Shown here piece after piece: positions 1-64,000 of a stretch of 64,000 bases of DNA. Source of the stretch: Alphaproteobacteria bacterium. Lineage in GTDB: Bacteria > Pseudomonadota > Alphaproteobacteria > Micavibrionales > UBA2020. Every line of letters begins with the position of its first letter. The stretch's first letter is position 1. The translations under genes were made by a program, and so were the position numbers. The stretch spans positions 124,001 through 188,000 of the forward strand of contig JAEUKT010000002.1 of assembly GCA_016794125.1 (NCBI GenBank), in the 5' to 3' direction. The notes beneath the pieces were generated by a model that was given only the letters and a program-made list of their open reading frames with translations, did no database searches and had not been told where the DNA came from.

Positions 1-495
1 ACGGCATCTGCCGACGAAAAACTGGCATTGGTGCGCGATATCAACCGCGTCGAGCCTGTGTATAAATTCAGCCCCGATGACAGCATCGTGGAAACCCTGC
101 CGCTTGCCTTTTACCCCGGCGGGCAGCTTGTGTCGATCGTCAAGCCCATGCCGCTTCAGCCTCAATTGTGGTACGTGAAGCTGCCCGAAGAAATCGTCAA
201 CCTTGACGGTTCGACCGCCAATATCCATCACCTGAACGACCGCGCGCCGCTGCAGTTATCGCAACAGACCATCGCCGACTACCTGAAATTCCGCCTCTAT
301 TTCGCCGGAAATATGTGGATGGAAGGCGTGGTGGCGATCGAGGCAGCCGAGGGCTTTCATGCGACCGCGCGCGTTCTGGAACAGGAAGGCCTGTTCGAAA
401 AAAAATTCACGGTTAGCCCGCGCGGCGAAATCACCCTGCAAAGCAAGAAAAAGCTGGGCAGCGGCAAGCGCGTCCCCGACCGCTTCAGCTTTTAA
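1..495 (+). CDS. Partial unknown protein, 3' end only
   Basis: The frame is open from the first base of the window and ends at a TAA (493-495), so this is the C-terminal part (about 164 residues) of a longer protein. A TTG at 28 is inside the coding frame and is not a credible start. I see no signal peptide, membrane segment or recognisable catalytic motif; the visible part is mixed alpha/beta in character and ends in a basic stretch (GKRVPDRFSF). I do not recognise the family. Its stop overlaps the stop of the convergent acyltransferase-ligase gene by four bases, so neither gene has room for a terminator here. Confidence 0.7.
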   Translation, partial: TASADEKLALVRDINRVEPVYKFSPDDSIVETLPLAFYPGGQLVSIVKPMPLQPQLWYVKLPEEIVNLDGSTANIHHLNDRAPLQLSQQTIADYLKFRLYFAGNMWMEGVVAIEAAEGFHATARVLEQEGLFEKKFTVSPRGEITLQSKKKLGSGKRVPDRFSF

Positions 496-3400
496 GCCTC
501 CGCCGCCATTTTCTGCAGCCGCACGTAATCGGTTTTGCCCGTACCCAACACGGGAATTTCCGACGGCACGATCTTTTTCGGCACCGACAACTCGCTTAAA
601 CCTGACGCCTTGAAATGCGCGGAAATCGCATCGGACACTGCGTTCGGATAGGTCGTGAACAGGATCAGCTTCTCGCCCTTCTTGTCGTCCTTAACGCTCA
701 CAACCGCGTGCTGGTGGCCCGGCCAGAGTTTTTGCAACGCCATTTCAACAGCGGTCAGCGACACCATTTCGCCTGCGATTTTCGCAAAGCGTTTCATGCG
801 CCCCTTGATGGTGATAAAGCCGTCTTCATCCAGCGCCACGATATCGCCGGTATCGTACCAGCCTTCATCGGGCGGCTGCAAAATACCGGGGGCATCGGCC
901 TTCAGGTAGCCCATCATCACGTTGGGCCCGCGCATGACCAGCTTGCCGGAATTTTCCTCGATCCCCTCGACCTGTTCGAGTTTGTGGTCGATGCCGGGCA
1001 TCAGGCGGCCGACGCTGCCGGCCTTGTTGTGCATCGGCGTGTTGATCGAAATGACCGGCGCGGTTTCGGTCGCGCCATATCCTTCGAAAATCCGCACGCC
1101 GTATTTTTCGGCATAGACGCGGCGCGTCTCGTCCTTCAGCTTCTCCGCACCTGCAAACACGTAGCGGATAGCGTGGAAATCGTACGGATGCGCAAAACGC
1201 GCATAACCCGAAAGGAAGGTGTCCGTGCCGAACAGGATGGTCGCATTCGTGTCGTAAATCAGTTCCGGCACGATGCGGTAATGCAGCGGCGACGGGTAAT
1301 AAAACGCACGCATGCCGGACAGGATCGGCAGCAGCGTGCCGCCGGTCAGACCGAAGGAATGGAACATCGGCAGGCAGTTGAACACGATGTCCTTCGGGCC
1401 GAAATCGATACGGCTCGCCACCTGATAGCGGTTGGACTGGATGTTCCGGTGCGACAGGACGACGCCCTTGGGCGTACCTTCCGAGCCGGAGGTGAACAGG
1501 ATAACCGCAGGATCATGCGCGCTGGCCTTGCGGCGGAAGCTATCAAGCGTTGCGGGCATATAACGCGCGGCGAGGCCGTAGAGCCGTTCGACAAAGCCGA
1601 TTTCGGCGCGCAAATCCTCCAGATACACGAATTCGACGCCGACCGCCTGCATCGCCTCGATCGTCGGGCCCATCTTGCCCATCTCGATAAAGCGGCGCGA
1701 AGTGATGACGGTTTTCAGCTTCGCCGTTTCGCAGGCGCTGACGACCTGCGCAGGGCCAGAGGAAAAATTGATCATCGCCGGCACTTTGCGCAGCGCATGG
1801 AGCGCAAAAAAGGCGACTGATGTGCCAACCATGTTCGGCAGCAGCACCCCGACGGCAGGTATCGTCGCGCCTTCGCCCGTTTTCAGGCGCTTGTCCATGA
1901 CCTTGGCCAGTACAAAGGCACGGCTGATGAAGTCGCGGTAGGTGACAGGCTCGCGCAAGGGGTCTTCTGCGATGATATGCTTGGTGCCATAGAGGCGCGA
2001 TGCCGACATCAGGGAGGTAAACAGCGGCTTGTCGATTTCGCTGGCATCGAACACCATTTGCGACATCATGTCATACAGCTGCGCGCCCGCGAGCTGGCGG
2101 CGGCGGCGGCCGAAGACACCTTCCGGCAGTTCGAACTTGCGTGGCGGCAGGATGGTCATGGTGATCTTGGGAAAACGGCGCAGCACGGTTTTTCCGGCGG
2201 AGCGGGAGAACGGCGTATATTGCGCGCCGTCGATGCGTATCGGCAGCACCATCGCGCCCGCTTTGTCGGCGATCATGCCGGGGCCTTCATAGACCTTCAT
2301 CAGCGAGCCGGTCATCGAAATGCGGCCTTCGGGAAAAATCATGCCCGTCTTGCCGCTCTTTACTACGTCGATCAGCGATTTCAGCGCCAGCGGATTGGTG
2401 GGATCGACCGGATAGGCATCGACCATGCGGAGCAAGGGTTTCATCCACCACGCCCGCGCGATGTAGGTATTGACGGCAAAAGTGATCTTGTTCGGAAGGT
2501 ACGCAGCAATCAGCGCAGCATCTAGGAACGAAGTGTGGTTCGCGATAATCAGCACGCGGTCGCCCGCTTTCTCGAAATTCTCCAGCCCCTTCACTTCGAC
2601 GTTATACGCCCATTTGAAAATCGCGCGGCAGACGGAACGCAGCAGCGCGTCCGGCAGCAATTGCACGATGTAAATGGCGACAAGGATATCCATCAGCGCC
2701 ATAGCAAGGAAAATGCCCGGGATGCTGGCACCCGCCTTGAGCAGCACCGCGCCGATGATGGACGACGCCACCATGAACAGCGCGTTCATGATATTCAGCC
2801 CCGCAATCATGCGCGCCATGTAATTGGGGTCGGTGCGTTTTTGAACGATGGCATAAAGCGGCACGACGAACATCCCGCCCGACACCGCAATCGCCAGCAG
2901 GTCGGCCACGATGCGCCAGTTGCCGGGCTGCGACAGGAAGGTGGATGCCGTCAGCAGGTTCGGCTGCGGCGGCAGCGCGGCATTGGCTGCAAAATAAAGG
3001 TCGATGCCGAACACCGCCATGCCGATTGCCGCGAGCGGCACATAGGTCGCCTGCACCTGCCCCTTCAACAGTTTCGAGCAAAGGACCGAACCAGCAGCAA
3101 TACCGACCGAGAATAGCGTCAGCAGCAGCGTCACGACGCTTTCATCGCCGCCCAGATAAATTTTGGCGAAGGCGGGGAATTGCGTCAGATAGGTCGCCCC
3201 CACCAGCCAGAACCATGAAACCGCAAGAATGGCGCGGTAAATGCCGGTATTTTCCTGCGTTGCCGCCAGAATTTTCTGTGTTTCCTCCCAGAAGTTGCGG
3301 TTGATGACGAGGTCAGGCGATGGGCCCGGCGCCGCCGGAATGAACCGGCTGGCGCAATACCCCGCTACAGCGACCGTTACACAGGCGACGGAAATAATAA

Positions 3401-3914
3401 CTTCTCCCAATTCGCGATGCGCAATCAGCACACCGCCCGCAATCGTGCCCAACAGGATCGCCATAAACGTGCCTGCCTCGACATAGGCGTTGCCGCTCAG
3501 CAATTCTTTGCCTTCAAGATGCTGGGGCAGAACCGCGTATTTCACGGGCCCGAAAAAAGTGGAATGCAGCCCCATGCAGAACAGCACGACGAACAGCACG
3601 AACAGGCTATGCGTCAGGAAACCTACCGCCGCCAGCAGCATAAAGCCGATCTCAGCGATCTTCACATACTGCGCAATCCGTGCGCGGTCGATTTTATCCG
3701 CGAACTGCCCTGCTGTGGCGGAGAACAGGAAGAACGGCAGGATAAACACCCCCGCCGCCATGGTGACCAGTATTTGCGGCGGGATCGAGGTTTCCGTCGC
3801 AAGCCGGAAAGTGATGAGCATCGCCATCGCCGTCTTGAACAGGTTGTCGTTGAACGCGCCCAGGAATTGCGTCAGGAACAGCGGAAAAAACCGCCGCGAT
3901 TTCAGGATGGACAT
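492..3914 (-). CDS. aas: MFS / PlsC acyltransferase / acyl-ACP ligase fusion (Aas-type)
   Basis: This 1140-residue protein fuses three functions used in lysophospholipid recycling. Residues 1 to about 420 form an LplT-like MFS transporter with many membrane segments. Residues about 435-640 form a PlsC-type acyltransferase with the NHTSFLD motif (H460, D465) and FPEGR (527-531). The remainder is an AMP-forming acyl-CoA/ACP synthetase with the P-loop-like FTSGSEGTPKG and a YDTGD motif. In E. coli LplT and Aas are separate neighbours that import and reacylate lysophosphatidylethanolamine at the inner membrane; here the flippase is joined to the enzyme. Start ATG follows a GAGGGGCG ribosome-binding site. 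The gene lies downstream of pepA on the same strand (58-base gap). The architecture is clear; the exact lipid substrate is inferred. Confidence 0.9.
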   Translation of the reverse strand: MSILKSRRFFPLFLTQFLGAFNDNLFKTAMAMLITFRLATETSIPPQILVTMAAGVFILPFFLFSATAGQFADKIDRARIAQYVKIAEIGFMLLAAVGFLTHSLFVLFVVLFCMGLHSTFFGPVKYAVLPQHLEGKELLSGNAYVEAGTFMAILLGTIAGGVLIAHRELGEVIISVACVTVAVAGYCASRFIPAAPGPSPDLVINRNFWEETQKILAATQENTGIYRAILAVSWFWLVGATYLTQFPAFAKIYLGGDESVVTLLLTLFSVGIAAGSVLCSKLLKGQVQATYVPLAAIGMAVFGIDLYFAANAALPPQPNLLTASTFLSQPGNWRIVADLLAIAVSGGMFVVPLYAIVQKRTDPNYMARMIAGLNIMNALFMVASSIIGAVLLKAGASIPGIFLAMALMDILVAIYIVQLLPDALLRSVCRAIFKWAYNVEVKGLENFEKAGDRVLIIANHTSFLDAALIAAYLPNKITFAVNTYIARAWWMKPLLRMVDAYPVDPTNPLALKSLIDVVKSGKTGMIFPEGRISMTGSLMKVYEGPGMIADKAGAMVLPIRIDGAQYTPFSRSAGKTVLRRFPKITMTILPPRKFELPEGVFGRRRRQLAGAQLYDMMSQMVFDASEIDKPLFTSLMSASRLYGTKHIIAEDPLREPVTYRDFISRAFVLAKVMDKRLKTGEGATIPAVGVLLPNMVGTSVAFFALHALRKVPAMINFSSGPAQVVSACETAKLKTVITSRRFIEMGKMGPTIEAMQAVGVEFVYLEDLRAEIGFVERLYGLAARYMPATLDSFRRKASAHDPAVILFTSGSEGTPKGVVLSHRNIQSNRYQVASRIDFGPKDIVFNCLPMFHSFGLTGGTLLPILSGMRAFYYPSPLHYRIVPELIYDTNATILFGTDTFLSGYARFAHPYDFHAIRYVFAGAEKLKDETRRVYAEKYGVRIFEGYGATETAPVISINTPMHNKAGSVGRLMPGIDHKLEQVEGIEENSGKLVMRGPNVMMGYLKADAPGILQPPDEGWYDTGDIVALDEDGFITIKGRMKRFAKIAGEMVSLTAVEMALQKLWPGHQHAVVSVKDDKKGEKLILFTTYPNAVSDAISAHFKASGLSELSVPKKIVPSEIPVLGTGKTDYVRLQKMAAEA

Positions 3915-3972
3915 GCGTTGTCGCGCCCCTCGTCAGATGGTTAAAGAGACGCCCGGAAGAAGCCCGGCCGCC

Positions 3973-5472
3973 TTATTCGAAGTTTTCCGCCACGAAACGG
4001 TCGAGCAGGCGCACGCCGAACGCCGACGCGCCCTTCGGCGCTGCCGTGCGGTCTTTGTTGTTCCATGCTACGCCCGCGATATCGAGATGCGCCCATTTCA
4101 CGCCCGGCTGGATGAACCGCTTCAGGAAATGCGCGCCGATGGCGGAACCCGCGTCGCGGCCGCCCGAGATGTTCTTGATGTCGGCAGCGGGGCTGTCGAT
4201 CGCCTTGTCCCAGGCATCATTCAGCGGCAGGCGCCAGAGTTCTTCGCCGACCGACTGGCCAGCCAAAGTCAATTGCTGCGCAAGGCCGTCATCGTTCGAG
4301 AACAGACCCGCATATTCATGACCCAGCGCGATGATGACCGCGCCCGTCAGCGTCGCAAGATCGACGATATGCGTAGGCTGGAACTGTTCTTGCGCATACC
4401 ACAGCGCGTCGCACAGGATCAGGCGGCCTTCGGCATCGGTGTTCAGGATTTCAATTGTCTGGCCGGACATGGATGTCACGATGTCGCTGGGGCGGCAGGC
4501 ATTGCCCGACGGCATGTTTTCGGCCAGCGCAACCACGCCCACCACGTTCACCTTCGCGCCGCGCGCGGCCAGCGCGTACATCAGGCCGGTCACGGCCGCT
4601 GCACCCGCCATATCCCATTTCATGTCTTCCATGCCCGCGCCGGGTTTCAGCGAAATACCGCCGGTATCGAACGTCACGCCCTTGCCGACGAAGCAGATCG
4701 TTTTGTCTTTCTTGCTGCCGCCGTGATATTCCATGGTCACCAGTTTCGGCTCGCGCGCGGAACCTTGCCCGACGGCCTCCAGCGCGCCCATGCCAAGCTT
4801 CTGGATTTCCTTCATGCCGAGCGTCTTGACCTTCACGCCCAGCGGCACCAGCTCGCTCTTGATGATATCGGCAAAGCTGGCGGGATAGAGATGATTGGGG
4901 GTTTCGGAGACGAGGTCGCGCGTCAGGTAGACGCCGTCGATCAGCGTATCGGCCTCATCGAACAGCTTCTTGGCCTTTTGCGGATGGTCAACGGTGAAGC
5001 TGAGCGATTTCACGGTCGGCTTTTTGTCTTTGGGTTCTTTCGTCAGGTATTTGTCGAAGCGGTAGGACGACAGAACCGCGCCCGCCGCCATGCTGCACGC
5101 CGCTTCATTGGCATCGAGGTGCTTGAGCGCAAGGCCTTCCGACGAAAACGCCAGTTCCGCGCTTGCCGCCTTGCGGGCGTTCAGCAGTGAGACGACCGTG
5201 CCGCCGATTTTTTCAAAATCCGTTTCCTTCAGGTCTTCGGTCTTGCCAAGGCCGACGATGACCAGATGGCGGTGGGGCAGGCCTTCGGGCCCCGAAATTA
5301 CCAGCGTTTGCGCTTTTTTGCCCTCGAAGCTCTCCGCCTCGATCGCGCGTTTCAGCGCGCCGTTGGTTTTCTTGTCCGCCCATTTGCCGCCCTCCAGCAA
5401 TTTGCCGCCCTCGGTCGCAAAGGCGACAAAGGCATCGGATTTGGGGGCTTTTGAATCGAAAGAGATTTTCAT
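3973..5472 (-). CDS. pepA: Leucyl aminopeptidase (M17, PepA)
   Basis: A 499-residue cytosolic M17 aminopeptidase that removes N-terminal residues from peptides with two metal ions. The family signature NTDAEGRL is present near residue 340, preceded by the metal and active-site segment GKGVTFDTGGISLKPG and followed by an intact C-terminal catalytic domain ending DIAGVAWN. The N-terminal macro-like domain is more variable, as usual. Length matches the family (about 500). The start ATG is preceded by AGGTCTGCC. It is divergent from lptF with about 110 bases between them, so promoters for both must lie in 5473-5585. Some PepA proteins also bind DNA; nothing in the sequence decides that here. Confidence 0.95.
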   Translation of the reverse strand: MKISFDSKAPKSDAFVAFATEGGKLLEGGKWADKKTNGALKRAIEAESFEGKKAQTLVISGPEGLPHRHLVIVGLGKTEDLKETDFEKIGGTVVSLLNARKAASAELAFSSEGLALKHLDANEAACSMAAGAVLSSYRFDKYLTKEPKDKKPTVKSLSFTVDHPQKAKKLFDEADTLIDGVYLTRDLVSETPNHLYPASFADIIKSELVPLGVKVKTLGMKEIQKLGMGALEAVGQGSAREPKLVTMEYHGGSKKDKTICFVGKGVTFDTGGISLKPGAGMEDMKWDMAGAAAVTGLMYALAARGAKVNVVGVVALAENMPSGNACRPSDIVTSMSGQTIEILNTDAEGRLILCDALWYAQEQFQPTHIVDLATLTGAVIIALGHEYAGLFSNDDGLAQQLTLAGQSVGEELWRLPLNDAWDKAIDSPAADIKNISGGRDAGSAIGAHFLKRFIQPGVKWAHLDIAGVAWNNKDRTAAPKGASAFGVRLLDRFVAENFE

Positions 5473-5585
5473 GGCAGACCTATTTTTCTTCCTTTTTGGG
5501 ACGGGAGAGGCTAAAAAACCTTAGAGGATAAATATAAAGAGGTGGTTAAGACGAAGTCCACCCAAAGATTGCCCGGAAGCAGGTC

Positions 5586-6737
5586 ATGCTGATTACCCGC
5601 TACCTTATGAAGAATCTGGTTTCCGCGACCATTTTCGTCACGCTTGCGCTGACGATGGTGGTGCTGCTGACGCAATCCTTGAAGATTCTGGAACTGGTTG
5701 CCAATTCCGATGCACCGCCCGGCCTGTTCGTCAAAATGGTCGCGTTGTCCCTTCCCAAGTTTCTGGAAACCATCCTGCCCGTCGCCCTCGTGATTGCGAC
5801 GATTTTCACCTATAACAAGTTTATTATGGATAACGAGCTGGTCGTGCTGCGTTCTTGCGGCTTTGACCACCATGCGCTTGCCCGCCCTGCCCTGCTGCTG
5901 GCAGCCTGCACAGTCATCGGCATGCTGGTGCTGACGACCTATGCGACACCCGTATCCTATACTGCCATGCAGTCCCTGCGCACGCAGGTGATGTCGAAAT
6001 ATTCGGCCTTTCTGCTGCGCGAAGGCGTGTTCAATACCTTCGGCAAGGACCTGACCGTTTACGTGCGCGGGCGCGACCGCAACGGCGACCTGACCGGCAT
6101 CCTGATCCACGACCGCCGCGACAAGAACAAACCGCCCAGCACAACCACCGCCAAGCGCGGCCGCCTGGTGATGAACAAGGACATCCCGACCATTCTGGTG
6201 CAGGACGGCATGCGGCAGCAGATGGATACGGCCAGCAATTCCGTCAGCCGCCTTTACTTCTCAGAATACATGATCGAGGTCAATTCGCTCGACACAGGCC
6301 AGCGCGTGCGCAACCGCGATTACAGCGAACGCACCCTGCCCGAGCTGCTGCGCCCCGACATGTCCGTGAAATACGACCGCGACCACCGCGAGGTGTTTCT
6401 GGCCGAAGCCCATGCCGACCTTGTGCGCCCGTTCCTGTCGGTCGCCTTTGTGCTGCCGGCGCTCGCAGTTCTGCTGGTCGGCCCGTTCAACCGGCGCGGA
6501 CAGGGACGTAAGGTGACGGTCGCCGTGCTGATTATCGTCGTCATTCTGGCGGCGAACCTGATGCTGACCAGCACAACAAGACGGCATATCGAACTGGCGC
6601 CGCTGCTGTACATCGCGGTTTTTGCGCCCATTTTCGCCAGTTATTACGCGCTGGGGCTGCGGGGCGAACAGCAGATCATGGCGCTGCTGCGCCGCTGGAA
6701 CGAGCGCCGCGGGCCGCAGGCGGGGGGGCTGGCATGA
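5586..6737 (+). CDS. lptF: LPS export ABC permease LptF
   Basis: A 383-residue YjgP/YjgQ family permease, one of the two transmembrane subunits of the LptB2FG transporter that extracts lipopolysaccharide from the inner membrane. It has paired N-terminal membrane segments, a long periplasmic beta-rich domain (about residues 120-270) and C-terminal segments beginning near DLVRPFLSVAFVLPALAVLL. It starts MLITRYLMKNL, typical for LptF. The last four bases overlap the start of lptG (ATGA), showing translational coupling. The order lptF-lptG upstream of mlaA and mlaC groups two outer-membrane lipid pathways. Confidence 0.93.
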   Translation: MLITRYLMKNLVSATIFVTLALTMVVLLTQSLKILELVANSDAPPGLFVKMVALSLPKFLETILPVALVIATIFTYNKFIMDNELVVLRSCGFDHHALARPALLLAACTVIGMLVLTTYATPVSYTAMQSLRTQVMSKYSAFLLREGVFNTFGKDLTVYVRGRDRNGDLTGILIHDRRDKNKPPSTTTAKRGRLVMNKDIPTILVQDGMRQQMDTASNSVSRLYFSEYMIEVNSLDTGQRVRNRDYSERTLPELLRPDMSVKYDRDHREVFLAEAHADLVRPFLSVAFVLPALAVLLVGPFNRRGQGRKVTVAVLIIVVILAANLMLTSTTRRHIELAPLLYIAVFAPIFASYYALGLRGEQQIMALLRRWNERRGPQAGGLA

Positions 6738-7825
6738 TTTCATCCCCGACCCTGTTCCGTTATATCAGCCGCAGTTTCATGTTCAACGTACTGATGATTT
6801 CTTTCGTGCTGATCGGGCTTGTTTTCGTCATCAACTCGATCGAGCTGCTCCGCCGCGCGGCGACGCACCCCGATATAGGCCTGCCGCTGGTGATCCAGAT
6901 GTCGCTGCTGTCGCTGCCGCAATTCGTAGAGCGTGTGCTGCCCTTTGCCGTGCTGTTCGGGTCGATCTATACCTGCTGGCGGCTGAACAAGACGCATGAA
7001 CTGGTCGTCATCCGTTCCTCCGGCCTGTCGGCATGGCAGTTCCTGTTCCCGATGATGGCGGCGGCGATGCTGTTCGGGTTGTGCGTCACCACGATGATGA
7101 ACCCGATTTCCGCCATCTTGTCCGCGAAATACGAACAGTTGGAGGACACACACCTGAAGGCCAAGCAAAGCACGGTCGCCATCCTGCGCACCGGCATCTG
7201 GCTGCGGCAGCCGGTCGAAAAGGGCTATGCCCTGATCCATGCCGCAGGTTTCGACCAGCAGGAATGGAAGCTGTCGGATGTCATCGTGTTCTTTTTCGAC
7301 GATGAAGATAATTTCACCCGCCGGATCGACAGCCCGCTGGCATTCCTGCGCGACGGGCATTGGGAACTGCGGAACGCCCTGCTGAACGATCGCAACGGGG
7401 TTACCCGCCGCGACATAGAATTATTGAAAACAGAGCTGACCGCCAGCAAGATCGAAGAATCGTTCTCCTCGCCCGAAACGATTTCCTTCTGGAGCCTGCC
7501 CGAATATATCCGGATTATGGAAGAAACCGGCTTCCCCGCCACCCGGCTGCATATCCGCCTCCATTCCCTGATGGCGCAGCCGTTCTTTTTCGTGGCGATG
7601 GTGCTGCTGGCTGCGACATTTTCGCTACGCCCGCCAAGATTCGGGGGGGCGGGGGTACTGTTAGCCCTTGGCGTAGCCATTGGATTCTTTGTATTCTTCA
7701 TGGACTCAATGCTCGGCGCTTTCGGACTGTCGCAAAAGATTCCCGCGTATCTCGCAGCCTGGACACCCGCGATCGTTAGCCTGCTTCTGGGGACAACTGC
7801 TTTGTTGCACCTCGAGGACGGTTAA
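6734..7825 (+). CDS. lptG: LPS export ABC permease LptG
   Basis: A 363-residue YjgP/YjgQ family protein, partner of LptF in LPS export. The N-terminus (LFRYISRSFMFNVLMISF), the central periplasmic domain and the C-terminal membrane segments (HSLMAQPFFFVAMVLLAATFSLRPP) match LptG layout and length. Its ATG overlaps the lptF stop. The gene ends 71 bases before the mlaA start, with no terminator visible in between, so co-transcription with mlaA-mlaC is plausible. LptF and LptG assignments rest on order and N-terminal pattern; the two proteins are paralogues. Confidence 0.92.
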   Translation: MISSPTLFRYISRSFMFNVLMISFVLIGLVFVINSIELLRRAATHPDIGLPLVIQMSLLSLPQFVERVLPFAVLFGSIYTCWRLNKTHELVVIRSSGLSAWQFLFPMMAAAMLFGLCVTTMMNPISAILSAKYEQLEDTHLKAKQSTVAILRTGIWLRQPVEKGYALIHAAGFDQQEWKLSDVIVFFFDDEDNFTRRIDSPLAFLRDGHWELRNALLNDRNGVTRRDIELLKTELTASKIEESFSSPETISFWSLPEYIRIMEETGFPATRLHIRLHSLMAQPFFFVAMVLLAATFSLRPPRFGGAGVLLALGVAIGFFVFFMDSMLGAFGLSQKIPAYLAAWTPAIVSLLLGTTALLHLEDG

Positions 7826-7896
7826 GAATTGAGTAATGCTATGTAGTTAAAGTGGTATTCAGCACTATATTGAACGCAAGAACGGAAAATTTGAAC

Positions 7897-8667
7897 ATGT
7901 CTCGGGCAGCTAACCTCTCTACCAAAATTATGACCATCGCGCTTTGCGGCTTTCTGGCCGTCAGCGCCACTTCCTGCGCGAAGTCGGTCAATCCCGAAAC
8001 CGGTTACAAAACAGGCATCAACGACCCGATCGAGCCGTTCAACCGCGGCGTTTTCGCCTTCAACAACATCCTCGACATCGCCCTGATCGAGCCCGTCGCA
8101 AAAGTTTATAATTTCATCCTGCCGGGCTTCGTGCGCGACGGCGTGCAGAACTTCATGCGCAACCTGCGCTCGCCGATCATCATCGGTAACCAGCTGCTGC
8201 AATTCGACCTCAAGGGCGCCGGCGTTGCGACCGCGCGCATGATCATCAACACCACCGCCGGTATCGGCGGTCTGGTGGATGTGGCCTCCGCGCAGGGCCT
8301 TGCCTATGAACCCGAAGATTTCGGCCAGACGCTGGCCGTGTGGGGCCTCGGCGACGGCTTCTACCTCGTCCTGCCCGTCATCGGCCCGTCGTCACTGCGC
8401 GACACCGGCGGCATGGTGGCAGACGGTCTGGCCGATCCGCTGCGCCTGCTCGCGCACAACACCGACAACATGTGGTGGTACTACACCCGCCTTGGCGTCG
8501 AGGGTCTTGATACCCGCGCACGCCTTGTGAAGGCGGTTGAAGACCTCCGCGCGAACAGCCTCGACTACTACGCGGCTGTCCGTTCCGCCTACTCGCAAAA
8601 ACGCCAGTCGCTGATCCGCGACGAACGTGCGGGCGACAGCGCGGCGATCCCCGACTACGGCAATTAA
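7897..8667 (+). CDS. mlaA: MlaA/VacJ outer-membrane lipoprotein
   Basis: About 256 residues. MlaA sits in the outer membrane and removes mislocalised phospholipids from the outer leaflet, handing them to MlaC. The family hallmark NDPIEPFNRGVFAFN follows the signal peptide and lipobox-like region (SATSC), and the conserved stretch GFVRDGVQNFMRNL and EDFGQTLAVWG...GPSSLRD are present. I chose the ATG at 7897 because it begins a basic n-region and hydrophobic core; the frame is open upstream to a GTG at 7852 but that would bury the signal peptide. The lipobox is not ideal (A-T-S-C). mlaC follows 25 bases downstream. Confidence 0.92.
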   Translation: MSRAANLSTKIMTIALCGFLAVSATSCAKSVNPETGYKTGINDPIEPFNRGVFAFNNILDIALIEPVAKVYNFILPGFVRDGVQNFMRNLRSPIIIGNQLLQFDLKGAGVATARMIINTTAGIGGLVDVASAQGLAYEPEDFGQTLAVWGLGDGFYLVLPVIGPSSLRDTGGMVADGLADPLRLLAHNTDNMWWYYTRLGVEGLDTRARLVKAVEDLRANSLDYYAAVRSAYSQKRQSLIRDERAGDSAAIPDYGN

Positions 8668-8692
8668 CAATAAAAAAAGAGGTAAATAGAGA

Positions 8693-9301
8693 ATGCGTTT
8701 CCACCTGATACTTGCGGCTTTCGCGTTCATCCTGTTTGCCTCGCCTGCCGCCTTCGCCGCCAAAACCGACGATACGCCGGCAGCCCAGTTCGTGCAGAAA
8801 ATGGGCGACAAGGCGCTGACATCCCTCACCGACCGCGACCTCGCCGCGAATGTGCGCGCAACCCGCGTCCGCAGCTTGCTGCGCGATAATTTCGACGTGC
8901 AGACCATCGGTCGCTTCGTGATGGGCCCCTCGTGGAAAACCGCAACGGCAGCCCAAAAATCGCAATACATGGACCTCTTCGAGGACATGATTGTTGCGAC
9001 CTACACCAAGCGCTTCTCCGAATATTCGGGCCAGTCGTTCAAGGTGACGGGATCGACCAAATCAAACGAAACCGACAGTCTGGTCAAAAGCCAGATCCTG
9101 CAAAAAGACGGCCCGCCCGTGATGGTGGACTGGCGCGTACGCAACAAGGGCGCCGGCTTTAAAGTCGTCGATGTCGTCGTTGAAAACATCAGCATGACCA
9201 TGACCCAGCGCGACGATTTCGCGGGCGTCATCAGCAGCAAGGGCATCGACGGTTTGCTCGACGTCCTGCGCCAGCGCGCCGGCAAAGTCGCCAAGAAATA
9301 G
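8693..9301 (+). CDS. mlaC: MlaC/Ttg2D periplasmic phospholipid carrier
   Basis: A 202-residue secreted protein with a clear signal peptide (cleavage expected after AFA, near residue 22). The mature part matches the MlaC/toluene-tolerance Ttg2 family: VRATRVRSLLRDNFDVQTIGRFVMG near the start, then WRVRNKGAGFKVVDVVVENISM. MlaC carries phospholipid between MlaA and the MlaFEDB complex in the inner membrane; mlaFEDB is not in this window. Start supported by AGAGG upstream. An intrinsic terminator lies 20 bases after the stop, ending this transcription unit. Confidence 0.92.
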   Translation: MRFHLILAAFAFILFASPAAFAAKTDDTPAAQFVQKMGDKALTSLTDRDLAANVRATRVRSLLRDNFDVQTIGRFVMGPSWKTATAAQKSQYMDLFEDMIVATYTKRFSEYSGQSFKVTGSTKSNETDSLVKSQILQKDGPPVMVDWRVRNKGAGFKVVDVVVENISMTMTQRDDFAGVISSKGIDGLLDVLRQRAGKVAKK

Positions 9302-9320
9302 CCGCCCGAACAGCGGATAC

Positions 9321-9356
9321 AAAAAAAGCCCGGAAGACATTCCGGGCTTTTTTTTC
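9321..9356. terminator. Bidirectional intrinsic terminator, mlaC/ettA
   Basis: An 8-bp perfect stem agcccgga (9327-9334) / tccgggct (9341-9348) with a 6-base loop is flanked by A7 on the left and a T run on the right. It lies between the convergent mlaC (+) and ettA (-) and can serve both strands. Confidence 0.88.
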
Positions 9357-9373
9357 TTGGCCACTTTCGCCGC

Positions 9374-11056
9374 TTACGACGCGCGGCGCAGGGGTTTGTA
9401 TTTGAGGCGGTGGGGCTGGTCCGCGTCTTCGCCGAAGCGTTTCTTGCGGTCCTTTTCGTAGTCTTCATAGTTGCCTTCAAAGAAGGTCACCTGACTGTCG
9501 CCCTCGAAGGCCAGCATATGCGTCGCCAGACGGTCGAGGAACCAGCGGTCGTGCGAGATGACGACCGCGCAGCCTGCATAGTTTTCCAGCGCGTCTTCAA
9601 GCGCGCCCAGCGTTTCGGTATCAAGGTCGTTGGTCGGTTCGTCGAGAAGCAGCAGGTTGGCGGGATCTTTCAGCATCTTGGCCAGATGGACGCGGTTGCG
9701 CTCGCCGCCCGACAGGATGCCGACCTTTTTCTGCTGGTCGGGGCCGCGGAAACCGAAGGAGCCGCAATAGGCGCGGGTGTTCACTTCGCGCTTGCCGAGA
9801 TAGAAAATATCGTTGCCGCCGGAAATTTCCTGCCAGACGTTATGGTCCGATGCGAGGCTGTCGCGGCTCTGGTTCACATAGCCGAGCTTCACGGCATCCG
9901 ACACCACCACATCGCCGCTATCGGGCTTTTCCTCGCCCGTGATCATGCGGAACAGGGTGGTTTTACCCGCGCCGTTCGGGCCGATCACGCCGACGATGCC
10001 GCCCGGCGGCAGCTTGAAGGACAGGTTTTCGATCAGCAGGCGGTCGTCATAGCCCTTCGACACGTTCTTGAATTCGACCACGTTCTGGCCAAGGCGCGGC
10101 GGCACGGGGATGATGATCTGCGCCGTGCGCGTCTTTTCGTACTTTTCCGATTCCGCCAGCAGGTCGTTATAGGCGGTGATGCGCGCCTTGGATTTTGCCT
10201 GACGGGCCTTGGGCGACTGGCGCACCCATTCCAGCTCGCGCGCCAGCGTTTTCTGGCGGCTTTCGTCCTCGCGGCCTTCCTGTTCAAGGCGTTTTGCTTT
10301 CGCCTCCAGATAGCCGGTGTAGTTGCCTTCGTAAGGAATGCCCGAACCGCGGTCGAGCTCCAGAATCCAGCCCGTGACATGGTCGAGGAAGTAGCGGTCG
10401 TGCGTGACCATCACAACCGTGCCCCGGTAATCCAGCAGCGTGCGCTGCAGCCATGCGACGGATTCAGCGTCCAGATGGTTGGTCGGTTCGTCGAGCAGCA
10501 GCAGGTCGGGCTTTTCCAGCAGCAGGCGGCACAGCGCCACGCGGCGTTTTTCACCGCCCGACAGATGCGTCACTTTCGCATCCGGCGGCGGGCAGCGCAG
10601 CGCATCCAGCGCGATTTCAAGCGTGCGCTCGAGGTTCCAGCCGTCGGCCGCTTCGATCTGCGTCTGCAATTCGCCCTGTTCGGCCATCAGCGCGTCGAAA
10701 TCGGCGCCTTCTTCCGAGAATTTGTTGGTGATCTCGTTATAGCGGTCGAGCAGCGCCTTGGTGTCCTTCATCGCCTCCATGACGTTTTCAAGGACGGTCT
10801 TGTCGGGATCGAGCTGCGGCTCCTGCGGCAGGTAGCCGATGCGCACGCCGTCGGCGGCCCATGCTTCACCGTTGAAGTCTTTCTCCACGCCCGCCATGAT
10901 TTTCAAAAGCGAGGATTTACCCGACCCGTTCGGACCCAGCACGCCGATCTTCACGCCCGGCAGGAAGCTCAGGTAAATCCCGTTCAGGACTTTCTTTCCG
11001 CCCGGATAGGTCTTGGAAAGGTCCTTCATGACGTAGATATACTGGTAAGATGCCAT
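9374..11056 (-). CDS. ettA: ABC-F protein EttA (energy-dependent translational throttle)
   Basis: A 560-residue soluble ABC-F ATPase that binds the ribosomal E site and gates translation according to energy state. Two nucleotide-binding domains are visible: Walker [10 protein letters not shown] near residue 40 and GPNGAGKTT near 355; signatures [15 protein letters not shown] and [15 protein letters not shown]; Walker [13 protein letters not shown] and [12 protein letters not shown]. The start [21 protein letters not shown] and the length are typical of EttA rather than Uup. A strong AAGGAG site precedes the start. The upstream 100 bases are TA-rich (tatatata around 11085) and may hold its promoter. 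Confidence 0.95.
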
Positions 11057-11164
11057 CGCGCGCTCCTTATAAAATACAGTCGTTATATATATAAAGAGTC
11101 GCGCAGCAGGGCAAGCCTGACGCGCGAGCAGTCAAAAAAATCCAATAAAATCAGACAGCCGTAA

Positions 11165-11608
11165 TTAAACGGCGCTCATGCCAAGGCACAGCACGATCAT
11201 GATCGCGCCAAGGGCACCCGCATATTTCTCGTTCGTGGTGATCCAGCCCATCAGGTTATGCAGTTCGGTCATGATGGCGGCGTTCATCTTTTCCTTGAGC
11301 GAAGGTTCAAAACGGTGGAACGCGTAAGGCAGCGCCATAACGAACAGCACAAGGTTGGCAAACATCGGCAGCAGCATCGCCGCGATGGTCGCGCCGGAAG
11401 TCAGCAGGCCTGCCATCAGCACCGGCACGGCAAATGCCGCGATAAAACCGTAAATCAGTGTCAGAACCGCAATATCGTCGATCTTGGACTTGATCACGTT
11501 AATCGCTTTTTCCAGCGCAGGCGGCTTTTTGGGAATTGAGCTGCTGAGATAAAGAAGCGAAAAAACAGCAAGCGCACAGAGCGTAATAAGCCCCAACAAA
11601 CCTAGCAT
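11165..11608 (-). CDS. Small membrane protein, unknown
   Basis: About 147 residues beginning MLGLLGLITLCALAVFSLLYL. Three to four hydrophobic segments are visible: the N-terminal one, two in the middle (LIYGFIAAFAVPVLMAGLL, then AAMLLPMFANLVLFVMALPYAF) and one at the C-terminus (GALGAIMIVLCLGMSAV). I chose 11608 over the longer frame opening at 11668 because GAGG sits nine bases before this ATG. Family not recognised. It follows the sirB1-like gene on the same strand by about 70 bases and could be the end of that transcription unit. Confidence 0.7.
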   Translation of the reverse strand: MLGLLGLITLCALAVFSLLYLSSSIPKKPPALEKAINVIKSKIDDIAVLTLIYGFIAAFAVPVLMAGLLTSGATIAAMLLPMFANLVLFVMALPYAFHRFEPSLKEKMNAAIMTELHNLMGWITTNEKYAGALGAIMIVLCLGMSAV

Positions 11609-11677
11609 TTGAATAACCTCATGAAATTGCCCTGCTTTTAATTCAGCACACCATGCGACGGGATGCAAGTGGGCTGG

Positions 11678-12580
11678 TTAGCGGGATGTGTTCATGATCT
11701 GCAGCAGCAGCATGCGCGCCTGCTGCTTGTCGGCGGGGTTGGGCGCCCGTTCGATATATTGCTCCAGCGCGGTCTTTGCCTGCCCGTTCTGGCCCAGCTT
11801 GGCATACAGGATGCCTTTGTCGAACAGCGTGCGGTGTTCCTCGGGGGCCAAGGCCTCCATCGCCTCGACCACGATCACGGCCTGCGCGTATTCTTCGGAT
11901 TCAATCAGGCGTTTTTTCAGGTTGTTTTCGAGCCGCAGCAGCATGTCGCGGTTGCTGACTGCATCGTAAAAGTTATGGGAAAGCTCAGCCTTATCGCCCG
12001 CAATCGATTTCAGCAGCTGGCGCAGTTCCGCCGCGTTCATTTCCTGGCCCTGCCGGAACGGATCGAGGATCACGCGCTCCCCGTCCTTTTCCATCCGCAC
12101 AAGGAAATGCCCGGGGAAATTCAACCCCTCGATCGGCCAGCCCAGCCGGCGCGCGACATCGATATAGATGATGCCGATCGCAATCGGCAGCCCCTTGCGC
12201 CGTTCGATCACGCGGATCAGGTTGGCATTCTGGATGTCGTCGTATTTTTCGGTATCGCCTGCATAACCATGCGATTCATGGATCGCCTTTTTCAGGACGG
12301 AGACGCGCAAAGCCAGCGTGTCTTCGTCCTTCGCCCTCAGGCGCGCATCGAAATCTTCCTGCGCGGTGTCGGCCAGTTTTTTCAGGTGGTTGCGGAACCG
12401 CTCAGGCTTCACGCCCGGCAGGAACAACAAACCCAATGCCAGCGCCGTTTCGCCAAGATCAACCGTTGCATCGTCCTGCAGCCCCGCCAGCCGCACATAC
12501 TGGAACGCTTCGTCCGGCGTTTCGAACCGGTGAAGGTCGTTCAAGTCATCGGGAGGTTCGATAGACGACGCGCAGGTCAA
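11678..12580 (-). CDS. SirB1-type transglutaminase-like/TPR protein
   Basis: A 300-residue cytosolic protein of the SirB1/YchA type (Transglut_core2 followed by TPR-like helices). The core is visible at about residues 125-185: LIRVIERRKGLPIAIGIIYIDVA, then LNFPGHFLVRM and ILDPFRQG. The C-terminal third (residues about 200-295) is helical repeat, with AQAVIVVEAMEAL and ALEQYIERAPN. As in other SirB1 proteins the transglutaminase catalytic cysteine is absent, so it is probably not an active enzyme. Its start overlaps the end of the dolP-like gene by four bases. Function in bacteria is poorly known; the context links it to the envelope genes upstream. Confidence 0.82.
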   Translation of the reverse strand: MTCASSIEPPDDLNDLHRFETPDEAFQYVRLAGLQDDATVDLGETALALGLLFLPGVKPERFRNHLKKLADTAQEDFDARLRAKDEDTLALRVSVLKKAIHESHGYAGDTEKYDDIQNANLIRVIERRKGLPIAIGIIYIDVARRLGWPIEGLNFPGHFLVRMEKDGERVILDPFRQGQEMNAAELRQLLKSIAGDKAELSHNFYDAVSNRDMLLRLENNLKKRLIESEEYAQAVIVVEAMEALAPEEHRTLFDKGILYAKLGQNGQAKTALEQYIERAPNPADKQQARMLLLQIMNTSR

Positions 12581-13215
12581 TGGATGGAGCTTTCGATCTC
12601 GCCGGTCGCGGGGTTAACGATGCCGGGCGGCGTTTCGCCGCGCAGGCGCACATAGCTGGTCACGCTTTTGACGTATTTGGTGTTGCGCGCGTAATCCAGC
12701 ACGCGGTCGAGTTCTTTCTGGTCCTGCGCGACGCCCATCAGGTAAACCACGCCGCCGACCGTTTCGATCGAGTAATTGATGGACTGCACGTATTTGTCGA
12801 ACATCAGCCTTGCCTTGATGTCGCTGGTGATCCAGCTGTCGGTCATGTATGCGCCGACCCCGATATCCTTATCGACGGAAATTTCGTTGATCACCTGACG
12901 CACGCCGTCGGCCTGCCACGCAAGGCGCACGGCATCGACGCGCATATCCGCGTTCGGCACCTTGCCCGTGATCAGCACGCGGCCTTCCTTGACCGTCATC
13001 GACAGGCGCGCATACATTTTGGAATCATGCTTCAGCCACAGGTCGGTGATAGCAAGGCGGATCGAGGTGTCTGTCGCGGCGGTTTTCAGCCCGCCTTCCT
13101 GCGCGGCGGCCACGCCCACGGTCGCGCCCGCGCCCGTCGCCAGGGCAAGCGGCGTGCAGCCCTGCACAAAAGCGGGCAGCGACAGCGCCAGCAAAGCGGT
13201 GATAATTTTTTTCAT
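12577..13215 (-). CDS. BON-domain outer-membrane lipoprotein, DolP-like
   Basis: A 212-residue lipoprotein: signal peptide MKKIITALLALSLPAF and lipobox VQGC (Cys20), then two BON domains at about residues 50-120 (SMTVKEGRVLITGKV) and 125-195 (INYSIETVGGVVYLMGVAQ). E. coli DolP (YraP) has the same two-BON layout, binds anionic phospholipid and supports outer-membrane integrity and BAM function. The gene lies downstream of yraN and rsmI as in enterobacteria, which supports the DolP assignment beyond the domain match. The next gene overlaps by four bases. The C-terminal tail after VRLRG is proline-containing and specific to this protein. Confidence 0.85.
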   Translation of the reverse strand: MKKIITALLALSLPAFVQGCTPLALATGAGATVGVAAAQEGGLKTAATDTSIRLAITDLWLKHDSKMYARLSMTVKEGRVLITGKVPNADMRVDAVRLAWQADGVRQVINEISVDKDIGVGAYMTDSWITSDIKARLMFDKYVQSINYSIETVGGVVYLMGVAQDQKELDRVLDYARNTKYVKSVTSYVRLRGETPPGIVNPATGEIESSIH

Positions 13216-13234
13216 GACAGGACCCTCGGTTTAA

Positions 13235-13627
13235 TCAGAATGCGTTCAGCAGATGCTGCGGCATTTTGCCGGGCGCCATGATCAGCGCGTCGAACCTGCT
13301 CTCGAATACACTATATTGCGTATGCTTCATGAGGTAAAGCTCCGCCGCGCGGCGCACGCGCGTCTGGTTGATGCGGGTGATGGCTTCCGCCGCGTCTTCA
13401 TGCGTGCGGCGCAGTTTTACCTCGACGAAGCAGATCACGCCGTAGCGCAACGCGATGATATCGACCTCGCCGACATGCGTCTTGAAACGGCGTTCCAGAA
13501 TTTTATATCCCTTCATCCGCAAAAAAAGCGCGGCCATGGTTTCGGCCGCCATGCCTTTATTATGCCCGGATTTGCCGTTCAGTTTTTCCGCGATTTTTTT
13601 TGAAATCGTGTCCGTGATCTTTTTCAT
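13235..13627 (-). CDS. yraN: YraN family (UPF0102) nuclease-fold protein
   Basis: A 130-residue protein with the UPF0102 pattern: GHNKGMAAETMAALFLRMKGY, then the endonuclease-like motif GEVDIIA...FVEVKLR (Asp and Glu-x-Lys), the PD-(D/E)XK-type core. YraN proteins resemble Holliday-junction resolvases and are widespread but of unsettled function. Length matches the family (about 120-130). It overlaps rsmI by four bases, the common rsmI-yraN arrangement, so it is translationally coupled to the methyltransferase. Confidence 0.92.
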   Translation of the reverse strand: MKKITDTISKKIAEKLNGKSGHNKGMAAETMAALFLRMKGYKILERRFKTHVGEVDIIALRYGVICFVEVKLRRTHEDAAEAITRINQTRVRRAAELYLMKHTQYSVFESRFDALIMAPGKMPQHLLNAF

Positions 13628-14493
13628 TTCCTGCCCTTCAGCAGCAATGCCCGCTGGTAGAGGTCGCTTTTGCGCTGGCCGGATTTCGCGGCGACGAAAC
13701 CCGCCGCGTCCTTTACGCCCATGCCCTCGACCTCCATCATTTTCAAAAGCAGCGCGTCGGTCGCATCCTGCGTCCAGATATCGCCGTCGCTTGCGCCCGG
13801 GCCCTCGACAACCACCACGATTTCGCCCTTCGGCGCGCCTTCCGCATCGTAATGACCGGCAAGGGAGGTCAGGGTATCACGCCGTATTTCCTCGAATTTC
13901 TTGGTCAGTTCGCGCGCAACCGATGCGCGGCGGTTGCCAAGGATTTCCGCCATGTCGCGCAGGCTTTCGGCCAATCGCGGCGCGGTTTCATAGAATATCA
14001 GCGTGCAGGGCACGGCCTTCACATCCGTCAGCGCCGATTTGCGCGCGGCGCTTTTGGGCGGCAGGAAACCCGCGAACATGAATTTGTCGCTGGGCAGCGC
14101 CGACAGCACCAGCGCCGTCAGCGTCGCGGTCGCGCCGGGCACGCAGGTCACGTAAAGGCCTTCTTTCACCGCTTCATCGACCAGCTTGTAGCCGGGGTCG
14201 GAAACCAGCGGCATGCCGGCATCGGATATCAGCGCGATGCGCTCCCCCGCCTTCAGCCGCCGGATGATCTGCGGGCGCATCTCGTCGGCGTTATGGTCGT
14301 GATAGGGAATCTTCGGGGTATCAAGGCCGTGATAGCTGGTCAGCTTGCCCGCTTCGCGCGTATCCTCGCAGGCGATGGCGTCCACTTTCCCTAATACCTC
14401 GATCGCGCGCAAAGTGATGTCGCCCATGTTGCCGATGGGTGTCGCTACGATATAAAGACCACCATCGAGGTCAGATTCAAGTTTTCGTGCCAT
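13624..14493 (-). CDS. rsmI: 16S rRNA C1402 ribose 2'-O-methyltransferase RsmI
   Basis: A 289-residue SAM-dependent methyltransferase of the tetrapyrrole methylase fold that 2'-O-methylates C1402 in the 16S rRNA decoding centre. Diagnostic segments: YIVATPIGNMGDITLRA at the N-terminus, AIACEDTREAGKL, LISDAGMPLVSDPGYKLV, and VPGATATLTALVLSALP. The C-terminal part after about residue 235 is the usual extra helical domain. First gene of the minus-strand run rsmI-yraN-dolP-like-sirB1-like, divergent from lpoA-like; the 70-base gap holds a TATAAT at 14504-14509 that would read rightward. Confidence 0.95.
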   Translation of the reverse strand: MARKLESDLDGGLYIVATPIGNMGDITLRAIEVLGKVDAIACEDTREAGKLTSYHGLDTPKIPYHDHNADEMRPQIIRRLKAGERIALISDAGMPLVSDPGYKLVDEAVKEGLYVTCVPGATATLTALVLSALPSDKFMFAGFLPPKSAARKSALTDVKAVPCTLIFYETAPRLAESLRDMAEILGNRRASVARELTKKFEEIRRDTLTSLAGHYDAEGAPKGEIVVVVEGPGASDGDIWTQDATDALLLKMMEVEGMGVKDAAGFVAAKSGQRKSDLYQRALLLKGRK

Positions 14494-14562
14494 AGGCGAT
14501 GACTATAATGGAGACCTTGAAATTATCGGGGCTTTGCCCGTCAACCGGAGTATATCGAAAAA

Positions 14563-15831
14563 ATGTTCAAGCCTGTCCAGTTTTTATTCGCGGCCCTTTT
14601 CGCCCTCACCTTGTCCGGTTGCGTCACGGGCGGCACCTATAGCGGCAATATGCCGGGCAATACCGGCGTCGTGACCAACGACCCCAACGCGATGCCGAAC
14701 CTGGGCTGGCAGACGGCGGGCGACCGCCGCGACCTTGCGCAGCAAAGCGCCGCCGTGCAGCGCGACCCCAACCGTCCCGGCCTTGTTTCGACCACCAAAA
14801 AAGTGAAGGTCGCGCTGCTGCTGCCGCTGTCCGGCAAAAACGCCGATCTGGGCCAGTCGATGCTGAAGGCGGCGCAGATGGCGCTGTTCGATGTGGGATC
14901 TGCCAATTTCGAAATGGTGCCGAAGGATACGAAAAGCACGCCCGACGGCGCGTCGATGGCCGCGCAGGAAGCCGCCAATAGCGGCGCTTCCATGTTCCTC
15001 GGCCCCATCTTCGCCGAAGATGTGCGCGCGGTGAAGCCTGTTTCATCCGCCCGTAACATCCCGATGCTGGCCTTCACCACCGACTGGACGCTGGGCGGCG
15101 GCGACACGTACATCATGGGCTTCCTGCCCTTTGCGCAGGTCGCACGCGTCGCGCAATACGCGAAAACCCATGGCGGCGACCGCGTCGCGGTATTCGCCCC
15201 CACCACACCCTATTGCGATGCCGTGATCGGCACGCTGAACCGCGCGGGCGTCAGCGCCGTGAAGGTGCAGCGTTACGCGCCGCAGCAGGCGGACCTGACC
15301 AGCGCGGTTGCCAGCTTCGCCGAAACGTCCAAGACCGGCGCGGGCTACAGCTTCAACGCGCTGATGATGCCGGTCGGCGGCGAAAGCATGCGCTCGCTGG
15401 CTTCCGTCCTGTCTCAGAACGGCATCAACAACCGCAACACGCGCTTCCTTGGCACTGGATTGTGGGACGATACCGCGCTGTCGGGCGACCCTGCCGTGTT
15501 CGGCGGCTGGTTCGCAGCGCCCGACCCCGCCGCGCGCCGCGATTTCGAACGCCGTTACAGCGAAAACTACGGCGGCGCGCCCTTGCGTCTTTCTTCGCTC
15601 GCCTATGACGCGACCGCGCTTGCGGCGGTGCTGGCGCGCACCGGCGGCGACGGCAATGCCTATAGCCGCGACCGGCTGATGAACCAGCGCGGCTTTGCCG
15701 GCATCGACGGCATCTTCCGCTTCCGCGGCGACGGCTTGTCGGAACGCGGGCTGGCCGTGCTGGAAATCCGCTCGGGCGGCGCGAAAGTGATCGATCCCGC
15801 GCCCACCGCCTTCCTGGGCTCCGGCAGCTGA
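14563..15831 (+). CDS. LpoA/LppC-like lipoprotein, PBP activator
   Basis: A 422-residue lipoprotein: signal peptide with lipobox LSGC (Cys21), a low-complexity linker (residues 22-75), then a periplasmic-binding-protein type I fold starting KVKVALLLPLSGKNADLGQSML and continuing through FLGPIFAEDVRAVKP. This matches the C-terminal domain of LpoA (LppC), the outer-membrane activator of PBP1A; the N-terminal TPR domain of enterobacterial LpoA is missing, as is usual outside gammaproteobacteria. Its position divergent from rsmI-yraN supports the assignment. Its TGA overlaps the yggS ATG by one base. Confidence 0.85.
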   Translation: MFKPVQFLFAALFALTLSGCVTGGTYSGNMPGNTGVVTNDPNAMPNLGWQTAGDRRDLAQQSAAVQRDPNRPGLVSTTKKVKVALLLPLSGKNADLGQSMLKAAQMALFDVGSANFEMVPKDTKSTPDGASMAAQEAANSGASMFLGPIFAEDVRAVKPVSSARNIPMLAFTTDWTLGGGDTYIMGFLPFAQVARVAQYAKTHGGDRVAVFAPTTPYCDAVIGTLNRAGVSAVKVQRYAPQQADLTSAVASFAETSKTGAGYSFNALMMPVGGESMRSLASVLSQNGINNRNTRFLGTGLWDDTALSGDPAVFGGWFAAPDPAARRDFERRYSENYGGAPLRLSSLAYDATALAAVLARTGGDGNAYSRDRLMNQRGFAGIDGIFRFRGDGLSERGLAVLEIRSGGAKVIDPAPTAFLGSGS

Positions 15832-16490
15832 TGACGCTTGCCGCGATACAACAACGCATGAAGGCCGCCTGCGAACAAGCAGCGCGGCCTTTGTCGTCCG
15901 TGCAGCTGGTCGCGGTCAGCAAGATGCAGCCCGATGACGCCGTTGCCGCCGTGCTGGACGCAGGCCAGCGCGTCTTCGGCGAAAACCGTGTGCAGGAAGC
16001 GAAAGAACGCTGGCTGCCCCTGCGCGAAAAATACAGCGACCTGACACTGCACCTGATCGGCCATCTGCAATCGAACAAGGCGAAGGAAGCCGTTGCCCTG
16101 TTCGACGTGATCGAAACGGTCGATTCAGAAAAACTGGCCGGCGCGCTGAAGAACGAGATGGATAAACAATCCCGCCCCCTGCCCTGCTTCATTCAGGTCA
16201 ACACCGGCGAGGAAGAACAGAAGGGCGGCGTCGCGCCACGCGATGTCGAAAAACTTTTCCGTTTCTGCACCGATGCGGGGCTCAATATATATGGGTTGAT
16301 GTGCATCCCGCCGGTCGATGAAATTCCCGACCCGCATTTCGCCCTGTTGAACAAGCTGGCAAAAGGACTCGGCCTGTCCCATTTAAGCATGGGGATGAGC
16401 GCGGATTTCGAGACCGCGATTCGATACGGCAGCACGCATATTCGCGTCGGTAGCGCCCTTTTCGGGATTAGGGAAAATCCTAAAAAATAG
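15831..16490 (+). CDS. yggS: YggS/PLPBP family pyridoxal-phosphate homeostasis protein
   Basis: A 219-residue alanine-racemase-fold protein that binds PLP and helps regulate vitamin B6 and amino acid pools. The PLP lysine lies in LVAVSKMQP; other family marks are VFGENRVQEAKERW, LTLHLIGHLQSNKAKEA, VNTGEEEQKGG and the final LSMGMSADFETAIRYGSTHIRVGSALFG. Length fits the family. Translationally coupled to the upstream lpoA-like gene (TGATG). The coupling of a PLP protein to a PBP activator recurs in no system I know, so it may simply be an operon of convenience. Confidence 0.94.
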   Translation: MTLAAIQQRMKAACEQAARPLSSVQLVAVSKMQPDDAVAAVLDAGQRVFGENRVQEAKERWLPLREKYSDLTLHLIGHLQSNKAKEAVALFDVIETVDSEKLAGALKNEMDKQSRPLPCFIQVNTGEEEQKGGVAPRDVEKLFRFCTDAGLNIYGLMCIPPVDEIPDPHFALLNKLAKGLGLSHLSMGMSADFETAIRYGSTHIRVGSALFGIRENPKK

Positions 16491-16556
16491 TAATTTCAAT
16501 ATCTTATAAATTAAATCCTCATTCTGGCAAATCATCCTTGTCATTGCGGAATGTCG

Positions 16557-16585
16557 TTGACATAATGCCCTCACTTCGCCATAAA
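16557..16585 (+). promoter_or_regulatory. Candidate sigma-70-type promoter of dnaK
   Basis: TTGACA at 16557-16562 is followed, after exactly 17 bases, by CATAAA at 16580-16585. This would give a leader of roughly 135 bases before the dnaK ATG. No clear heat-shock (RpoH-type) element or CIRCE inverted repeat was seen in 16491-16728. Confidence 0.45.
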
Positions 16586-16728
16586 AGACACGAACCAAAG
16601 ACTTAAAAGAATTAGGCAAGAGCCACGGCCCGACGACAGGAAATGTCTTTCATTTCCAAGCGCGTTTAGAGAAATAAACCGCCCTGTCGAAGCCGCCAAA
16701 AAGAAACTAAAAACTGGAGAGCACACAC

Positions 16729-18690
16729 ATGGGTAAAATTGTCGGGATTGACCTCGGTACCACGAAATCAGCCATCGCGATTTACGAGAACGACCAGCCG
16801 AAAATCTATCAGAACCTGAAGGGCAAGCGCACGACGCCGTCCTATGTCGCCCTGAAAAAAACCACCGACAAGAAAACCAAGGAAGTCTCCGAAGAATGGA
16901 TCGTCGGCGAAGCCGCGAAAAACCAGACCATCATGAACCCGCTGAACACGCTGTACGGCGTGAAGCGCCTGATCGGCCGCCGCTTCGACGATCCCGAAGT
17001 GCAGAAAATGGAAAAACTGGCTTCCTATAAAATCGTGAAAGGCCCGAACGGCGACGCCTGGGTTGAAGTCGATGGCAAGCCGATGGCGCCCGTGCAGATT
17101 TCCGCGATGGTCCTGCGCGAACTGAAAGAAGCCGTTGAAAAGCAGATCGGCGAAAAAGTGACCGAAGCGGTCATCACCGTTCCCGCTTACTTCAACGACG
17201 CGCAGCGCAAAGCGACCAAAGACGCGGGCGAAATCGCCGGTCTCGACGTGAAGCGCATCATCAACGAGCCCACCGCAGCTGCCCTTGCATACGGCATGGA
17301 CAAGCAGGAAAGCGGCAAAGTCGCGGTTTACGACCTCGGCGGCGGCACGTTCGACGTGTCCATCCTCGACCTGTCGATGGAAAAAGGCGGCAGCATGATC
17401 CGCGTGCTGGCGACCAACGGCGACACGTTCCTCGGCGGCGAAAACTTCGACGAACGCCTGTCCGAATTCCTGATCGGCAAAATCAACGAAGAGCACGGCA
17501 CCGATATCGACATCCATGACAAAAATTCCCGCGCGACGCACGCAACGGCCCTTCAGCGCATCCGCTCCGAAGCGGAACGCGTGAAGATCGAGCTGTCCAC
17601 GCAGGAAGTTTCCGAAGTTTCGCTGCCCTTCCTGATGCAGACGCCGGAAGGCCCCGTGAACTTCAGCTACGAACTGACCCGCAAGGAACTGGAAGGCCTG
17701 GTGCAGGACCTGATCGACAAAACCCTGCCCCCGTTCCAGAAATCGCTGGCCGACGCAGGCCTGAAGCTGTCCGACCTCGACGATGTGATCCTCGTCGGCG
17801 CGCAGACCCGCATGCCGAAAGTCGTCGAAACCGTGAAGAACTTCTTCGGCAAGGAACCCCGCCGCGACGTGACCCCCGATGAAATCGTGGCGATGGGCGC
17901 ATCCGTGCAGGCCGCAATCCTGCAAGGTAAAGTCGAAGACGTCCTGCTGCTCGACGTCATTCCGCTGACCATCGGCATCCGCACCGCCGGCGACGTGATG
18001 TTCAAGGCGATCCCGCGCAACTCGACGATCCCGACGGAATACAAAGACACCTTCTCCACCTCCGTCGATAACCAGCCCAACGTGGAAATCCGCGTTTATC
18101 AGGGCGAGCGCGACAAGGCGTCCGACAACAAGCTGCTCGGCAACTTCACCCTCGACGGCCTGCCCCCCGGCAAAGCCGGCACGGTTGAAGTCGAAGTGAC
18201 GCTGGCGATCGACGCGGACGGCGTGCTGAACGTCGAAGCGAAGAACGCAGCCACCGGCCGCGCGCAGAAGATCGTCGTGAAGGCAAACGGCGGCCTGTCG
18301 GAAAACGACGTCGCCCGCATGCTGAAGGAAGCCGAAGCCAACGCCGAAAAAGACCGCGCCTTCCGCGAGTCCGTGACGGCGCTGGCGAATGCCGACTTCG
18401 AACTGAAGGACGCAAGCCGCCACAAGGAGCAGGATTACTACAAACAGGCTCCCGAAGAGCTGAAAAAAGCCTTCGAAGAAACAGTGAAAGACCTGACGAC
18501 GGCACGCGACAAGCGCGACGTCGCCCAGATCATCGAAAAGACCGAAAAACTGAAAACGGTCCTGACGTCGATCGGCGAAGCCTTCACGGGCGCCGCTTCC
18601 TCCTCGGCCACCGAAACGCCCGCTCCGGAAGCAAAACCCGAAGCAGCCGCCGAAGAAAAACCGAAAACACCCAAAGCCCCCACGCCGTAA
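16729..18690 (+). CDS. dnaK: Hsp70 chaperone, DnaK homologue with atypical C-terminus
   Basis: A 653-residue Hsp70. The ATPase domain (1 to about 385) shows IGIDLGTTKS-like phosphate-binding (VGIDLGTTKSA), VPAYFNDAQRKATKDAG, INEPTAAALAYGMDK and VYDLGGGTFDVSILD. The substrate-binding domain follows (DVIPLTIGIRTAGD onward) with a helical lid. Two features differ from standard DnaK: the usual DVTPLSLGIET segment is altered, and the tail after about residue 615 is Ala/Pro/Glu/Lys-rich and lacks the acidic EEVD-like end. No dnaJ or grpE lies nearby. It may be the main DnaK of a divergent lineage or a second Hsp70. RBS GGAG is 9-13 bases before the ATG. Confidence 0.9.
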   Translation: MGKIVGIDLGTTKSAIAIYENDQPKIYQNLKGKRTTPSYVALKKTTDKKTKEVSEEWIVGEAAKNQTIMNPLNTLYGVKRLIGRRFDDPEVQKMEKLASYKIVKGPNGDAWVEVDGKPMAPVQISAMVLRELKEAVEKQIGEKVTEAVITVPAYFNDAQRKATKDAGEIAGLDVKRIINEPTAAALAYGMDKQESGKVAVYDLGGGTFDVSILDLSMEKGGSMIRVLATNGDTFLGGENFDERLSEFLIGKINEEHGTDIDIHDKNSRATHATALQRIRSEAERVKIELSTQEVSEVSLPFLMQTPEGPVNFSYELTRKELEGLVQDLIDKTLPPFQKSLADAGLKLSDLDDVILVGAQTRMPKVVETVKNFFGKEPRRDVTPDEIVAMGASVQAAILQGKVEDVLLLDVIPLTIGIRTAGDVMFKAIPRNSTIPTEYKDTFSTSVDNQPNVEIRVYQGERDKASDNKLLGNFTLDGLPPGKAGTVEVEVTLAIDADGVLNVEAKNAATGRAQKIVVKANGGLSENDVARMLKEAEANAEKDRAFRESVTALANADFELKDASRHKEQDYYKQAPEELKKAFEETVKDLTTARDKRDVAQIIEKTEKLKTVLTSIGEAFTGAASSSATETPAPEAKPEAAAEEKPKTPKAPTP

Positions 18691-18710
18691 TCGGCCAAGG
18701 GATAAAGAAC

Positions 18711-18742
18711 AAAAACCCCCGTCCTGCCGGACGGGGGTTTTT
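18711..18742 (+). terminator. Intrinsic terminator after dnaK
   Basis: An 11-bp stem aacccccgtcc (18714-18724) / ggacgggggtt (18729-18739) with a TGCC loop is flanked by A5 and followed by T5. Twenty bases after the dnaK stop. Confidence 0.9.
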
Positions 18743-18753
18743 CATTCTCGAAT

Positions 18754-18780
18754 GTCATCCTGAGCGAAGCGAAGGATGAC
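18754..18780. repeat. Short palindromic intergenic element
   Basis: gtcatcct (18754-18761) and aggatgac (18773-18780) are inverted arms around tgagcgaagcg-like sequence. This motif type (GTCATCCTGAGCGAAGCGAAGGATGAC pattern) recurs in intergenic DNA of many bacteria. It lies between the dnaK terminator and the next gene end. Confidence 0.6.
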
Positions 18781-18787
18781 TGTTTGG

Positions 18788-19312
18788 TTAAAGCCGCGGC
18801 GGCTCCGCTGGTTTTGGCGCGGGCGGCAGGGTGCCGGACCATTTGCCGACCGTACCGCTATCGATTGCAAAGCCGAAGCGTCGCAGCGATTTTTCAAGCG
18901 CCGGCACATCAAGGTCGCGCTCCATCAGTTCGGCGATCATCAGCGTCGATGCGCCTTCGAACATATTGGGGCGCAGGCCATAGACCGCGCCGACGCGCAG
19001 CATGATTTCGGCGGCGCGGCTTTCCGGTATTTTTTCCGACACCATCAGTTTTTCAGCTGTCGCCAGGCTGGCGGCGATCGCGGCCGGCACAATCGTGTCT
19101 TTGGGCTGCAGGCCGTTTTCGCGGCAGGTTTCCAGCAGGTCGGTCAGCCTCTCGCGGATTGCGGCGGGGGTCTGCACATCGGTCAGCTGCATAAACATGC
19201 CGGCGCGCATATCGAGCATCATCTCGTCGTCATCCAGCACGTAATCGCTTTTGAAGCTTTTGGCCATCAATAGCTGAAGGCGCGTGGCGCGGGGTTCGAT
19301 GGGGTCTGTCAT
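18788..19312 (-). CDS. Unknown alpha-helical protein
   Basis: About 174 residues beginning MTDPIEPRATRLQLLMAKS. It is predicted soluble and mostly helical, with acidic patches (VLDDDEMMLDMRAG) and a proline-rich C-terminal tail (TLPPAPKPAEPPRL). I set the start at 19312 because AAGGA sits eight bases upstream; the frame continues open to 19369 without a good site. Family not recognised. It is the last of three minus-strand unknown genes that lie between dnaK and the giant exoprotein gene. Confidence 0.72.
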   Translation of the reverse strand: MTDPIEPRATRLQLLMAKSFKSDYVLDDDEMMLDMRAGMFMQLTDVQTPAAIRERLTDLLETCRENGLQPKDTIVPAAIAASLATAEKLMVSEKIPESRAAEIMLRVGAVYGLRPNMFEGASTLMIAELMERDLDVPALEKSLRRFGFAIDSGTVGKWSGTLPPAPKPAEPPRL

Positions 19313-19387
19313 ATGATTTGGTCCTTGGAAGAATAAAAGACTCTTACGCCCGGAATCAGGCGCGATCAAATGAAAAAATTTATGCTG

Positions 19388-19888
19388 TTATTTCAGGCCC
19401 AACTGGCGCGCCTTGGCCTTTTGCGCGGCCTCGATCTCCAGCGCCGCGACCTGCTGTTCCAGCTCGCGGATGCGGGCGGCGTTCTGGTTGGCGGGCGCCT
19501 TCGCCTTGAAATCGGCGGCGACGTCGGGCGTGTTGTCAAGCGCGGGGCTGGGCGCGTTGCGGTCGATTTCCGCCTGGCCGATGAAGGCCATTTCCGCCGC
19601 GCGGTTTTCGCGGATGTCGCGGTTCAAAAGCGCGATGCCGCCGCGCAGCCCGCCCCAGACCGCGCCGACCGCCAGCGCGCCCAGCACGATGACGCCCGAT
19701 TTGGCGACGATGGCGGCCACGGCGACGGCGGCGGCAAAACCGCCCACGGTATTCGCCCAGCGTTTCAGGGTGTCGCGGTATCCGGTGTCCTTGGCGATCG
19801 TTTCGCGCGCTTCTTCCAGCGTTTCAGGCTCTGACGCGCCCGGAATGATGGATGCGATGCGTTTGAAGATGTCGCCAAGTCTTTTCAA
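19388..19888 (-). CDS. Unknown protein: membrane segments plus coiled coil
   Basis: A 166-residue protein. Residues about 45-90 contain two hydrophobic, alanine/valine-rich segments (VGGFAAAVAVAAIVAKSGVI and VLGALAVGAVWGGL); the C-terminal 30 residues look like a coiled coil (ARIRELEQQVAALEIEAAQKAK). The layout mirrors the upstream neighbour at 19910-20446. No known family recognised. Gap to that neighbour is only 21 bases, so the two are likely co-transcribed. Confidence 0.7.
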   Translation of the reverse strand: MKRLGDIFKRIASIIPGASEPETLEEARETIAKDTGYRDTLKRWANTVGGFAAAVAVAAIVAKSGVIVLGALAVGAVWGGLRGGIALLNRDIRENRAAEMAFIGQAEIDRNAPSPALDNTPDVAADFKAKAPANQNAARIRELEQQVAALEIEAAQKAKARQLGLK

Positions 19889-19909
19889 GATACTTCCCTT
19901 CGGTTGTTG

Positions 19910-20446
19910 TTACGCGCCAAAGCCTGTGCGGCTCCGGATGGATTTCGGTTTATCGAGGTCGACGGGCGCGCCCTTCAGCTCGCGCAGGCGCTGTTCCAGC
20001 GCGGCGATGCGCTCGGCATCGGCGGCGGGATCGTTCGCGGGCACGGCGGCGGTGTTATAGGACTGCTTTGCGGCTTTCGGCGCGGCGGGCTTGGTTTCGG
20101 GCGCGGGCCTGATGCGGCGCGCGGCTTCCTGTTCGATATCCAGCGTCGCGATCATTTCATTCTTGCGCGCGATTTCGGCGTCATAGCCCTGGCGCATCGT
20201 TTTGGTGACAAGATAGCCGGCAACCGCGCCGACCGCCGCCACGAACATCAGGGGAATTTTCAGCGGCGACAGCAGCACGACCGCGCCCAGAAACAGCGCG
20301 CCCTTCAAAAAGCCGCCCGAAAGTTTCGCCATTTTCGTGCGCGCCACTTCGTCGCGCTCGATGCCCTTTTGCAGTGCGTCGATGCCTGCGCCGATTTCAC
20401 GGCTGGCTTCGGTTTCCGGAAGCGGGTCTTTACCAAACAAATTCAT
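19910..20446 (-). CDS. Unknown protein: membrane segments plus coiled coil
   Basis: About 178 residues beginning MNLFGKDPLPETEASREIG. A helical N-terminus (GAGIDALQKGIERDEVARTKMA) precedes two hydrophobic stretches (GALFLGAVVLLSPLKIPLMFV and AAVGAVAGYLV), then a charged coil, a low-complexity linker and a C-terminal leucine-heptad segment (AERIAALEQRLRELKG). Start 20446 is supported by GAGAAGA upstream. Shape and order resemble the downstream gene, suggesting the pair act together or derive from a duplication. Divergent from the TpsA gene across a 366-base gap. Confidence 0.7.
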   Translation of the reverse strand: MNLFGKDPLPETEASREIGAGIDALQKGIERDEVARTKMAKLSGGFLKGALFLGAVVLLSPLKIPLMFVAAVGAVAGYLVTKTMRQGYDAEIARKNEMIATLDIEQEAARRIRPAPETKPAAPKAAKQSYNTAAVPANDPAADAERIAALEQRLRELKGAPVDLDKPKSIRSRTGFGA

Positions 20447-20812
20447 CTGATCTTCTCGCCTGTAAGTTAACTGTATCAAAGTACCGTTATGTCCTTATTG
20501 AGCATTTTAGGAGAGGATTCCAGAACTGGCAAATCAAATCGTTTCGGTAATAAACGGAAAGCCTTTTGGATTTGAACATACGTTATAATTCAATAACTTA
20601 TTAACCGACTGACATCGTTAAATTTTCGTAAATATGGCGCTTGCGGTGCGACATGGTTTATGGCAAAACTAGCCCACTCCGCATGGGCAGCAGATTCGAT
20701 TCAAGGCTTGTGGAGGGATGGGCAAATTTTATATTTTCCAGCTCCCTCCCCGCGATTCTCCTCCCGCGCAAAACTTAGTTACGGAATCAATTTTTTACAA
20801 AAGGTGTGTCCC
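20447..20812. other. Intergenic region upstream of the TpsA gene
   Basis: 366 bases, clearly more AT-rich than the flanking genes. TATAAT at 20584-20589 is the best -10-like hexamer; I see no matching -35 at the normal spacing. The tpsA frame stays open upstream to 20660, but that stretch does not look coding. Nothing else is recognised. Confidence 0.5.
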
Positions 20813-23800
20813 ATGTCCCAGAACAAAGCCCAGAACTCCGCCCTGCGTCTCCTCAACGCAACGCTGATGGGTAAAAAACTGCTCGCCTCGACGGCGATCA
20901 CGGTGGCTGGCGTGCTGGCGGCATCTTCTTCGGCCTACGCGGTCGGCCTTGACGAAACACCCACGGGCGGCGTTGTCGTCGGCGGGCAGTCGACCATCTC
21001 CTACGGGCAGGGCAGCATGACGGTCGACCAGACGACCGACCGCTCCGTCATCAACTGGAACACCTTCAACATCGGCCAGAACGCGAACGCGACCTACAAC
21101 CAGCCGAACGCAAACTCCCTCTCCGTCAACCGCGTCAGCGGTCAGGACCCCTCGCAGATCCTGGGCACGCTGCGCTCCAACGGCAAGATCATGATCATCG
21201 ACCCGAACGGCGTGTTCTTCTCGAAAACCGCCGTCGTCGACGTGGGCGGCATTATCGCCACCACCGGCGAGCTGGATGCGATGAACCAGGACCAGCTGAT
21301 GGCCGGCAACAAGTTCCAGATTTCCAACATCGGCGCGAACCCCGACGCGAAAATCGAAAACGCGGGCTCGATCACCGCGGCGCAGGGCGGCCTTGTCGCC
21401 TTCGTGGCACCCTGGGTTTCCAACTCGGGCTTCATCAACGCGAAACTCGGCTCCGTGACGCTGGCGGCCGGCGCGAAAATGACGGTCGACCTGGCTGGCG
21501 ACAACCTGATTTCCATCGCCGTCGGCGACAAGCTGCAAAAAGCGCTGGTCGAAAACCGCGGCACCATCGACGCACAGGGCGGCCGCGTCGTCATGAGCGC
21601 GAACGCGGCGAAAGGCATCGTCGACGAAGTCATCAACATGTCCGGCGTCATCAAGGCCAACAGCTTCTCCCAAAAAGGCGGCAAGATCATCCTGGGCGGC
21701 GGCGGCGGCAAAGTGAAAGTCTCCGGCCAGCTGGATGCCAGCGGCGAAAAAGGCGGCGGCTCCATCGATGTGCGCGGCAAGGATATCGAGATCGAACAAT
21801 CGGCGGTCATTTCGGCTGACGCCAACGGCCAAGGCGACGGCGGCTCCGTCATCGTCTATGCCGACAACCTCGCCATCATCAACGGCGGCCTTTCCGCGCG
21901 CGGCGGCAAACAGGGCGGCAATGGCGGTTTCATCGAGACTTCCGGCAACGAGCTGGGCGTGAGCGACACCGCGTCGGTCGACGCATCGGCCTATTTCGGC
22001 GAAGCCGGCCTGTGGCTGCTTGATCCCCAAACCATCGTCATCACGACCGCCCCCACCTCGGTCTGGGCGGCGCTTACCGGCACGCCGCTGACAGACGGCA
22101 ACACGTATTCTACTCTTGGCTTCCAGGTCGTCAGCAATACGGTCCTCAGCACCGCGCTCAGCACCGGCGGCGGCACGAACGTCACCGTCCAGACGGGCGC
22201 CTCGACCAGCGGCACCACCTATGGCAGCAACGCCGGGAATAACAGCGTGGTTTCGGGCGACGGCGACATCATCGTGCGCAAGACCATCACGCATAACGGC
22301 AACAACAACGCCCTGCTGACGCTGACCGCGCATGACGACATCATCATGGAAAACGATGCCGACATCACTCACGGCACCGGCACCGGCAAACTCAGCGTCA
22401 CGATGAACGCCAACGGCGCGCATAACGACGATCTGGCCGACAACGGCGTGCTGGTGAAGACTGGCAGCGATATTTTCACCAATGGCGGCAACATCATTTT
22501 CAACACCCCGTCCAACGTCCGCGTCAGCGGCACGCTGGATGCGATACGCGCGGCGGACAACACGGGCGGCAACATCACCCTCAACAACGGCGGCCTTTTC
22601 TATGGCGCAGCCGACAGCCTGAAGACCAAGGGTATCGGCACAATCAGCCTGAACCAGAACGCCACCATCGGCGGCTACACGGTCGGCCCGCTTGCCGTCG
22701 TTTCGTCGATCCAGAACGCGATCGACGCCATTAGCAACACCGGCGACGGTCTGAACACCGTCAATGTCGGCGCCAGCCTGTTGTGGACGGAAACCGTCGC
22801 TGCGGATCACAAGAACCTCCTCATCAAGGGCGCAGCTGCCTACGGCTCCACCTTCGCGCTCGGCGGCTTCGATGTCAGCGCGACCAATGTCACCATCGAC
22901 GGCTTCAACTTCGCGGCGCTGTCCTCCGGCATCAACGTGACCGGCACGAATGACTCGGTCATCAACAACAAATTCAGCGTCATGGGATCTGGCGTCACCT
23001 CGACCGGCTCGACCGGCCTTGATGTGAAGAACAACACCTTCACCGGCATCCTCGGCACCGCCGTCTCGCTGACCGGCACGACCGGCGCGGAAGTTTCCGG
23101 CAACACGCTGACCGCTTCGGTCGGCGATGCCGTGACCGTCACGGGCGGCACGGGCAACGCGGTTTCGGGCAACAGCTTCCTGGGCAGCCTGCAGCACGCG
23201 GTCAACGTGAATGGCGGCGACACCGCTGTTTCCAACAACACGCTCACCGGTTCGGTCGGCGACGCGATCCTCGTTACCAACGGCGCGGGTGCATCCGTTT
23301 CCGGCAACACCCTGACCGGCTCCCTGCAAAAAGGCATCAACGTCAACGGCGGCAATACCGCCGTGACCGGCAACACCCTGACCGCGACCGTCGGCGACGG
23401 CATTTATGTGCTGAACGGCAACGGCGCAACCGTTTCCGGCAACCAGCTGCTGGGTTCGCTGTCCAAAGGCATCAACATTGAAAACGGCAACACCGCCGTT
23501 TCCAGCAACACCCTGACCGGCTCGGTCGGCGATGCAATCGTCGTGACCAACGGCGACGGCGCAAGCGTGTCGGGCAACCAGCTGCTGGGTTCCCTGCAGC
23601 ACGGCATCAACGTGAACGGCGGCAATACCTCCGTTTCGTCGAACACACTGACCGGTTCGGTCGGCGATGCGATCCTTGTCACGAACGGCAACGGCGCGAC
23701 CGTCACCTCCAACACCCTGCTGGGCTCGCTGTCGAAAGGCATCAACATCAACGGCGGCAACACGGCTGTCAGCCTCAATACCCTAACCGCGACTGTCGGC

Positions 23801-26800
23801 GACGGCATTTATGTGCTGAACGGCAACGGCGCGACCGTTTCCGGCAACAAGCTGCTCGGCTCGCTCTCCAAAGGCATCAACATTGAAAACGGCAACACCG
23901 CCGTTTCCGGCAACACGCTCACCGGTTCGGTCGGCGACGCGATCGTCGTGACCAACGGCGACGGCGCAACCGTGTCCGGCAACCAGCTGCTGGCAAGCCT
24001 GGCCAACGGCATCAACATCAACGGCGGCAATACCGACGTTACCTCCAACACCATGACCGGCACGGTCGGCGATGCGGTGCTGGTGACGGACGGCAACGGC
24101 GTGGATGTCGATAACAACACCATCATCGGCGGCCTTGCCAGCGGCGTGCATATCGTGGGCGGCGCGCTGATCGGCGTGACGGGCAACGATATCGGCGGCA
24201 CCGCGGGCGCAGGCATCCTGTCGTCGGGCACCACCGGCCTGACGGTTGACGGCAACACCCTGATCGCAACCGGCCTGACCAACAACGCCGACGCGATCCA
24301 TGTGGATACCGCGACCAATGCGCAAGTGAAGAAAAACACTGTCATCGGCACCGGCGGCAACGGCATCTATGTCAATTCCAACGGCGGTTCCGTTTCGGAC
24401 GGCAACAGCATCATCGGCGCGGCCAAGAACGCGATCCAGCTGGACAACAGCACGGGCGTGGACGTTTCCGGCAACATCGTGCTGGGCGCGGCGCAGGACG
24501 GCGTGGCAGTCACCGGCGGCGCGGACAACACGGTCGCGGGCAACGCGATCGGCGTGGTCGGCGGCCACGGCATCTCCGGCCTGAATTCCGGCAACCTGAC
24601 CATCAACGGCCTGAACATTATCGCGGGCGCGCAGAAAGACGGCATCCATGTCGAAGGAGGCAACAGCCTTGACGTGTCCGGCAACCTGGTCGTGCTGTCC
24701 AATGAAAACGGCATCTCCATCGACGGCGGCGCGGGCGGCGCAGCCGATGCGACGGTTTCGGGCAACATCGTGCTGGCGGCCACCAACGGCGACGGCATCC
24801 GCGTCGCGAATATCGACGGCCTTGACCTGAACGGCAACGTCGTCGCTCTCGCCGGCGACAACGGCATCGAACTGAACAAGGTCAACAACGCCGATGTCAC
24901 CCTGAACGCGGCGGGCGGATCGAAAAACCACGCGCTGCTGCTGAAGGACGTGACGAATACCGAAGTCACCCTCAACGCCTTCGGCCTCACCACCTCGACC
25001 GCCGCCGAAGAAGGCGACGGCGTGCATGTGGACGGCGGCGACACCATCGAGATCACCGGCAACCTGATCGGCGAAACCAATGACGACGGCATCGAAGTCA
25101 CCGGCGGCGCGAAAAACATGAAGCTTGGCCTGAACGCCATCCTGAACGCGGGCCAGGACGGCATCGACGTGAACAACGCGACCGACACCGACGTCAACCT
25201 GAACGTCATCACCAACGCCGGCGACAACGGCATCGAGGTCGTGAACGCGACCAACGCCAACATCACCGGCAACGGCATCATCAATGCCGGCAACAACGGC
25301 ATCTTCGTCGACCCCTCGACCGGCATCACCGCGCTGAACATCATCACGGGCGCCGCGAATAACGGCATCCAGATCGTCGACAGCAACGGCTGGACCGTGG
25401 CGGCGAACGCCGTGCTGAATTCCGGCAATGACGGCATCCATATCGACAATTCGGACGACGCAATTGTCGGCCTGAACTATGTCGAAGGCTCGCAGAACAA
25501 CAACATCCATGTCGAAGACAGCAACGGCGTCATCGTCGCGGCAAACATCGTCAAGGACAGCGTGAACGGCAACGGCATCGACCTGCTGCGCAGCAACAGC
25601 ACGCTGGTCACGCTGAACGCGGTTTCCGGCAGCGGCAACAACGGCATCGCGGGCGATACCGTCGAAGACACGATCATCGCCCTGAACGCCGTTTCCGGTT
25701 CGGGCAATGACGGCATCCATGTCGACCGCGCGGACGACACGCTCATCACCCTGAACGACGTCTCCGGCTCGACCGATGACGGCATCGATGTTGCGAACGC
25801 GAACAACACCGCCATCGCACTGAACAAAGTCGGCACTTCGGGCGACAACGGCATCGACACCTTCAAGACCACCAACCTGCTGATCGCGGCGAACGCGGTT
25901 ACCGGTTCGGGCAATGATGGCATCCATGTCGACGGCGCTGATGACACCATCATCACCCTGAACGATGTGTCCGGCTCGACCGATGACGGCATCGATGTTG
26001 CGAATGCGAACAACACCGCCATCGCGCTGAACAAAGTCGGCACTTCGGGCGATAACGGCATCGACACCTTCAAAACCACCAACCTGCTGGTGGCCGCAAA
26101 CGCGGTTACCGGTTCGGGCAATGATGGCATCCATGTCGACGGCGCTGATGACACCATCATCACCCTGAACGATGTGTCGGAATCCAAGGACGACGGGATT
26201 GACGTGGCGGCGGCGAACGATACCGCCATCGCGCTCAACAAAGTCACCACCTCGGGCGATAACGGCATCGATACCCTCGGCACCCGCAACCTGCTGGTGG
26301 CCGCGAACGCGGTCAGCGGTTCTGGCAACGATGGCATCCATGTTGCGCTGGCCGACGACACCATCATCACCCTGAACGATGTGTCGGAATCGAAAGACGA
26401 CGGCATTGACGTGGCGGCGGCGAACGATACCGCCATCGCGCTCAACAAAGTCACCACCTCGGGCGACAACGGCATCGATACGCTCGGCACCGCCAACCTG
26501 CTGGTGGCCGCAAATGCCGTGTCCAAATCTGGCAATGACGGCATCCATGTCGCAGGCGCGCTGGGCACGCTGATCACCCTGAACGACGTGTCGGAATCGA
26601 AAGACGACGGCATCGACCTGGGCGCGGCGGCGGGCAGCATCATCGCCCTCAACAAAGTGTCGAAATCGGGCGACAACGGCATCGATACCGTCGCAACCGC
26701 CGGCACCGTGATCGCGGCAAACGCGGTTTCGGAATCGGGTAATGACGGCATCCACGCCAACTTCGCACTCGGCACCCTGATCGCGCTGAACGATGTGACC

Positions 26801-29062
26801 GGCTCCGGCCACAACGGCATTGACGTCGACAACGCGGCGCTGACCGAAATCGCGCTGAACAGCGTATCGGCTTCGGGCCACAACGGCATCGACCTGCGCA
26901 ACGCGGCCGCAACCGGCATCCACCTGAACAACGTGAACGGCGCAGGCAATGACGGCATCCACGTGAAGAACGCGGCGCTGACCGATATCTCGCTGAACAA
27001 TGTGTCGGATGCGCAAGGCGACGGCATCGATGTCGATAAGGCGCTGCTGACCAACATCGCGTTCAACAAGGTCGAACGCTCCGGCGACAACGGCATCGAG
27101 CTGACCGACGCCTTCGGCACGCTGGTCACGCTGAACAACATCAGCGTATCCGGCAACGACGGCATCCACGCGAAAAACGTGCTGGGCACCACCATCGCGC
27201 TCAACACGGTTTCGGCGTCCAACGACGACGGCATCGATGTCGATGACGCAACCGGCACGATCATCGCGCTGAACGCGGTGAACGGTTCGGGCAGCAACGG
27301 CATCGAACTGACCGACGCCTTCGGCACGCTGGTCGCCTTCAACGGCGTCACGGGCAGCGGCGAAAACGGCATCTATGCCGACAACGCCAACGCAACCGCG
27401 CTGTTCGGCAACGATGTGGCGGGCAGCTATATCAACGGCATCGCCGTGCGCAACAGCGACGATGTGGCGATCGCCTATAACCGCGTCACCGGCACCACCT
27501 ACGGCGACGGCATCATCGTCGAAAACGGCGACAATGTCGGCATCACCGGCAACAACGTCAGCGATGTAGGCAACAACGGCATCACCGCCGATTACGTGAG
27601 CAACCTGTCGGTCAACGACAACCGCGTGACGGGCGGCGGCAATAACGGCATCGAAGTGATCTCGAGCGACGGCGCGCAAATCGCCGGCAACCATGTCGAG
27701 GGCTTCTTCAACGGCATCCGCGTGCTGTACAGCGACGCGGTCGACGTGATCGACAACTGCATCAGGTTTGTGCGCAACGACGGCATCCAGGCTTACTTCG
27801 CCGACAGCATCCACATCCTTGGCAACATGGTGTCGAACTACGGCGATGACGGCATCCAGGTCGCCTACAGCAACGGCGTGGTCCCCGAGCCCGAACTGCC
27901 GCCCACCGACGGCAACGGCAACGAGGACGGCAACGACGAAGGCGGCCAAATCAGCCGCATCGCCGCGAATGACGAAGCCCGCGACGGCCGCATCATCATC
28001 CAGGGCAACACCGTCATCGGCAATTACCAGGCGCCCGCCGGCGAAGAAGGCGGCGAGCAGCAGACCGACCGCCAGGCCGCCTATAAAGGCGACTACGGCG
28101 CGACGACCGGCATCCGCCTGGGCGACAACGAAGGCTTCTACGGCGAAGGCGAAATCCAGCCGCAGGTCATCAACGGCGTCTATGGCGATTTCAGCGGCGT
28201 CGGCAACGTGCTGGTGGATGACAACGACATCGTGAACAACAATGTCGGCCTCGATGCCCGCGCGTACAACAACGGCACCATCGAAATCTCCGGCAACCGC
28301 TTCACGCAGAACGATATCGGCGCGTGGATCGGCTCGGGCCTGATCGACCTGACCGGCAAGGGCAACACCTTCACCGGCGGATCGACCGCGCTGCGCTTCG
28401 AGCCTTCGATGGCTTACTACCCCGGCTACGACTACCCGCTGCCGGCGGTTGAAGGCCCGCAGGAACAGCCGGGCGGCTGGGTGTCCGCGAGCCTCAACCT
28501 CGTCGACAACTCGCTCGGCGCGCAGGTGTTCGAGCAGCAGACGAATTACTATGTCGACCTGCAAAACGGCGCGTTCTTCGCCCCCGACAGCCCCACCATC
28601 ATCGACGGCACGCTGGCGACCTATGACGGCGTGTCCGGCGGCCACATGACGATGGCGCAGTACCTGGCGATCGAGGCGATGCTGAACGATTACGACGACA
28701 ACAGCAGCCTCGGCCAGATCTTCGCAGGCTTCTTCGACATCGACGACAACCAGATCCTGCAAAAGGTCAAGGGCAACGGCTATCGCCCCGGCAAGGCAGG
28801 CATCACTGTTCTGGCGCTGCCGACCATCCCGACGGGCCCGACCAGCCACTTCTTCACCATCCAGGACCTGGCGGATATCGCGCCGGCGGCGGGCGGCGAC
28901 GATAACGGCACCCCGAACCCCGCAGCGCTTGGCAATATCGAGCCTGCGGCGGGCGCGGCGGCTTCCTGCTGGGGAGCGGTCGGCGGCAATGCCAACGTCA
29001 ACATCAACCTGAGCGAGGATGTGAGCAGCATTCTGGCCGATAACGCCAGCTGCCAGCAGTAA
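20813..29062 (+). CDS. Giant two-partner-secretion exoprotein (TpsA), beta-helix repeat adhesin
   Basis: About 2749 residues. A long signal peptide (cleavage after SAYA, residue 43) is followed by a TPS/haemagglutination domain (about 44-300: SYGQGSMTVDQTTDRSVINW, NQPNANSLSVNRV, ILGTLRSNGKIMIIDPNGVFF), the export signal read by TpsB. Residues about 600-2350 are right-handed beta-helix coils of 22-23 residues of the form N-x-V-x-G-S-G-N-D-G-I-x-V, like NosD/pectate-lyase repeats. Three long stretches are also duplicated at DNA level. The C-terminal 350 residues are non-repetitive and end with a Cys...Cys pair 28 residues apart (C2719, C2747). Only one other mature cysteine is visible (VIDNCIRF). 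I chose ATG 20813, which begins the n-region with GGTG upstream. Likely surface adhesin or matrix protein; the role is inferred. Confidence 0.92.
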   Translation: MSQNKAQNSALRLLNATLMGKKLLASTAITVAGVLAASSSAYAVGLDETPTGGVVVGGQSTISYGQGSMTVDQTTDRSVINWNTFNIGQNANATYNQPNANSLSVNRVSGQDPSQILGTLRSNGKIMIIDPNGVFFSKTAVVDVGGIIATTGELDAMNQDQLMAGNKFQISNIGANPDAKIENAGSITAAQGGLVAFVAPWVSNSGFINAKLGSVTLAAGAKMTVDLAGDNLISIAVGDKLQKALVENRGTIDAQGGRVVMSANAAKGIVDEVINMSGVIKANSFSQKGGKIILGGGGGKVKVSGQLDASGEKGGGSIDVRGKDIEIEQSAVISADANGQGDGGSVIVYADNLAIINGGLSARGGKQGGNGGFIETSGNELGVSDTASVDASAYFGEAGLWLLDPQTIVITTAPTSVWAALTGTPLTDGNTYSTLGFQVVSNTVLSTALSTGGGTNVTVQTGASTSGTTYGSNAGNNSVVSGDGDIIVRKTITHNGNNNALLTLTAHDDIIMENDADITHGTGTGKLSVTMNANGAHNDDLADNGVLVKTGSDIFTNGGNIIFNTPSNVRVSGTLDAIRAADNTGGNITLNNGGLFYGAADSLKTKGIGTISLNQNATIGGYTVGPLAVVSSIQNAIDAISNTGDGLNTVNVGASLLWTETVAADHKNLLIKGAAAYGSTFALGGFDVSATNVTIDGFNFAALSSGINVTGTNDSVINNKFSVMGSGVTSTGSTGLDVKNNTFTGILGTAVSLTGTTGAEVSGNTLTASVGDAVTVTGGTGNAVSGNSFLGSLQHAVNVNGGDTAVSNNTLTGSVGDAILVTNGAGASVSGNTLTGSLQKGINVNGGNTAVTGNTLTATVGDGIYVLNGNGATVSGNQLLGSLSKGINIENGNTAVSSNTLTGSVGDAIVVTNGDGASVSGNQLLGSLQHGINVNGGNTSVSSNTLTGSVGDAILVTNGNGATVTSNTLLGSLSKGININGGNTAVSLNTLTATVGDGIYVLNGNGATVSGNKLLGSLSKGINIENGNTAVSGNTLTGSVGDAIVVTNGDGATVSGNQLLASLANGININGGNTDVTSNTMTGTVGDAVLVTDGNGVDVDNNTIIGGLASGVHIVGGALIGVTGNDIGGTAGAGILSSGTTGLTVDGNTLIATGLTNNADAIHVDTATNAQVKKNTVIGTGGNGIYVNSNGGSVSDGNSIIGAAKNAIQLDNSTGVDVSGNIVLGAAQDGVAVTGGADNTVAGNAIGVVGGHGISGLNSGNLTINGLNIIAGAQKDGIHVEGGNSLDVSGNLVVLSNENGISIDGGAGGAADATVSGNIVLAATNGDGIRVANIDGLDLNGNVVALAGDNGIELNKVNNADVTLNAAGGSKNHALLLKDVTNTEVTLNAFGLTTSTAAEEGDGVHVDGGDTIEITGNLIGETNDDGIEVTGGAKNMKLGLNAILNAGQDGIDVNNATDTDVNLNVITNAGDNGIEVVNATNANITGNGIINAGNNGIFVDPSTGITALNIITGAANNGIQIVDSNGWTVAANAVLNSGNDGIHIDNSDDAIVGLNYVEGSQNNNIHVEDSNGVIVAANIVKDSVNGNGIDLLRSNSTLVTLNAVSGSGNNGIAGDTVEDTIIALNAVSGSGNDGIHVDRADDTLITLNDVSGSTDDGIDVANANNTAIALNKVGTSGDNGIDTFKTTNLLIAANAVTGSGNDGIHVDGADDTIITLNDVSGSTDDGIDVANANNTAIALNKVGTSGDNGIDTFKTTNLLVAANAVTGSGNDGIHVDGADDTIITLNDVSESKDDGIDVAAANDTAIALNKVTTSGDNGIDTLGTRNLLVAANAVSGSGNDGIHVALADDTIITLNDVSESKDDGIDVAAANDTAIALNKVTTSGDNGIDTLGTANLLVAANAVSKSGNDGIHVAGALGTLITLNDVSESKDDGIDLGAAAGSIIALNKVSKSGDNGIDTVATAGTVIAANAVSESGNDGIHANFALGTLIALNDVTGSGHNGIDVDNAALTEIALNSVSASGHNGIDLRNAAATGIHLNNVNGAGNDGIHVKNAALTDISLNNVSDAQGDGIDVDKALLTNIAFNKVERSGDNGIELTDAFGTLVTLNNISVSGNDGIHAKNVLGTTIALNTVSASNDDGIDVDDATGTIIALNAVNGSGSNGIELTDAFGTLVAFNGVTGSGENGIYADNANATALFGNDVAGSYINGIAVRNSDDVAIAYNRVTGTTYGDGIIVENGDNVGITGNNVSDVGNNGITADYVSNLSVNDNRVTGGGNNGIEVISSDGAQIAGNHVEGFFNGIRVLYSDAVDVIDNCIRFVRNDGIQAYFADSIHILGNMVSNYGDDGIQVAYSNGVVPEPELPPTDGNGNEDGNDEGGQISRIAANDEARDGRIIIQGNTVIGNYQAPAGEEGGEQQTDRQAAYKGDYGATTGIRLGDNEGFYGEGEIQPQVINGVYGDFSGVGNVLVDDNDIVNNNVGLDARAYNNGTIEISGNRFTQNDIGAWIGSGLIDLTGKGNTFTGGSTALRFEPSMAYYPGYDYPLPAVEGPQEQPGGWVSASLNLVDNSLGAQVFEQQTNYYVDLQNGAFFAPDSPTIIDGTLATYDGVSGGHMTMAQYLAIEAMLNDYDDNSSLGQIFAGFFDIDDNQILQKVKGNGYRPGKAGITVLALPTIPTGPTSHFFTIQDLADIAPAAGGDDNGTPNPAALGNIEPAAGAAASCWGAVGGNANVNINLSEDVSSILADNASCQQ
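23102..24181 (+). repeat. 135-bp tandem repeat array within tpsA (8 units)
   Basis: Units start at 23102, 23237, 23372, 23507, 23642, 23777, 23912 and 24047. Each encodes 45 residues, one 23-residue and one 22-residue coil, of the pattern NTLTGSVGDAI-VTNG-GA-VSGN then -LLGSL-KGIN-NGGNTAVS. Units 405 bases apart (23372 and 23777) are more alike than adjacent ones, pointing to duplication of a three-unit block. Confidence 0.9.
25685..27409 (+). repeat. 69-bp coil array in tpsA with 207-bp super-repeat
   Basis: The asparagine that opens every third coil recurs at 25685, 25892, 26099, 26306, 26513, 26720, 26927, 27134 and 27341, exactly 207 bases apart, so 24 consecutive coils have 23 residues with no insertion or deletion. 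The first five 207-bp units are close copies at DNA level; later ones keep the phase but differ in sequence. The three coils in a unit follow the types NAVSGSGNDGIHV, NDVSGSTDDGIDV and NKVGTSGDNGIDT. Confidence 0.9.
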
Positions 29063-29082
29063 TCGTTAACCAAGCTATCCAT

Positions 29083-29126
29083 AACCCTCCGTTGCAGAAA
29101 AACCACGCAACGGAGGGTTTTCTTTT
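29083..29126 (+). terminator. Intrinsic terminator after tpsA
   Basis: A perfect 13-bp stem aaccctccgttgc (29083-29095) / gcaacggagggtt (29107-29119) followed by TTCTTTT. It lies between tpsA and tpsB, so tpsB is either expressed by readthrough or from its own promoter. Confidence 0.88.
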
Positions 29127-29250
29127 GCGCGCCTCCGGAAACCCGATTAACTTTTTGAATTAAATGTTCTTTTCACTATACTGGGCAGCAGAACGGGCTT
29201 TCCGCCTGCCGCGGCAATTTATCCGCCGCCACAAAAAATTGGGCACAGAC

Positions 29251-30933
29251 ATGATCAAGTTTCCGAAGCTTTTCCTTTCCATGATGACCGCCGCCACGCT
29301 GTTCGCGTCACAGGCTTACGCGCAGGCCGTGCCGTCATCGGCCGAAGCACCGCGCGCCGGCGGCCAGATCGCGCCGATGCCCACGCAAACGCTGCCCGAA
29401 ATCGGCACCAAAATTCAAACCGGCGGCGCGGTCACCGCACCGGCGGGCGCGGAAAAAGTGAAGCTGACGCTGAAATCCGTCGCTATCGAAGGCCAGACCG
29501 TCTATGACGACCTGCAGATCCGCAGCGTCTATGACAGCATGATCGGCACCACCATTACGCTGGCCGATGTGTTCGGCATCGCCGACCGCCTGACCGCGAA
29601 GTACCGCAACGACGGCTATATCCTGACCCAGGTCGTGGTGCCCCCGCAGACCATCGATGGCGGCCACGTGAAACTGCGCGTCGTCGAAGGCTTTGTCGAA
29701 AACGTCACCATTCAGGGCGCATCCCGCGCGAACCCCGCCTGGCTGGAGGGTTATGCCGCGAAACTGCGCGCGCAGAAACCGCTGAATTCCAAGGCACTCG
29801 AGCGTTACGTGCTGCTCATCAACGACCTTGCGGGCATGAATGCCCGCGCGGTGCTGTCGCCGTCGAAAACGCCCGGCGCCACCGACATTACCCTGGTCGT
29901 CGACCAGAAGCCGTTCGATGCGTTCTTCCAGATCGACAACCGCGGCACGCGCTTCCTCGGCCCCCTGCAGACCAACGCAGGCGTGCGTTTCAACAACGCG
30001 CTCGGGTTCTATGAAGGCCTGAATTTCCAGGGCGTCTGGACGCCCGACCACACGGAACTGGCCTATGGCGCATTCACCTGGCAGCAGCCGCTGAACCATG
30101 AAGGCACGCGCCTGTCCACCACGCTCGGTTATACCAAGACCGATCCCGGCTTCACGCTGACGCCGTTCGACGTGGAAGGCACCGCGAAATCCGTCAACCT
30201 CGACCTGACGCATCCCTTCATCCGTTCCCGCAATAAAAACCTGTACGGTTCGCTGAAATTCAACTTCCTGAATTCGGAACGCAGCGACAACATCCCGGGC
30301 GGCGGCGCCGAAGACAGGCTGCGCGTACTGCGTGCCGGCGGCACGTTCCAGTTCACCGACACCCTGCTGGGCGTGAACACCCTGTCGGCCGAAGCTAGCA
30401 AAGGCCTTCACTTCCTGAACGCCAGCGACAAGGGCGATGCCCGCCTGACGCGCGCCCTTGGCGATCCGCAATTCTTCAAGGTGAACGCCGAAATCAGCCG
30501 CACCCAGCGCATCACGAACATTTTCGAAGCCTTCCTGTCGGCGGCGGGCCAGCTGTCGTCCAGCACGCTTCTGGCATCGGAGGAATTCGGCGTGGGCGGC
30601 GTCAATTACGGCAGCGCCTACGACAACTCGGAAATCACCGGCGAAGACGGCTATGCCGCGCGCTTCGAACTGCGCGCCAACAACCCCGTCGCCCTGCCCG
30701 TCAACCTGCTGCAGCTCTACGGTTTTGTGGACGGCGGCGAAGTGCACGACCCCGACAACGCGGTTGCCCGCGACCGCCGCCGCTCCATCGTGTCCGCCGG
30801 CGGCGGCGCGCGCCTGAACCTCGACGACCGCTTCGCCGGCACGCTCGAGCTTGCGGTGCCGATGACGGCCGATGTGCAGACCGAAGGCGACGACAACCCG
30901 CGCCTGTTCGCAACCATCACCGGCAAGTTCTGA
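29251..30933 (+). CDS. TpsB outer-membrane transporter (ShlB/FhaC/HecB family)
   Basis: About 560 residues with a signal peptide (MIKFPKLFLSMMTAATLFASQAYA-Q). Two POTRA domains follow: the first spans about 65-150 (KLTLKSVAIEGQTVYDDLQI...YRNDGYILTQVVVPPQ...VRVVEGFVENV pattern), the second ends near 225 (NARAVLSPSKTPGATDITLVVDQKP). The rest is a 16-strand-type beta barrel ending in Phe (TITGKF), as outer-membrane proteins do. It exports the TpsA encoded just upstream by recognising its TPS domain. I chose ATG 29251 because it begins the signal peptide; the frame is open from 29164. Ribosome-binding site is weak. Confidence 0.92.
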   Translation: MIKFPKLFLSMMTAATLFASQAYAQAVPSSAEAPRAGGQIAPMPTQTLPEIGTKIQTGGAVTAPAGAEKVKLTLKSVAIEGQTVYDDLQIRSVYDSMIGTTITLADVFGIADRLTAKYRNDGYILTQVVVPPQTIDGGHVKLRVVEGFVENVTIQGASRANPAWLEGYAAKLRAQKPLNSKALERYVLLINDLAGMNARAVLSPSKTPGATDITLVVDQKPFDAFFQIDNRGTRFLGPLQTNAGVRFNNALGFYEGLNFQGVWTPDHTELAYGAFTWQQPLNHEGTRLSTTLGYTKTDPGFTLTPFDVEGTAKSVNLDLTHPFIRSRNKNLYGSLKFNFLNSERSDNIPGGGAEDRLRVLRAGGTFQFTDTLLGVNTLSAEASKGLHFLNASDKGDARLTRALGDPQFFKVNAEISRTQRITNIFEAFLSAAGQLSSSTLLASEEFGVGGVNYGSAYDNSEITGEDGYAARFELRANNPVALPVNLLQLYGFVDGGEVHDPDNAVARDRRRSIVSAGGGARLNLDDRFAGTLELAVPMTADVQTEGDDNPRLFATITGKF

Positions 30934-31239
30934 TTTTTGTTTCGGGAGTTATGGGCCTATCGCTGCGCTCGCGGCTATAGAGCCTATGTAAATTCTCTCA
31001 ACTTTGACCTCAGGATTCAACGTAATTTTTCGTTACAACGCGTTTGTGACAGGCATTTGCCGCGCGCATTGAAAGGCTTGCGCCTGAAAAACTTTTTTCA
31101 AAAACGGCGCGCGTTACACGCGAATGTTACGTTTGCGACAGGCGAAATCGGCTAAACCGTGCCGGAATCGCCTTATGTCAAGCGCATATCAGCCTTCCTT
31201 AACCTTTCCCTGTTAAACAGAATATGGGGGAATTTCATC
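30934..31239. other. Intergenic region after tpsB, no gene seen
   Basis: 306 bases. A 72-codon open frame (30937-31155) has no ribosome-binding site and an implausible composition, so I do not call it. The stretch holds two similar short segments, gtttgtgacaggc (about 31042) and gtttgcgacaggc (about 31131), of unknown meaning. Confidence 0.5.
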
Positions 31240-32028
31240 ATGGCGGATTCAGCGAACAAGAAAAAATCGCAAGAGACGATTACCTACCGCGTCTTCCACA
31301 GCCCGATCTTCGTGGCCGCGACCGGTGTTGCGATCATCATCATGGCGATGAGCCTGGATGCGATCAAGGACCAGATGTCGGGCATCGCGCTGGCGGTGGC
31401 CGCCGGCGTTTTCATCACCGTCATCACGCTCAACATGATCGTCACCGCGTCGATCAACAAATTGCACAACCAGGATTATTTCGACCAGCGGCTTGAAGTG
31501 CTGAACAACATGATCCTGTCGAACAACCTGAACTGGCTGGTGAACCAGAAATATGTGTCGATGCTGGAAACAGGATCGGACGAGGTCTGGGCGTTCGCGC
31601 CCGAACTGACCTATTCCATCCAGCCCGGCACCGAAATTTTCCAGGCGGTCGAAGCGTCATTGGCGCGCGGCTGCCGCTACAAGGTCTTCATGCCGAACAA
31701 GCCGGAGACGCATAAAATTCTGGCCGATTACCGCCGCCTGCATAAATTCAAGCCGGGACAGGTCGAATTCGTGCTGGTCGCGCACGAGGAATATGTGTTC
31801 CACACCATTATCTCCATCTACAACCCACGATCCGAACACCCCAAAGCCATCGAATGGCTGCCGGTCGATAATCTGGTCGCATGGGTGGAGATGGATTTGA
31901 AGCATTCCAACCGCATGGTCGGCATCGGCGAAGTGCTGCTGAAGCGGTATAACATGAGCGCCGATGCGGCCGGCTTCGTCAAGGAAATCCCGCGCGGCGC
32001 GGGACAGGCCGTCGTCAACCTCGAATAA
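31240..32028 (+). CDS. Unknown membrane protein with large soluble C-terminal domain
   Basis: About 262 residues beginning MADSANKKKSQETITYRVFHS. Two hydrophobic segments at about 23-45 and 50-75 anchor it in the inner membrane; the remaining 185 residues are soluble. That domain (VWAFAPELTYSIQPG, IFQAVEASLARGCRYKVFMP, then FVLVAHEEYVFHTIISIYNP) vaguely recalls phospholipase-D-fold sensor domains that lack catalytic HKD motifs; this is an inference. GGGGG nine bases upstream supports the start at 31240. It is followed 12 bases later by another small membrane protein, probably one operon. Confidence 0.75.
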   Translation: MADSANKKKSQETITYRVFHSPIFVAATGVAIIIMAMSLDAIKDQMSGIALAVAAGVFITVITLNMIVTASINKLHNQDYFDQRLEVLNNMILSNNLNWLVNQKYVSMLETGSDEVWAFAPELTYSIQPGTEIFQAVEASLARGCRYKVFMPNKPETHKILADYRRLHKFKPGQVEFVLVAHEEYVFHTIISIYNPRSEHPKAIEWLPVDNLVAWVEMDLKHSNRMVGIGEVLLKRYNMSADAAGFVKEIPRGAGQAVVNLE

Positions 32029-32040
32029 GGATTTCAGGAA

Positions 32041-32544
32041 ATGCTGCCCGCTTACCTTATTTTCTACGTTCTGGTGCTGCTGCATCTGGCGCATAGCTAT
32101 ACGCTGCTGCCGGAGATGGTTTCGACACAGTTCGACGCTTACGGCACGCCGCTGCGCAGCATGTCGCGGGCGAATTTCGCGATGTTCCATGTGGGCTTCG
32201 TCGTTTTCATGAGCGGCATTTTCGCGGGCATGGGTTACCTGCTGACGCGCGTGCCCGTCAAATACCTGAACATTCCGAACAAGGATTACTGGCTGGCGCC
32301 CGAGCGCCGCCGCGAAACGCTGGAGGGGCTGCGCCAAGACCTTTGCATGATGGGGCTGATCGTGGGCGCGTTCGTGATGCTGATCGATTATTTCGTGATG
32401 GACGCGGCGCAGCGCAATGCGCGCGGCATGTCGCCGGAGACGCTTTCCATCCTTGTCTCCGGCATGGCGGCCGTGACCGGGCTTCTGGTCGCGAAGCTGC
32501 TGATAAAATTCCGCCGGCCCAGCGGACCGGCGGAACCCAAATAG
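32041..32544 (+). CDS. Small four-helix membrane protein, DUF1648-like N-terminus
   Basis: A 167-residue membrane protein with segments at about 3-20, 48-70, 103-122 and 135-155. The first loop (LPEMVSTQFDAYGTPLRSMSR) resembles the LP-x-x-V-x-x-H/Q-F-x-x-x-G-x-P pattern of DUF1648 proteins. Twelve bases after the preceding membrane-protein gene, preceded by AGGA-like sequence (aaggatttcaggaa). It converges with the redoxin gene (16 bases between stops). Function unknown. Confidence 0.75.
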   Translation: MLPAYLIFYVLVLLHLAHSYTLLPEMVSTQFDAYGTPLRSMSRANFAMFHVGFVVFMSGIFAGMGYLLTRVPVKYLNIPNKDYWLAPERRRETLEGLRQDLCMMGLIVGAFVMLIDYFVMDAAQRNARGMSPETLSILVSGMAAVTGLLVAKLLIKFRRPSGPAEPK

Positions 32545-32559
32545 CGCATCCGTGAATTT

Positions 32560-33219
32560 TTAGTCCGCGTATTTCACGCCGCAGCCATACGACTTGGTCG
32601 ATGACACTTCGACGGGCTTGCCCGCCTGCAGCGATTCAATCGCGGCGCGCACGTAATTTTTCGCGTCCTTGATCGTTTCCGGATCGGGCGATGAATTATC
32701 GTCGATCGCGCCGGCATAGGCGAGCTTGCCGTCCTTGTCGATCACATACATGCTTGGCGTGGTGGTCGCGCCGTACAGCTTGCCCACTTCGCCCTTTTCA
32801 TCCAGCAGCACATGCGTCGAAGCCGCACCGTCCGCCTTGGCCGTCGCCAGCGCATCGGCCGCGCTTTCATGGCCTTGCTTGCCGGGCGCGGAGGAATTGA
32901 TGGTCAGCCACACGACATCTTTCGCCGTGAATTCTTTTTGCAGCGCCTGCATATTGCCCGATTCATAGTGTTTCTTCACAAACGGGCAGCCCTTGTTGTG
33001 CCATTCCAGCACGGTGATTTTTCCGGCGAAGGACGACAATGACTTATCGCCGCCATCGGCTGCGGGCAGCGTGAAGTCGGGCGCTTTTTCGCCGACGGTG
33101 GCATGCGCCGCGGGCGCGGTATCGTTTGCCGCGGCTGCGGTATCGGTTTCAGCAAGCGCGGACGTTGCAAGCGCAAGGCCGATAACGGCAACGGCGGTCA
33201 GGGCAAATGTCTTGATCAT
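32560..33219 (-). CDS. Secreted redoxin/AhpC-TSA family protein
   Basis: A 219-residue exported thioredoxin-fold protein. A signal peptide (cleavage after ALA, about residue 23) precedes a redoxin domain: VGEKAPDFTLPAADGG, then ITVLEWHNKGCPFVKKHYESGN, which carries one cysteine where thioredoxins have CxxC, then TPSMYVIDKDGKLAYAGAIDD. This GCPF-x-KKHY group is common in proteobacterial redoxins of unknown substrate. A second pair of residues, the C-terminal GCG near the end (SYGCGVKYAD), offers a resolving cysteine. GGAG precedes the start. Likely periplasmic thiol peroxidase or thiol reductase. Confidence 0.85.
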   Translation of the reverse strand: MIKTFALTAVAVIGLALATSALAETDTAAAANDTAPAAHATVGEKAPDFTLPAADGGDKSLSSFAGKITVLEWHNKGCPFVKKHYESGNMQALQKEFTAKDVVWLTINSSAPGKQGHESAADALATAKADGAASTHVLLDEKGEVGKLYGATTTPSMYVIDKDGKLAYAGAIDDNSSPDPETIKDAKNYVRAAIESLQAGKPVEVSSTKSYGCGVKYAD

Positions 33220-33333
33220 GTCGGGGAAACTCCGGTCTGGTTGAAAACGGGCATATTAAAGATAGCCCGCGCGCGGCTTGCGTCAACCCCTGCCGCGTCC
33301 TATCCTTGACAATCAAAAAACGGGGACAGGCAT

Positions 33334-34224
33334 ATGCAAAACATCGCTTTTATAGGTCTTGGCAATATGGGCGCGCCGATGGCGCAGAACCTTCTCAAGG
33401 CGGGCTATGCGCTGAGCGTGTTCGATCTGGTGGCCGCGGCCGTGGATGACGCGGTGAAGGCGGGCGCATCGGCTTGCGGGGCGATTGCCGATTGCGTGAA
33501 ACATGCCGATGTGGTCATCACCATGCTGCCCGCAACCGATCACAGCCGCAAAGCGTACCTTGCGCCGGACGGCATCATCGCAAACGCGAAAAAAGGCGCA
33601 CTGCTGGTCGATTGCAGCACCATCAACGCCGATGCCGCGAAAGAAATCGCCGATGCCGCCGCATCGCGCGGCTTTGCAATGCTGGACGCGCCGGTATCGG
33701 GCGGCACGGCGGGCGCGGCTGCCGCCACGCTGACGTTTATCGTGGGCGGCGACGATACAGCGCTTGAACGCGCGCGCCCGCTATTTGAAAAAATGGGCAA
33801 GAACATTTTCCATGCGGGCGCAAGCGGCGCGGGGCAGATGGCGAAGATCTGCAACAACATGCTGCTGGCGATCCAGATGATCGGCACGGCGGAGGCGCTG
33901 GCGCTGGGCGTCGCCAACGGGCTTGATCCAAAAGTGCTGTCGGGCATCATCGCCAAAAGTTCGGGCCGCAACTGGACGACCGAAGTCTATAACCCGTGGC
34001 CGGGCGTGATGGAGAATGTGCCGGCATCGCGGGATTACGCCGGCGGTTTCGGGACCGACCTGATGCTGAAAGACTTGGGCCTGGCGGCGGAGGCGGCGGC
34101 GGCATCCGGCGCAAATACCCAACTGGGCGCGGTCGCGCGCGACATGTACCGCCGTCATTCTGCGCAGGGCAGCGGGAAACTGGATTTTTCCAGCATCCTG
34201 AAAACGATCGCCGCTATTTCCTGA
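33334..34224 (+). CDS. mmsB: 3-hydroxyisobutyrate dehydrogenase family (MmsB-like)
   Basis: A 296-residue NAD-dependent beta-hydroxyacid dehydrogenase. N-terminal Rossmann motif IAFIGLGNMGAPMAQNLLKAGY; substrate motif DAPVSGGTAGAAAATLTFIVGG; catalytic lysine segment GAGQMAKICNNMLLA (Lys about 171); C-terminal GTDLMLKDLGLA...SGANTQLG. MmsB oxidises 3-hydroxyisobutyrate to methylmalonate semialdehyde in valine degradation. Length and all four motifs fit. No other valine-degradation gene adjoins it, though a crotonase lies 10 kb away. Ten bases separate its stop from the stop of the convergent FecR-domain gene. Confidence 0.9.
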   Translation: MQNIAFIGLGNMGAPMAQNLLKAGYALSVFDLVAAAVDDAVKAGASACGAIADCVKHADVVITMLPATDHSRKAYLAPDGIIANAKKGALLVDCSTINADAAKEIADAAASRGFAMLDAPVSGGTAGAAAATLTFIVGGDDTALERARPLFEKMGKNIFHAGASGAGQMAKICNNMLLAIQMIGTAEALALGVANGLDPKVLSGIIAKSSGRNWTTEVYNPWPGVMENVPASRDYAGGFGTDLMLKDLGLAAEAAAASGANTQLGAVARDMYRRHSAQGSGKLDFSSILKTIAAIS

Positions 34225-34234
34225 CTACCGGCCT

Positions 34235-35194
34235 TTAATTCCGCTGGCGGCGCTGCTGTAATTGCTGCATCCGCTGGCGCGCTTTCTCGGCCGGCGTCGC
34301 TTCGTCGTTGTCGTTCCGCTTTTCATTCCATTTTTCGCGGCGTTCTTCGACCTTTTCGCGGCGTTCTTCCATCGCGGCTTTGCGCTCGGCTGCTTTTTCC
34401 TTGCGGATTTCCTGTTTTTCCTCGCGCTGCTGTTTCAGCCTTTCCTTGCCGCCCTCGCCGCCGCGGTTTTGCATGATCCTTTCGCGCAGCGCCTTGCGCA
34501 GTTCCATCTGGCGGGGCTGCATGCTCTGGATGCGCGCACGCATCTCGCCGCCGCGCGCCAGTTTCAGCCGGTCGCGCAGCCCCTGCAAGCGCCCCTGCTT
34601 CCATTCACCGGGTGCCAGCGGCGCGGCGTTGCGCTTGGCGATCATCGTGCCCTGCCCGCGCTGCAGCCGCGCGGTGTTGCCGCCGCTGGAGACATCGATC
34701 TGCCCGTCATCGACATACACGTCATAGCTGCCGTCCGTATCGGGCGCGACGGTGATATCGGTGCCGCGGATGCCGATCGTGCCGGCGGGGCTGTCGATGC
34801 CCACATCGGGGTTTTCTTTTTTCGCAACAAGCCCGCTGACATATCGGAAACCGCCGCGCAGCACAGAATAGCGTGCGCGGTTCTTGCTGGAATCTTCGGA
34901 ATCGAAAACATATTCATCGACCTTGAAGCGCGAATTTTCGGCGAGCGTCCATTCGGTGTTGTCGGCCAGCAAAATGAACAACCGCGATTTTTCGCCGGTC
35001 GCCACCACATCGCCCAGTTCGATCGTGTCCTGCAATTTCAGCGAAAACGGCATGCCGCCCGCGCGCGACAGGGTCGCGGTTCCTTCGATTTCCACCACCG
35101 TGCCAATCACATCGGCCTTGGCCATCGCGGGAAAGAAAATAACAAGGACGGTAAAAAACGCGGCAATCAAACGGTTTGTCAGGCGATTTGTCAT
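34235..35194 (-). CDS. Secreted FecR-domain protein with charged helical tail
   Basis: About 319 residues. Signal peptide (RLIAAFFTVLVIFFPAMAKA), then a FecR domain at about 25-165 (VIGTVVEIEGTATLSRAGG, LQDTIELGDVVATGEKSRLFI, DSPAGTIGIRGTDITV). The last 110 residues are extremely rich in Arg, Lys, Glu and Gln (RKEKAAERKAAMEERREKVEE pattern), predicted to be one long helix. Classical FecR partners (an ECF sigma factor and TonB receptor) are not adjacent, and there is no cytoplasmic anti-sigma region; this belongs with the stand-alone periplasmic FecR-domain proteins. ATG 35194 gives a clean signal peptide. Confidence 0.85.
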   Translation of the reverse strand: MTNRLTNRLIAAFFTVLVIFFPAMAKADVIGTVVEIEGTATLSRAGGMPFSLKLQDTIELGDVVATGEKSRLFILLADNTEWTLAENSRFKVDEYVFDSEDSSKNRARYSVLRGGFRYVSGLVAKKENPDVGIDSPAGTIGIRGTDITVAPDTDGSYDVYVDDGQIDVSSGGNTARLQRGQGTMIAKRNAAPLAPGEWKQGRLQGLRDRLKLARGGEMRARIQSMQPRQMELRKALRERIMQNRGGEGGKERLKQQREEKQEIRKEKAAERKAAMEERREKVEERREKWNEKRNDNDEATPAEKARQRMQQLQQRRQRN

Positions 35195-35251
35195 GGCTTC
35201 AGGCCCTTTCAAGGCACGGGGATATAGGCTGTTACGGCGATCACACCAGAA

Positions 35252-35285
35252 CCCCTGCGCGGTTAAACCGCTTTATTTGCAGGGG
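35252..35285. terminator. Hairpin between dctA and the FecR-domain gene
   Basis: Arms cccctgc (35252-35258) and gcagggg (35279-35285) enclose a second palindrome, gcggttaaaccgc. No strong T run follows on the minus strand, so it may be a weak terminator or a processing site downstream of dctA. Confidence 0.4.
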
Positions 35286-35299
35286 AATTGGCTAAAATT

Positions 35300-36568
35300 T
35301 TAGTCTTTGGCAAGTTCCTTCTGGAAGGTTTTAACGTCAAGGTCTTTTTCCCATTTCGAAATCACGATGGCGGCGACGCCGTTGCCGATCAGGTTGGTGA
35401 TGGCGCGCGCCTCCGACATAAAACGGTCGATGCCCAAAATCAGTGCAAGGCCCGCGACCGGCACATGCGGCACGACCGCCAGCGTCGCGGCAAGGGTGAT
35501 GAAGCCCGCCCCCGTCACGCCCGATGCGCCTTTCGATGTCAGCAGCGCAACGCCCAGAATTGCCGCCTGCTGCCCCCACGTCAGGTCGATATTCAGCGCC
35601 TGTGCCACGAACAGCGCAGCGAGTGTCAAATAGATATTCGTGCCGTCAAGGTTGAACGAATAGCCCGATGGCACGACCAGCCCCACCGTGCCGCGCCCGC
35701 AACCTAGCTTTTCCAGCTTGGCCATCAGGGGCGCAAGGACGCTTTCGGACGATGATGTACCCAGCACGATCAGGATTTCTTCCTTGATATAGCGCAGGAA
35801 ACGCCACAGCGAAAAACCGGTTGCGCGCGCAACCGTGCCCAGCACCACGGCGATGAAGATAATGCAGGTGAAATAAAACGCCCCCATCAGCGCCATCAAT
35901 GGCTTCAGCGATTCAATGCCGTATTTGCCGATAGTAAAAGCCATCGCTGCGCCCGCGCCGATGGGCGCAAGGCGCATGATCGCGTTCATCATCGCGAAAA
36001 AGATATGCGACGCCTGTTCGATGAATTCATGCACCGCCGCGCCCTTGCTGCCCATGCGGTTCAGCGCATAGCCGAACAAAATGGCGACCAGCAATACCTG
36101 CAGCAGGTCGCCCGTGCCGGTAAACGCGTCGGTGAAGGTTTTCGGGATGATGTGCAAAAGGAACCCCGTCGTCGTCTGGTCATGCGCGGCCTGCGCGTAG
36201 CCCGCAACCGACGCGGCATCCAGCTGCGCGGGATCCGCGTTGAACCCCTCGCCCGGTTTCAGCGTATTGGCGACCGCAAGGCCGATCAGCAATGCGATGG
36301 TGGAGATCACTTCGAAATAGAGCAGCGTTTTCACGCCCACGCGCCCGACCTTTTTCATGTCGCCTGCCGCCGTGATGCCCAGCACGATGGTGCAGAACAC
36401 GATCGGCCCGATCAACATTTTCACCAGCGCGATAAATGCGTCGGCCGCGGGTTTCATTTTCACCCCCGCTTCCGGCCAGAAATAACCCGCCGACCCGCCG
36501 ATAAAAATCGCGCACAGCACCCAGAAATAGAGGTGGTGGTGCAGGGGCTTTTGGGGTTCTTTTTTCAT
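35300..36568 (-). CDS. dctA: C4-dicarboxylate/cation symporter DctA
   Basis: A 422-residue inner-membrane transporter of the dicarboxylate/amino acid:cation symporter family, about eight membrane helices plus two re-entrant loops. Signatures: [22 protein letters not shown] (re-entrant loop 1), [20 protein letters not shown], and [30 protein letters not shown] (loop 2). The pattern with GYSFNLDGT and S-x-x-S-E-S fits DctA (succinate, fumarate, malate) better than GltP. AAGGATG lies just before the start. No dctBD two-component system is next to it. Confidence 0.92.
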
Positions 36569-36746
36569 GGGAGCATCCTTTACCCAACCATATCAGCCTT
36601 GTGGCCGCTTGTTCAGGCCTAACCATGTTCACATAATAATTTAACGAAATTCCGGCTTGTGGGGATGCTGCTTATTTGCGAGAGTCGCGGCAGCCCATAA
36701 CATTTGTCCTTCCACATCCGCGAGAAGCCGCGGAAAAGGTGATGCC

Positions 36747-37343
36747 ATGAAAGACCTGTACCGCAAATACCCGCGCCTGCTGCAATTCGACATGTCGCGC
36801 AACGACGAGATGGTGCAGGACATGCTGGGCCCGCAAGCGCCCCATATCACGGCGTTCCAGCAACAGGCCTACCGCCTGATCGAGGAGGAGGCGCAGGGCA
36901 CGAAGGCGCAAAAGGAAGCTGCCATGATCTGCGCGGCGCTGGTGATCGAGCCGCAGCTGCTGTACATGGACATGCACAACCTTGTCATGAATTACGGCGA
37001 GGAAGTGGAGAACGCGATCGAGCCGTTGATGGGCGCGCGCCCGGGCGAACCCCTGCCCCTCGTCATCGCCTATGCCCGCGCGGCATCGGGTGTCGTGCTG
37101 ATGGAAAACATGCTGGTGTCGATTGCCAAGGGCGAACCGCTGGGCGGCAAGACCGCCGATGTGCTGGCGCATGTGAAAGCGTCGTTCGGGCAGGATTACA
37201 TTTCTTTCGCCAATATCGGCGAATCCCCGCTGGCCGCGCGTTTCCTGACCGCAAAGGACGAGTTGTTTTCAAAACTGGAAGCGAAACTGGCCGCAGAAAC
37301 CCCCGCGCCCAAAAAACCGCGCGGCAAAAGCTTTGATCTTTGA
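36747..37343 (+). CDS. Unknown helical protein
   Basis: About 198 residues from ATG 36747 (AAGGTG upstream); the frame is open from 36657 but the extra part is implausible. The protein looks cytosolic and helical (LLQFDMSRNDEMVQDMLG, EEEAQGTKAQKEAAMIC) and ends in a basic tail (PKKPRGKSFDL). I do not recognise the family. It is divergent from dctA and followed by an AT-rich stretch. Confidence 0.7.
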   Translation: MKDLYRKYPRLLQFDMSRNDEMVQDMLGPQAPHITAFQQQAYRLIEEEAQGTKAQKEAAMICAALVIEPQLLYMDMHNLVMNYGEEVENAIEPLMGARPGEPLPLVIAYARAASGVVLMENMLVSIAKGEPLGGKTADVLAHVKASFGQDYISFANIGESPLAARFLTAKDELFSKLEAKLAAETPAPKKPRGKSFDL

Positions 37344-37444
37344 TTCCCCCCCCAAAGGAGAGATATTTATACTAGATGTTTATTATTTCTAAGGATATCA
37401 CCTCAGATATCTCCCATGGTCATTTTACACTCATTCTAGAAATC

Positions 37445-38083
37445 TCAATTTCGTTTAAACTCAGCAGTATCGAGGTTTTCAAATAGCGAAGGCCCGCTAA
37501 TATTCTTACCTGATATATACCCATGAACTTTATCCAGCCATGGCAAATTTTGGTGGACAATACCAACACGAACTGGTTCAACGGTGCGCTCCATCTCAAA
37601 GGATGCAAGTTTTACCCCTAGGCCAAAGTCCTTTTCTAAGTTTCGAAAGTCAGCCGCAATGACAGTCTCTGGGTTCTTTGCGTTCTTAAAGAACACAAAT
37701 CTTGGCGAACCCCATTTTTTCATTAAAGGGTCTAATTCGAACATTTCCGCTTTTGAAACATGAGCTAGTGCATGAAAGGCAATTTTGGCTTCCCATTCCC
37801 CCCCGAGCAGCGCGAACAAGATACCCCGTTGACCAAGATCAATAACAACCGCTTCTCCTTTGGAGATGTTGTAAGTCGCTCCGCCCTGTTCCGGTAAAAT
37901 ACTCGGCTCAGTGTGACGCACGGCCTCACGTACAGCACTACCGGTTTTGATGCCTTCCGGCGTTTCCACCGTCACGGTCATTTTGTATCTGATTGTCTCG
38001 TCCGAGAAGCCTCCCGCACCAGTGCAAGCGGCAACCACAAAACACAAGCAAGATACAACTGCGAAAATCTTCCATTTTTTCAT
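37445..38083 (-). CDS. Unknown lipoprotein in an AT-rich island
   Basis: A 212-residue protein with lipoprotein signal MKKWKIFAVVSCLCFVVAAC (lipobox VAAC, Cys20). The mature part has a beta-rich first half (RYKMTVTVETPEGIKTGSA, VVIDLGQRGILFALLGG) and an FEMERTVEPVRV segment; no family recognised. Its codon use and base composition differ from neighbours, with many A/T third positions and rarer codons such as TTA, AGA and ATA, suggesting recent acquisition. The AT-rich zone extends beyond the gene to about 37345. Confidence 0.72.
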   Translation of the reverse strand: MKKWKIFAVVSCLCFVVAACTGAGGFSDETIRYKMTVTVETPEGIKTGSAVREAVRHTEPSILPEQGGATYNISKGEAVVIDLGQRGILFALLGGEWEAKIAFHALAHVSKAEMFELDPLMKKWGSPRFVFFKNAKNPETVIAADFRNLEKDFGLGVKLASFEMERTVEPVRVGIVHQNLPWLDKVHGYISGKNISGPSLFENLDTAEFKRN

Positions 38084-38120
38084 GCTAAAAAGCCGTCAAT
38101 CTTTAAAGGAGAGGGAAGAA

Positions 38121-38714
38121 TTAAGGCTTCTTCATTTCTTCCTGCAGTTTGCGCAATGCATCCGGCACATCGGGCGTCTGCATCAGCTTGTCGAAGTTTT
38201 CCTGCATGATGTCGAGCTGTGCGTCATCCATCGTGTCGATGAAGGTATAGAACGCGCCCCCCAGCGCATCGGCGAGCGGCGACAAGGACGGCTTTGCCAT
38301 CATGTGCTTGTACTGCGTGACCGCGAAACCGTAGGTTTCCTCGCGCTTGCCCCATTGCGCGCGGTCGGCGCCGGCCAGCAGGAAATTGATGCTGTCGGAC
38401 AGCATAAATGAATAGGCCTCGCGCGGCAGGTTGGTGAATTGCGTGACCGCATCGGTCAGGCAGGCGCACACGCCGCACAACACCGCATATTGTTCCCAGG
38501 GCAGCGCGCCCGTCAGCCCCGAGCGTTTGAACATATCGTCGCACAGGATAATGACGGTCAGCGTCGCGTCGCTGGAAAGCCCGCTTAAGAAATCGGCCTC
38601 GCCCGACGGCGGGGCGTTGCGGGTATCAAGGTATTTGCGGATCTTTTCCGCCCGCTTCATCTGCAATGCCGTCGTCTTCAAATCATTTGTCTTGAAATCG
38701 TCGCCCGTCGCCAT
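38121..38714 (-). CDS. Unknown protein, 197 aa
   Basis: No signal peptide and no membrane segment. Helical, with several cysteines in one segment (LCGVCACLTDAV, plus LCDD upstream), which could bind metal or be structural. Start ATG 38714 has only a weak ribosome-binding site. Its base composition returns to the normal GC-rich pattern, unlike the lipoprotein 37 bases downstream. Family not recognised. Confidence 0.65.
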   Translation of the reverse strand: MATGDDFKTNDLKTTALQMKRAEKIRKYLDTRNAPPSGEADFLSGLSSDATLTVIILCDDMFKRSGLTGALPWEQYAVLCGVCACLTDAVTQFTNLPREAYSFMLSDSINFLLAGADRAQWGKREETYGFAVTQYKHMMAKPSLSPLADALGGAFYTFIDTMDDAQLDIMQENFDKLMQTPDVPDALRKLQEEMKKP

Positions 38715-38784
38715 GCTGCACCGCGTAAAAGAGGGTAAATTATGGCCATTGACCTGCCACCCCTGTACCTTAAGATAAAGTCAT

Positions 38785-39741
38785 ATGACAGCAAAGCCGA
38801 AAAAACAGCCCGCGACCAGCGCGGGTACAAGCCTGCGTTTCGATTTCAACGCAGCGGCCAAACGCGCGCAGAAGGACCATCCCGAACTGCGCGGCAATAT
38901 GCTGTTCATCCATGCGGGCGCGGTTGCGCCCGACGCGCATTCGGACGACCTTGTCAATCAGGGCGTCGATGACGATGAAATCACCGATGTCGAAAAAATG
39001 GTGCGCGACGCGAAACGCCTGAAGACATCGTTCCATCTGGCGGTCAGCCGCGAGGGAAAAAAGAAACCGCTGGGCGTGCTGGTGTTCCACCCCGACCGCC
39101 ATGCGGTGTTCGGCCCAAAACCCGGCGCAGCGGATGACTTTGCCACTTTTGATCATGAAACCGGCCATGCGCTGCTGCCCCAGTTTAACGGCACGAAAAG
39201 CGAAAACGCCGCCGACGGTTTCGCGGCGCTGCGCCATTACCAGCGGTTCGATGCCGATGCGCGCGCGAACCTGGAATATGCCGGATGGAAACGCGCGGCG
39301 GTCGCCATGCTGCTGGGCAAAAACTCGCACCTCACCACCTTCACGCTGGATAAAATCATCTGCGACGCGCAAACGGCAAATTTTTCCAGCCTGACACCCG
39401 CGCAGACGAAAAAGATCGCGGCGGAATATGCGGAAAAATGCACGCCGTCGGCAAAGCGCCTTGCAAAAATCGGCCACGACTTCGCGCCCTTGAAAAACAT
39501 GAAGCCGCAGGAAGCGATGGAAAAACTGGCGGCCATCACGCTGAAGGCCAAGCCCGACTCGGACACGTTTTACCTGGGCGCGCGCGTGCTGGCGGGGGCG
39601 TTTGCCAAGGGCGGCATCCGGCTGAACGGCAGGAAAATCGACCTCAGCGGCGCGGAACATGCCCAGTTGCGAATGAAACTCGCTGCAAAAATCGAAAAAA
39701 TGCCTAAAAATCATCAACTTAGGAAGATTGTGGTACTCTGA
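38785..39741 (+). CDS. Putative HETGH zinc metalloprotease, unknown family
   Basis: A 318-residue soluble protein. Residues 124-128 read HETGH, a perfect HExxH zinc-protease motif in the context TFDHETGHALLPQF. Twelve residues later comes ENAADGFAALRHY (140-152), which resembles the glutamate-containing E-x-x-A-D-x-F-A helix of ImmA/IrrE-type gluzincins and could supply the third ligand (E140). No signal peptide is visible. The C-terminal half (170-318) is helical with many lysines. Start 38785 has TAAGATAAA upstream, weak. No family name is assigned; peptidase activity is inferred from the motif only. Confidence 0.7.
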   Translation: MTAKPKKQPATSAGTSLRFDFNAAAKRAQKDHPELRGNMLFIHAGAVAPDAHSDDLVNQGVDDDEITDVEKMVRDAKRLKTSFHLAVSREGKKKPLGVLVFHPDRHAVFGPKPGAADDFATFDHETGHALLPQFNGTKSENAADGFAALRHYQRFDADARANLEYAGWKRAAVAMLLGKNSHLTTFTLDKIICDAQTANFSSLTPAQTKKIAAEYAEKCTPSAKRLAKIGHDFAPLKNMKPQEAMEKLAAITLKAKPDSDTFYLGARVLAGAFAKGGIRLNGRKIDLSGAEHAQLRMKLAAKIEKMPKNHQLRKIVVL

Positions 39742-39821
39742 TATTTTCCGCAATTTGGTTGACGGTTTTTGTCCACAGGCGTAGGTTTTGCGCATATTTA
39801 GGGCAGAGGCCTTTGGCCACC

Positions 39822-40646
39822 ATGAACGACAAGAACAAGAAAATCGCAAAAACATTCGCCGCCTATGCGCTGACCACCACGGCGCTGCTGGGCGGCGGTT
39901 TCGCATTGCAAAGCGGCGTAAACGCGCTGCAGCGCGAACCGGCGGCGGTGACGCAAACCGTGCAGGCGGCCGAAGCGCAAACGCCCGCGACGATGGATAT
40001 CGCATCGGTGCCGCGCGGCGACGGGCATCCCGTTCTGGTCATCCCCGGCTTTTTCGGCAACGATTTGCACATGACCGAATTGCAGCACACGATCCGCGAT
40101 CACGGCTATACGGTCTATGGCTGGGAAGCGGGCATGAATATGGGCCCCAGCAAATCAAAGGCAGACCAGCTGGAAAAACACCTGCAGAAAATCTACGAAG
40201 AAAACGGCAACCGCCCCGTTTCCATCGTCGGCTACAGCCTGGGCGGCGTTTATGCGCGCGAACTGGCGCGTCGCCATCCCGAACTGGTCGCGAACGTCAT
40301 CACCCTTGGCGCGCCGTTCGGCCAGCGCGATTCCGGCGGCAATGTCGATGAACGCGTGGCGCATGTGCAGGAATTTTACGGCACGCAAAACACCGACCCC
40401 CGTATCGCGCCGCCCGTGCCCACCACATCGCTGTTTTCCACCAATGACTGGGTCGCCGGCTGGCGCGAAGCCCTGAACACCGGCGGCAAGCAGCAGGAAA
40501 ATATCCGCATCACCGGCGGCCATGTGGCGATGCCCTTCAGCGACAACGCCGCCGCCATCATCCTCGACCGCCTTGCGCAAAAAACCGTCAACTGGCAACC
40601 TATGCAGAAGCCGGCCGCGCAGCCCCTCCGCCCGCCCGGCGCATAA
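39822..40646 (+). CDS. Exported alpha/beta-hydrolase, lipase-like
   Basis: About 274 residues with an N-terminal hydrophobic segment (KTFAAYALTTTALLGGGFAL) that is a signal peptide or anchor. The hydrolase domain starts HPVLVIPGFFGNDLHM, has the nucleophile elbow GYSLGG (Ser near residue 140), then LGAPFGQRDSGG and a likely catalytic His in TGGHVAMPFSDNA. The oxyanion-hole style (PGFFG) and LGAPF are typical of lipases and esterases; Asp is probably in STNDWVAG. The start at 39822 places the charged MNDKNKK before the hydrophobic core. It is followed by a DUF3592 protein 16 bases later. Confidence 0.8.
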   Translation: MNDKNKKIAKTFAAYALTTTALLGGGFALQSGVNALQREPAAVTQTVQAAEAQTPATMDIASVPRGDGHPVLVIPGFFGNDLHMTELQHTIRDHGYTVYGWEAGMNMGPSKSKADQLEKHLQKIYEENGNRPVSIVGYSLGGVYARELARRHPELVANVITLGAPFGQRDSGGNVDERVAHVQEFYGTQNTDPRIAPPVPTTSLFSTNDWVAGWREALNTGGKQQENIRITGGHVAMPFSDNAAAIILDRLAQKTVNWQPMQKPAAQPLRPPGA

Positions 40647-40662
40647 CCAGAGGCGAGGTTTT

Positions 40663-42375
40663 GTGGGCGCACGCATTTTCATGGCGATCTTCGCCCTGCC
40701 GTTTATCGGCGTGGGCATCTGGGCGGTCTATTCGATTTCATCGACTCTGCTGGAAGCGCATGCCATGCAAAGCTGGGCGCCCGTGCAGGCGCGCGTGATA
40801 TCGGGCGGGGTGGAGGAACACCCCGACAGCGACGGCGCCACCACCTACAGCGCGCATGCGGAATACAAATACAGCTTTGACGGGCGTGAATATACTGGCG
40901 CGCGGGTTGGCATCGACACGATGTCCGACAATATTGGCCATGCGCATGAGGAGCGCGGGCGCGAGCTGGCTGCCGCCGCGCAGGAAGGCCGCAGCATCGA
41001 AGTTTATGTCGATCCCGCCGCGCCCTATAGCTCGGTCATCTACCGCGATATCCGCTGGGGGCTGATCGGGTTCAAGGCTGTTTTCGCGGTCGCCTTCGGC
41101 GGTGGCGGGATTGCTCTGCTGGCGGCATCCCGCAATATGCGCCTGCGCCGCCGCGACAGCCGCAACCCGGTCTATGACACGCAGCCGTGGCTGGCGAACC
41201 AGGACTGGCAGACGGCGGAGGTGCGGTCGACCGCGCGCGGCGCGCTTTATTTCGCATGGATTTTCGCCGTCATCTGGAACGCGATTTCCGCGCCCATGCC
41301 GTTCATGGTCTATGGCGAGGTGACGGAAAAGCAGAATTACGGCGCGCTGATCGGCCTTTTGTTCCCGCTGGTCGGCATCGGCCTTCTGGTATGGGCGGTC
41401 CGCCGCACGCTAGAATGGCGGCGCTTTGGCGCATCGCCGGTCACGCTCGACCCCTTCCCTGCCGCGATCGGCGGGCAGGCGGGCGGCACGTTCGAGCTGC
41501 CGGTGCCGTTCGATTCATCGCACCAGTTCCGTGTCACCCTGTCGGCCGTCCACAGTTTCGAAAGCGGTTCGGGCAAGAACCGTTCCCGCCGCGAAAAGAT
41601 GCACTGGGAGCAAAGCGTGATCGGCTATGCCGAGCCCGGGCTGTACGGCACGCGCGTGCAGTTCCGCTTCGACATCCCTGATGGCCTGCCGCCGTCGGAT
41701 GCCGCAAAGCTGGACGACGACTATGATTTGTGGCGGCTGAGTTTGCAGGCCGACCTGCCGGGCGCCGATATCGATCGCGACTACGAAATTCCGGCCTATC
41801 CCGGCACGGCGAAGTCGCGCATCGGCGACCGCGCGGCGGCGGCAATAGCAACAGCCACGAAAACGGCGGCGGAAAACGACGTGCGCGCCCGCATCACCCT
41901 GATCGGCGATGACATGTTTTACCCGATGGGCCGCAACGCGCTGTCCTGCCTGATCGGGATCACGGTCGGCGCGGTGTTTGCCGGTATCGGCGTATTTTTG
42001 TTCATCAGGGAAGACGCGTGGTTCGGCGGCGCGATTTTCGGCGGCGTGGGCGCGCTGGTGTTCACCGGCTGCGTCTATGCGATTGCCAATTCGCTGACCG
42101 TGAAACGCGACAGCATGGGCGGGGGCGTGGAAACCGTGCGCCGCCTGTTCGGCATCCCCGTCAAATCGCGCTATGCCGCCATCGATGACATCGTGTCGCT
42201 GCACAGCGACAGCAGCAGCGCGGGACAGAAAAACGGCCGGCAGGTCAAATATTACCGCATCTATGGCAAGCTGAAATCAGGCGGCGACATCACCCTTGGC
42301 GAAAGTTTCGAGGGCGAGGCGGAAGCAGAAGCCGCGATCGCCTTTATCCGCGAGAAACTGGGCCTGCGCCTGTAA
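40663..42375 (+). CDS. DUF3592-containing membrane protein
   Basis: About 570 residues from GTG 40663 (GCGAGG upstream); the same frame is open into the preceding gene but that part is spurious. An N-terminal membrane segment (FMAIFALPFIGVGIWAVY) is followed by a DUF3592 domain (WAPVQARVISGGVEEHPDSD, ...EYKYSFDGREYTGARV, VYVDPAAPYSSVIYRDI) and further membrane pairs near 150, 230-270 and 430-480. The C-terminal region repeats a soluble segment. Function unknown. Followed 63 bases later by a KefB-like antiporter gene. Confidence 0.82.
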   Translation: MGARIFMAIFALPFIGVGIWAVYSISSTLLEAHAMQSWAPVQARVISGGVEEHPDSDGATTYSAHAEYKYSFDGREYTGARVGIDTMSDNIGHAHEERGRELAAAAQEGRSIEVYVDPAAPYSSVIYRDIRWGLIGFKAVFAVAFGGGGIALLAASRNMRLRRRDSRNPVYDTQPWLANQDWQTAEVRSTARGALYFAWIFAVIWNAISAPMPFMVYGEVTEKQNYGALIGLLFPLVGIGLLVWAVRRTLEWRRFGASPVTLDPFPAAIGGQAGGTFELPVPFDSSHQFRVTLSAVHSFESGSGKNRSRREKMHWEQSVIGYAEPGLYGTRVQFRFDIPDGLPPSDAAKLDDDYDLWRLSLQADLPGADIDRDYEIPAYPGTAKSRIGDRAAAAIATATKTAAENDVRARITLIGDDMFYPMGRNALSCLIGITVGAVFAGIGVFLFIREDAWFGGAIFGGVGALVFTGCVYAIANSLTVKRDSMGGGVETVRRLFGIPVKSRYAAIDDIVSLHSDSSSAGQKNGRQVKYYRIYGKLKSGGDITLGESFEGEAEAEAAIAFIREKLGLRL

Positions 42376-42438
42376 CACCCCGTTGGGGAACCTTCGCGCA
42401 TGTGGTATCGTTCGACAGGCTTACACGAAGGTCGCCAG

Positions 42439-43647
42439 ATGCATAATTTTTCCCAGCTATTGATCGTCCTTGGCATGGCCGGGCTGACCGTGCCGTTCCT
42501 TCACCGGCTGAAGATCACGCCCGTGCTGGGATACCTGCTGTGCGGCGTGCTGCTTGCCCCGAACGGGCCGCTGGCATGGATCGAACGCGAGGTCGCGGGC
42601 GCAGCCGCCGACGCCGCCGGCACCATCACAATGCCCGAAGACGCGCTGCAAAAATTCGCCGAGCTGGGCATTGTGTTCCTGATGTTCATGATCGGCCTGA
42701 AACTGTCGATCAACGAATTGTGGGAACGCCGGCGCGACGTGATCGGTATCGGCGGCGCGCAGGTGGTGGCGACATCCGCCTTTATTTTTGCCTTCGCCCG
42801 TTTTTTCGGCAACGGGGTGGAGGTATCGATATTGATGGCGGCCTGCCTGTCGTTTTCATCGACCGCCGTCGTCATGCAGCTGCTGGAGGAGAAAAAAAGC
42901 GACGGCACGGCCACGGGAAAGCTGTGTTTTTCCATCCTGCTGATGCAGGATTTGATGGTCGTGCCGGTGCTGGCGATGGTATCGGCCTTCGCCACCAACG
43001 AAGGCGACGACCTGCTGCTGCCGATCATCAAGGCGCTTGTCATCGGCGTTTGCGCAATTGCCTTGATTTTCGTGATCGGCATGCGGCTGCTGCCGCCCTT
43101 GCTGCGCATCGTGAAGCCGCATCGCCGGCGCGAATGGCTGATGTCGTTCGTGCTGTTCATCGTGATCGGCGCCGCCATGCTGACCGAACATGCCGGATTA
43201 TCGGCCGCGCTGGGCGCGTTCCTGGCGGGGCTGCTGCTCGCCGAAACCGAATACCGCAAGGATGTGGAGGACATCGTGGCGCCCGTGAAGGGATTGCTGA
43301 TGGGCGTGTTTTTCCTGTCGGTCGGGCTTGGCGTCGATCTGCATGAAGTGGCCGAAGATATCGGCTGGCTGCTGGCATCCGTCATCGGCATCGGCGTTGC
43401 GAAGGCGGCGATATTGTTCGCGCTGGCGCGCGGATTTGGCGTGCAAAAACGCGCCGCCGCCGAAACCGCCGTGATGCTGGGCCAATGCGGCGAATTCGCC
43501 TTCGTCATCCTGACGCTGGCGCTGGCGGAGGGCGTGATCCCCAGGGGCGACGCGCAGTTCTTCATGCTGGTCACGGCGCTGTCGATGTTCATGACACCCT
43601 TCGTGACCGCGCTGGCGCCGAAACTCGGGAAATTCCTGAAGCGTTAG
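42439..43647 (+). CDS. CPA2-family cation:proton antiporter (KefB/RosB-like)
   Basis: About 402 residues, 12 or so membrane helices, Na_H_Exchanger domain only. Family segments: ITPVLGYLLCGVLLAPNGPL near the start, ELGIVFLMFMIGLKLSINEL, LSFSSTAVVMQLLEE, LLMQDLMVVPVLAM, and LGAFLAGLLLAETEYRKDVEDIVAPVKGLLMGVFFLSVGLG. The cytosolic RCK (TrkA-N) domain of KefB/KefC is missing, so it should not be glutathione-gated in the KefB way. I chose ATG 42439 (AAGGTC upstream) over a GTG-type start at 42400. A second such antiporter lies at 48974. Confidence 0.88.
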   Translation: MHNFSQLLIVLGMAGLTVPFLHRLKITPVLGYLLCGVLLAPNGPLAWIEREVAGAAADAAGTITMPEDALQKFAELGIVFLMFMIGLKLSINELWERRRDVIGIGGAQVVATSAFIFAFARFFGNGVEVSILMAACLSFSSTAVVMQLLEEKKSDGTATGKLCFSILLMQDLMVVPVLAMVSAFATNEGDDLLLPIIKALVIGVCAIALIFVIGMRLLPPLLRIVKPHRRREWLMSFVLFIVIGAAMLTEHAGLSAALGAFLAGLLLAETEYRKDVEDIVAPVKGLLMGVFFLSVGLGVDLHEVAEDIGWLLASVIGIGVAKAAILFALARGFGVQKRAAAETAVMLGQCGEFAFVILTLALAEGVIPRGDAQFFMLVTALSMFMTPFVTALAPKLGKFLKR

Positions 43648-44226
43648 TTACAGATTACTGCGGATGCTTTCGACCGTGCCGGGCGACATATCCTTCATCT
43701 GCTCGGCCAATGCCTTCAGCCGCTTGAAAGATGTCGGCAGGCAGTTGTCCGGCACATCCTTGGCCTGTTCCGCGATCAGCGCCGCCAGCTCGCCGAACAT
43801 CAGCACGGGCAGATGGGTTTTCCGCATCATTTCATCGTGCATTTTTCCGGTGATCTGCTTGCCGTTGTTGTCATGCGTCACGATCTCGCAGCCGATTTTT
43901 TTGAACAGGTCGACCACCGCCGCGGTTTCAGCGCATTCCAGCGTCACGACGCATGACCTGTTCGTGACCGGGCTTTGCGGGCCGAACATGGGGTGAATGC
44001 CCGAAACGCGTTTGCTGTGCGCAAGACAGGCATCGTTCGGCTTTGCCTGCACGGAGCATAAATTGACCAGATGCTTGCCCGCGTGTTTCTGCGCGACGTC
44101 GCCGACCGCCGATACCGGCACGGCGATCAGGACAATATCGGCATCGTCGGTAATTTCCGCATGTGCGGCCAGTTCCTGCGCCAGAAAAGTGCCGAAGACG
44201 CCGCGGCCGACAATTGCTATTTTCAT
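43648..44226 (-). CDS. Short prephenate-dehydrogenase-like protein (TyrA family)
   Basis: A 192-residue protein. It starts KIAIVGRGVFGTFL (GxGxxG, Rossmann) and has the TyrA marks DADIVLIAVPVSAV and SGIHPMFGPQSP, and a helical C-terminal part (MHDEMMRKTHLPVLMFGELAALIAEQ). Normal prephenate/arogenate dehydrogenases are near 280 residues; here only about 20 residues separate the glycine motif from IVLIAVP, instead of about 55, so strands beta2-beta3 of the NAD domain seem to be missing. ATG 44226 has AAGGGTGA upstream; the frame is open further upstream into unrelated sequence. It may be a reduced enzyme or a degraded one. Confidence 0.75.
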   Translation of the reverse strand: MKIAIVGRGVFGTFLAQELAAHAEITDDADIVLIAVPVSAVGDVAQKHAGKHLVNLCSVQAKPNDACLAHSKRVSGIHPMFGPQSPVTNRSCVVTLECAETAAVVDLFKKIGCEIVTHDNNGKQITGKMHDEMMRKTHLPVLMFGELAALIAEQAKDVPDNCLPTSFKRLKALAEQMKDMSPGTVESIRSNL

Positions 44227-44343
44227 GTTGATCACCCTTGTTTTTAAACGATTATATACGCGTTCCGGCGAATTGAAAGCACCCTTTGCAGGGCGCGCCG
44301 GATTTGATACAAACAATGCACGCAAAAAAACAGGAGATGACGC

Positions 44344-45102
44344 ATGTCCGATCACGTGACCACGACGGTCGATGATGGCATTTTGACCATCCGCATGAAC
44401 CGTCCGGAAAAGAAAAACGCGCTGACCGGCGAGATGTATCAGGCGATGGCCGACGCCCTGAATGACGCGGAGAAAAATCCCGCCGTGCGCGCGGTCGTCA
44501 TCACCGGCGTGAAAAATTCCTTCACCGCCGGCAACGACATCGAGGATTTCATCAACAACCCGCCCGACGAAAAAAACAGCGCCGTGCTGAATTTCCTGAA
44601 GGCGATATCGGAAGCAAAGCTGCCCGTTGTCGCCGCCGTCAACGGCACGGCGATCGGCATTGGCGTGACGATGCTGCTGCATTGCGATTTCGTTTATGTG
44701 GCGGATAGCGCCGTGATGGCGATGCCGTTTGTGGATCTCGGCCTTGTCCCCGAGGCCGCCGCCAGTTTGCTGCTGCCGAAGGTCGCGGGATTGCAGCGCG
44801 CATCGGAACTGCTGATGCTGGGCGAACCCTTCACGCCCGCCGCCGCCAAGGAAATGGGCATCGCAACCGCTGTCCTGCCCGCCGAAGACGTCGAAAAGAC
44901 CGCCCTGAAAACCGCGAAAAAACTGGCCGCGAAACCGCGCGACGCGCTGCGCCAGACAAAATCCCTGCTGCGCCGCGATTTTGAATCCGTGTCCGACCGC
45001 ATCGCAGCGGAGGCGAAAATTTTCAAGCAGGCATTGGCATCGGACGACGCGAAAGAGGCGCTGACCGCCTTCCGCGAAAAGCGCAAACCTAAATTCAAGT
45101 AA
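44344..45102 (+). CDS. Enoyl-CoA hydratase/isomerase (crotonase) family
   Basis: A 252-residue crotonase-fold enzyme: MNRPEKKNALTGEMYQAM, the CoA-binding/oxyanion segment FTAGNDIEDF, then AVNGTAIGIGVTMLLHCDFVYVADSA and PFVDLGLVPEAAASLLLPK. The LGLVPEAA pattern is typical of bacterial enoyl-CoA hydratase/isomerase proteins that resemble delta3-delta2-enoyl-CoA isomerase rather than FadB. Substrate cannot be told from sequence alone. AGGAGA lies seven bases before the start. Stop overlaps the convergent unknown gene by eight bases. Confidence 0.88.
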   Translation: MSDHVTTTVDDGILTIRMNRPEKKNALTGEMYQAMADALNDAEKNPAVRAVVITGVKNSFTAGNDIEDFINNPPDEKNSAVLNFLKAISEAKLPVVAAVNGTAIGIGVTMLLHCDFVYVADSAVMAMPFVDLGLVPEAAASLLLPKVAGLQRASELLMLGEPFTPAAAKEMGIATAVLPAEDVEKTALKTAKKLAAKPRDALRQTKSLLRRDFESVSDRIAAEAKIFKQALASDDAKEALTAFREKRKPKFK

Positions 45103-46297
45103 CCGGTTTCGGCGCGCGCCGGAATGCCGCCGTGTGCGGCGCGGTCACCGGCTGGGAAGTTTTCAATCCCGCCTTCAGCGCCGCATTCCACGCTTCGCGC
45201 GCGGAATAGACATGCGCTGACGGCAACCCGCCTGCGGGGGCAAGCGTATCAACGACCAGTACGGCATCGGGGAATTTTCCGGCATAGGCCGCGACATCGC
45301 TGAAATTCTGCCGCATCCATTGCACGACCGGGGCGACAAAGTGATCCGTCACCACCTGCCGCGTCGTGCCGTCCTGGGCCGCCGGCTTATCCAGCATATG
45401 GCGCAGCAGGCCGCCGCGCAGGCCGGGCGACACCATGACCGGCATCTGCTTGACCGCTTTCTTGAACTGCTGGCTGAACTGGCTTTTCGCCAGCTCCAGC
45501 GCCGCATCGAGGCGCGCATCCGGCTGCAGCTGCGCCGCATCCGGCGCTTCCTTGCGCCCCAGCATGTCGAAAACTTCGCGTTTCTGCCATGACAGCAGCG
45601 CGTCTTCGGATATTTGCGCCAGCTGTTCCCTGACCCGTTTCCTGAACTGCGGGTCTTCCGCCGTTATCACCTTGATGAATTTTTCGATGTCGGGGATCTG
45701 CGCGATATTGCGCGCGCGGGCGTCGATGCGGCGTTGTTTTTCCGCTTCGTCCGCCTGTTCTTCCGCGCATGTCATGGTAAAAACGGCGGCACCGTTCGCG
45801 TCGCGGCCCATGACCATGCGCAGGTTCGGGTATTTTTTGCGGCGCGCGGCGATGCCCTTGCCCTCGCGCGACAGATAGCGCGACACGGGATCGGCGATAT
45901 CGTTCATGACCGCGCGATGCACATCGGGGCCGTGCTTGCCCTGCGCGGTGAAACGCTTTTCGATGTCTTCTAAAAACCCGGCTTCGTATTCCATCGTCAG
46001 GCCGTTCAGCACGGCGTAATCCTTGCCCTGCAACCGGTTGCCGAACCGCTTGACCTCCGCCGCCAGCACGGTCGCCACCGTCGGCTCCGCGCCGTCGATC
46101 TCGCGCCAGAGGCGCAGCATCTCGTGTTTCTGCCATGTGAAATGGTCGCTGATGCCGCCGTGCAGCTTCTGCACCATTTTCTTCCGCGCCGCCCCGTCAT
46201 CCTGCCACGGCGCAATGGCCGCGCGGAAATCCGCCATCGTCGCGGTTGCGACAATGCGCCGGATATCATCATCGGTGATGGGCGGCGGTGTCTCCAT
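45095..46297 (-). CDS. Unknown 400-residue soluble protein
   Basis: Helical, charged and without signal peptide or membrane segments. Tryptophan and lysine motifs recur, for example HFTWQKHEML near 54 and LLSWQKREVF near 238, suggesting two related helical halves. The only hydrophobic patch is DAVLVVDTLAPAG near 345. I do not recognise a family. Its GGGGGA ribosome-binding site is good. It converges with, and overlaps by eight bases, the crotonase gene. Confidence 0.72.
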   Translation of the reverse strand: METPPPITDDDIRRIVATATMADFRAAIAPWQDDGAARKKMVQKLHGGISDHFTWQKHEMLRLWREIDGAEPTVATVLAAEVKRFGNRLQGKDYAVLNGLTMEYEAGFLEDIEKRFTAQGKHGPDVHRAVMNDIADPVSRYLSREGKGIAARRKKYPNLRMVMGRDANGAAVFTMTCAEEQADEAEKQRRIDARARNIAQIPDIEKFIKVITAEDPQFRKRVREQLAQISEDALLSWQKREVFDMLGRKEAPDAAQLQPDARLDAALELAKSQFSQQFKKAVKQMPVMVSPGLRGGLLRHMLDKPAAQDGTTRQVVTDHFVAPVVQWMRQNFSDVAAYAGKFPDAVLVVDTLAPAGGLPSAHVYSAREAWNAALKAGLKTSQPVTAPHTAAFRRAPKPVT

Positions 46298-46378
46298 CTT
46301 GTCCCCCGTTTCGCATTATTATGTATAATACAAAGCGCGGAATAACTCAATAATTAGTTATATTATTGATTTTACAGT

Positions 46379-47272
46379 CTATTTTGGTGCCGGATTTTTC
46401 AGGCTATGTGCAATGACCGCCTTGATCGTGGCGATCTGCGCGTCTTCGGCCTCTTTCCTGGTCGCCTTGTCGGGGTAAATTTCGGTCGTCATGCCGACAT
46501 CGGCGTGCTGGCGCGCAAAATCCTGCAGCAGCGTATTCACATCGTCGATCACGATCACGCCCTTGTCGCTTTTATAGCCCAGAATTTCGGGCTCGATTGC
46601 GATGGGCGTCACCTTGCGCACGGCCTCGATCACCTCGTGCCCCAGCGCGACATCGGCCTGTGACGGCACAACAAGATAGAAACCGTCGGGGATGTAATCA
46701 TCGCCCGCTTCAAATTTCTGCCCGTCGCGCGCGCGGCGCTCCGCCGTGATGCCGATATCGCGGTAATTGGTTTCATGCAGATCGACGGCGGCGCGGAAAT
46801 GCAGCTTCAGCGATTCAACCGACGCCATCAGCTGCCGCGATTCCTCCGCCGTGCCGCCTGCGAAGAAATGGCGGTTCGGATCTTCCGCCTTGCGGTTCCA
46901 GCGGTGGTTGATTTCGTAGCCGAGCGGGCTGATGCAGGGATAGACGACGAAATTGACTTTATCGGCGTATTGCGCCGCTTCTTCCTCGAGGAAACGCAGC
47001 GCGCCGGTGATGCCGCTGTCTTCATAGCCATGCACGCCGCCCGTGATCAGGATGGTGGGGTTGGCATCGTCCCAAGGTTTCGATTTCACTACGTAGAGCG
47101 GATAGCGCTGCGGATCATGCGACAGCGCGCCATATTGTTCGAGCGCGAAATTTTCCGGCGGCAGCGCGGTCAGGCGATCCACAACATCCGTCTGGTATGA
47201 CCGCTGGATTTTCTGACTGGCGAACCATGCTTCTTTTTCCGCCGCGCCCCAGGGCTTGATGCCGTCTGTCAT
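46379..47272 (-). CDS. M14-family zinc carboxypeptidase
   Basis: About 297 residues of the M14 metallocarboxypeptidase type. Zinc ligands are visible: HGYE (HxxE) in TGGVHGYEDSGITGALRFL, and the third histidine in VDLHETNYRD. NHRWNRKAEDPNRHF supplies the substrate-arginine region and the catalytic Glu is probably in TTEIYPD. No signal peptide is seen with the start at 47272 (AAAGGACAG upstream), so it is cytosolic, unlike secreted digestive members. Substrate unknown; cytosolic M14 proteins often act on peptidoglycan-derived or glutamylated peptides. Confidence 0.85.
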   Translation of the reverse strand: MTDGIKPWGAAEKEAWFASQKIQRSYQTDVVDRLTALPPENFALEQYGALSHDPQRYPLYVVKSKPWDDANPTILITGGVHGYEDSGITGALRFLEEEAAQYADKVNFVVYPCISPLGYEINHRWNRKAEDPNRHFFAGGTAEESRQLMASVESLKLHFRAAVDLHETNYRDIGITAERRARDGQKFEAGDDYIPDGFYLVVPSQADVALGHEVIEAVRKVTPIAIEPEILGYKSDKGVIVIDDVNTLLQDFARQHADVGMTTEIYPDKATRKEAEDAQIATIKAVIAHSLKNPAPK

Positions 47273-47368
47273 GATCTGTCCTTTGGTTGTGAAACCAAAA
47301 ATTGCCATAACGAACAAAGGCGCGCAAGTGCGCGTCGCAGACAGCAGATTTCATGTGAGGAGGAGAAA

Positions 47369-47445
47369 TGGCGCGCCCGAAGAGATTCGAACTCCTAACC
47401 TTCTGATCCGTAGTCAGATGCTCTATCCAGTTGAGCTACGGGCGC
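47369..47445 (-). tRNA. tRNA-Arg(ACG)
   Basis: 77 bases on the minus strand including the encoded CCA. The 7-bp acceptor stem GCGCCCG/CGGGCGC is perfect; D arm GCTC/GAGC, anticodon stem TCTGA/TCAGA with loop CTACGGA (anticodon ACG, read as ICG after deamination), T loop TTCGAAT. The tadA gene that would make the inosine lies 5 kb downstream. Confidence 0.97.
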
Positions 47446-47725
47446 AAGACTTATGGTTTCTATAAGATTCGTTTCGAAAGAGCAAGGGAATTGCGCGGGC
47501 CTGCGCCCGTTATGCGGCGGTATTTGCGCGGTTGTGGCATTGCGGCGGATTTCGCTTGTCTTTGAAATCGTTATGAAAATGACAATCGTGCCATCCCCTT
47601 AAAAAATATGACGAATAGGGGAAAGCGGCGGACGATTCAATATTGCAAGCCTTTGGATTTATAGTTTAAAAAGAACAATGATACCGCCATGGGCTGATAA
47701 TAATTTTTGAATACGAGGTAGCGCC

Positions 47726-48892
47726 TTGCTGAACCCCATTCTCCGCACTTTCATTGCCGCGACCATCGTGAGCGCATCCCTGACCGCTTGCACGACGGAC
47801 AACAGCACGGCCAGCTACGCACCGCCGCCCGACAACCGCACCGCTTCGCGCCCCGCACTGCAGATGACGGATGCGCCGGCACCCGACGTGATTTACCGCC
47901 GCGGTTCGCGCGACACGGTGCTGACCGAAGACAACGCCACGAAATTCTCGCCCGTGCCCTATTACCATTCCGGCGTCGAGACGCTGGTGTCGCGCAAGGT
48001 GAACGACCTGAACCGCGACCTGTCGTCGCTGCAGGGCACGACGTCGAAATTCCAGGGCCGCCTGCGTTCGCTGCAATCGAAAAGCGACGCCGATGCCGCG
48101 CGTTACTATGAGCAAGTGGCCGCGATCAACACCGAACTGCAATCCGGCACCACCCCCGGCAACCCCGTGCTGGTGGAACGCTGGAACGCCGCTGAAAACA
48201 GCCTCGACAGCCTGTCGCAAAGCGCAGGCCTGCTGAACGAACTGGCGACCGATCTTGCCAACGAAGCGTCCAAGGCCAGCTACCTGCAGGAAAACACCCG
48301 CGCGGCCTATGGCCTGTCGGGCGCGGTGAAGGCCGACCATGACAGCCTGCGCACGCTGGAAGACAACGTGAACCAGGAGATCGTCAACCTGAACCGCCTG
48401 CTGACCTCCGTCGGCGACGAGATCAACCGCCGCGGGTCTTACCTGCGCTCGGAACGCGCGAACCTGCAGACGCTGTCGCTTGCGATCACCAACGGCGACC
48501 TGTACGGCCAGAACATCACCAACACGCTGTATAAAAAAGCGACCGAAGCGAACAACGACATGTACCGCAACGCGCCCGCAGCCCCCGCGCGCGGCCGCCC
48601 GCTGGTCATCATCCGTTTCGACCGCCCGAACGTGAACTATCAGGAACCCCTCTATAACGCGGTCAGCCAGGCGCTGGAAAAATATCCCTCCGCCCGTTTC
48701 GACCTCGTGGCGGTTTCCCCGTCGCGCGGCAACCCCGCCGAAGTGGCATTGGCATCGTCGGAAGCCCGCAAGAACGGCGAAGCCGTGCTGCGCTCGCTCG
48801 CGCAAATGGGGCTGCCCGTTGAACGCGTGCGCCTGAACGCGGCGAACAGCATGGATGTGCGCAACAGCGAGATCCATATCTACCTGCAGTAA
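47726..48892 (+). CDS. Lipoprotein with helical region and OmpA-like C-terminus
   Basis: A 388-residue lipoprotein: signal peptide and lipobox LTAC (Cys22), proline-rich linker, a long alpha-helical region (about 100-270; LVSRKVNDLNRDLSSLQGT, LTSVGDEINRRGSYLRSE), and a C-terminal OmpA-like fold (about 290-388; PLVIIRFDRPNVNYQEPLY, RNGEAVLRSL-type helix, NSEIHIYLQ). This layout suggests an envelope protein that contacts peptidoglycan. TTG start with GAGGT seven bases upstream. A strong terminator follows the stop. Confidence 0.8.
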   Translation: MLNPILRTFIAATIVSASLTACTTDNSTASYAPPPDNRTASRPALQMTDAPAPDVIYRRGSRDTVLTEDNATKFSPVPYYHSGVETLVSRKVNDLNRDLSSLQGTTSKFQGRLRSLQSKSDADAARYYEQVAAINTELQSGTTPGNPVLVERWNAAENSLDSLSQSAGLLNELATDLANEASKASYLQENTRAAYGLSGAVKADHDSLRTLEDNVNQEIVNLNRLLTSVGDEINRRGSYLRSERANLQTLSLAITNGDLYGQNITNTLYKKATEANNDMYRNAPAAPARGRPLVIIRFDRPNVNYQEPLYNAVSQALEKYPSARFDLVAVSPSRGNPAEVALASSEARKNGEAVLRSLAQMGLPVERVRLNAANSMDVRNSEIHIYLQ

Positions 48893-48902
48893 CCGCAGGC
48901 CT

Positions 48903-48947
48903 AAAAAAGACGCGCCTTGGCATAACTGCCGGGCGCGTCTTTTTTTA
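48903..48947 (+). terminator. Intrinsic terminator after the OmpA-like lipoprotein
   Basis: agacgcgcc (48908-48916) pairs with ggcgcgtct (48932-48940), flanked by A6 and followed by T7. Confidence 0.9.
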
Positions 48948-48973
48948 TTAAGCTTTTACGGCTAAAATAACCT

Positions 48974-50203
48974 ATGGCCGCTGATCATATCGACACCCTG
49001 ACATCCATCGCGCTTGTGACCACCGCAGCATTGCTGTGCGGACTTGCGCTGATCCGCCTGCGCCAGCCTGCCATCGTGGGCTACATTCTGGCTGGTGTGG
49101 CGCTGGGGCCCACGGGGCTGAAGCTGGTATCGAATACCGAAACCGTGCAGGTGCTGGCGGAGCTGGGCGTGATCATGCTGCTGTTCCTGATCGGCATGGA
49201 GCTCAGCTTGCGCAGTTTCAAGTCGGTTTATAAAACCGCGCTGTCGGTGGCCGCCTTGCAGATCGTCGCAGCGCTGGCCGTATTTTACGGCATCGGGCAT
49301 TTCCTTGAATGGACGACGGAACGCATTGTTGTTTTCGCCTTCGCGACCGCCCTGTCATCGACGGCGGTCGCCATTAAAATTCTGGAGGAAACGGACGAGC
49401 TGCGCACGCCGGTCGGCCGCACGACCGTTTCCGTGCTGATCGCGCAGGATCTGGCCGTCATCCCCATGCTGCTGATCATCGGCGCGTTTGGCAGCGGTCA
49501 GGGCGGCATGATGGGCGCGCAGGCGACCACCGCCGCGATTGCCGTGAAGCTGGCGATTGCTATCGGCATCCTGATCGCGGTCAGCCTGTTCCTGTCGAAA
49601 CGCGACCGCGTGGAATTGCCGATGTCCGGCTGGATCATGTCGCGGCACGAAGTCATCCCCCTCGCCGCGCTGGCGTTCTGTTTTACATGGGCGACCCTGT
49701 CCGGCCTGATCGGCCTTTCGACCGCTTACGGCGCATTTTTGGCGGGGCTTATCATCGGGAATTCCAACGTGCGCGCGACGATGCACAAGGCTGCGGAGCC
49801 GATCCAGACAATATTGCTGATGGTGTTTTTCCTGTCGATCGGGCTGCTGATTAACCTTGATTACATTTTCGCGAACTGGAAAAACGTGCTGCTTGTGCTG
49901 GCCATCGTCACCTTCCTCAAAACCATCGTCAATGTGGGCATCCTGCATTTGCTGGGCGAGCCGTGGCGGCGCGCGTTTCATGCGGGTGTCGTCATGGGTC
50001 AGATGGGGGAGTTTTCATTCATCATCGTGGCAGGTGGCGTTACTGCCAAAATCATCACGCCCGAAGGATACGACCTGATGATTTCCGTCATCGCCCTGTC
50101 GCTGCTCATCAGCCCCATGTGGCTGGCCGTCGCCCGCCGCCTGCACGACATGGCGATCCGGAAACTGGGCGTGAATATCCTGACGCCGGCGCAGGATGAA
50201 TAA
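48974..50203 (+). CDS. CPA2-family cation:proton antiporter (KefB-like), second copy
   Basis: A 409-residue antiporter with about 12 membrane helices: LRQPAIVGYILAGVALGPTG, ELGVIMLLFLIGMELSLRSF, TALSSTAVAIKILEE, SVLIAQDLAVIPMLLI, and STAYGAFLAGLIIGNSN. Like the copy at 42439 it has no cytosolic RCK domain, but the two are clearly different proteins rather than recent duplicates. RBS weak (GGCTAAAATAACC upstream). Ends before a bidirectional terminator. Confidence 0.88.
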   Translation: MAADHIDTLTSIALVTTAALLCGLALIRLRQPAIVGYILAGVALGPTGLKLVSNTETVQVLAELGVIMLLFLIGMELSLRSFKSVYKTALSVAALQIVAALAVFYGIGHFLEWTTERIVVFAFATALSSTAVAIKILEETDELRTPVGRTTVSVLIAQDLAVIPMLLIIGAFGSGQGGMMGAQATTAAIAVKLAIAIGILIAVSLFLSKRDRVELPMSGWIMSRHEVIPLAALAFCFTWATLSGLIGLSTAYGAFLAGLIIGNSNVRATMHKAAEPIQTILLMVFFLSIGLLINLDYIFANWKNVLLVLAIVTFLKTIVNVGILHLLGEPWRRAFHAGVVMGQMGEFSFIIVAGGVTAKIITPEGYDLMISVIALSLLISPMWLAVARRLHDMAIRKLGVNILTPAQDE

Positions 50204-50217
50204 TAATCCGTGCGCAT

Positions 50218-50254
50218 AAAAAAACACCCCGGCTTGCGCGCGGGGTGTTTTTTT
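50218..50254. terminator. Bidirectional terminator, antiporter/bacterioferritin
   Basis: aaacacccc (50222-50230) pairs with ggggtgttt (50242-50250), with A7 before and T7 after. It lies between the two convergent genes. Confidence 0.9.
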
Positions 50255-50269
50255 CAAAAAATATCAGCC

Positions 50270-50737
50270 TTACGACTTTGCGACTTCGCGCAGTTCGCCC
50301 GGGCGGCGGAGCATTTTATCGACGTCGCCGGTGTGCAGTTCTTCCTGACGGATCAGGTCGCGCGCGTATTCTTCGAGAAGCACGGATTTGCCTTCGACCA
50401 ATTTCAGCAATTCGTGGTAATGCGCCAGCGTCGCTTTTTCATGTTCCAGCGACTCGCGCAGGATGTCGCTGACATCATGCTTGTGCGATTCCAGCAAAGG
50501 CCCAATGCCGAGCGAGGGGTGGCCGCCGAAATGGGTAATCAGCTCGCCCGCCTGCTGCGCATGGTCCATCGATTCCGTCGCCTGGCTGCGCAGCCACGAC
50601 ACGATCGGAATACGGTTATGCCCGAAAATCATCAGCGAGTAGTGCATATAGCGCACAACGCCCGCAAGCTCGGCCTCGAGGATTTTGTTGAGGACCTTCA
50701 GGACTTCGTCCTGATTGACGGTAATGGCAGGCGACAT
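50270..50737 (-). CDS. bfr: Bacterioferritin-family iron storage protein
   Basis: About 155 residues, a four-helix ferritin-like protein. Ferroxidase ligands are visible: Glu in NKILEAELAGVVRYMHYS, then ESMDHAQQAGELITHFGG (E-x-x-H), LEHEKATLAHYHELL, and YARDLIRQEELHTGDVDKML (E-x-x-H). This fits bacterioferritin; a haem-ligand methionine is possible at MDHA but I cannot place it with certainty. ATG 50737 preceded by AAAGGA. A plausible role is iron storage and protection against Fenton chemistry. Confidence 0.85.
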   Translation of the reverse strand: MSPAITVNQDEVLKVLNKILEAELAGVVRYMHYSLMIFGHNRIPIVSWLRSQATESMDHAQQAGELITHFGGHPSLGIGPLLESHKHDVSDILRESLEHEKATLAHYHELLKLVEGKSVLLEEYARDLIRQEELHTGDVDKMLRRPGELREVAKS

Positions 50738-50855
50738 GATTTTTTCCTTTATCTGGGTGTACGCATTCACCACAGAAAATAGAGCATTCGGGCGCAGTCG
50801 GCAACCCGCAAAGTCCGGCTTTTTCCTGCGATTTATTATCAGTCGCGCGGCGGAT

Positions 50856-51575
50856 TTATTGCGGCGGCGGTGTTTCGGCCGGCGCCGCCAGCTTGGCGTT
50901 CGAGAACATCGTGATGATCGACGTCACTTCATGCAGGCCGCCCTTGGTACTGGAGCCGAAGACCGTCACGACAAGGCCGTTTTTCGGCTGGCGGATCTTG
51001 ATCGCGCTGATGTTGTTGGCGACGGCGGGCTTGCCGTTCTTCGCCTTGCTTTTGGCGCGGTATTCATAGGCGATCTCGCGGCCCGCCATGTTCTTTTTCG
51101 CGTCGTCGGAAAATTTTTTCATCGCCGTGTGGAACGCGGCCTCGTCGGTGCCAAGGCCGATGACATGGCAGCGGCCCTGTTCGTTCACCAGCACGAATTC
51201 GCCGCCCGGCACGGTGTCGTTGCTTTCGGGCCGCTTGCCGCCCGGCAGCTGCGCGAACCAGACATCGCCCGTTTTCGCGCTGACGGCGGCGAGGAACGAT
51301 GCCGCATCCTCCGGCACCAGCCGGTTCATGTATTTATCCGCCCAGGGCGCAATTTTTTCAGGGTTGAAGAAATTCACGAAGCAGCCGGCGAAAAACATAT
51401 TCACCGTGAACTGCGCGCGTTGCGCGGGGTCGTTCGTCAGAGCCACATCGGGCAGCGTCCTGAACTGGCCTTCGCTGGCGGCTTTTTCCTTGGCCGCCGC
51501 CGTATCATCCGCCGCCTGCGCGCCGGTTGCCGCCATCGCCGCGATGACCGCCAGCATCATGAATAATTTGCGCAT
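50856..51575 (-). CDS. Secreted protein of unknown function
   Basis: About 239 residues with a signal peptide (MRKLFMMLAVIAAMAATGAQA-A). The mature part has a conserved-looking NMFFAGCFVNFFNPEKIAPW, PEDAASFLAAVSAKTGDVWFAQ and a beta-rich middle; the end is Ala/Pro-rich. Family not recognised. ATG 51575 has AAAGGCGA upstream; the frame reads further upstream into the rluB gene without a ribosome-binding site. Twenty bases separate it from the rluB stop on the same strand. Confidence 0.78.
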   Translation of the reverse strand: MRKLFMMLAVIAAMAATGAQAADDTAAAKEKAASEGQFRTLPDVALTNDPAQRAQFTVNMFFAGCFVNFFNPEKIAPWADKYMNRLVPEDAASFLAAVSAKTGDVWFAQLPGGKRPESNDTVPGGEFVLVNEQGRCHVIGLGTDEAAFHTAMKKFSDDAKKNMAGREIAYEYRAKSKAKNGKPAVANNISAIKIRQPKNGLVVTVFGSSTKGGLHEVTSIITMFSNAKLAAPAETPPPQ

Positions 51576-51594
51576 CTGTGATCGCCTTTCGTTT

Positions 51595-52332
51595 TTACAA
51601 AAATTTTCCGCCAAGCGTTTCCTCGATCGTTTTTTTCGACACTTCCTCGACCGTGCCTTCGGCCATATTGCCAAGCGTGAACGGGCCGTATGATGTGCGG
51701 ATCAGCCGGTTGACGGTCAGGCCGAGGAATTCCAGCACGCGGCGGATTTCGCGGTTCTTGCCTTCGGTCAGCACCATTTCGATCCAGACGTTGTCGCCCT
51801 GTTCGCGCTCGACCGTGGCCTTGATCTTGCCGTATTGCACGCCATCGACCGTGACACCGTTCAGCAACCGCGCGATTTTCGCATCCGTCATTTCGCCAAA
51901 CGCCCGCACGCGGTATTTGCGCGTCCAGCCGGTCGCCGGCAATTCAAGGTGGCGCGTCAGCGCGCCGTTATTGGTGAGCAGTATCAGCCCCTCCGAATTC
52001 AAATCGAGCCGCCCGACGGAAATCACGCGCGGCAGGTCTTCGGGCAGGCTTTCGAAAATGGTGCGGCGGCCCTGTTCGTCCTTATGCGTCGTCACCAGCC
52101 CTTTCGGCTTATGGTAACGCCACAGGCGCGTGGGTTCTTTTTCGCCGACCGGGTTGCCATCGACCTCGATCCGGTCGGCATCGGTCACGTTTTGCGCGGG
52201 GCTTGCCAGAATCTGGCCGTTCAGCGTGACGCGGCCTTCCAAAATCAGCCGTTCCGCATCGCGTCGCGAGCAGACGCCCGCGCGGGCAAGGCGCTTGGCG
52301 ATACGTTCAGGTTTTTGGTCTTCGGTGCTCAT
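51595..52332 (-). CDS. rluB: 23S rRNA pseudouridine synthase RluB/RsuA family
   Basis: About 245 residues from ATG 52332; the frame is open further upstream across tadA, which is an artefact. S4 RNA-binding domain (about 10-55: ERIAKRLARAGVCSRRDAERLI), then the RsuA-type synthase domain with catalytic Asp in SVGRLDLNSEGLILLTNNG and the C-terminal TEGKNREIRRVLEFLGLTVNRLIRT. Probably modifies a 23S rRNA uridine. Divergent from tadA with 18 bases between start codons, so promoters overlap the genes. Confidence 0.92.
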   Translation of the reverse strand: MSTEDQKPERIAKRLARAGVCSRRDAERLILEGRVTLNGQILASPAQNVTDADRIEVDGNPVGEKEPTRLWRYHKPKGLVTTHKDEQGRRTIFESLPEDLPRVISVGRLDLNSEGLILLTNNGALTRHLELPATGWTRKYRVRAFGEMTDAKIARLLNGVTVDGVQYGKIKATVEREQGDNVWIEMVLTEGKNREIRRVLEFLGLTVNRLIRTSYGPFTLGNMAEGTVEEVSKKTIEETLGGKFL

Positions 52333-52350
52333 TTCTGGTACTTTAGCGAT

Positions 52351-52806
52351 ATGGACGCACAAAACAAATACATGATTGAAGCAATTTCCGAAGCCAAAGC
52401 GGCGGCGGCACGGGGTGAAATTCCCGTCGGCGCGGTGCTGGTGAACGGGCTGACGGGCGAGGTTGTGGCGCGGTCGGGCAACCAGACCGAAACATGGCGC
52501 GACCCGACCGCCCATGCGGAAATGCTGGTGCTGCAGGAAGGCGGCAAGATTTTCGACGCCCCGCGCCTGCCCGATTGCGATTTGTATGTCAGTCTTGAAC
52601 CCTGCGCGATGTGCGCCGCCGCGATATCCTTCGCCCGTATCCGCCGGCTTTATTTCGGGGCGTATGATCCCAAAGGCGGCGGTGTCGATCACGGCGGCAA
52701 ATTCTATGGCCAGCCCACCTGCCACCACGCGCCGGAAGTCTATGGCGGCATCCACGAGCAGGAATGCGCCACGATTTTGAAGGACTTTTTTAAAGACCGG
52801 CGCTAG
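52351..52806 (+). CDS. tadA: tRNA(Arg) adenosine-34 deaminase TadA
   Basis: 151 residues. Zinc motif HAEMLVL near residue 52 and PCAMCAAAISFARI near 85 are the cytidine/adenosine deaminase signature; N-terminus AISEAKAAAARGEIPVGAVLV and end CATILKDFF match TadA. It makes inosine at position 34 of tRNA-Arg(ACG), the tRNA encoded at 47369-47445 in this window. No clear Shine-Dalgarno site precedes the ATG at 52351; translation may be leaderless or use the short gap shared with rluB. Confidence 0.94.
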   Translation: MDAQNKYMIEAISEAKAAAARGEIPVGAVLVNGLTGEVVARSGNQTETWRDPTAHAEMLVLQEGGKIFDAPRLPDCDLYVSLEPCAMCAAAISFARIRRLYFGAYDPKGGGVDHGGKFYGQPTCHHAPEVYGGIHEQECATILKDFFKDRR

Positions 52807-52869
52807 TTGACTCCCCCACCCCCGTTACGCATAATCCGAGGCATCCAATATTATTACAGGGAGCCCGCC

Positions 52870-53172
52870 ATGAGCCTCGGCCAAAAGAAAACCTATACCG
52901 GCATGGTGCGCAAGGAAACCTATGCGAAGGGCTCCAAACAGGAACATCAGGCCGTCGTGCTGGATACCGGCGACGGGATCCCGATGAAGCTGCGCATCCG
53001 CGGCAACAACCCCTTCAGCGACCCCGAGCTTGACCAGTTTGTGGGCATGCGCGTGTCAGTCGAAGGCATCGCGGGTTCCGGCGTGAACATCCTGTTCGTT
53101 GAAAAGGCCGCCGACATCGTGGTGCTGGGCCCGCCCGGCCGCCCTGCGCGCCCGCAAGGACCGCGCCCCTAA
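52870..53172 (+). CDS. Small beta-rich protein upstream of xseA
   Basis: 100 residues from ATG 52870 (GGGAG upstream). The middle (YTGMVRKETYAKGSKQEHQAV, LKLRIRG-type and VGMRVSVEGIAGSGVNILFV) has the alternating hydrophobic pattern of a small beta barrel, perhaps OB-like; the C-terminus is Pro/Arg/Gly-rich. No family recognised. Its stop is one base before the xseA GTG, so the two are translationally linked and it may work with exonuclease VII. Confidence 0.72.
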   Translation: MSLGQKKTYTGMVRKETYAKGSKQEHQAVVLDTGDGIPMKLRIRGNNPFSDPELDQFVGMRVSVEGIAGSGVNILFVEKAADIVVLGPPGRPARPQGPRP

Positions 53173-53173
53173 C

Positions 53174-54571
53174 GTGGCCGGTTTATTCGACAACGACGAT
53201 CCGTTCGGCCTGCCGCCGGTGCCGCCCGCACCCGGCGCACCAGCCGCCAATGCGCCGCCCGAATTCACGGTCAGCGAACTTTCCAACAAACTGAAGCGTG
53301 TGATCGAGGGGGAATTTTCCTTCGTGCGCGTGCGCGGCGAAATTTCAAAGGTCACGGTTGCGAAATCCGGCCACCTGTATTCCGCCCTGAAAGACGATGG
53401 TGCGGTGATCGACGCGATCTGCTGGAAAGGCACGCTGTCGAAACTGGGCATCAAGCCGGAAGAAGGCATGGATGTGGTTTGCACCGGACGGCTGACCACC
53501 TATCCCGGCCGATCGAATTACCAGCTGATCATCGAGACGATGGAGCTGGCAGGGCAAGGCGCGCTTTTGAAAATGCTGGAGGACCGCAAGAAGAAACTGG
53601 CGGCCGAAGGATTGTTCGATGATGCGCGGAAAAAGAAAATCCCGTTTTTGCCCAACGTCATCGGCGTGGTGACATCGCCCACGGGCGCGGTCATCCGTGA
53701 TATCATGCACCGGTTGAACGAGCGTTTCCCGCGCCGCGTATTATTGTGGCCGGTGATCGTGCAGGGCGCGGGCGCGGCGCAGGCGGTGGCGCAGGCGATT
53801 GCCGGATTTAACAGCATCCCCGAAGGATCACCCGACCGCCCCGATGTGATTATCGTGGCGCGCGGCGGCGGGTCGCTGGAGGACCTGATGCCGTTCAACG
53901 ATGAAATCGTGGTGCGCGCGGCAGCGGCCAGCAAAATTCCGCTGATTTCCGCCGTCGGCCATGAAACCGACACCACGCTGATCGATTACGCATCCGACCT
54001 GCGCGCCCCCACGCCGACCGCCGCCGCAGAAAAGGCCGTGCCGGTGCGCGTCGAACTGCAAGGTTTCGTCATGGAGCGGCAGCAGCGCATGTTTGTATCG
54101 CTGCAAAGACTGGCACAACGCCACGCCTTGCAATTGCAGGGGCTGGGGCGCGGGCTTGGCGACCCGAAACGCTTGCTGGAACATGCGTCGCAGAAACTTG
54201 ACCATCTGGGACAGCGGCTCGACAACGGCCTTGTGTCGTGGCTGGAGCGCAAATCGGCGCGCGTGAAGGAACTGGCGGCCAAAATATCACCGCGCCCGCT
54301 GCTGCAAAAAGTCAGCGATGCGCAGCGGCATATCAGGAACTTTGCCGAACGCCTGACGAATACCGAGAACAAGATTCTGCATGACCGTGCCAAGCACCTG
54401 AAAAACCTGTCGGCGATGCTGGAAAGCCTGTCCTTCGAGCGCGTGCTGGAACGCGGCTATGCCGTGGTCTATGACGAAAACCGTAATATCGTCAGCACGG
54501 CATCGGATGCCGCGAAAAAAGAAAAGCTCGTCATCCGTTTCAAGGATGGCGAAACGGAAGTCGGAAAATAA
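53174..54571 (+). CDS. xseA: Exodeoxyribonuclease VII large subunit
   Basis: About 465 residues. N-terminal OB domain (about 25-130: EFTVSELSNKLKRVIEGEFSF, VRVRGEISKVTVAKSGHLYSALKDD), then the catalytic Exonuc_VII_L domain (KIPFLPNVIGVVTSPTGAVIRDI, DVIIVARGGGSLEDLMPFNDE, HETDTTLIDYASDLRAPTPTAAAE) and the coiled-coil C-terminus that binds XseB. The GTG 53174 begins VAGLFDNDDPFG and sits one base after the previous gene; a TTG further upstream is less likely. Function: degradation of single-stranded DNA in repair. Confidence 0.94.
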   Translation: MAGLFDNDDPFGLPPVPPAPGAPAANAPPEFTVSELSNKLKRVIEGEFSFVRVRGEISKVTVAKSGHLYSALKDDGAVIDAICWKGTLSKLGIKPEEGMDVVCTGRLTTYPGRSNYQLIIETMELAGQGALLKMLEDRKKKLAAEGLFDDARKKKIPFLPNVIGVVTSPTGAVIRDIMHRLNERFPRRVLLWPVIVQGAGAAQAVAQAIAGFNSIPEGSPDRPDVIIVARGGGSLEDLMPFNDEIVVRAAAASKIPLISAVGHETDTTLIDYASDLRAPTPTAAAEKAVPVRVELQGFVMERQQRMFVSLQRLAQRHALQLQGLGRGLGDPKRLLEHASQKLDHLGQRLDNGLVSWLERKSARVKELAAKISPRPLLQKVSDAQRHIRNFAERLTNTENKILHDRAKHLKNLSAMLESLSFERVLERGYAVVYDENRNIVSTASDAAKKEKLVIRFKDGETEVGK

Positions 54572-55177
54572 TCAAACCGAAGGCGTAACCGCCGTATCCG
54601 GTTTTTTCAGGAAGATTTTCTCATACAGCGCCTGCGCGCCCACCATCGCCGCCATCAGTCCCCAGAAAATCCAGAAGCCGTGCCACGGCGCGATGTTTTT
54701 CAAAAGCACCAGCGCCATGACCACCAGCGAACAAATTTTCGCCATCCAGACAAGGCCGGTGAAGAACAGGTTATCGCGGTCCTTCGCCGCCAGAATGGCA
54801 AAGGGCGCGATGCCCGCCGCCACGCCGAAGAAAAACGCCGCCCAAGGTTCGCGGCCCATCACCGCCGTCATCAGGTAAATCGTACCCATGCAATAAAGCG
54901 CAAAAGCCGTCACCATATAAAGCGTGCTGACCAGCGCCATGAATTTCGACACGCGCGGATAGGCGAGCGATACGACCTGCATCATGCCCGCGAAAAACGC
55001 GGCCGGAAAAAGATAAAGGGGCAGGATCAGCGGAGAGAAAATCAGCGCGATGATCGCGGGCCAGATGGCCGAGATATAGCCCTGCGCCGCAAGCCACCCG
55101 CCCGCAATCACCATCGCCGCGAGGTTCGCGTAGATCAGCGGCGACAGTGATTTGCGGATGACGGTGGAAAACGCCAA
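54572..55177 (-). CDS. Unknown membrane protein
   Basis: 201 residues, about five to six membrane segments (LIYANLAAMVIAGGWLAAQ, ISAIWPAIIALIFSPLIL, FMALVSTLYMVTAFALYCMG and others). No recognised family; the pattern resembles small uncharacterised integral membrane proteins found next to ssb or xseA in alphaproteobacteria, a guess. Its stop directly abuts the xseA stop. Same strand as ssb, 17 bases downstream of it. Confidence 0.72.
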   Translation of the reverse strand: MAFSTVIRKSLSPLIYANLAAMVIAGGWLAAQGYISAIWPAIIALIFSPLILPLYLFPAAFFAGMMQVVSLAYPRVSKFMALVSTLYMVTAFALYCMGTIYLMTAVMGREPWAAFFFGVAAGIAPFAILAAKDRDNLFFTGLVWMAKICSLVVMALVLLKNIAPWHGFWIFWGLMAAMVGAQALYEKIFLKKPDTAVTPSV

Positions 55178-55194
55178 GATGCGCGTCCTTTAAT

Positions 55195-55668
55195 TTAGAA
55201 CGGGATCTCGTCGTCCATTTTGTCGGCCTTGCCGGAGGAGGCGTAGTTGCCGCCGGACGAACCGCCGGAATCCATGCCGTAATCGCCGCCCGACGATTCA
55301 AACGACGATCCGCCGCCTTTGCTGTCGAGCATGGTGATTTCGCCGCGGAAGGGGCGCAGCACGACTTCGGTGGTGTATTTTTCAGCGCCGTCTTTATCGG
55401 TCCATTTGCGGGTTTCCAGCTGGCCTTCGATATAAACCTTCGCGCCTTTTTTGATGTATTTTTCGACGATGCCGACCAGGTTGTCGTTCAGCACGGAAAT
55501 GCGGTGCCATTCGGTGCGCTCTTTCTTCTCGCCCGAGGCCTTGTCTTTCCAGGATTCGGAGGTGGCGATGGAGAAGCTGGCGACGCGGCCGCCATTGGCG
55601 AAGCTGCGGATTTCGGGATCTTTGCCGAGGTTGCCCACGAGGATGACTTTATTAACGCTGCCTGCCAT
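55195..55668 (-). CDS. ssb: Single-stranded DNA-binding protein
   Basis: 157 residues. OB-fold domain 1-110 (NKVILVGNLGKDPEIRSF, ASFSIATSESWKDKASGEKKERTEWHRI, KKGAKVYIEGQLETRKWTDKDG), a Gly/Ser-rich linker (about 115-145) and the acidic tip DDEIPF that recruits repair and replication partners. ATG 55668 has AAAGGCGA upstream; longer upstream reading is spurious. Length fits. Confidence 0.95.
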   Translation of the reverse strand: MAGSVNKVILVGNLGKDPEIRSFANGGRVASFSIATSESWKDKASGEKKERTEWHRISVLNDNLVGIVEKYIKKGAKVYIEGQLETRKWTDKDGAEKYTTEVVLRPFRGEITMLDSKGGGSSFESSGGDYGMDSGGSSGGNYASSGKADKMDDEIPF

Positions 55669-55868
55669 GATTTTTTCGCCTTTTCTGTGCACTAAACAAC
55701 TGAATGTCCCGAAAGGCTCTAGCCGAATCCGCCACGGTCGATTAGGATAATCCCATAACCAGACAGCAGAGAATCTGCGGCAGTTTTTGAAGCCTTGAAA
55801 CGCCTTATGTTTATCATGGGCAGCATAGGCTGACAAGGCTGGCCGCACGCAAGAAAAGGGCAAATTAC

Positions 55869-56459
55869 ATGCGCGCATGGCAACGGATGTTGAGCGGACG
55901 CCGCCTCGACCTCATCAACCCCTCCCCGATGGATATCGAAATCGAGGACATCGCGCACGGACTTTCCAGAGTCGCCAGATGGAACGGCCAGACCACCGGG
56001 GAACATTCTTTCAACGTCGCGCAGCATTCGGTCATCGTCGAGCAGATCTGCAATACGCTGGAACCGGCATCCGACCCGCAATGGCTGCTGGCGGCGCTGC
56101 TGCATGACGCGTCGGAATATGTGGTCGGCGACATGATTTCGCCGTTCAAGAACGCACTGGGCGTCAATTACCGCGCGTTTGAAGACAAGCTGATGGAAGC
56201 CATTCATGTGCGCTTCGGCCTGCCCGCCATCATCACGCCGCAGCTGAAAAAATACATCAAGCGCGCCGATAAAATGTGCGCCTGGCTGGAGGCCACGCAG
56301 CTGGCCGGATTCTCTGAGTCCGAAGCCACCGAATTTTTCGGCGCGCCCCCCGCCGCCGTGAAAGGCTGGAGCGTAAAGCCCCTATCCGCCAACGAATCCA
56401 AACGCCTGTATGTGGAGCGTTTCTCGGAGCTTGTCGGCGTAAAGGCGCAGGCGGCTTAG
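55869..56459 (+). CDS. HD-domain hydrolase, YfbR-like 5'-nucleotidase
   Basis: 196 residues. Metal-binding HD pattern: GEHSFNVAQHSVIV near 44-57, ALLHDASEYVVGDM near 75-90 (the HD pair), and a later Asp in IKRADKMCAWLEA. The Arg-Trp just before (RVARWN) matches the substrate-binding pair of YfbR. The start LRTWQRMLSG-like MRAWQRMLSGRRLDLINPSP is common in alphaproteobacterial HD hydrolases. Likely deoxynucleoside-5'-monophosphatase or related housecleaning enzyme; substrate unproven. Confidence 0.85.
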   Translation: MRAWQRMLSGRRLDLINPSPMDIEIEDIAHGLSRVARWNGQTTGEHSFNVAQHSVIVEQICNTLEPASDPQWLLAALLHDASEYVVGDMISPFKNALGVNYRAFEDKLMEAIHVRFGLPAIITPQLKKYIKRADKMCAWLEATQLAGFSESEATEFFGAPPAAVKGWSVKPLSANESKRLYVERFSELVGVKAQAA

Positions 56460-56649
56460 CTGGTAAAGCCCGCAAAGCCCTAACCGAGTCGCCGCGCGCC
56501 CGCTTGGCCCCGAACAAAACTGCGCCGGTGCGGCGGGCCGCGACAGATTTATAAAGCCTGTGGCCAGCCCCCGTAACATCCTGTCGAATTTCCCAATTCT
56601 TTTGACGCGTCGCCGCGCCATTCCCTAGACTGGTTTCGAGAGGATAACG

Positions 56650-57084
56650 ATGGCGCTGACACTCAAAAACCAAATGAAGGCCGCAGCGGCGGCATTGCTG
56701 GCGGCGGCGGTCGAAACCAACCCCGTACAGGCCGACGATGCGTCCTCCTGCAGCGCGGGCCGCGTGATCGCGCGCGGCACGGCATCATGGTACGGCCCCG
56801 GTTTCAACGGCCGCCCGACCGCGAACGGCGAAACCTATGACCAGAACAAATTCACGGCGGCACATTTGCGGCTGGCTTTTTCGTCGGTCGTGCGCGTCGA
56901 AAACCTTGCGAACGGCAAATCGGTCAAGCTGCGCGTGAACGACCGCGGGCCCTATCACCGCGGCAGGATACTCGATGTGTCGCGGATCGCCGCGCAGGCG
57001 CTGGGATTCATCGATGACGGCACGGCACAGGTGCGCATAAGCCAATGCGAGCCCCGGAAAAAACAGCGGCAGCCCCGCCGCTGA
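56650..57084 (+). CDS. rlpA: RlpA-like septal-ring double-psi beta-barrel protein
   Basis: 144 residues with signal peptide-like N-terminus (AAAAALLAAAVETNPVQA-D). The DPBB domain carries the RlpA hallmarks: GTASWYGPGFNGRPTANGE, AAHLRLAFSSVVRVENL, VRVNDRGPYHRGRILDVS (with the catalytic-loop Asp) and AAQALGFIDDGTAQVRI. RlpA is a lytic transglycosylase or murein-binding protein at the division site. There is no SPOR domain and no clear lipobox, so it is the short, DPBB-only form. GAGAGGATAAC precedes the start. Confidence 0.88.
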   Translation: MALTLKNQMKAAAAALLAAAVETNPVQADDASSCSAGRVIARGTASWYGPGFNGRPTANGETYDQNKFTAAHLRLAFSSVVRVENLANGKSVKLRVNDRGPYHRGRILDVSRIAAQALGFIDDGTAQVRISQCEPRKKQRQPRR

Positions 57085-57089
57085 CCGCC

Positions 57090-58634
57090 TTATTTATCCG
57101 CCGATAACCCCGACAAAAATTTCTCGCTGTCGCTGCGGATTTGCGCAAGCTTGGCATCGCCCATTTTCGCCAGCGTGCGGTACGGCATGGCAAGACGGTG
57201 GTTTTTTCCCAGCACGGCTTTGTTCCGCATCAGGAAATCCCAGTACAGGTAATTGAACGGGCAGGCGTTTGCCCCGTTTTTTTCGGTCACGCTATAGGCG
57301 CAACCCTTGCAGTAATCGGACATTTTGTTGATATACGCGCCGCTGGCGGCATAGGGCTTGCTGGCAAGGTATCCGCCATCGGCGAACAGGATCATGCCCG
57401 TCACATTGGGCATTTCCACCCATTCATAGGCATCGGCATAGACGATCAGGAACCATTCATTCACTTCGCGCGGCGACAGCCCCGCCAGCAGCGCGAAATT
57501 GCCCAGCACCATCAGCCGCTGGATGTGGTGCGCATAGGCGTTTTGCTTGGTTTCCGTCACGCATTGTTTCAGGCAGTTCATTTTCGTGTCGCCCGACCAG
57601 TAGAACCACGGCAGCGGGCGGTTGGCGTTCAGGAAGTTTTCTTCGGCATAGCCCGGCATTTTCAGCCAGTACACCCCGCGCACATATTCGCGCCAGCCGA
57701 TGATCTGGCGGATGAAGCCTTCCGTTGCATTCAGCGGCGCATTGCCGTTGCGATACGCGCTTTCTGCCGCCGCCACCACCTCCAGCGGGTCGAGCAGCCC
57801 GCAATTGATATAGGCGCTGAGGAATGAATGATACATCCACGGATTGCCCTGCTGCATCGCATCCTGATAATCGCCGAAGGACGGCAGTCGTTCCTTGACG
57901 AAATGCGCGAGCGCCTTGAGCGCCTGCGCGCGCGTGACGGCAAAATAAAATGGCTCCAGATCGCCGAAATGTTCGCCAAAACGCGCCGCGACCAGCGCGA
58001 CGCATTCCTTTGTCACCGCATCTTGCTTGAAAAACATCGGCTCCGACTGGAACAACCCGCCATCGGGCGGTTTGCGGTTTTCCGCGTCGTAATTCCATTG
58101 CCCGCCGACGGGGCTTTCGCCGTCCATCAGGATATTGTAACGCCGGCGCATCTCGCGGTAGAAAAATTCCATGCGCAGGTTGTCGCGCCCGTCGGCATAT
58201 GCCGCGAATTCGGCGGGGCTGCACAGGAAGCGGTCGTCGGGTAAAATTTCGACGGGGATGCCGAATGCCGTCTGCCAGTTTTCCATCGCCTGCAATACAC
58301 GGTATTCGCCGGGGAAGGTCACCACCATTCGCGTGATACCGTGCAGTTTGATCGCGCGCGCCACTTCGCCCGTGAACGACCCCGCATTTTGCGCGTCATC
58401 CAGTTTCGTGTAATGCACGCGGTATTTTAACGCACGCAGGTCATCGGCGAAATGCCGCATGGCAGAAAACAGGAAGGCGATTTTTTTCTTGTGGTGGCGC
58501 ACATAGGTCGCTTCTTCCCATACCTCGCAGAGCATGACGACATCGTTTTTAATGTCGGCATCCTTCAGCGACGATATGTTCGGCGAGAGCTGGTCGCCGA
58601 GGATCAGGCGTAAGGTGGTCATGGCATTGTTCAT
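57090..58634 (-). CDS. Fe-S bacterial cryptochrome/photolyase (PhrB-type, probable (6-4) photolyase)
   Basis: About 514 residues from ATG 58634 (ATG 58622 is also possible). N-terminal photolyase-like domain (TLRLILGDQLSPNISSL) and a C-terminal FAD domain (EGFIRQIIGWREYVRGVYW; GNFALLAGLSPREVNEWF; PKAYAAS-type). The Fe-S cysteine set is visible: one in MNCLKQCVTETKQ, two in SDYCKGCAYSV, one in NACPFNYLYWDF. This is the FeS-BCP family that repairs (6-4) photoproducts or senses light, different from classical CPD photolyases. It is convergent with rlpA (5 bases) and lies 35 bases downstream of the following unknown gene. Confidence 0.88.
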   Translation of the reverse strand: MNNAMTTLRLILGDQLSPNISSLKDADIKNDVVMLCEVWEEATYVRHHKKKIAFLFSAMRHFADDLRALKYRVHYTKLDDAQNAGSFTGEVARAIKLHGITRMVVTFPGEYRVLQAMENWQTAFGIPVEILPDDRFLCSPAEFAAYADGRDNLRMEFFYREMRRRYNILMDGESPVGGQWNYDAENRKPPDGGLFQSEPMFFKQDAVTKECVALVAARFGEHFGDLEPFYFAVTRAQALKALAHFVKERLPSFGDYQDAMQQGNPWMYHSFLSAYINCGLLDPLEVVAAAESAYRNGNAPLNATEGFIRQIIGWREYVRGVYWLKMPGYAEENFLNANRPLPWFYWSGDTKMNCLKQCVTETKQNAYAHHIQRLMVLGNFALLAGLSPREVNEWFLIVYADAYEWVEMPNVTGMILFADGGYLASKPYAASGAYINKMSDYCKGCAYSVTEKNGANACPFNYLYWDFLMRNKAVLGKNHRLAMPYRTLAKMGDAKLAQIRSDSEKFLSGLSADK

Positions 58635-58669
58635 GCCTGAAAACCGCCTGCGCCGCAACTGCTAAGCGA

Positions 58670-59623
58670 TTACTTCACCAGCGCCATAGGCGGCTTTTTC
58701 AGCGGCGGGCGCGGCAGGTGCATGTTGCCGACCACCGGCTTCGCCACTTCGCGGAACAGCGCGTTGATGGGCGAAAAATCATAGCTGCTGGTTTTATGCA
58801 GCGTGGGCAGAATGTCGGGATAGTCGCGCGCCAGAATCTCGCGCACTTCTTTCGCGCATTTTTCCATCTCGCGCCGATCATAGGGAGGCACGTTGAATTC
58901 GGTGTGTTTCGCAATCGAACCGGGGGAAGTCGGTTGAGGCTCGATCACGGAACCCGTTTGCTGCTCGATTGCGAAGCGGTGTTCGGCCTCGAGCAAAATA
59001 CCAATTGTTTCGGCCATGTTGCGCGCCTTCATGCCGCGCGATGTCAGGTCGATAAAGGCTTCGGCGACAAGGCGGATGCCTTCGGACAACGGGATTTCGC
59101 GGCCGCGCGCATCGACGATGTCGATATTGCTGCGCGGGCGGCGGCCCATCTGCATCAATACGGCCTGCAAATATTCTTCGCCCGAGCCGTTGGAATACTG
59201 CCAGCCGTCCAGCATCACCATATGCGTGACTTTTTCGTCGATCAGCGGCACCCACATGCCCATGAAGGCATCCTGCCCCCAGTTGATGGCTTTCTGGATG
59301 CGCAGGCGTTTTTCGAATTCGGCGGGCGCGATCACCGCGCCGTCCAGCTTATGCACCCATTCGTCGCTGCCCTTCACGCCCTGCGCGAGGTTTGGCTCCA
59401 CGACGTGTTTGAAAAACGCGTCGTGATCGGCCTTTGCTTCGTCGGCGGTCTTGAAGCCTTTTTGCTGCATGTAATCGTAGAGGCGCTTGCCGCTGGTGAT
59501 GGGGACGCTGATATAGGCGATATTTTCGGCCTTGAGCGTCGAGAAGGCAGCCAATGCGAATTGCGCCTGAAGCTTGTGCTCGTTGGGCAGGTCGTTGGTG
59601 CGCGGTAATACTTTTCTGTTCAT
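58670..59623 (-). CDS. Unknown protein resembling nucleoside deoxyribosyltransferase/DUF4406 fold
   Basis: 317 residues, soluble. Segments that suggest the fold: AYISVPITSGKRLYDYMQQKG near 36-56, and HMVMLDGWQYSNGSGEEYLQAVLMQMGRRP near 134-163, comparable to YISGPMTG and LPGW-x-x-S-x-GA-x-x-E in DUF4406 proteins. The C-terminal 100 residues are of unknown type and end in a proline-rich tail. No strong ribosome-binding site precedes ATG 59623. It is followed on the same strand by the photolyase (35 bases), hinting at a shared role in nucleotide or DNA repair metabolism, which is inference. Confidence 0.68.
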   Translation of the reverse strand: MNRKVLPRTNDLPNEHKLQAQFALAAFSTLKAENIAYISVPITSGKRLYDYMQQKGFKTADEAKADHDAFFKHVVEPNLAQGVKGSDEWVHKLDGAVIAPAEFEKRLRIQKAINWGQDAFMGMWVPLIDEKVTHMVMLDGWQYSNGSGEEYLQAVLMQMGRRPRSNIDIVDARGREIPLSEGIRLVAEAFIDLTSRGMKARNMAETIGILLEAEHRFAIEQQTGSVIEPQPTSPGSIAKHTEFNVPPYDRREMEKCAKEVREILARDYPDILPTLHKTSSYDFSPINALFREVAKPVVGNMHLPRPPLKKPPMALVK

Positions 59624-60449
59624 GTAAGGCCAGTATATATGCTCAATTCATGTATAACAAATTTTTTCTGGATATTCGGAATATTACATTGAAAAATAAC
59701 GGTTTTTTATTTCACATATTTATCGCGCCGGTATGTGGCCGTTTAGGGAATCTGAATCGCGCCCCGGCCGCCGTTTACCATGCGCTGAAAAAAAATCCGC
59801 GCATGAAACAGCCCGCGTGCGTCGTCATGAAAAACGCGCCGTGAAAAACGCGCCGTGAAAAACGCAGCGCGAACAAAATACATCCCGAAAAAAAATCCGG
59901 CCGCACCCGCAGCGGCACATCACCAACACGCACGGATAACAAACGCGCGCGAACACATGAATCACGCGCTTTTGCATGCATGCAATACACATCAAATTTT
60001 AGAAAAAAGGCCCGCATAATTTACGCGATGCTTACCCGAATCTGAGATGATTAAATTGTGCGTATGTGGTCACGGAAATCGCTGCGGGGTTTGCTGCCCG
60101 CCTTCCGCCTCACACCCAAGCACCCGGACGTCCGGCGCCAACCGGCCGTCTATCACACCGCTCTCCACCAGCGGGATCCGGGTCGGCCTTGCGGTGATAT
60201 CTGGCCCACTTGCGTACGGCCTCCGCCATAACCCCCTTCGTTTCCTCCCCCGGGACGAAGGGGGCGGGCGGGACCTCTCTCCCGCATACATTACCCTCCG
60301 CTGACTTTTTGGTTGGGCCCGGTGTGACAGCCGGGCCCTTCGCTTTATATCTATTTGCTGACATTCTGCGGCAAATGTTCTATATCTGTTCCAGATATCT
60401 TGCGGAGTCGCAGAAGCGCTCTATTTCATATGGATAATTGAAGGGTGTC
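59624..60449. other. Long non-coding region before uvrA
   Basis: 826 bases without a credible gene. The first half (59640-60050) is AT-rich and low complexity. The second (60060-60350) is GC-rich and rich in inverted repeats: cccccttcgt (60232-60241) / acgaaggggg (60255-60264), gggcccgg (60315-60322) / ccgggccc (60331-60338), and the palindrome ccggacgtccgg (60124-60135). Short open frames here have no ribosome-binding sites and no recognisable products. A structured RNA or a decayed repeat element is possible. The uvrA promoter must lie at its right end. Confidence 0.6.
59828..59865. repeat. Tandem 14-bp repeat
   Basis: tgaaaaacgcgccg occurs at 59828-59841 and 59842-59855, followed by a partial third copy (59856-59865). 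It lies in a low-complexity stretch of the long non-coding gap. Confidence 0.75.
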
Positions 60450-63335
60450 ATGGCTGAAGCATATAACAAATCGATCCGCATCAAGGGCGCGCGCGAACAT
60501 AACCTGAAAAACATCGATGTCGAAATCCCCCGCGACCAGCTGGTCGTGATTACGGGGCTGTCGGGCTCGGGCAAATCATCGCTCGCCTTCGACACGATTT
60601 ACGCCGAGGGGCAGCGCAGATATGTGGAAAGCCTGTCCGCCTATGCGCGCCAGTTCCTGGAGCTGATGCAAAAGCCCGATGTGGATTCAATCGAGGGGTT
60701 GTCGCCCGCCATTTCGATCGAGCAGAAAACGACGTCGAAAAACCCGCGTTCCACCGTCGGCACGGTCACGGAAATTCACGATTACATGCGCCTGCTCTGG
60801 GCGCGCGTGGGCATCCCCTATTCGCCCGCGACCGGCAAGCCGATTTCCAGCCAGACGCCGTCGGAAATGGTCGACCAGATTCTGGCGATGGGCGAAGGCA
60901 CGAAACTGTACCTGATGGCCCCCATCGCGCGCGGCCGCAAGGGCGAATACAAAAAAGAATTCCAGGAGCTGCGCAAAAAAGGTTTCCAGCGCGTCAAGAT
61001 CGACGGCAAATTCCACGAACTGGATTCCGTGCCGGTGCTCGACAAGCAGATCAAGCATGATATTTACGTCGTCATCGACCGCCTTGTGGTGAAAAAAGAC
61101 CTCGGCAACCGTCTGGCGGATTCCGTCGAAACCGCGCTGAAATTGTCGGACGAAGGGCTGGTGATTGTCGAGAATGCGGACACCAAGGAAGAACAAATCT
61201 TCTCCTCCAAATTCGCCTGCCCTGTATCAGGTTTCACGATTGCGGAGATTGAACCGCGCCTGTTTTCCTTCAACAACCCCTTCGGCGCCTGCCCCGTTTG
61301 CGACGGGCTTGGCAGCAAGATGATTTTCGACCCCGACATGGTCGTGCCGGATACCACGCTGTCGCTGAAGGACGGCGCGGTCGCGCCCTGGGCGAATTCT
61401 TCGTCGGGTTGGTACGAGCAGACGCTGGAAAGCCTTGCTCGCGCGTTCAAGGCGAATATGACCACGCCGTGGGAAAAGCTGCCGAAGAAACTGCAGGATG
61501 CGATTTTATACGGCACCGGCGAAGAAAAAATCACGTTCAAATACTGGGACGGCAGCCGCGATTACCAGACATCGAACAAATTCGAAGGCGTGCTGCCCAA
61601 CCTGCGCCGGCGCTACATGGAGACCGACAGCTTCCACATCCGCGAAGACCTCGACCAGTACAAGGTGGAGCATGTTTGCGACGCCTGCAAAGGCTTCCGC
61701 CTGAAGCCCGAAGCGCTGGCCGTGAAGGTGGACGGCAAGCATGTCGGCGAAATTTCGCTGCTGTCCATTCAGGCGTCGCATGACTGGTTCAGCACGCTGA
61801 TGCCGAAGCTGAACAAGAAGCACCGTGAAATCGCCGTGCGCATTTTGAAGGAAATCAACGACCGCCTGACCTTCCTGCTCGATGTGGGGCTGGAATACCT
61901 GACCCTTGCCCGTAAATCGGGCACGCTGTCGGGCGGCGAAAGCCAGCGCATCCGTTTGGCATCGCAAATCGGTTCCGGCCTGACGGGCGTATTGTATGTG
62001 CTGGACGAACCCTCCATCGGCCTGCACCAGCGCGACAACAACCGTTTGCTGGATACGCTGAAACGCCTGCGCGACCTTGGCAACACGGTATTGGTGGTCG
62101 AACATGACGAAGACGCGATCCGCATGGCGGATTGGGTGATCGATATGGGCCCCGGCGCCGGCATCCATGGCGGCGAGGTAATCGCGCAAGGCACGATGGC
62201 GCAGCTGGCGAAGAACAAAAACAGCCTGACCGCGCAATACCTGACCGGCGCTAAAGAAATCAAGGTGCCCGCCACCCGCCGCAAGGGCAAGACCGTGCAG
62301 ACCAAAAAAGGCATCGACACGCAATATATCGAAGTCATCGGCGCGCGCGAAAACAACCTGAAGAATGTGCATGCGAAAGTGCCGGTCGGCACCTTTACCT
62401 GCGTCACAGGCGTATCAGGTTCCGGCAAATCATCGCTGACCATCGATACGCTCTATGCCGCAACCGCGCGGCGGCTGATGAAGGCGCGCGTGCATCCGGG
62501 CGCGCATGACGAAATCCGCGGCCTTGAATATATCGACAAAGTGATCGATATCGACCAGTCGCCCATCGGCCGCACGCCGCGGTCGAACCCGGCCACCTAC
62601 ACCGGCGCGTTCACGCCCATCCGCGACTGGTATGCGGGACTGCCCGAAGCGAAGGCGCGCGGCTACGGCCCCGGGCGTTTTTCGTTCAACGTGAAGGGCG
62701 GCCGCTGCGAAGCCTGCGAGGGCGACGGCGTCATCAAGATCGAAATGCACTTCCTGCCCGATGTGCATGTGACCTGCGACGCCTGCAAGGGCACGCGGTA
62801 TAACCGCGAAACGCTGGAAGTGAAATACAAGGAAAAATCCATCGCCGAAGTGCTGGACATGACGGTGGAGGAAGCATCCGAATTCTTCAAGGCCGTGCCG
62901 TCGATCCGCGAAAAAATGGAAACGCTGAAGGAAGTCGGCTTGGGCTATGTCCATGTCGGCCAGCGCGCCACCACCCTGTCGGGCGGCGAGGCGCAGCGCG
63001 TGAAGCTGTCGAAAGAACTGTCGAAACGCGCGACCGGCCGTACCTTATATATCCTCGACGAACCGACGACCGGTTTGCATTTCGAAGACGTGCGCAAACT
63101 GCTGGAGGTGCTGCACCGCCTGGTCGATCAGGGAAACACGGTCGTGGTGATCGAACACAACCTCGAAGTCATCAAGACCGCCGACTGGATCATCGATGTG
63201 GGTCCCGAAGGCGGCGACAAGGGCGGCGAGATTTTGATTCAGGACACCCCCGAAAAAGTCGCGCGCGAAAAGCGCAGCTATACGGGACAGTTCCTGAAAC
63301 CGCTGCTGGGATCGAAATCGACGAAGGTGGCTTAA
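60450..63335 (+). CDS. uvrA: Excinuclease ABC subunit A
   Basis: About 961 residues. Two ABC modules: Walker [21 protein letters not shown] near 35 and [15 protein letters not shown] near 655; signatures [16 protein letters not shown] and [16 protein letters not shown]; Walker [14 protein letters not shown] and [13 protein letters not shown]. Zinc modules include CPVCDGLG near 285 and the UvrB-interaction zinc finger [20 protein letters not shown]...[10 protein letters not shown] near 755-785. Family start and length fit. AAGGG precedes ATG 60450; a TTG at 60438 is the alternative. It is the damage-recognition subunit of nucleotide excision repair. Confidence 0.97.
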
Positions 63336-63342
63336 GTTATTC

Positions 63343-63378
63343 GTGTCATACCGGCGAAAGCCGGTATGACACTCTTTT
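63343..63378. terminator. Palindromic element/terminator after uvrA
   Basis: A perfect 13-bp stem gtgtcataccggc (63343-63355) / gccggtatgacac (63360-63372) with a GAAA loop and TCTTTTAT after it. The sequence has the tcataccggcgaaagccggtatga form of a common intergenic palindrome in alphaproteobacteria; here it also fits as the uvrA terminator. Confidence 0.75.
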
Positions 63379-63673
63379 ATTGAAGCAATCCCGCGAACAA
63401 TCTCGCTCCCTCAACCCCTTCCCCGCCTTCCTTCCTGCGATTTATGACAACATCATAAATCCATAATTTTGAAATATTTTCTAATACACCCGTATTAAAG
63501 ATAGGGGATGGACATAACGTGATTTCATAAATAGGATCGCGGCGGTTTCGAAAAATGATTCTCTGCCGGAGCATATTCGCGCTGCATAACGCGGCGCAGG
63601 TTCAGGGCGGAATAGAGGAATAGATTTTCGAACATTTACGAAGAAGACTTCATTTTTGAAAGGTAGCACTGCA
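63379..63673. other. Intergenic region before the last gene
   Basis: About 295 bases, moderately AT-rich, no gene or clear promoter recognised. AGGTAG at about 63661 is the ribosome-binding site of the last gene. Confidence 0.5.
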
Positions 63674-64000
63674 ATGGCCGAACCCCGTCAGCTGACAGAA
63701 AAAGAACTCGAAGCCCGCAAAGAGATCGTGATTCCGATCAAGCCGAAAGAGCTGTGGAACGCGTACACGAAATACGTTTTTGAAAAGCCCCTCGAAGGCC
63801 TGCAATGGGTTGCGAAAAAAGTGGACGATATGGCGGTTTCCAAGAAACTGCGCTCCGGCCCCCTCGCCTTCCTCGGCATGCCCGCGGGCATCATCGGCCG
63901 TAACGCGGCACGCGCAACCCACCACCTGACCGCCGGCAAATACCTGCACACCGCACAATGGCTGGGCGGCGGCGCTGCTGCGCTGGCATCCTGGTATGTG
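63674..64000 (+). CDS. Partial unknown protein, 5' end
   Basis: 109 codons from ATG 63674 run off the window without a stop. It starts MAEPRQLTEKELEARKEIVIPIKPKE, has a charged middle and a glycine/alanine-rich hydrophobic stretch at the right edge (AQWLGGGAAALASWYV), which may be a membrane segment. Too little is visible to identify a family. Confidence 0.65.
   Translation, partial: MAEPRQLTEKELEARKEIVIPIKPKELWNAYTKYVFEKPLEGLQWVAKKVDDMAVSKKLRSGPLAFLGMPAGIIGRNAARATHHLTAGKYLHTAQWLGGGAAALASWYV

What the first reader, a model, noticed from the sequence alone, without database searches (positions are those of the whole stretch)
20813..30933. Giant two-partner secretion pair with a beta-helix exoprotein of about 2749 residues
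The TPS export domain is followed by dozens of NosD-like right-handed beta-helix coils instead of the haemagglutinin repeats of FhaB-type proteins. Coils N-x-V-x-G-S-G-N-D-G-I-x-V run for about 1750 residues, predicting a very long rigid rod. TPS domain, beta-helix coils and the adjacent TpsB are directly readable; an adhesin or matrix role is inferred.
Basis: partly seen in the sequence, partly recalled or inferred. Interest (0 to 1): 0.65.

Follow-up and report, generated by a model that had tools for sequence, protein, structure and literature searches.

The report
Cleavable beta-helix surface adhesin, two-partner secreted
This bacterium makes a giant rod-shaped surface protein that is exported by its own outer-membrane pore, appears to be plugged into that pore by a disulfide knot, and carries cutting sites that a protease elsewhere in the genome, unusually fused to a sensor domain for the signal molecule c-di-GMP, probably uses to release it.

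Summary
An ATG at 20813 opens a 2749-residue TpsA (signal peptide, TPS domain), with a TpsB gene downstream. Residues 763-2359 form at least 68 NosD-type coils of about 23 residues; 37 of them fold as a right-handed beta-helix (pLDDT 96; AlgE Z 35, NosD Z 33). That makes it a long two-partner adhesin, which alone is fairly ordinary. They are among the invariant features of this tail in the bacterium's order, which probably contains Micavibrio. The genome has one LapG-type protease and no detected LapD. That protease is fused to an N-terminal MshEN domain, a known c-di-GMP-binding fold, with a signal-peptide-like segment between. The fusion is present in nearly every genome of the order and was not seen in 140 genomes from elsewhere in the class. 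Best explanation: a CdrA-like rod adhesin, held in its TpsB pore and released by a one-protein c-di-GMP-sensing LapG. Cleavage, c-di-GMP binding and adhesion are inferred. New variant of a known kind.

The parts
20813..29062 (+). tpsA gene, 2749 aa exoprotein (ATG 20813)
   Evidence: start supported by frameshifted upstream region in the closest relative L032
20813..20941 (+). extended signal peptide, residues 1-43 (ends AYA-VG)
   Evidence: read directly from the translation
20963..21730 (+). TPS export domain
   Evidence: PF05860 110.9 bits; TIGR01901 68.9 bits; PDB EtpA 8vba E 4e-53, HxuA, HMW1 2odl
23099..27889 (+). NosD-type right-handed beta-helix rod, residues 763-2359, at least 68 coils of about 23 aa
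   Evidence: AF2 of residues 1508-2359 pLDDT 96.3; VIA Z 35 AlgE6, 33.5 NosD
23093..24101 (+). two-coil (135 bp) and six-coil (405 bp) DNA duplications in the rod
   Evidence: Tandem Repeats Finder
25684..26689 (+). three-coil (207 bp) DNA repeats, about 86% identical, 4.9 copies
   Evidence: Tandem Repeats Finder
27890..29059 (+). conserved C-terminal region after the rod (residues 2360-2749); its last part is the plug/anchor module
   Evidence: 49% identical to the G004 ortholog, 35% to L176, whereas the rod is about 29% identical to G004
28883..28894 (+). first PAAG, LapG consensus site (residues 2691-2694)
   Evidence: consensus [T/A/P]AAG from PMC13090378
28943..28954 (+). second PAAG, LapG consensus site (residues 2711-2714)
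28967..29053 (+). C-terminal cysteine pair C2719 (in SCW) and C2747, putative disulfide hook
   Evidence: only 3 Cys in the 2749-aa protein; pair invariant in the module
29083..29119 (+). intrinsic-terminator hairpin between tpsA and tpsB
   Evidence: -25.8 kcal/mol, z -5.65; same hairpin in G004 with a compensatory pair change
29155..29182 (+). promoter-like site for tpsB (TTGAAT-16-TATACT)
   Evidence: not more than chance by count (3 found, 2.6 expected); both hexamers also present in G004
29251..30933 (+). tpsB gene, outer-membrane transporter (ORF opens at 29164; ATG 29251 likelier, directly before a signal peptide)
   Evidence: ShlB and POTRA_2; CdiB structure 6wim E 4e-16; 62% identical to the TpsB next to the G004 ortholog

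Best explanation
TpsA is a long surface adhesin. It crosses the inner membrane with its signal peptide, its TPS domain engages the POTRA domain of TpsB, and it threads through TpsB and folds outside into a beta-helix of about 70 coils, roughly 33 nm at 0.48 nm per coil, plus the TPS and linker part. The last stretch stays in the periplasm, where C2719 and C2747 form a disulfide-closed plug that locks the protein in its pore, as in HMW1, HxuA and CdrA. Just before this plug lie two PAAG sites in the periplasm. The only LapG-type protease found in the genome (G000:C2 about 928.75-929.86 kb, outside the window) has a cytoplasmic MshEN domain, then a hydrophobic signal-peptide-like segment, then a periplasmic LapG domain. 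c-di-GMP binding to MshEN is proposed to control the protease, so that the rod is kept or released with the c-di-GMP level, without a LapD. Shown by computation: architecture, folds, conservation of sites and cysteines, the fusion, and no detected LapD. Inferred: disulfide, anchoring, topology, cleavage, c-di-GMP binding, direction of control, and adhesion.
For: TPS domain and TpsB. Rod. C-terminus: the invariant columns in the five-sequence tail alignment include both PAAG motifs, CW and the last Cys. Tails of seven further genomes show the same PAAG/TAAG and CW...C pattern, and the tail profile matches 67 of 114 genomes of the order (the weakest matches cover only the PAAG part). In 37 TpsA tails, LapG consensus and cysteine pair occur together in 11, consensus alone in 1, pair alone in 6, neither in 19 (Fisher p 2e-4); 21 sites observed against 1.8 in shuffles. 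Protease: LapG structures 4u65 E 9e-35 and 4fgo E 2e-31, MshE 5htl E 3e-13 in one profile; AF2 model with both domains at pLDDT about 94-95; 5htl at 0.5 A over 55 residues, 49% identity; 24-5-24 spacing in 30 of 30, 2 of 30,000 shuffles. LapD_MoxY_N absent from 18 family genomes, with the model ringing in 36 of 120 phylum genomes. Eleven GGDEF matches over cut-off in the genome. Precedent: CdrA held by a cysteine hook and cut by LapG at a C-terminal TAAG (PMC7484184, PMC7616799).
Against: The protease gene is not linked to tpsAB. The MshEN-LapG fusion occurs in nearly all genomes of the order, more than carry the TPS domain or the tail module, so it probably has other substrates as well and co-occurrence is not diagnostic. 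The Pfam MshEN model does not call the domain, and the window genome's own protein breaks the published relaxed motif at one position (Ser at position 11 of the second motif). The LapG consensus described for P. fluorescens includes a preceding DP, which is here EP or AP. An AxA-type signal peptidase site follows the hydrophobic segment in 30 of 30; if used, it would separate sensor from protease. Rows in the tail comparison are related, so the Fisher p overstates independence.
Confidence: 0.6

Rival explanations
1. Ordinary two-partner adhesin that is permanently anchored by the cysteine hook (HMW1-like); the PAAG motifs are part of the plug sequence and are not cut by any LapG.
For: The cysteine pair also occurs without PAAG in six TpsA tails of the order, so a hook without a site exists here. 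The protease is unlinked.
Against: The PAAG motifs are invariant while the sequence around them varies, occur twice, and in one case are TAAG (L225), another accepted form. A LapG homolog is present in the genome.
Confidence: 0.2
2. The rod is released by LapG, but control is not by c-di-GMP on the fused MshEN domain: signal peptidase cuts the protein after the internal signal sequence, so the sensor acts only on export or on nothing, and another receptor controls the protease.
For: A basic residue, hydrophobic stretch and AxA-type site follow MshEN in all 30 homologs. Family members also carry second LapG copies with a plain signal peptide (L109, L083).
Against: The MshEN motif with fixed spacing is kept across the order, which is unexpected if it did nothing. 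No LapD was detected.
Confidence: 0.15
3. The beta-helix is a polysaccharide-modifying or polysaccharide-binding enzyme on the cell surface rather than a structural rod.
For: The closest solved folds are alginate epimerases and phage tailspikes.
Against: About 70 similar coils with DNA-level duplications and coil numbers that differ between relatives (about 75, 68, 53); no DPHE motif.
Confidence: 0.03
4. Contact-dependent inhibition (CdiA-like) toxin.
For: TpsB resembles CdiB structures.
Against: No toxin domain in Pfam or NCBIfam, and the C-terminus is conserved between genera and carries an anchor instead of a variable toxin.
Confidence: 0.02

Closest known systems
CdrA/CdrB of Pseudomonas aeruginosa (type Vb secretion, LapG-regulated)
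   Same: Two-partner secretion, long repeat rod, C-terminal cysteine hook in TpsB, LapG consensus site near the C-terminus.
   Different: Rod is NosD-type coils, not MBG2-type repeats; two sites, not one; no LapD found; the protease carries its own MshEN domain.
HMW1 and HxuA of Haemophilus influenzae
   Same: TPS domain related by sequence; C-terminal disulfide anchor in the TpsB pore.
   Different: Their anchors are not described, in the review read, as LapG-regulated; rod family differs.
EtpA of enterotoxigenic E. coli
   Same: Best PDB match of the TPS domain (8vba, E 4e-53).
   Different: Different repeat region; the tails were not compared.
LapD-LapG (Pseudomonas fluorescens) and DvhD-DvhG (Desulfovibrio vulgaris)
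   Same: LapG-type periplasmic protease, [T/A/P]AAG site, c-di-GMP context.
   Different: There the c-di-GMP receptor is a separate protein; here a MshEN domain is fused to the protease.
MshEN domain of Vibrio cholerae MshE
   Same: 24-5-24 residue motif; 49% identity and 0.5 A over 55 residues.
   Different: Fused to a LapG protease; the MshEN paper lists ATPase, glycosyltransferase and signalling-domain fusions, and its main text mentions no peptidase (PMC5013675).
NosD and mannuronan C5-epimerases
   Same: Same right-handed beta-helix coil type.
   Different: Those are much shorter proteins without TPS domain or TpsB.

Membership tests
Two-partner secretion exoprotein (TpsA) | N-terminal TPS domain after a signal peptide | tested here: met
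   signal peptide read from sequence
Two-partner secretion exoprotein (TpsA) | Cognate TpsB transporter with POTRA and barrel encoded nearby | tested here: met
   ShlB and POTRA_2; CdiB 6wim; conserved pair in G004; strand number not tested
Two-partner secretion exoprotein (TpsA) | Export depends on TpsB | not testable with these tools
   needs an experiment
FhaB-type filamentous haemagglutinin | Haemagglutinin (Fil_haemagg) repeats | tested here: not met
   Pfam at E 0.01 lists only Beta_helix and NosD
NosD-type right-handed beta-helix | Repeat coils over the curated cut-off and beta-helix fold | tested here: met
NosD copper-site maturation protein | Encoded with NosF/NosY and involved in nitrous oxide reductase assembly | tested here: not met
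   the flanking genes scanned with Pfam are not of that kind
CdrA adhesin | MBG2-type repeat rod | tested here: not met
   no MBG match in Pfam; so it works like CdrA but is not filed as CdrA
LapG-regulated two-partner adhesin (works like CdrA) | [T/A/P]AAG site and cysteine pair at the C-terminus | tested here: met
LapG-regulated two-partner adhesin (works like CdrA) | LapG-type protease in the genome | tested here: met
LapG-regulated two-partner adhesin (works like CdrA) | LapD receptor | tested here: not met
   PF16448 absent in own and family genomes
LapG-regulated two-partner adhesin (works like CdrA) | Cleavage by LapG releases the protein | not testable with these tools
   needs an experiment
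MshEN c-di-GMP domain | Two 24-residue motifs with a 5-residue spacer and matching fold | tested here: met
   the published relaxed pattern is met by 8 of 30, and the window genome's own copy misses it at one position
MshEN c-di-GMP domain | Binds c-di-GMP | not testable with these tools
   needs an experiment
CdiA toxin | C-terminal toxin domain with immunity gene | tested here: not met

The most novel reading that the evidence does not exclude
An order-wide LapD-independent Lap system: a single protein joins a cytoplasmic MshEN c-di-GMP receptor to a periplasmic LapG protease through an internal signal-peptide-like segment, and controls release of cysteine-hooked two-partner rods through duplicated PAAG sites, including in the predator Micavibrio.
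Probability: 0.45. Interest if true: 0.75.

Novelty: new variant of a known kind. Interest (0 to 1): 0.6.

Why it matters
LapD-LapG is the textbook inside-out c-di-GMP switch for adhesin release. A receptor and protease in one chain would be a simpler form of that switch and would make the signalling step directly testable with one protein. The same tail module is in two genomes that appear to be Micavibrio aeruginosavorus strains (one contig length equals the published ARL-13 genome size), a predator that attaches irreversibly to prey, so the switch could bear on how an epibiotic predator holds and leaves its prey.

Tried and rejected
LapA-type retention modules in the own genome: only three weak hits below cut-off, which read as short FecR-like proteins, so no LapA-type adhesin was found as an alternative LapG substrate. 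Genomic neighbourhood of the protease for a LapD-like partner: none recognised by eye in 18 kb. A large ORF near a LapG copy in G003 first looked like a TpsA, but its sequence reads as an NAD-specific glutamate dehydrogenase (recall, not searched). tRNA-Ser call inside tpsA: not supported by Rfam. Viral contigs: only distant LapG-domain relatives aligned from about residue 140 on, so no MshEN fusion seen there. Cooley 2016 on CdrA is not held, so its details come from papers citing it. The rod sequence alone has no PDB match by sequence.

Full report
Observation. The ORF at 20660-29062 (+) contains an ATG at 20813 that gives 2749 residues. This start is preceded by AAAGG and is favoured because the in-frame extension is disrupted by indels in the nearest relative L032. 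The TPS domain (PF05860, E 1.2e-31; TIGR01901) is related by sequence to the solved EtpA, HxuA and HMW1 domains. It is the only TPS domain found in this 3.16 Mb genome. The PF05860 model did not appear in the whole-protein Pfam scan but did in the six-frame search; the domain is not in doubt.

Rod. Pfam Beta_helix and NosD match with 13 and 14 stretches. An iteratively trained 23-position coil model marks 68 coils at 763-2359, with invariant Asn at position 2, mostly Gly-Ile at 11-12 and hydrophobic residues at 4, 14 and 22. Shuffled protein gives 4 to 10 coils at a fraction of the score. AlphaFold2 on residues 1508-2359, with other coils of the same protein and of relatives as alignment, gives pLDDT 96.3 and only strands. 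VIA-align gives Z 35 to AlgE6 and AlgE4 and 33.5 to NosD. Highly regular repeats tend to give confident models, so this supports the fold class rather than the exact geometry. DNA-level duplications of two, three and six coils and about 75, 68 and 53 coils in orthologs suggest that rod length changes by duplication, while both ends are kept: against the G004 ortholog identity is 50% at the N-terminus, 29% in the rod and 49% at the C-terminus.

C-terminus. The protein has three cysteines in 2749 residues; the last two are 3 and 31 residues from the end. The G004 ortholog has only two cysteines, both in the tail. The tail alignment has as invariant columns, among others, A-PAAGGD, a second PAAG, CW and the last Cys. 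The published LapG consensus is a targeting helix, DP, then [T/A/P]AAG cut between the alanines (PMC13090378); CdrA is cut by LapG at a C-terminal TAAG (PMC7484184) and held in CdrB by a cysteine hook (PMC7616799); HMW1 and HxuA anchors hold a disulfide loop in the pore (PMC5422565). Among 37 TpsA tails of the order the two features associate (11, 1, 6, 19; Fisher p 2e-4; the rows are related, so p is indicative), and 21 consensus sites are seen where 1.8 are expected. The tail profile matches 67 of 114 genomes of the order, the weakest matches covering only the PAAG part. The tails printed for further genomes keep the pattern, one with TAAG.

Protease. One Peptidase_C93 protein exists in the own genome. 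Its N-terminal part shows KLGDLLVNSGMITKCQLDKALATQ, five residues, then RLGKALVEQGSLSAVQLYRKLAEQ, the 24-5-24 layout of MshEN (PMC5013675). All 30 homologs read have this spacing; 8 of 30 meet the published relaxed pattern, and the own protein misses it at one position; 2 of 30,000 shuffles reach the looser pattern. The family profile hits both LapG and MshE/PilF structures, and the AlphaFold model matches LapG (E 1e-10) and MshE (0.5 A, 55 residues). The LapG part keeps Cys in GGDC, His and Asp among its invariant columns. Between the domains lies a basic residue, a hydrophobic stretch and an AxA-type site in all 30; whether it is cut is open. The fusion is in nearly all genomes of the order (111 of 114 match; most best matches span both domains). 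In 142 genomes of the class only the two from the own order match over both domains. The main text of the MshEN paper mentions no peptidase fusion, and four papers in the library hold both MshEN and LapG, reviews by title; only their titles and abstracts were seen. This is a statement about what was searched, not proof that nobody has described it.

LapD. PF16448 finds nothing in 18 family genomes and rings in 36 of 120 genomes of the phylum, not in the own. The genome has 12 GGDEF matches, 11 over the cut-off, so c-di-GMP signalling is plausible.

Where the genome belongs. The closest named record is an unclassified alphaproteobacterial MAG. Contig G056:C1 has 2,481,983 bases, the published size of Micavibrio aeruginosavorus ARL-13 (PMC3189940); I infer that G056 is that strain and that the window lies in its order. 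Its TpsA (L177, 2345 aa) has the same tail. L176 (2167 aa) comes from G052, another genome of that genus; its N-terminus is 40% and C-terminus 35% identical to the window protein. The ARL-13 genome paper was searched only for chosen words; hemagglutinin does not occur in it and the secretion passages shown name types I and II.

Gene layout. A strong hairpin with a T tract lies between tpsA and tpsB (z -5.65), kept in G004 with a compensatory change, followed by a promoter-like pair of hexamers also present in G004. tpsB may therefore have its own promoter and start at 29251.

Mechanism and limits. The best reading is export, folding outside, retention by the hook, and release by cleavage at PAAG under c-di-GMP control. 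The first two steps follow from established TPS biology, the third from conserved cysteines, the last two are hypotheses with specific tests. The protease is not linked to tpsAB and is more widespread than the tail module, so it probably has other substrates, and the direction of c-di-GMP control is unknown.

Noticed in passing
window 27818-27905 (-): ARAGORN calls a tRNA-Ser inside the tpsA rod; Rfam does not support it, so it is very probably a false call.
   Followed up: yes
window 23783-28849 (-): An antisense ORF of 1688 aa runs under the rod, and another of 935 aa under the 5' part; likely a by-product of repeat composition.
   Followed up: no
window 16729-18690 (+): A DnaK/HSP70 gene below the TIGR02350 prok_dnaK cut-off lies upstream of tpsA; its homologs sit beside TPS genes in G004 and G003 too (73-75% identity).
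   Followed up: partly
window 20660-20812: The leader before tpsA is strongly conserved at the DNA level in the closest relative although not as protein; no Rfam match.
   Followed up: partly
window 34235-35212 (-): FecR-like short protein with a highly charged C-terminal tail; weak match to the LapA retention model below cut-off.
   Followed up: partly
L061, L062, L059, L063, L064, L101, L102: Relatives carry several very different TpsA proteins (open frames up to about 3700 aa) with other repeat types; several end without the PAAG tail.
   Followed up: partly
L175, L165, L170, L171: TpsA proteins of other families in the order end in a conserved LCS(Y/F)...YC or LC cysteine pair with no PAAG, perhaps a permanent hook.
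   Followed up: partly
G010:C9, G008:C69, G006:C243: Clusters of several adjacent divergent Peptidase_C93 genes in relatives of another genus.
   Followed up: no

Follow-up and report, generated by a model that had tools for sequence, protein, structure and literature searches.

The locus

The window, that is, the whole stretch of 64,000 nucleotides that was analysed, carries on its forward strand a gene for a protein of 318 residues (the query), whose features are collected in Table 1. Orthologues share 91%, 81% and 42-50% identity with the query, and dN/dS values of 0.138 and 0.219 were obtained for the two nearest of them and 0.271 for a third, for which dS (1.7) is near saturation. Judged from these comparisons, the gene is under purifying selection. 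No signal peptide was seen in the query when the sequence was judged by eye. Its neighbours are an alpha/beta hydrolase gene and a 197-aa gene for which no Pfam family exceeds its cut-off, and the two closest species have both of them beside it as well. In three congeneric species at greater distance it lies near a dicarboxylate symporter gene and a gene for an NAD-binding dehydrogenase of the hydroxyisobutyrate type. Elsewhere in the window, a protein of 2800 aa (20660-29062, plus strand) has 13 stretches matching a right-handed beta-helix model and is possibly a large surface or secreted protein, and a fusion protein of 1140 aa (492-3914, minus strand) joins MFS transporter, acyltransferase and AMP-binding domains.

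Table 1. Features of the query gene and its product (positions are those of the window)
Feature	Residues	Position	Strand	Basis
Putative gluzincin gene, 318 aa		38785..39741 (incl. stop)	+	Open frame from ATG; orthologues; dN/dS 0.14-0.27
N-terminal alpha/beta part	21-101	38845..39087	+	AlphaFold2; mean pLDDT 94-98 per ten-residue block, 21-100
Active-site helix	115-130	39127..39174	+	AlphaFold2 model
HETGH; putative zinc ligands H124 and H128, putative general base E125	124-128	39154..39168	+	Conservation
Glutamate helix	136-177	39190..39315	+	AlphaFold2 model
E140-N-A-A-D144 (ExxxD); putative third ligand E140, putative buttressing D144	140-144	39202..39216	+	Conservation
H182 in SHLTTFTLDKI motif; candidate transition-state-stabilising histidine	182	39328..39330	+	H182 in 53/55, T184 in 52/55
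C-terminal mostly helical region; possibly substrate-selecting	205-318	39397..39738	+	AlphaFold2 model

Conserved motifs

The second histidine of HETGH is followed twelve residues on by E140, with 11 residues between them. Conservation was assessed in an alignment of 55 family members, reduced from 79 profile hits by excluding identical copies and one further member (L041:3610-4653, 135.5 bits), which by eye retains HExxH and ExxAD. The N-termini of several members, taken from the earliest start codon in the frame, may be too long, and one member (L019) starts near a contig edge. H124 and D144 are present in all 55 sequences and E125, H128 and E140 in 54; A143 (54), A147 (53), Q153 (51), H182 (53) and T184 (52) are also conserved. 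An HExxH of any kind arose in 2.0% of 200,000 shuffles of the query protein, and HExxH with ExxAD 8-40 residues further on in 0.024% of 200,000. The query's HExxH is the sole one in the 51 genes (19,583 aa) found in the window by a simple gene finder, for which shuffles expect 0.38. Conservation is a stronger test here than shuffling, and the earlier note's reading of HETGH as a real HExxH stands, given its conservation in 54 of 55 members and the rarity of the motif pair in shuffles. The one aligned member that lacks HExxH, L057:5689-6519 (minus strand) from a genome of the same genus, has DAARL instead while its later motifs are retained, and may therefore be a pseudo-enzyme, that is, a possible pseudo-peptidase.

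The short distance between HExxH and the glutamate had been put forward as a distinguishing mark of the protein. This is not the case, because the gap is 13-14 residues in DUF4344 proteins, 12 in an ImmA/IrrE-type protein (L115) and anything from 11 to 36 across the 54 members of the query's own family that have the motif pair.

Predicted structure

An AlphaFold2 model of the whole query, for which the 55-member alignment served as input, had a pLDDT of 92.4 and a pTM of 0.90, and a model of the catalytic part alone (residues 14-202) had a pLDDT of 93.4. The N-terminal part is modelled with helices at 21-31, 53-58 and 63-79 and strands at 39-43, 83-87 and 96-101. The HExxH helix leads through a five-residue turn into the glutamate helix, and the order and lengths of these predicted helices agree with a one-metal site for H124, H128 and E140. 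E140, conserved in all but one member and placed by the model on the helix that follows the HExxH helix, is the likely third zinc ligand, as had been proposed. The single helical C-terminal domain of 170 residues that had also been described does not appear in the model: residues 136-177 belong to the glutamate helix, the loop that follows carries H182, and the tail proper spans about 205-318 and includes a beta hairpin at 277-286.

Foldseek searches of the PDB and BFVD with the whole query and with the catalytic part found nothing at E <= 0.001, and sequence searches of solved structures returned chance-level rows only (E 0.76 and 0.54). In a second look with VIA, in which Z below 8 may reflect merely a common arrangement and the values obtained here lie in the range of which the tool so warns, the best match of the catalytic part was DPP III (5zum; Z 7.0, 148 residues aligned, 3.8 Å), and a crosslink-repair protease entry (6mdw; Z 6.6, 101 aligned, 3.4 Å), Pz peptidase (3ahm; Z 6.4, 144 aligned, 3.5 Å) and neurolysin (5lv0; Z 6.4, 151 aligned, 4.2 Å) were also matched, whilst the whole protein gave DPP III (Z 8.3), Pz peptidase (6.5) and again DPP III (6.4). 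Gluzincins head the VIA ranking, with DPP III and the M3 peptidases ahead of ACE2 entries, lethal-factor entries, CapP, Zmp1 and PPEP-1. Judged mainly by their titles, chains of metallopeptidases make up 37 of the 50 listed rows for the catalytic part and 24 of the 50 for the whole protein; the other rows (13 and 26, respectively) are unrelated and often helical proteins, among them eIF2B, designed armadillo proteins and 14-3-3. Five lethal-factor rows in the list for the catalytic part align to the N-terminal domain of lethal factor (residues about 47-251), which is presumably not its catalytic domain. The argument for a predicted gluzincin fold is the consistency of the top of the VIA list, at modest scores.

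Extent of the family

The query's own genome holds nine family members by profile search (eight by single-sequence search), and members of the family often stand in tandem. Of the 18 genomes in its taxonomic family, 17 have matches, at 4-11 places each, and 23 of 55 relative genomes match in all, the query's own included; the six matching genomes among the 37 others of the order all belong to one other family. A class-wide draw matched 13 of 289 genomes, the query's own included, the other 12 being from outside the order (best E 3.8e-13, for the most part in open frames of greater length). A phylum-wide draw matched 7 of 398, and apart from the query's own genome the matches had E values no better than 3.8e-5. 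Since no more than 7 or 8 candidates per genome were scored in these draws, the copy numbers from them are lower bounds. Six of the class-wide proteins from outside the order had no Pfam match at E <= 0.01. Long HExxH proteins of 507-754 aa from other alphaproteobacteria (L085, L087, L089, L093 and L098) match the family profile weakly and gave no Pfam domain at E <= 0.01. Not every match from outside the order is trusted, since the weakest class-wide row, L096, resembles FtsH by eye.

In a tree of the 55 rows the query falls in a clade of 12 orthologues (support 99/99), drawn from 12 genomes including its own, two of which belong to a different family in the order, and these 12 rows are exactly those with a gap of 11. 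The tree contains older groups common to several genera as well as groups confined to one genome, and four neighbouring copies in L052 group together (support 92/91), their internal order being unsettled.

Relation to known families

No Pfam, NCBIfam or PHROGs family covers the query. Several matches were set aside as too weak, namely NCBIfam XopW, which the query matched at E 0.037 with 14 bits where the cut-off demands 200, the NCBIfam YpfJ zinc peptidase (2 of 55 members, best 0.0036), the PHROGs metallo-protease phrog_87 (2 of 55, best 0.0068) and PADLOC RmrA (1 of 55, best 2.4e-5). PADLOC peptidase_U41 matched 12 of the 55 members (best 1.4e-4), and PADLOC found nothing for the query itself. 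Together with the model and the conservation, these searches bear out the suggestion in the earlier note of a compact gluzincin-like site in a family without a curated model.

By sequence, the nearest known family is DUF4344 (PF14247), the query's only Pfam match (E 0.19). It is possible, though on balance doubtful, that the query family is a divergent branch of DUF4344 and not a separate family, in which case the enzyme would act in the same way. HExxH, ExxxD and a later histidine occur in the same order in ten DUF4344 proteins, chosen from 26 loci for the comparison; hhalign gave 91.3% and 93.6% (the latter over 43 columns), and seven of the 55 members match DUF4344, the best at E 2.4e-4. 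However, the hhalign alignments cover only 43-45 columns and little beyond the motif, the query's own score of 12 bits does not reach the cut-off of 29.6, and a search of its genome for PF14247 gave nothing at E <= 0.001. In addition, no counterpart was seen in the A1 consensus for R219, which is invariant in DUF4344, or for the C225 and C252 that are nearly so.

A closer kinship to ImmA/IrrE (PF06114, M78), to which the earlier note had likened the site, was not borne out. An hhalign comparison of the family with four M78 proteins from the query's own and related genomes gave 63% over 22 columns, and 82% over 20 columns when L115 was added as a fifth, a link that is confined to the surroundings of HExxH. 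With a limit of E <= 10, Pfam M78 did not come up for the query, although HMMER's filters discard weak matches, and it matched one of the 55 members (E 0.097); no Pfam HTH family matched the query, and its neighbours are not recognised HTH repressors. L115:1045-2133 is itself an ImmA/IrrE-type protein from the same order with an N-terminal HTH by eye, in which the gap from HELGH to the aligned glutamate is 12 (by eye), so that ImmA/IrrE proteins, too, can have a short gap. We consider it unlikely that the query acts like ImmA/IrrE or CapP, as a regulatory peptidase that cuts a transcription factor after a signal. Such a role would suit an HExxH protein without a signal peptide, and it is favoured by the hhalign value obtained with five M78 proteins, by the presence in the order of an M78 protein with so short a gap, by a match of the catalytic part to the CapP structure 7t5t (Z 4.8, 113 aligned, 5.0 Å) and by PADLOC capP in 3 of 55 members (best E 0.0032). 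It is opposed by the restriction of the profile link to HExxH, by the failure of PADLOC to find anything for the query and by the gene neighbourhoods, in that neither query neighbour is a recognised HTH gene and no HTH was recognised by eye in the first 70 residues of 47 neighbours.

Genomic context

The neighbours of the paralogues are mostly housekeeping-like (by eye, first 70 residues). No recurrent partner gene was recognised among them, and the neighbours that do recur seem, by eye, to be conserved blocks between related genomes. Two genes of the query's own genome (L041:4800-6766), which by eye contain repeats resembling those of ankyrin, separate one family member from another. Searches of viral contigs, phages and plasmids found no relative of the query.

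Multiple, divergent members in tandem arrays raise the question whether the family serves as a stock of effectors or toxins that enter other cells. DUF4344 is named among the domains of bacteria-killing T4SS effectors in an excerpt of PMC6536674, and polymorphic toxins are known to carry HExxH metallopeptidase domains, according to an excerpt of PMC3482391. The secretion-system searches, which covered VirB4 (T4SS) and VipB (T6SS sheath), speak against delivery by T4SS or T6SS, as the VirB4 family PF03135 is absent from the query's own genome and present in 1 of the 21 genomes searched, and VipB in none of the 21. No immunity-like partner was recognised among the 47 neighbours and the query is without a match in phages or plasmids, and an effector arsenal is accordingly judged improbable.

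It is just as improbable that the HExxH-E site belongs to a metalloenzyme other than a peptidase, or that its role is structural. An HExxH-domain 2-oxoglutarate oxygenase (8s5f) does appear in the VIA list (Z 4.2, 135 aligned, 6.5 Å), but peptidases outrank it and the putative general-base residue E125 is retained in 54 of 55 members. Finally, a chance pairing of HExxH and ExxAD in an unrelated helical protein is close to refuted by conservation of the pair in 54 of 55 members. HExxH alone turns up in shuffles at the 2% level, the pair only rarely.

Interpretation

As the motifs and the model together suggest, the query is likely to be a gluzincin-type zinc peptidase that is soluble and probably cytosolic. 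It belongs to an unnamed family that its alphaproteobacterial lineage has duplicated into many divergent copies. We regard it as a genuine and probably active gluzincin. What the analysis establishes is the sequence with its conservation, the copy number, the purifying selection and the predicted fold, and from these we infer zinc binding, catalysis, the roles of individual residues, location and substrate. The family is new, and the kind of enzyme is already known. In the proposed mechanism, H124 and H128 on the HExxH helix and E140 on the next helix would bind one zinc ion, E125 would activate water, D144 would buttress a ligand histidine and H182 would stabilise the tetrahedral intermediate. 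The strand region ahead of the HExxH helix may supply the edge strand that holds the substrate, the C-terminal helices may help to select it, and the divergent copies would each presumably serve their own protein substrates. A more speculative and rather unlikely proposal is that about four to eleven substrate-specific proteases per genome constitute an intracellular set, a lineage-specific regulated-proteolysis network of an undescribed gluzincin family, in which the rare motif-less members may regulate the active ones.

A gluzincin peptidase at this locus would enlarge the gluzincin-like proteins by a family for which no curated model exists, and would mean that within a single family anything between 11 and 36 residues can separate the zinc histidine from the ligand glutamate. 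That the family has expanded to 4-11 copies suggests an unusual importance of proteolysis in the lineage, and the profile built here lets members be annotated at once.

Comparison with known systems

Wss1 and Spartan are described as minigluzincin-like in an excerpt of PMC4559962. The query resembles the minigluzincins and the SprT/Wss1-like proteases in having a small gluzincin-like core, and the match to 6mdw belongs here. In SprT the third zinc ligand is a histidine, whereas the likely third ligand of the query is a glutamate; the query is also distinguished by its length of 318 aa with a helical tail. DPP III (M49) and the M3 oligopeptidases (5zum, 3ahm and 5lv0) are among the best VIA matches, in which the alignments take in 144-151 of the catalytic model's 189 residues, but their chains are 533-666 residues long, and the matches have Z values of 5.5-8.3 and 8-11% identity. 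ImmA/IrrE and CapP share with the query an HExxH with a later glutamate, although the gap is at least 26 residues (by eye) in the four other M78 proteins aligned. DUF4344, an uncharacterised putative metallopeptidase family, shares the HExxH, the ExxxD and the later conserved histidine in the same order. Its gap, too, is short, at 14 residues in nine of the ten proteins compared (in one case by an eye count) and 13 in the remaining one, against 11 in the query. It differs in that its alignment with the family is confined to about 45 columns and in that the residues conserved after the later histidine are different (by eye). Thermolysin offers a parallel for the same succession of HExxH, ExxxD and a later histidine.
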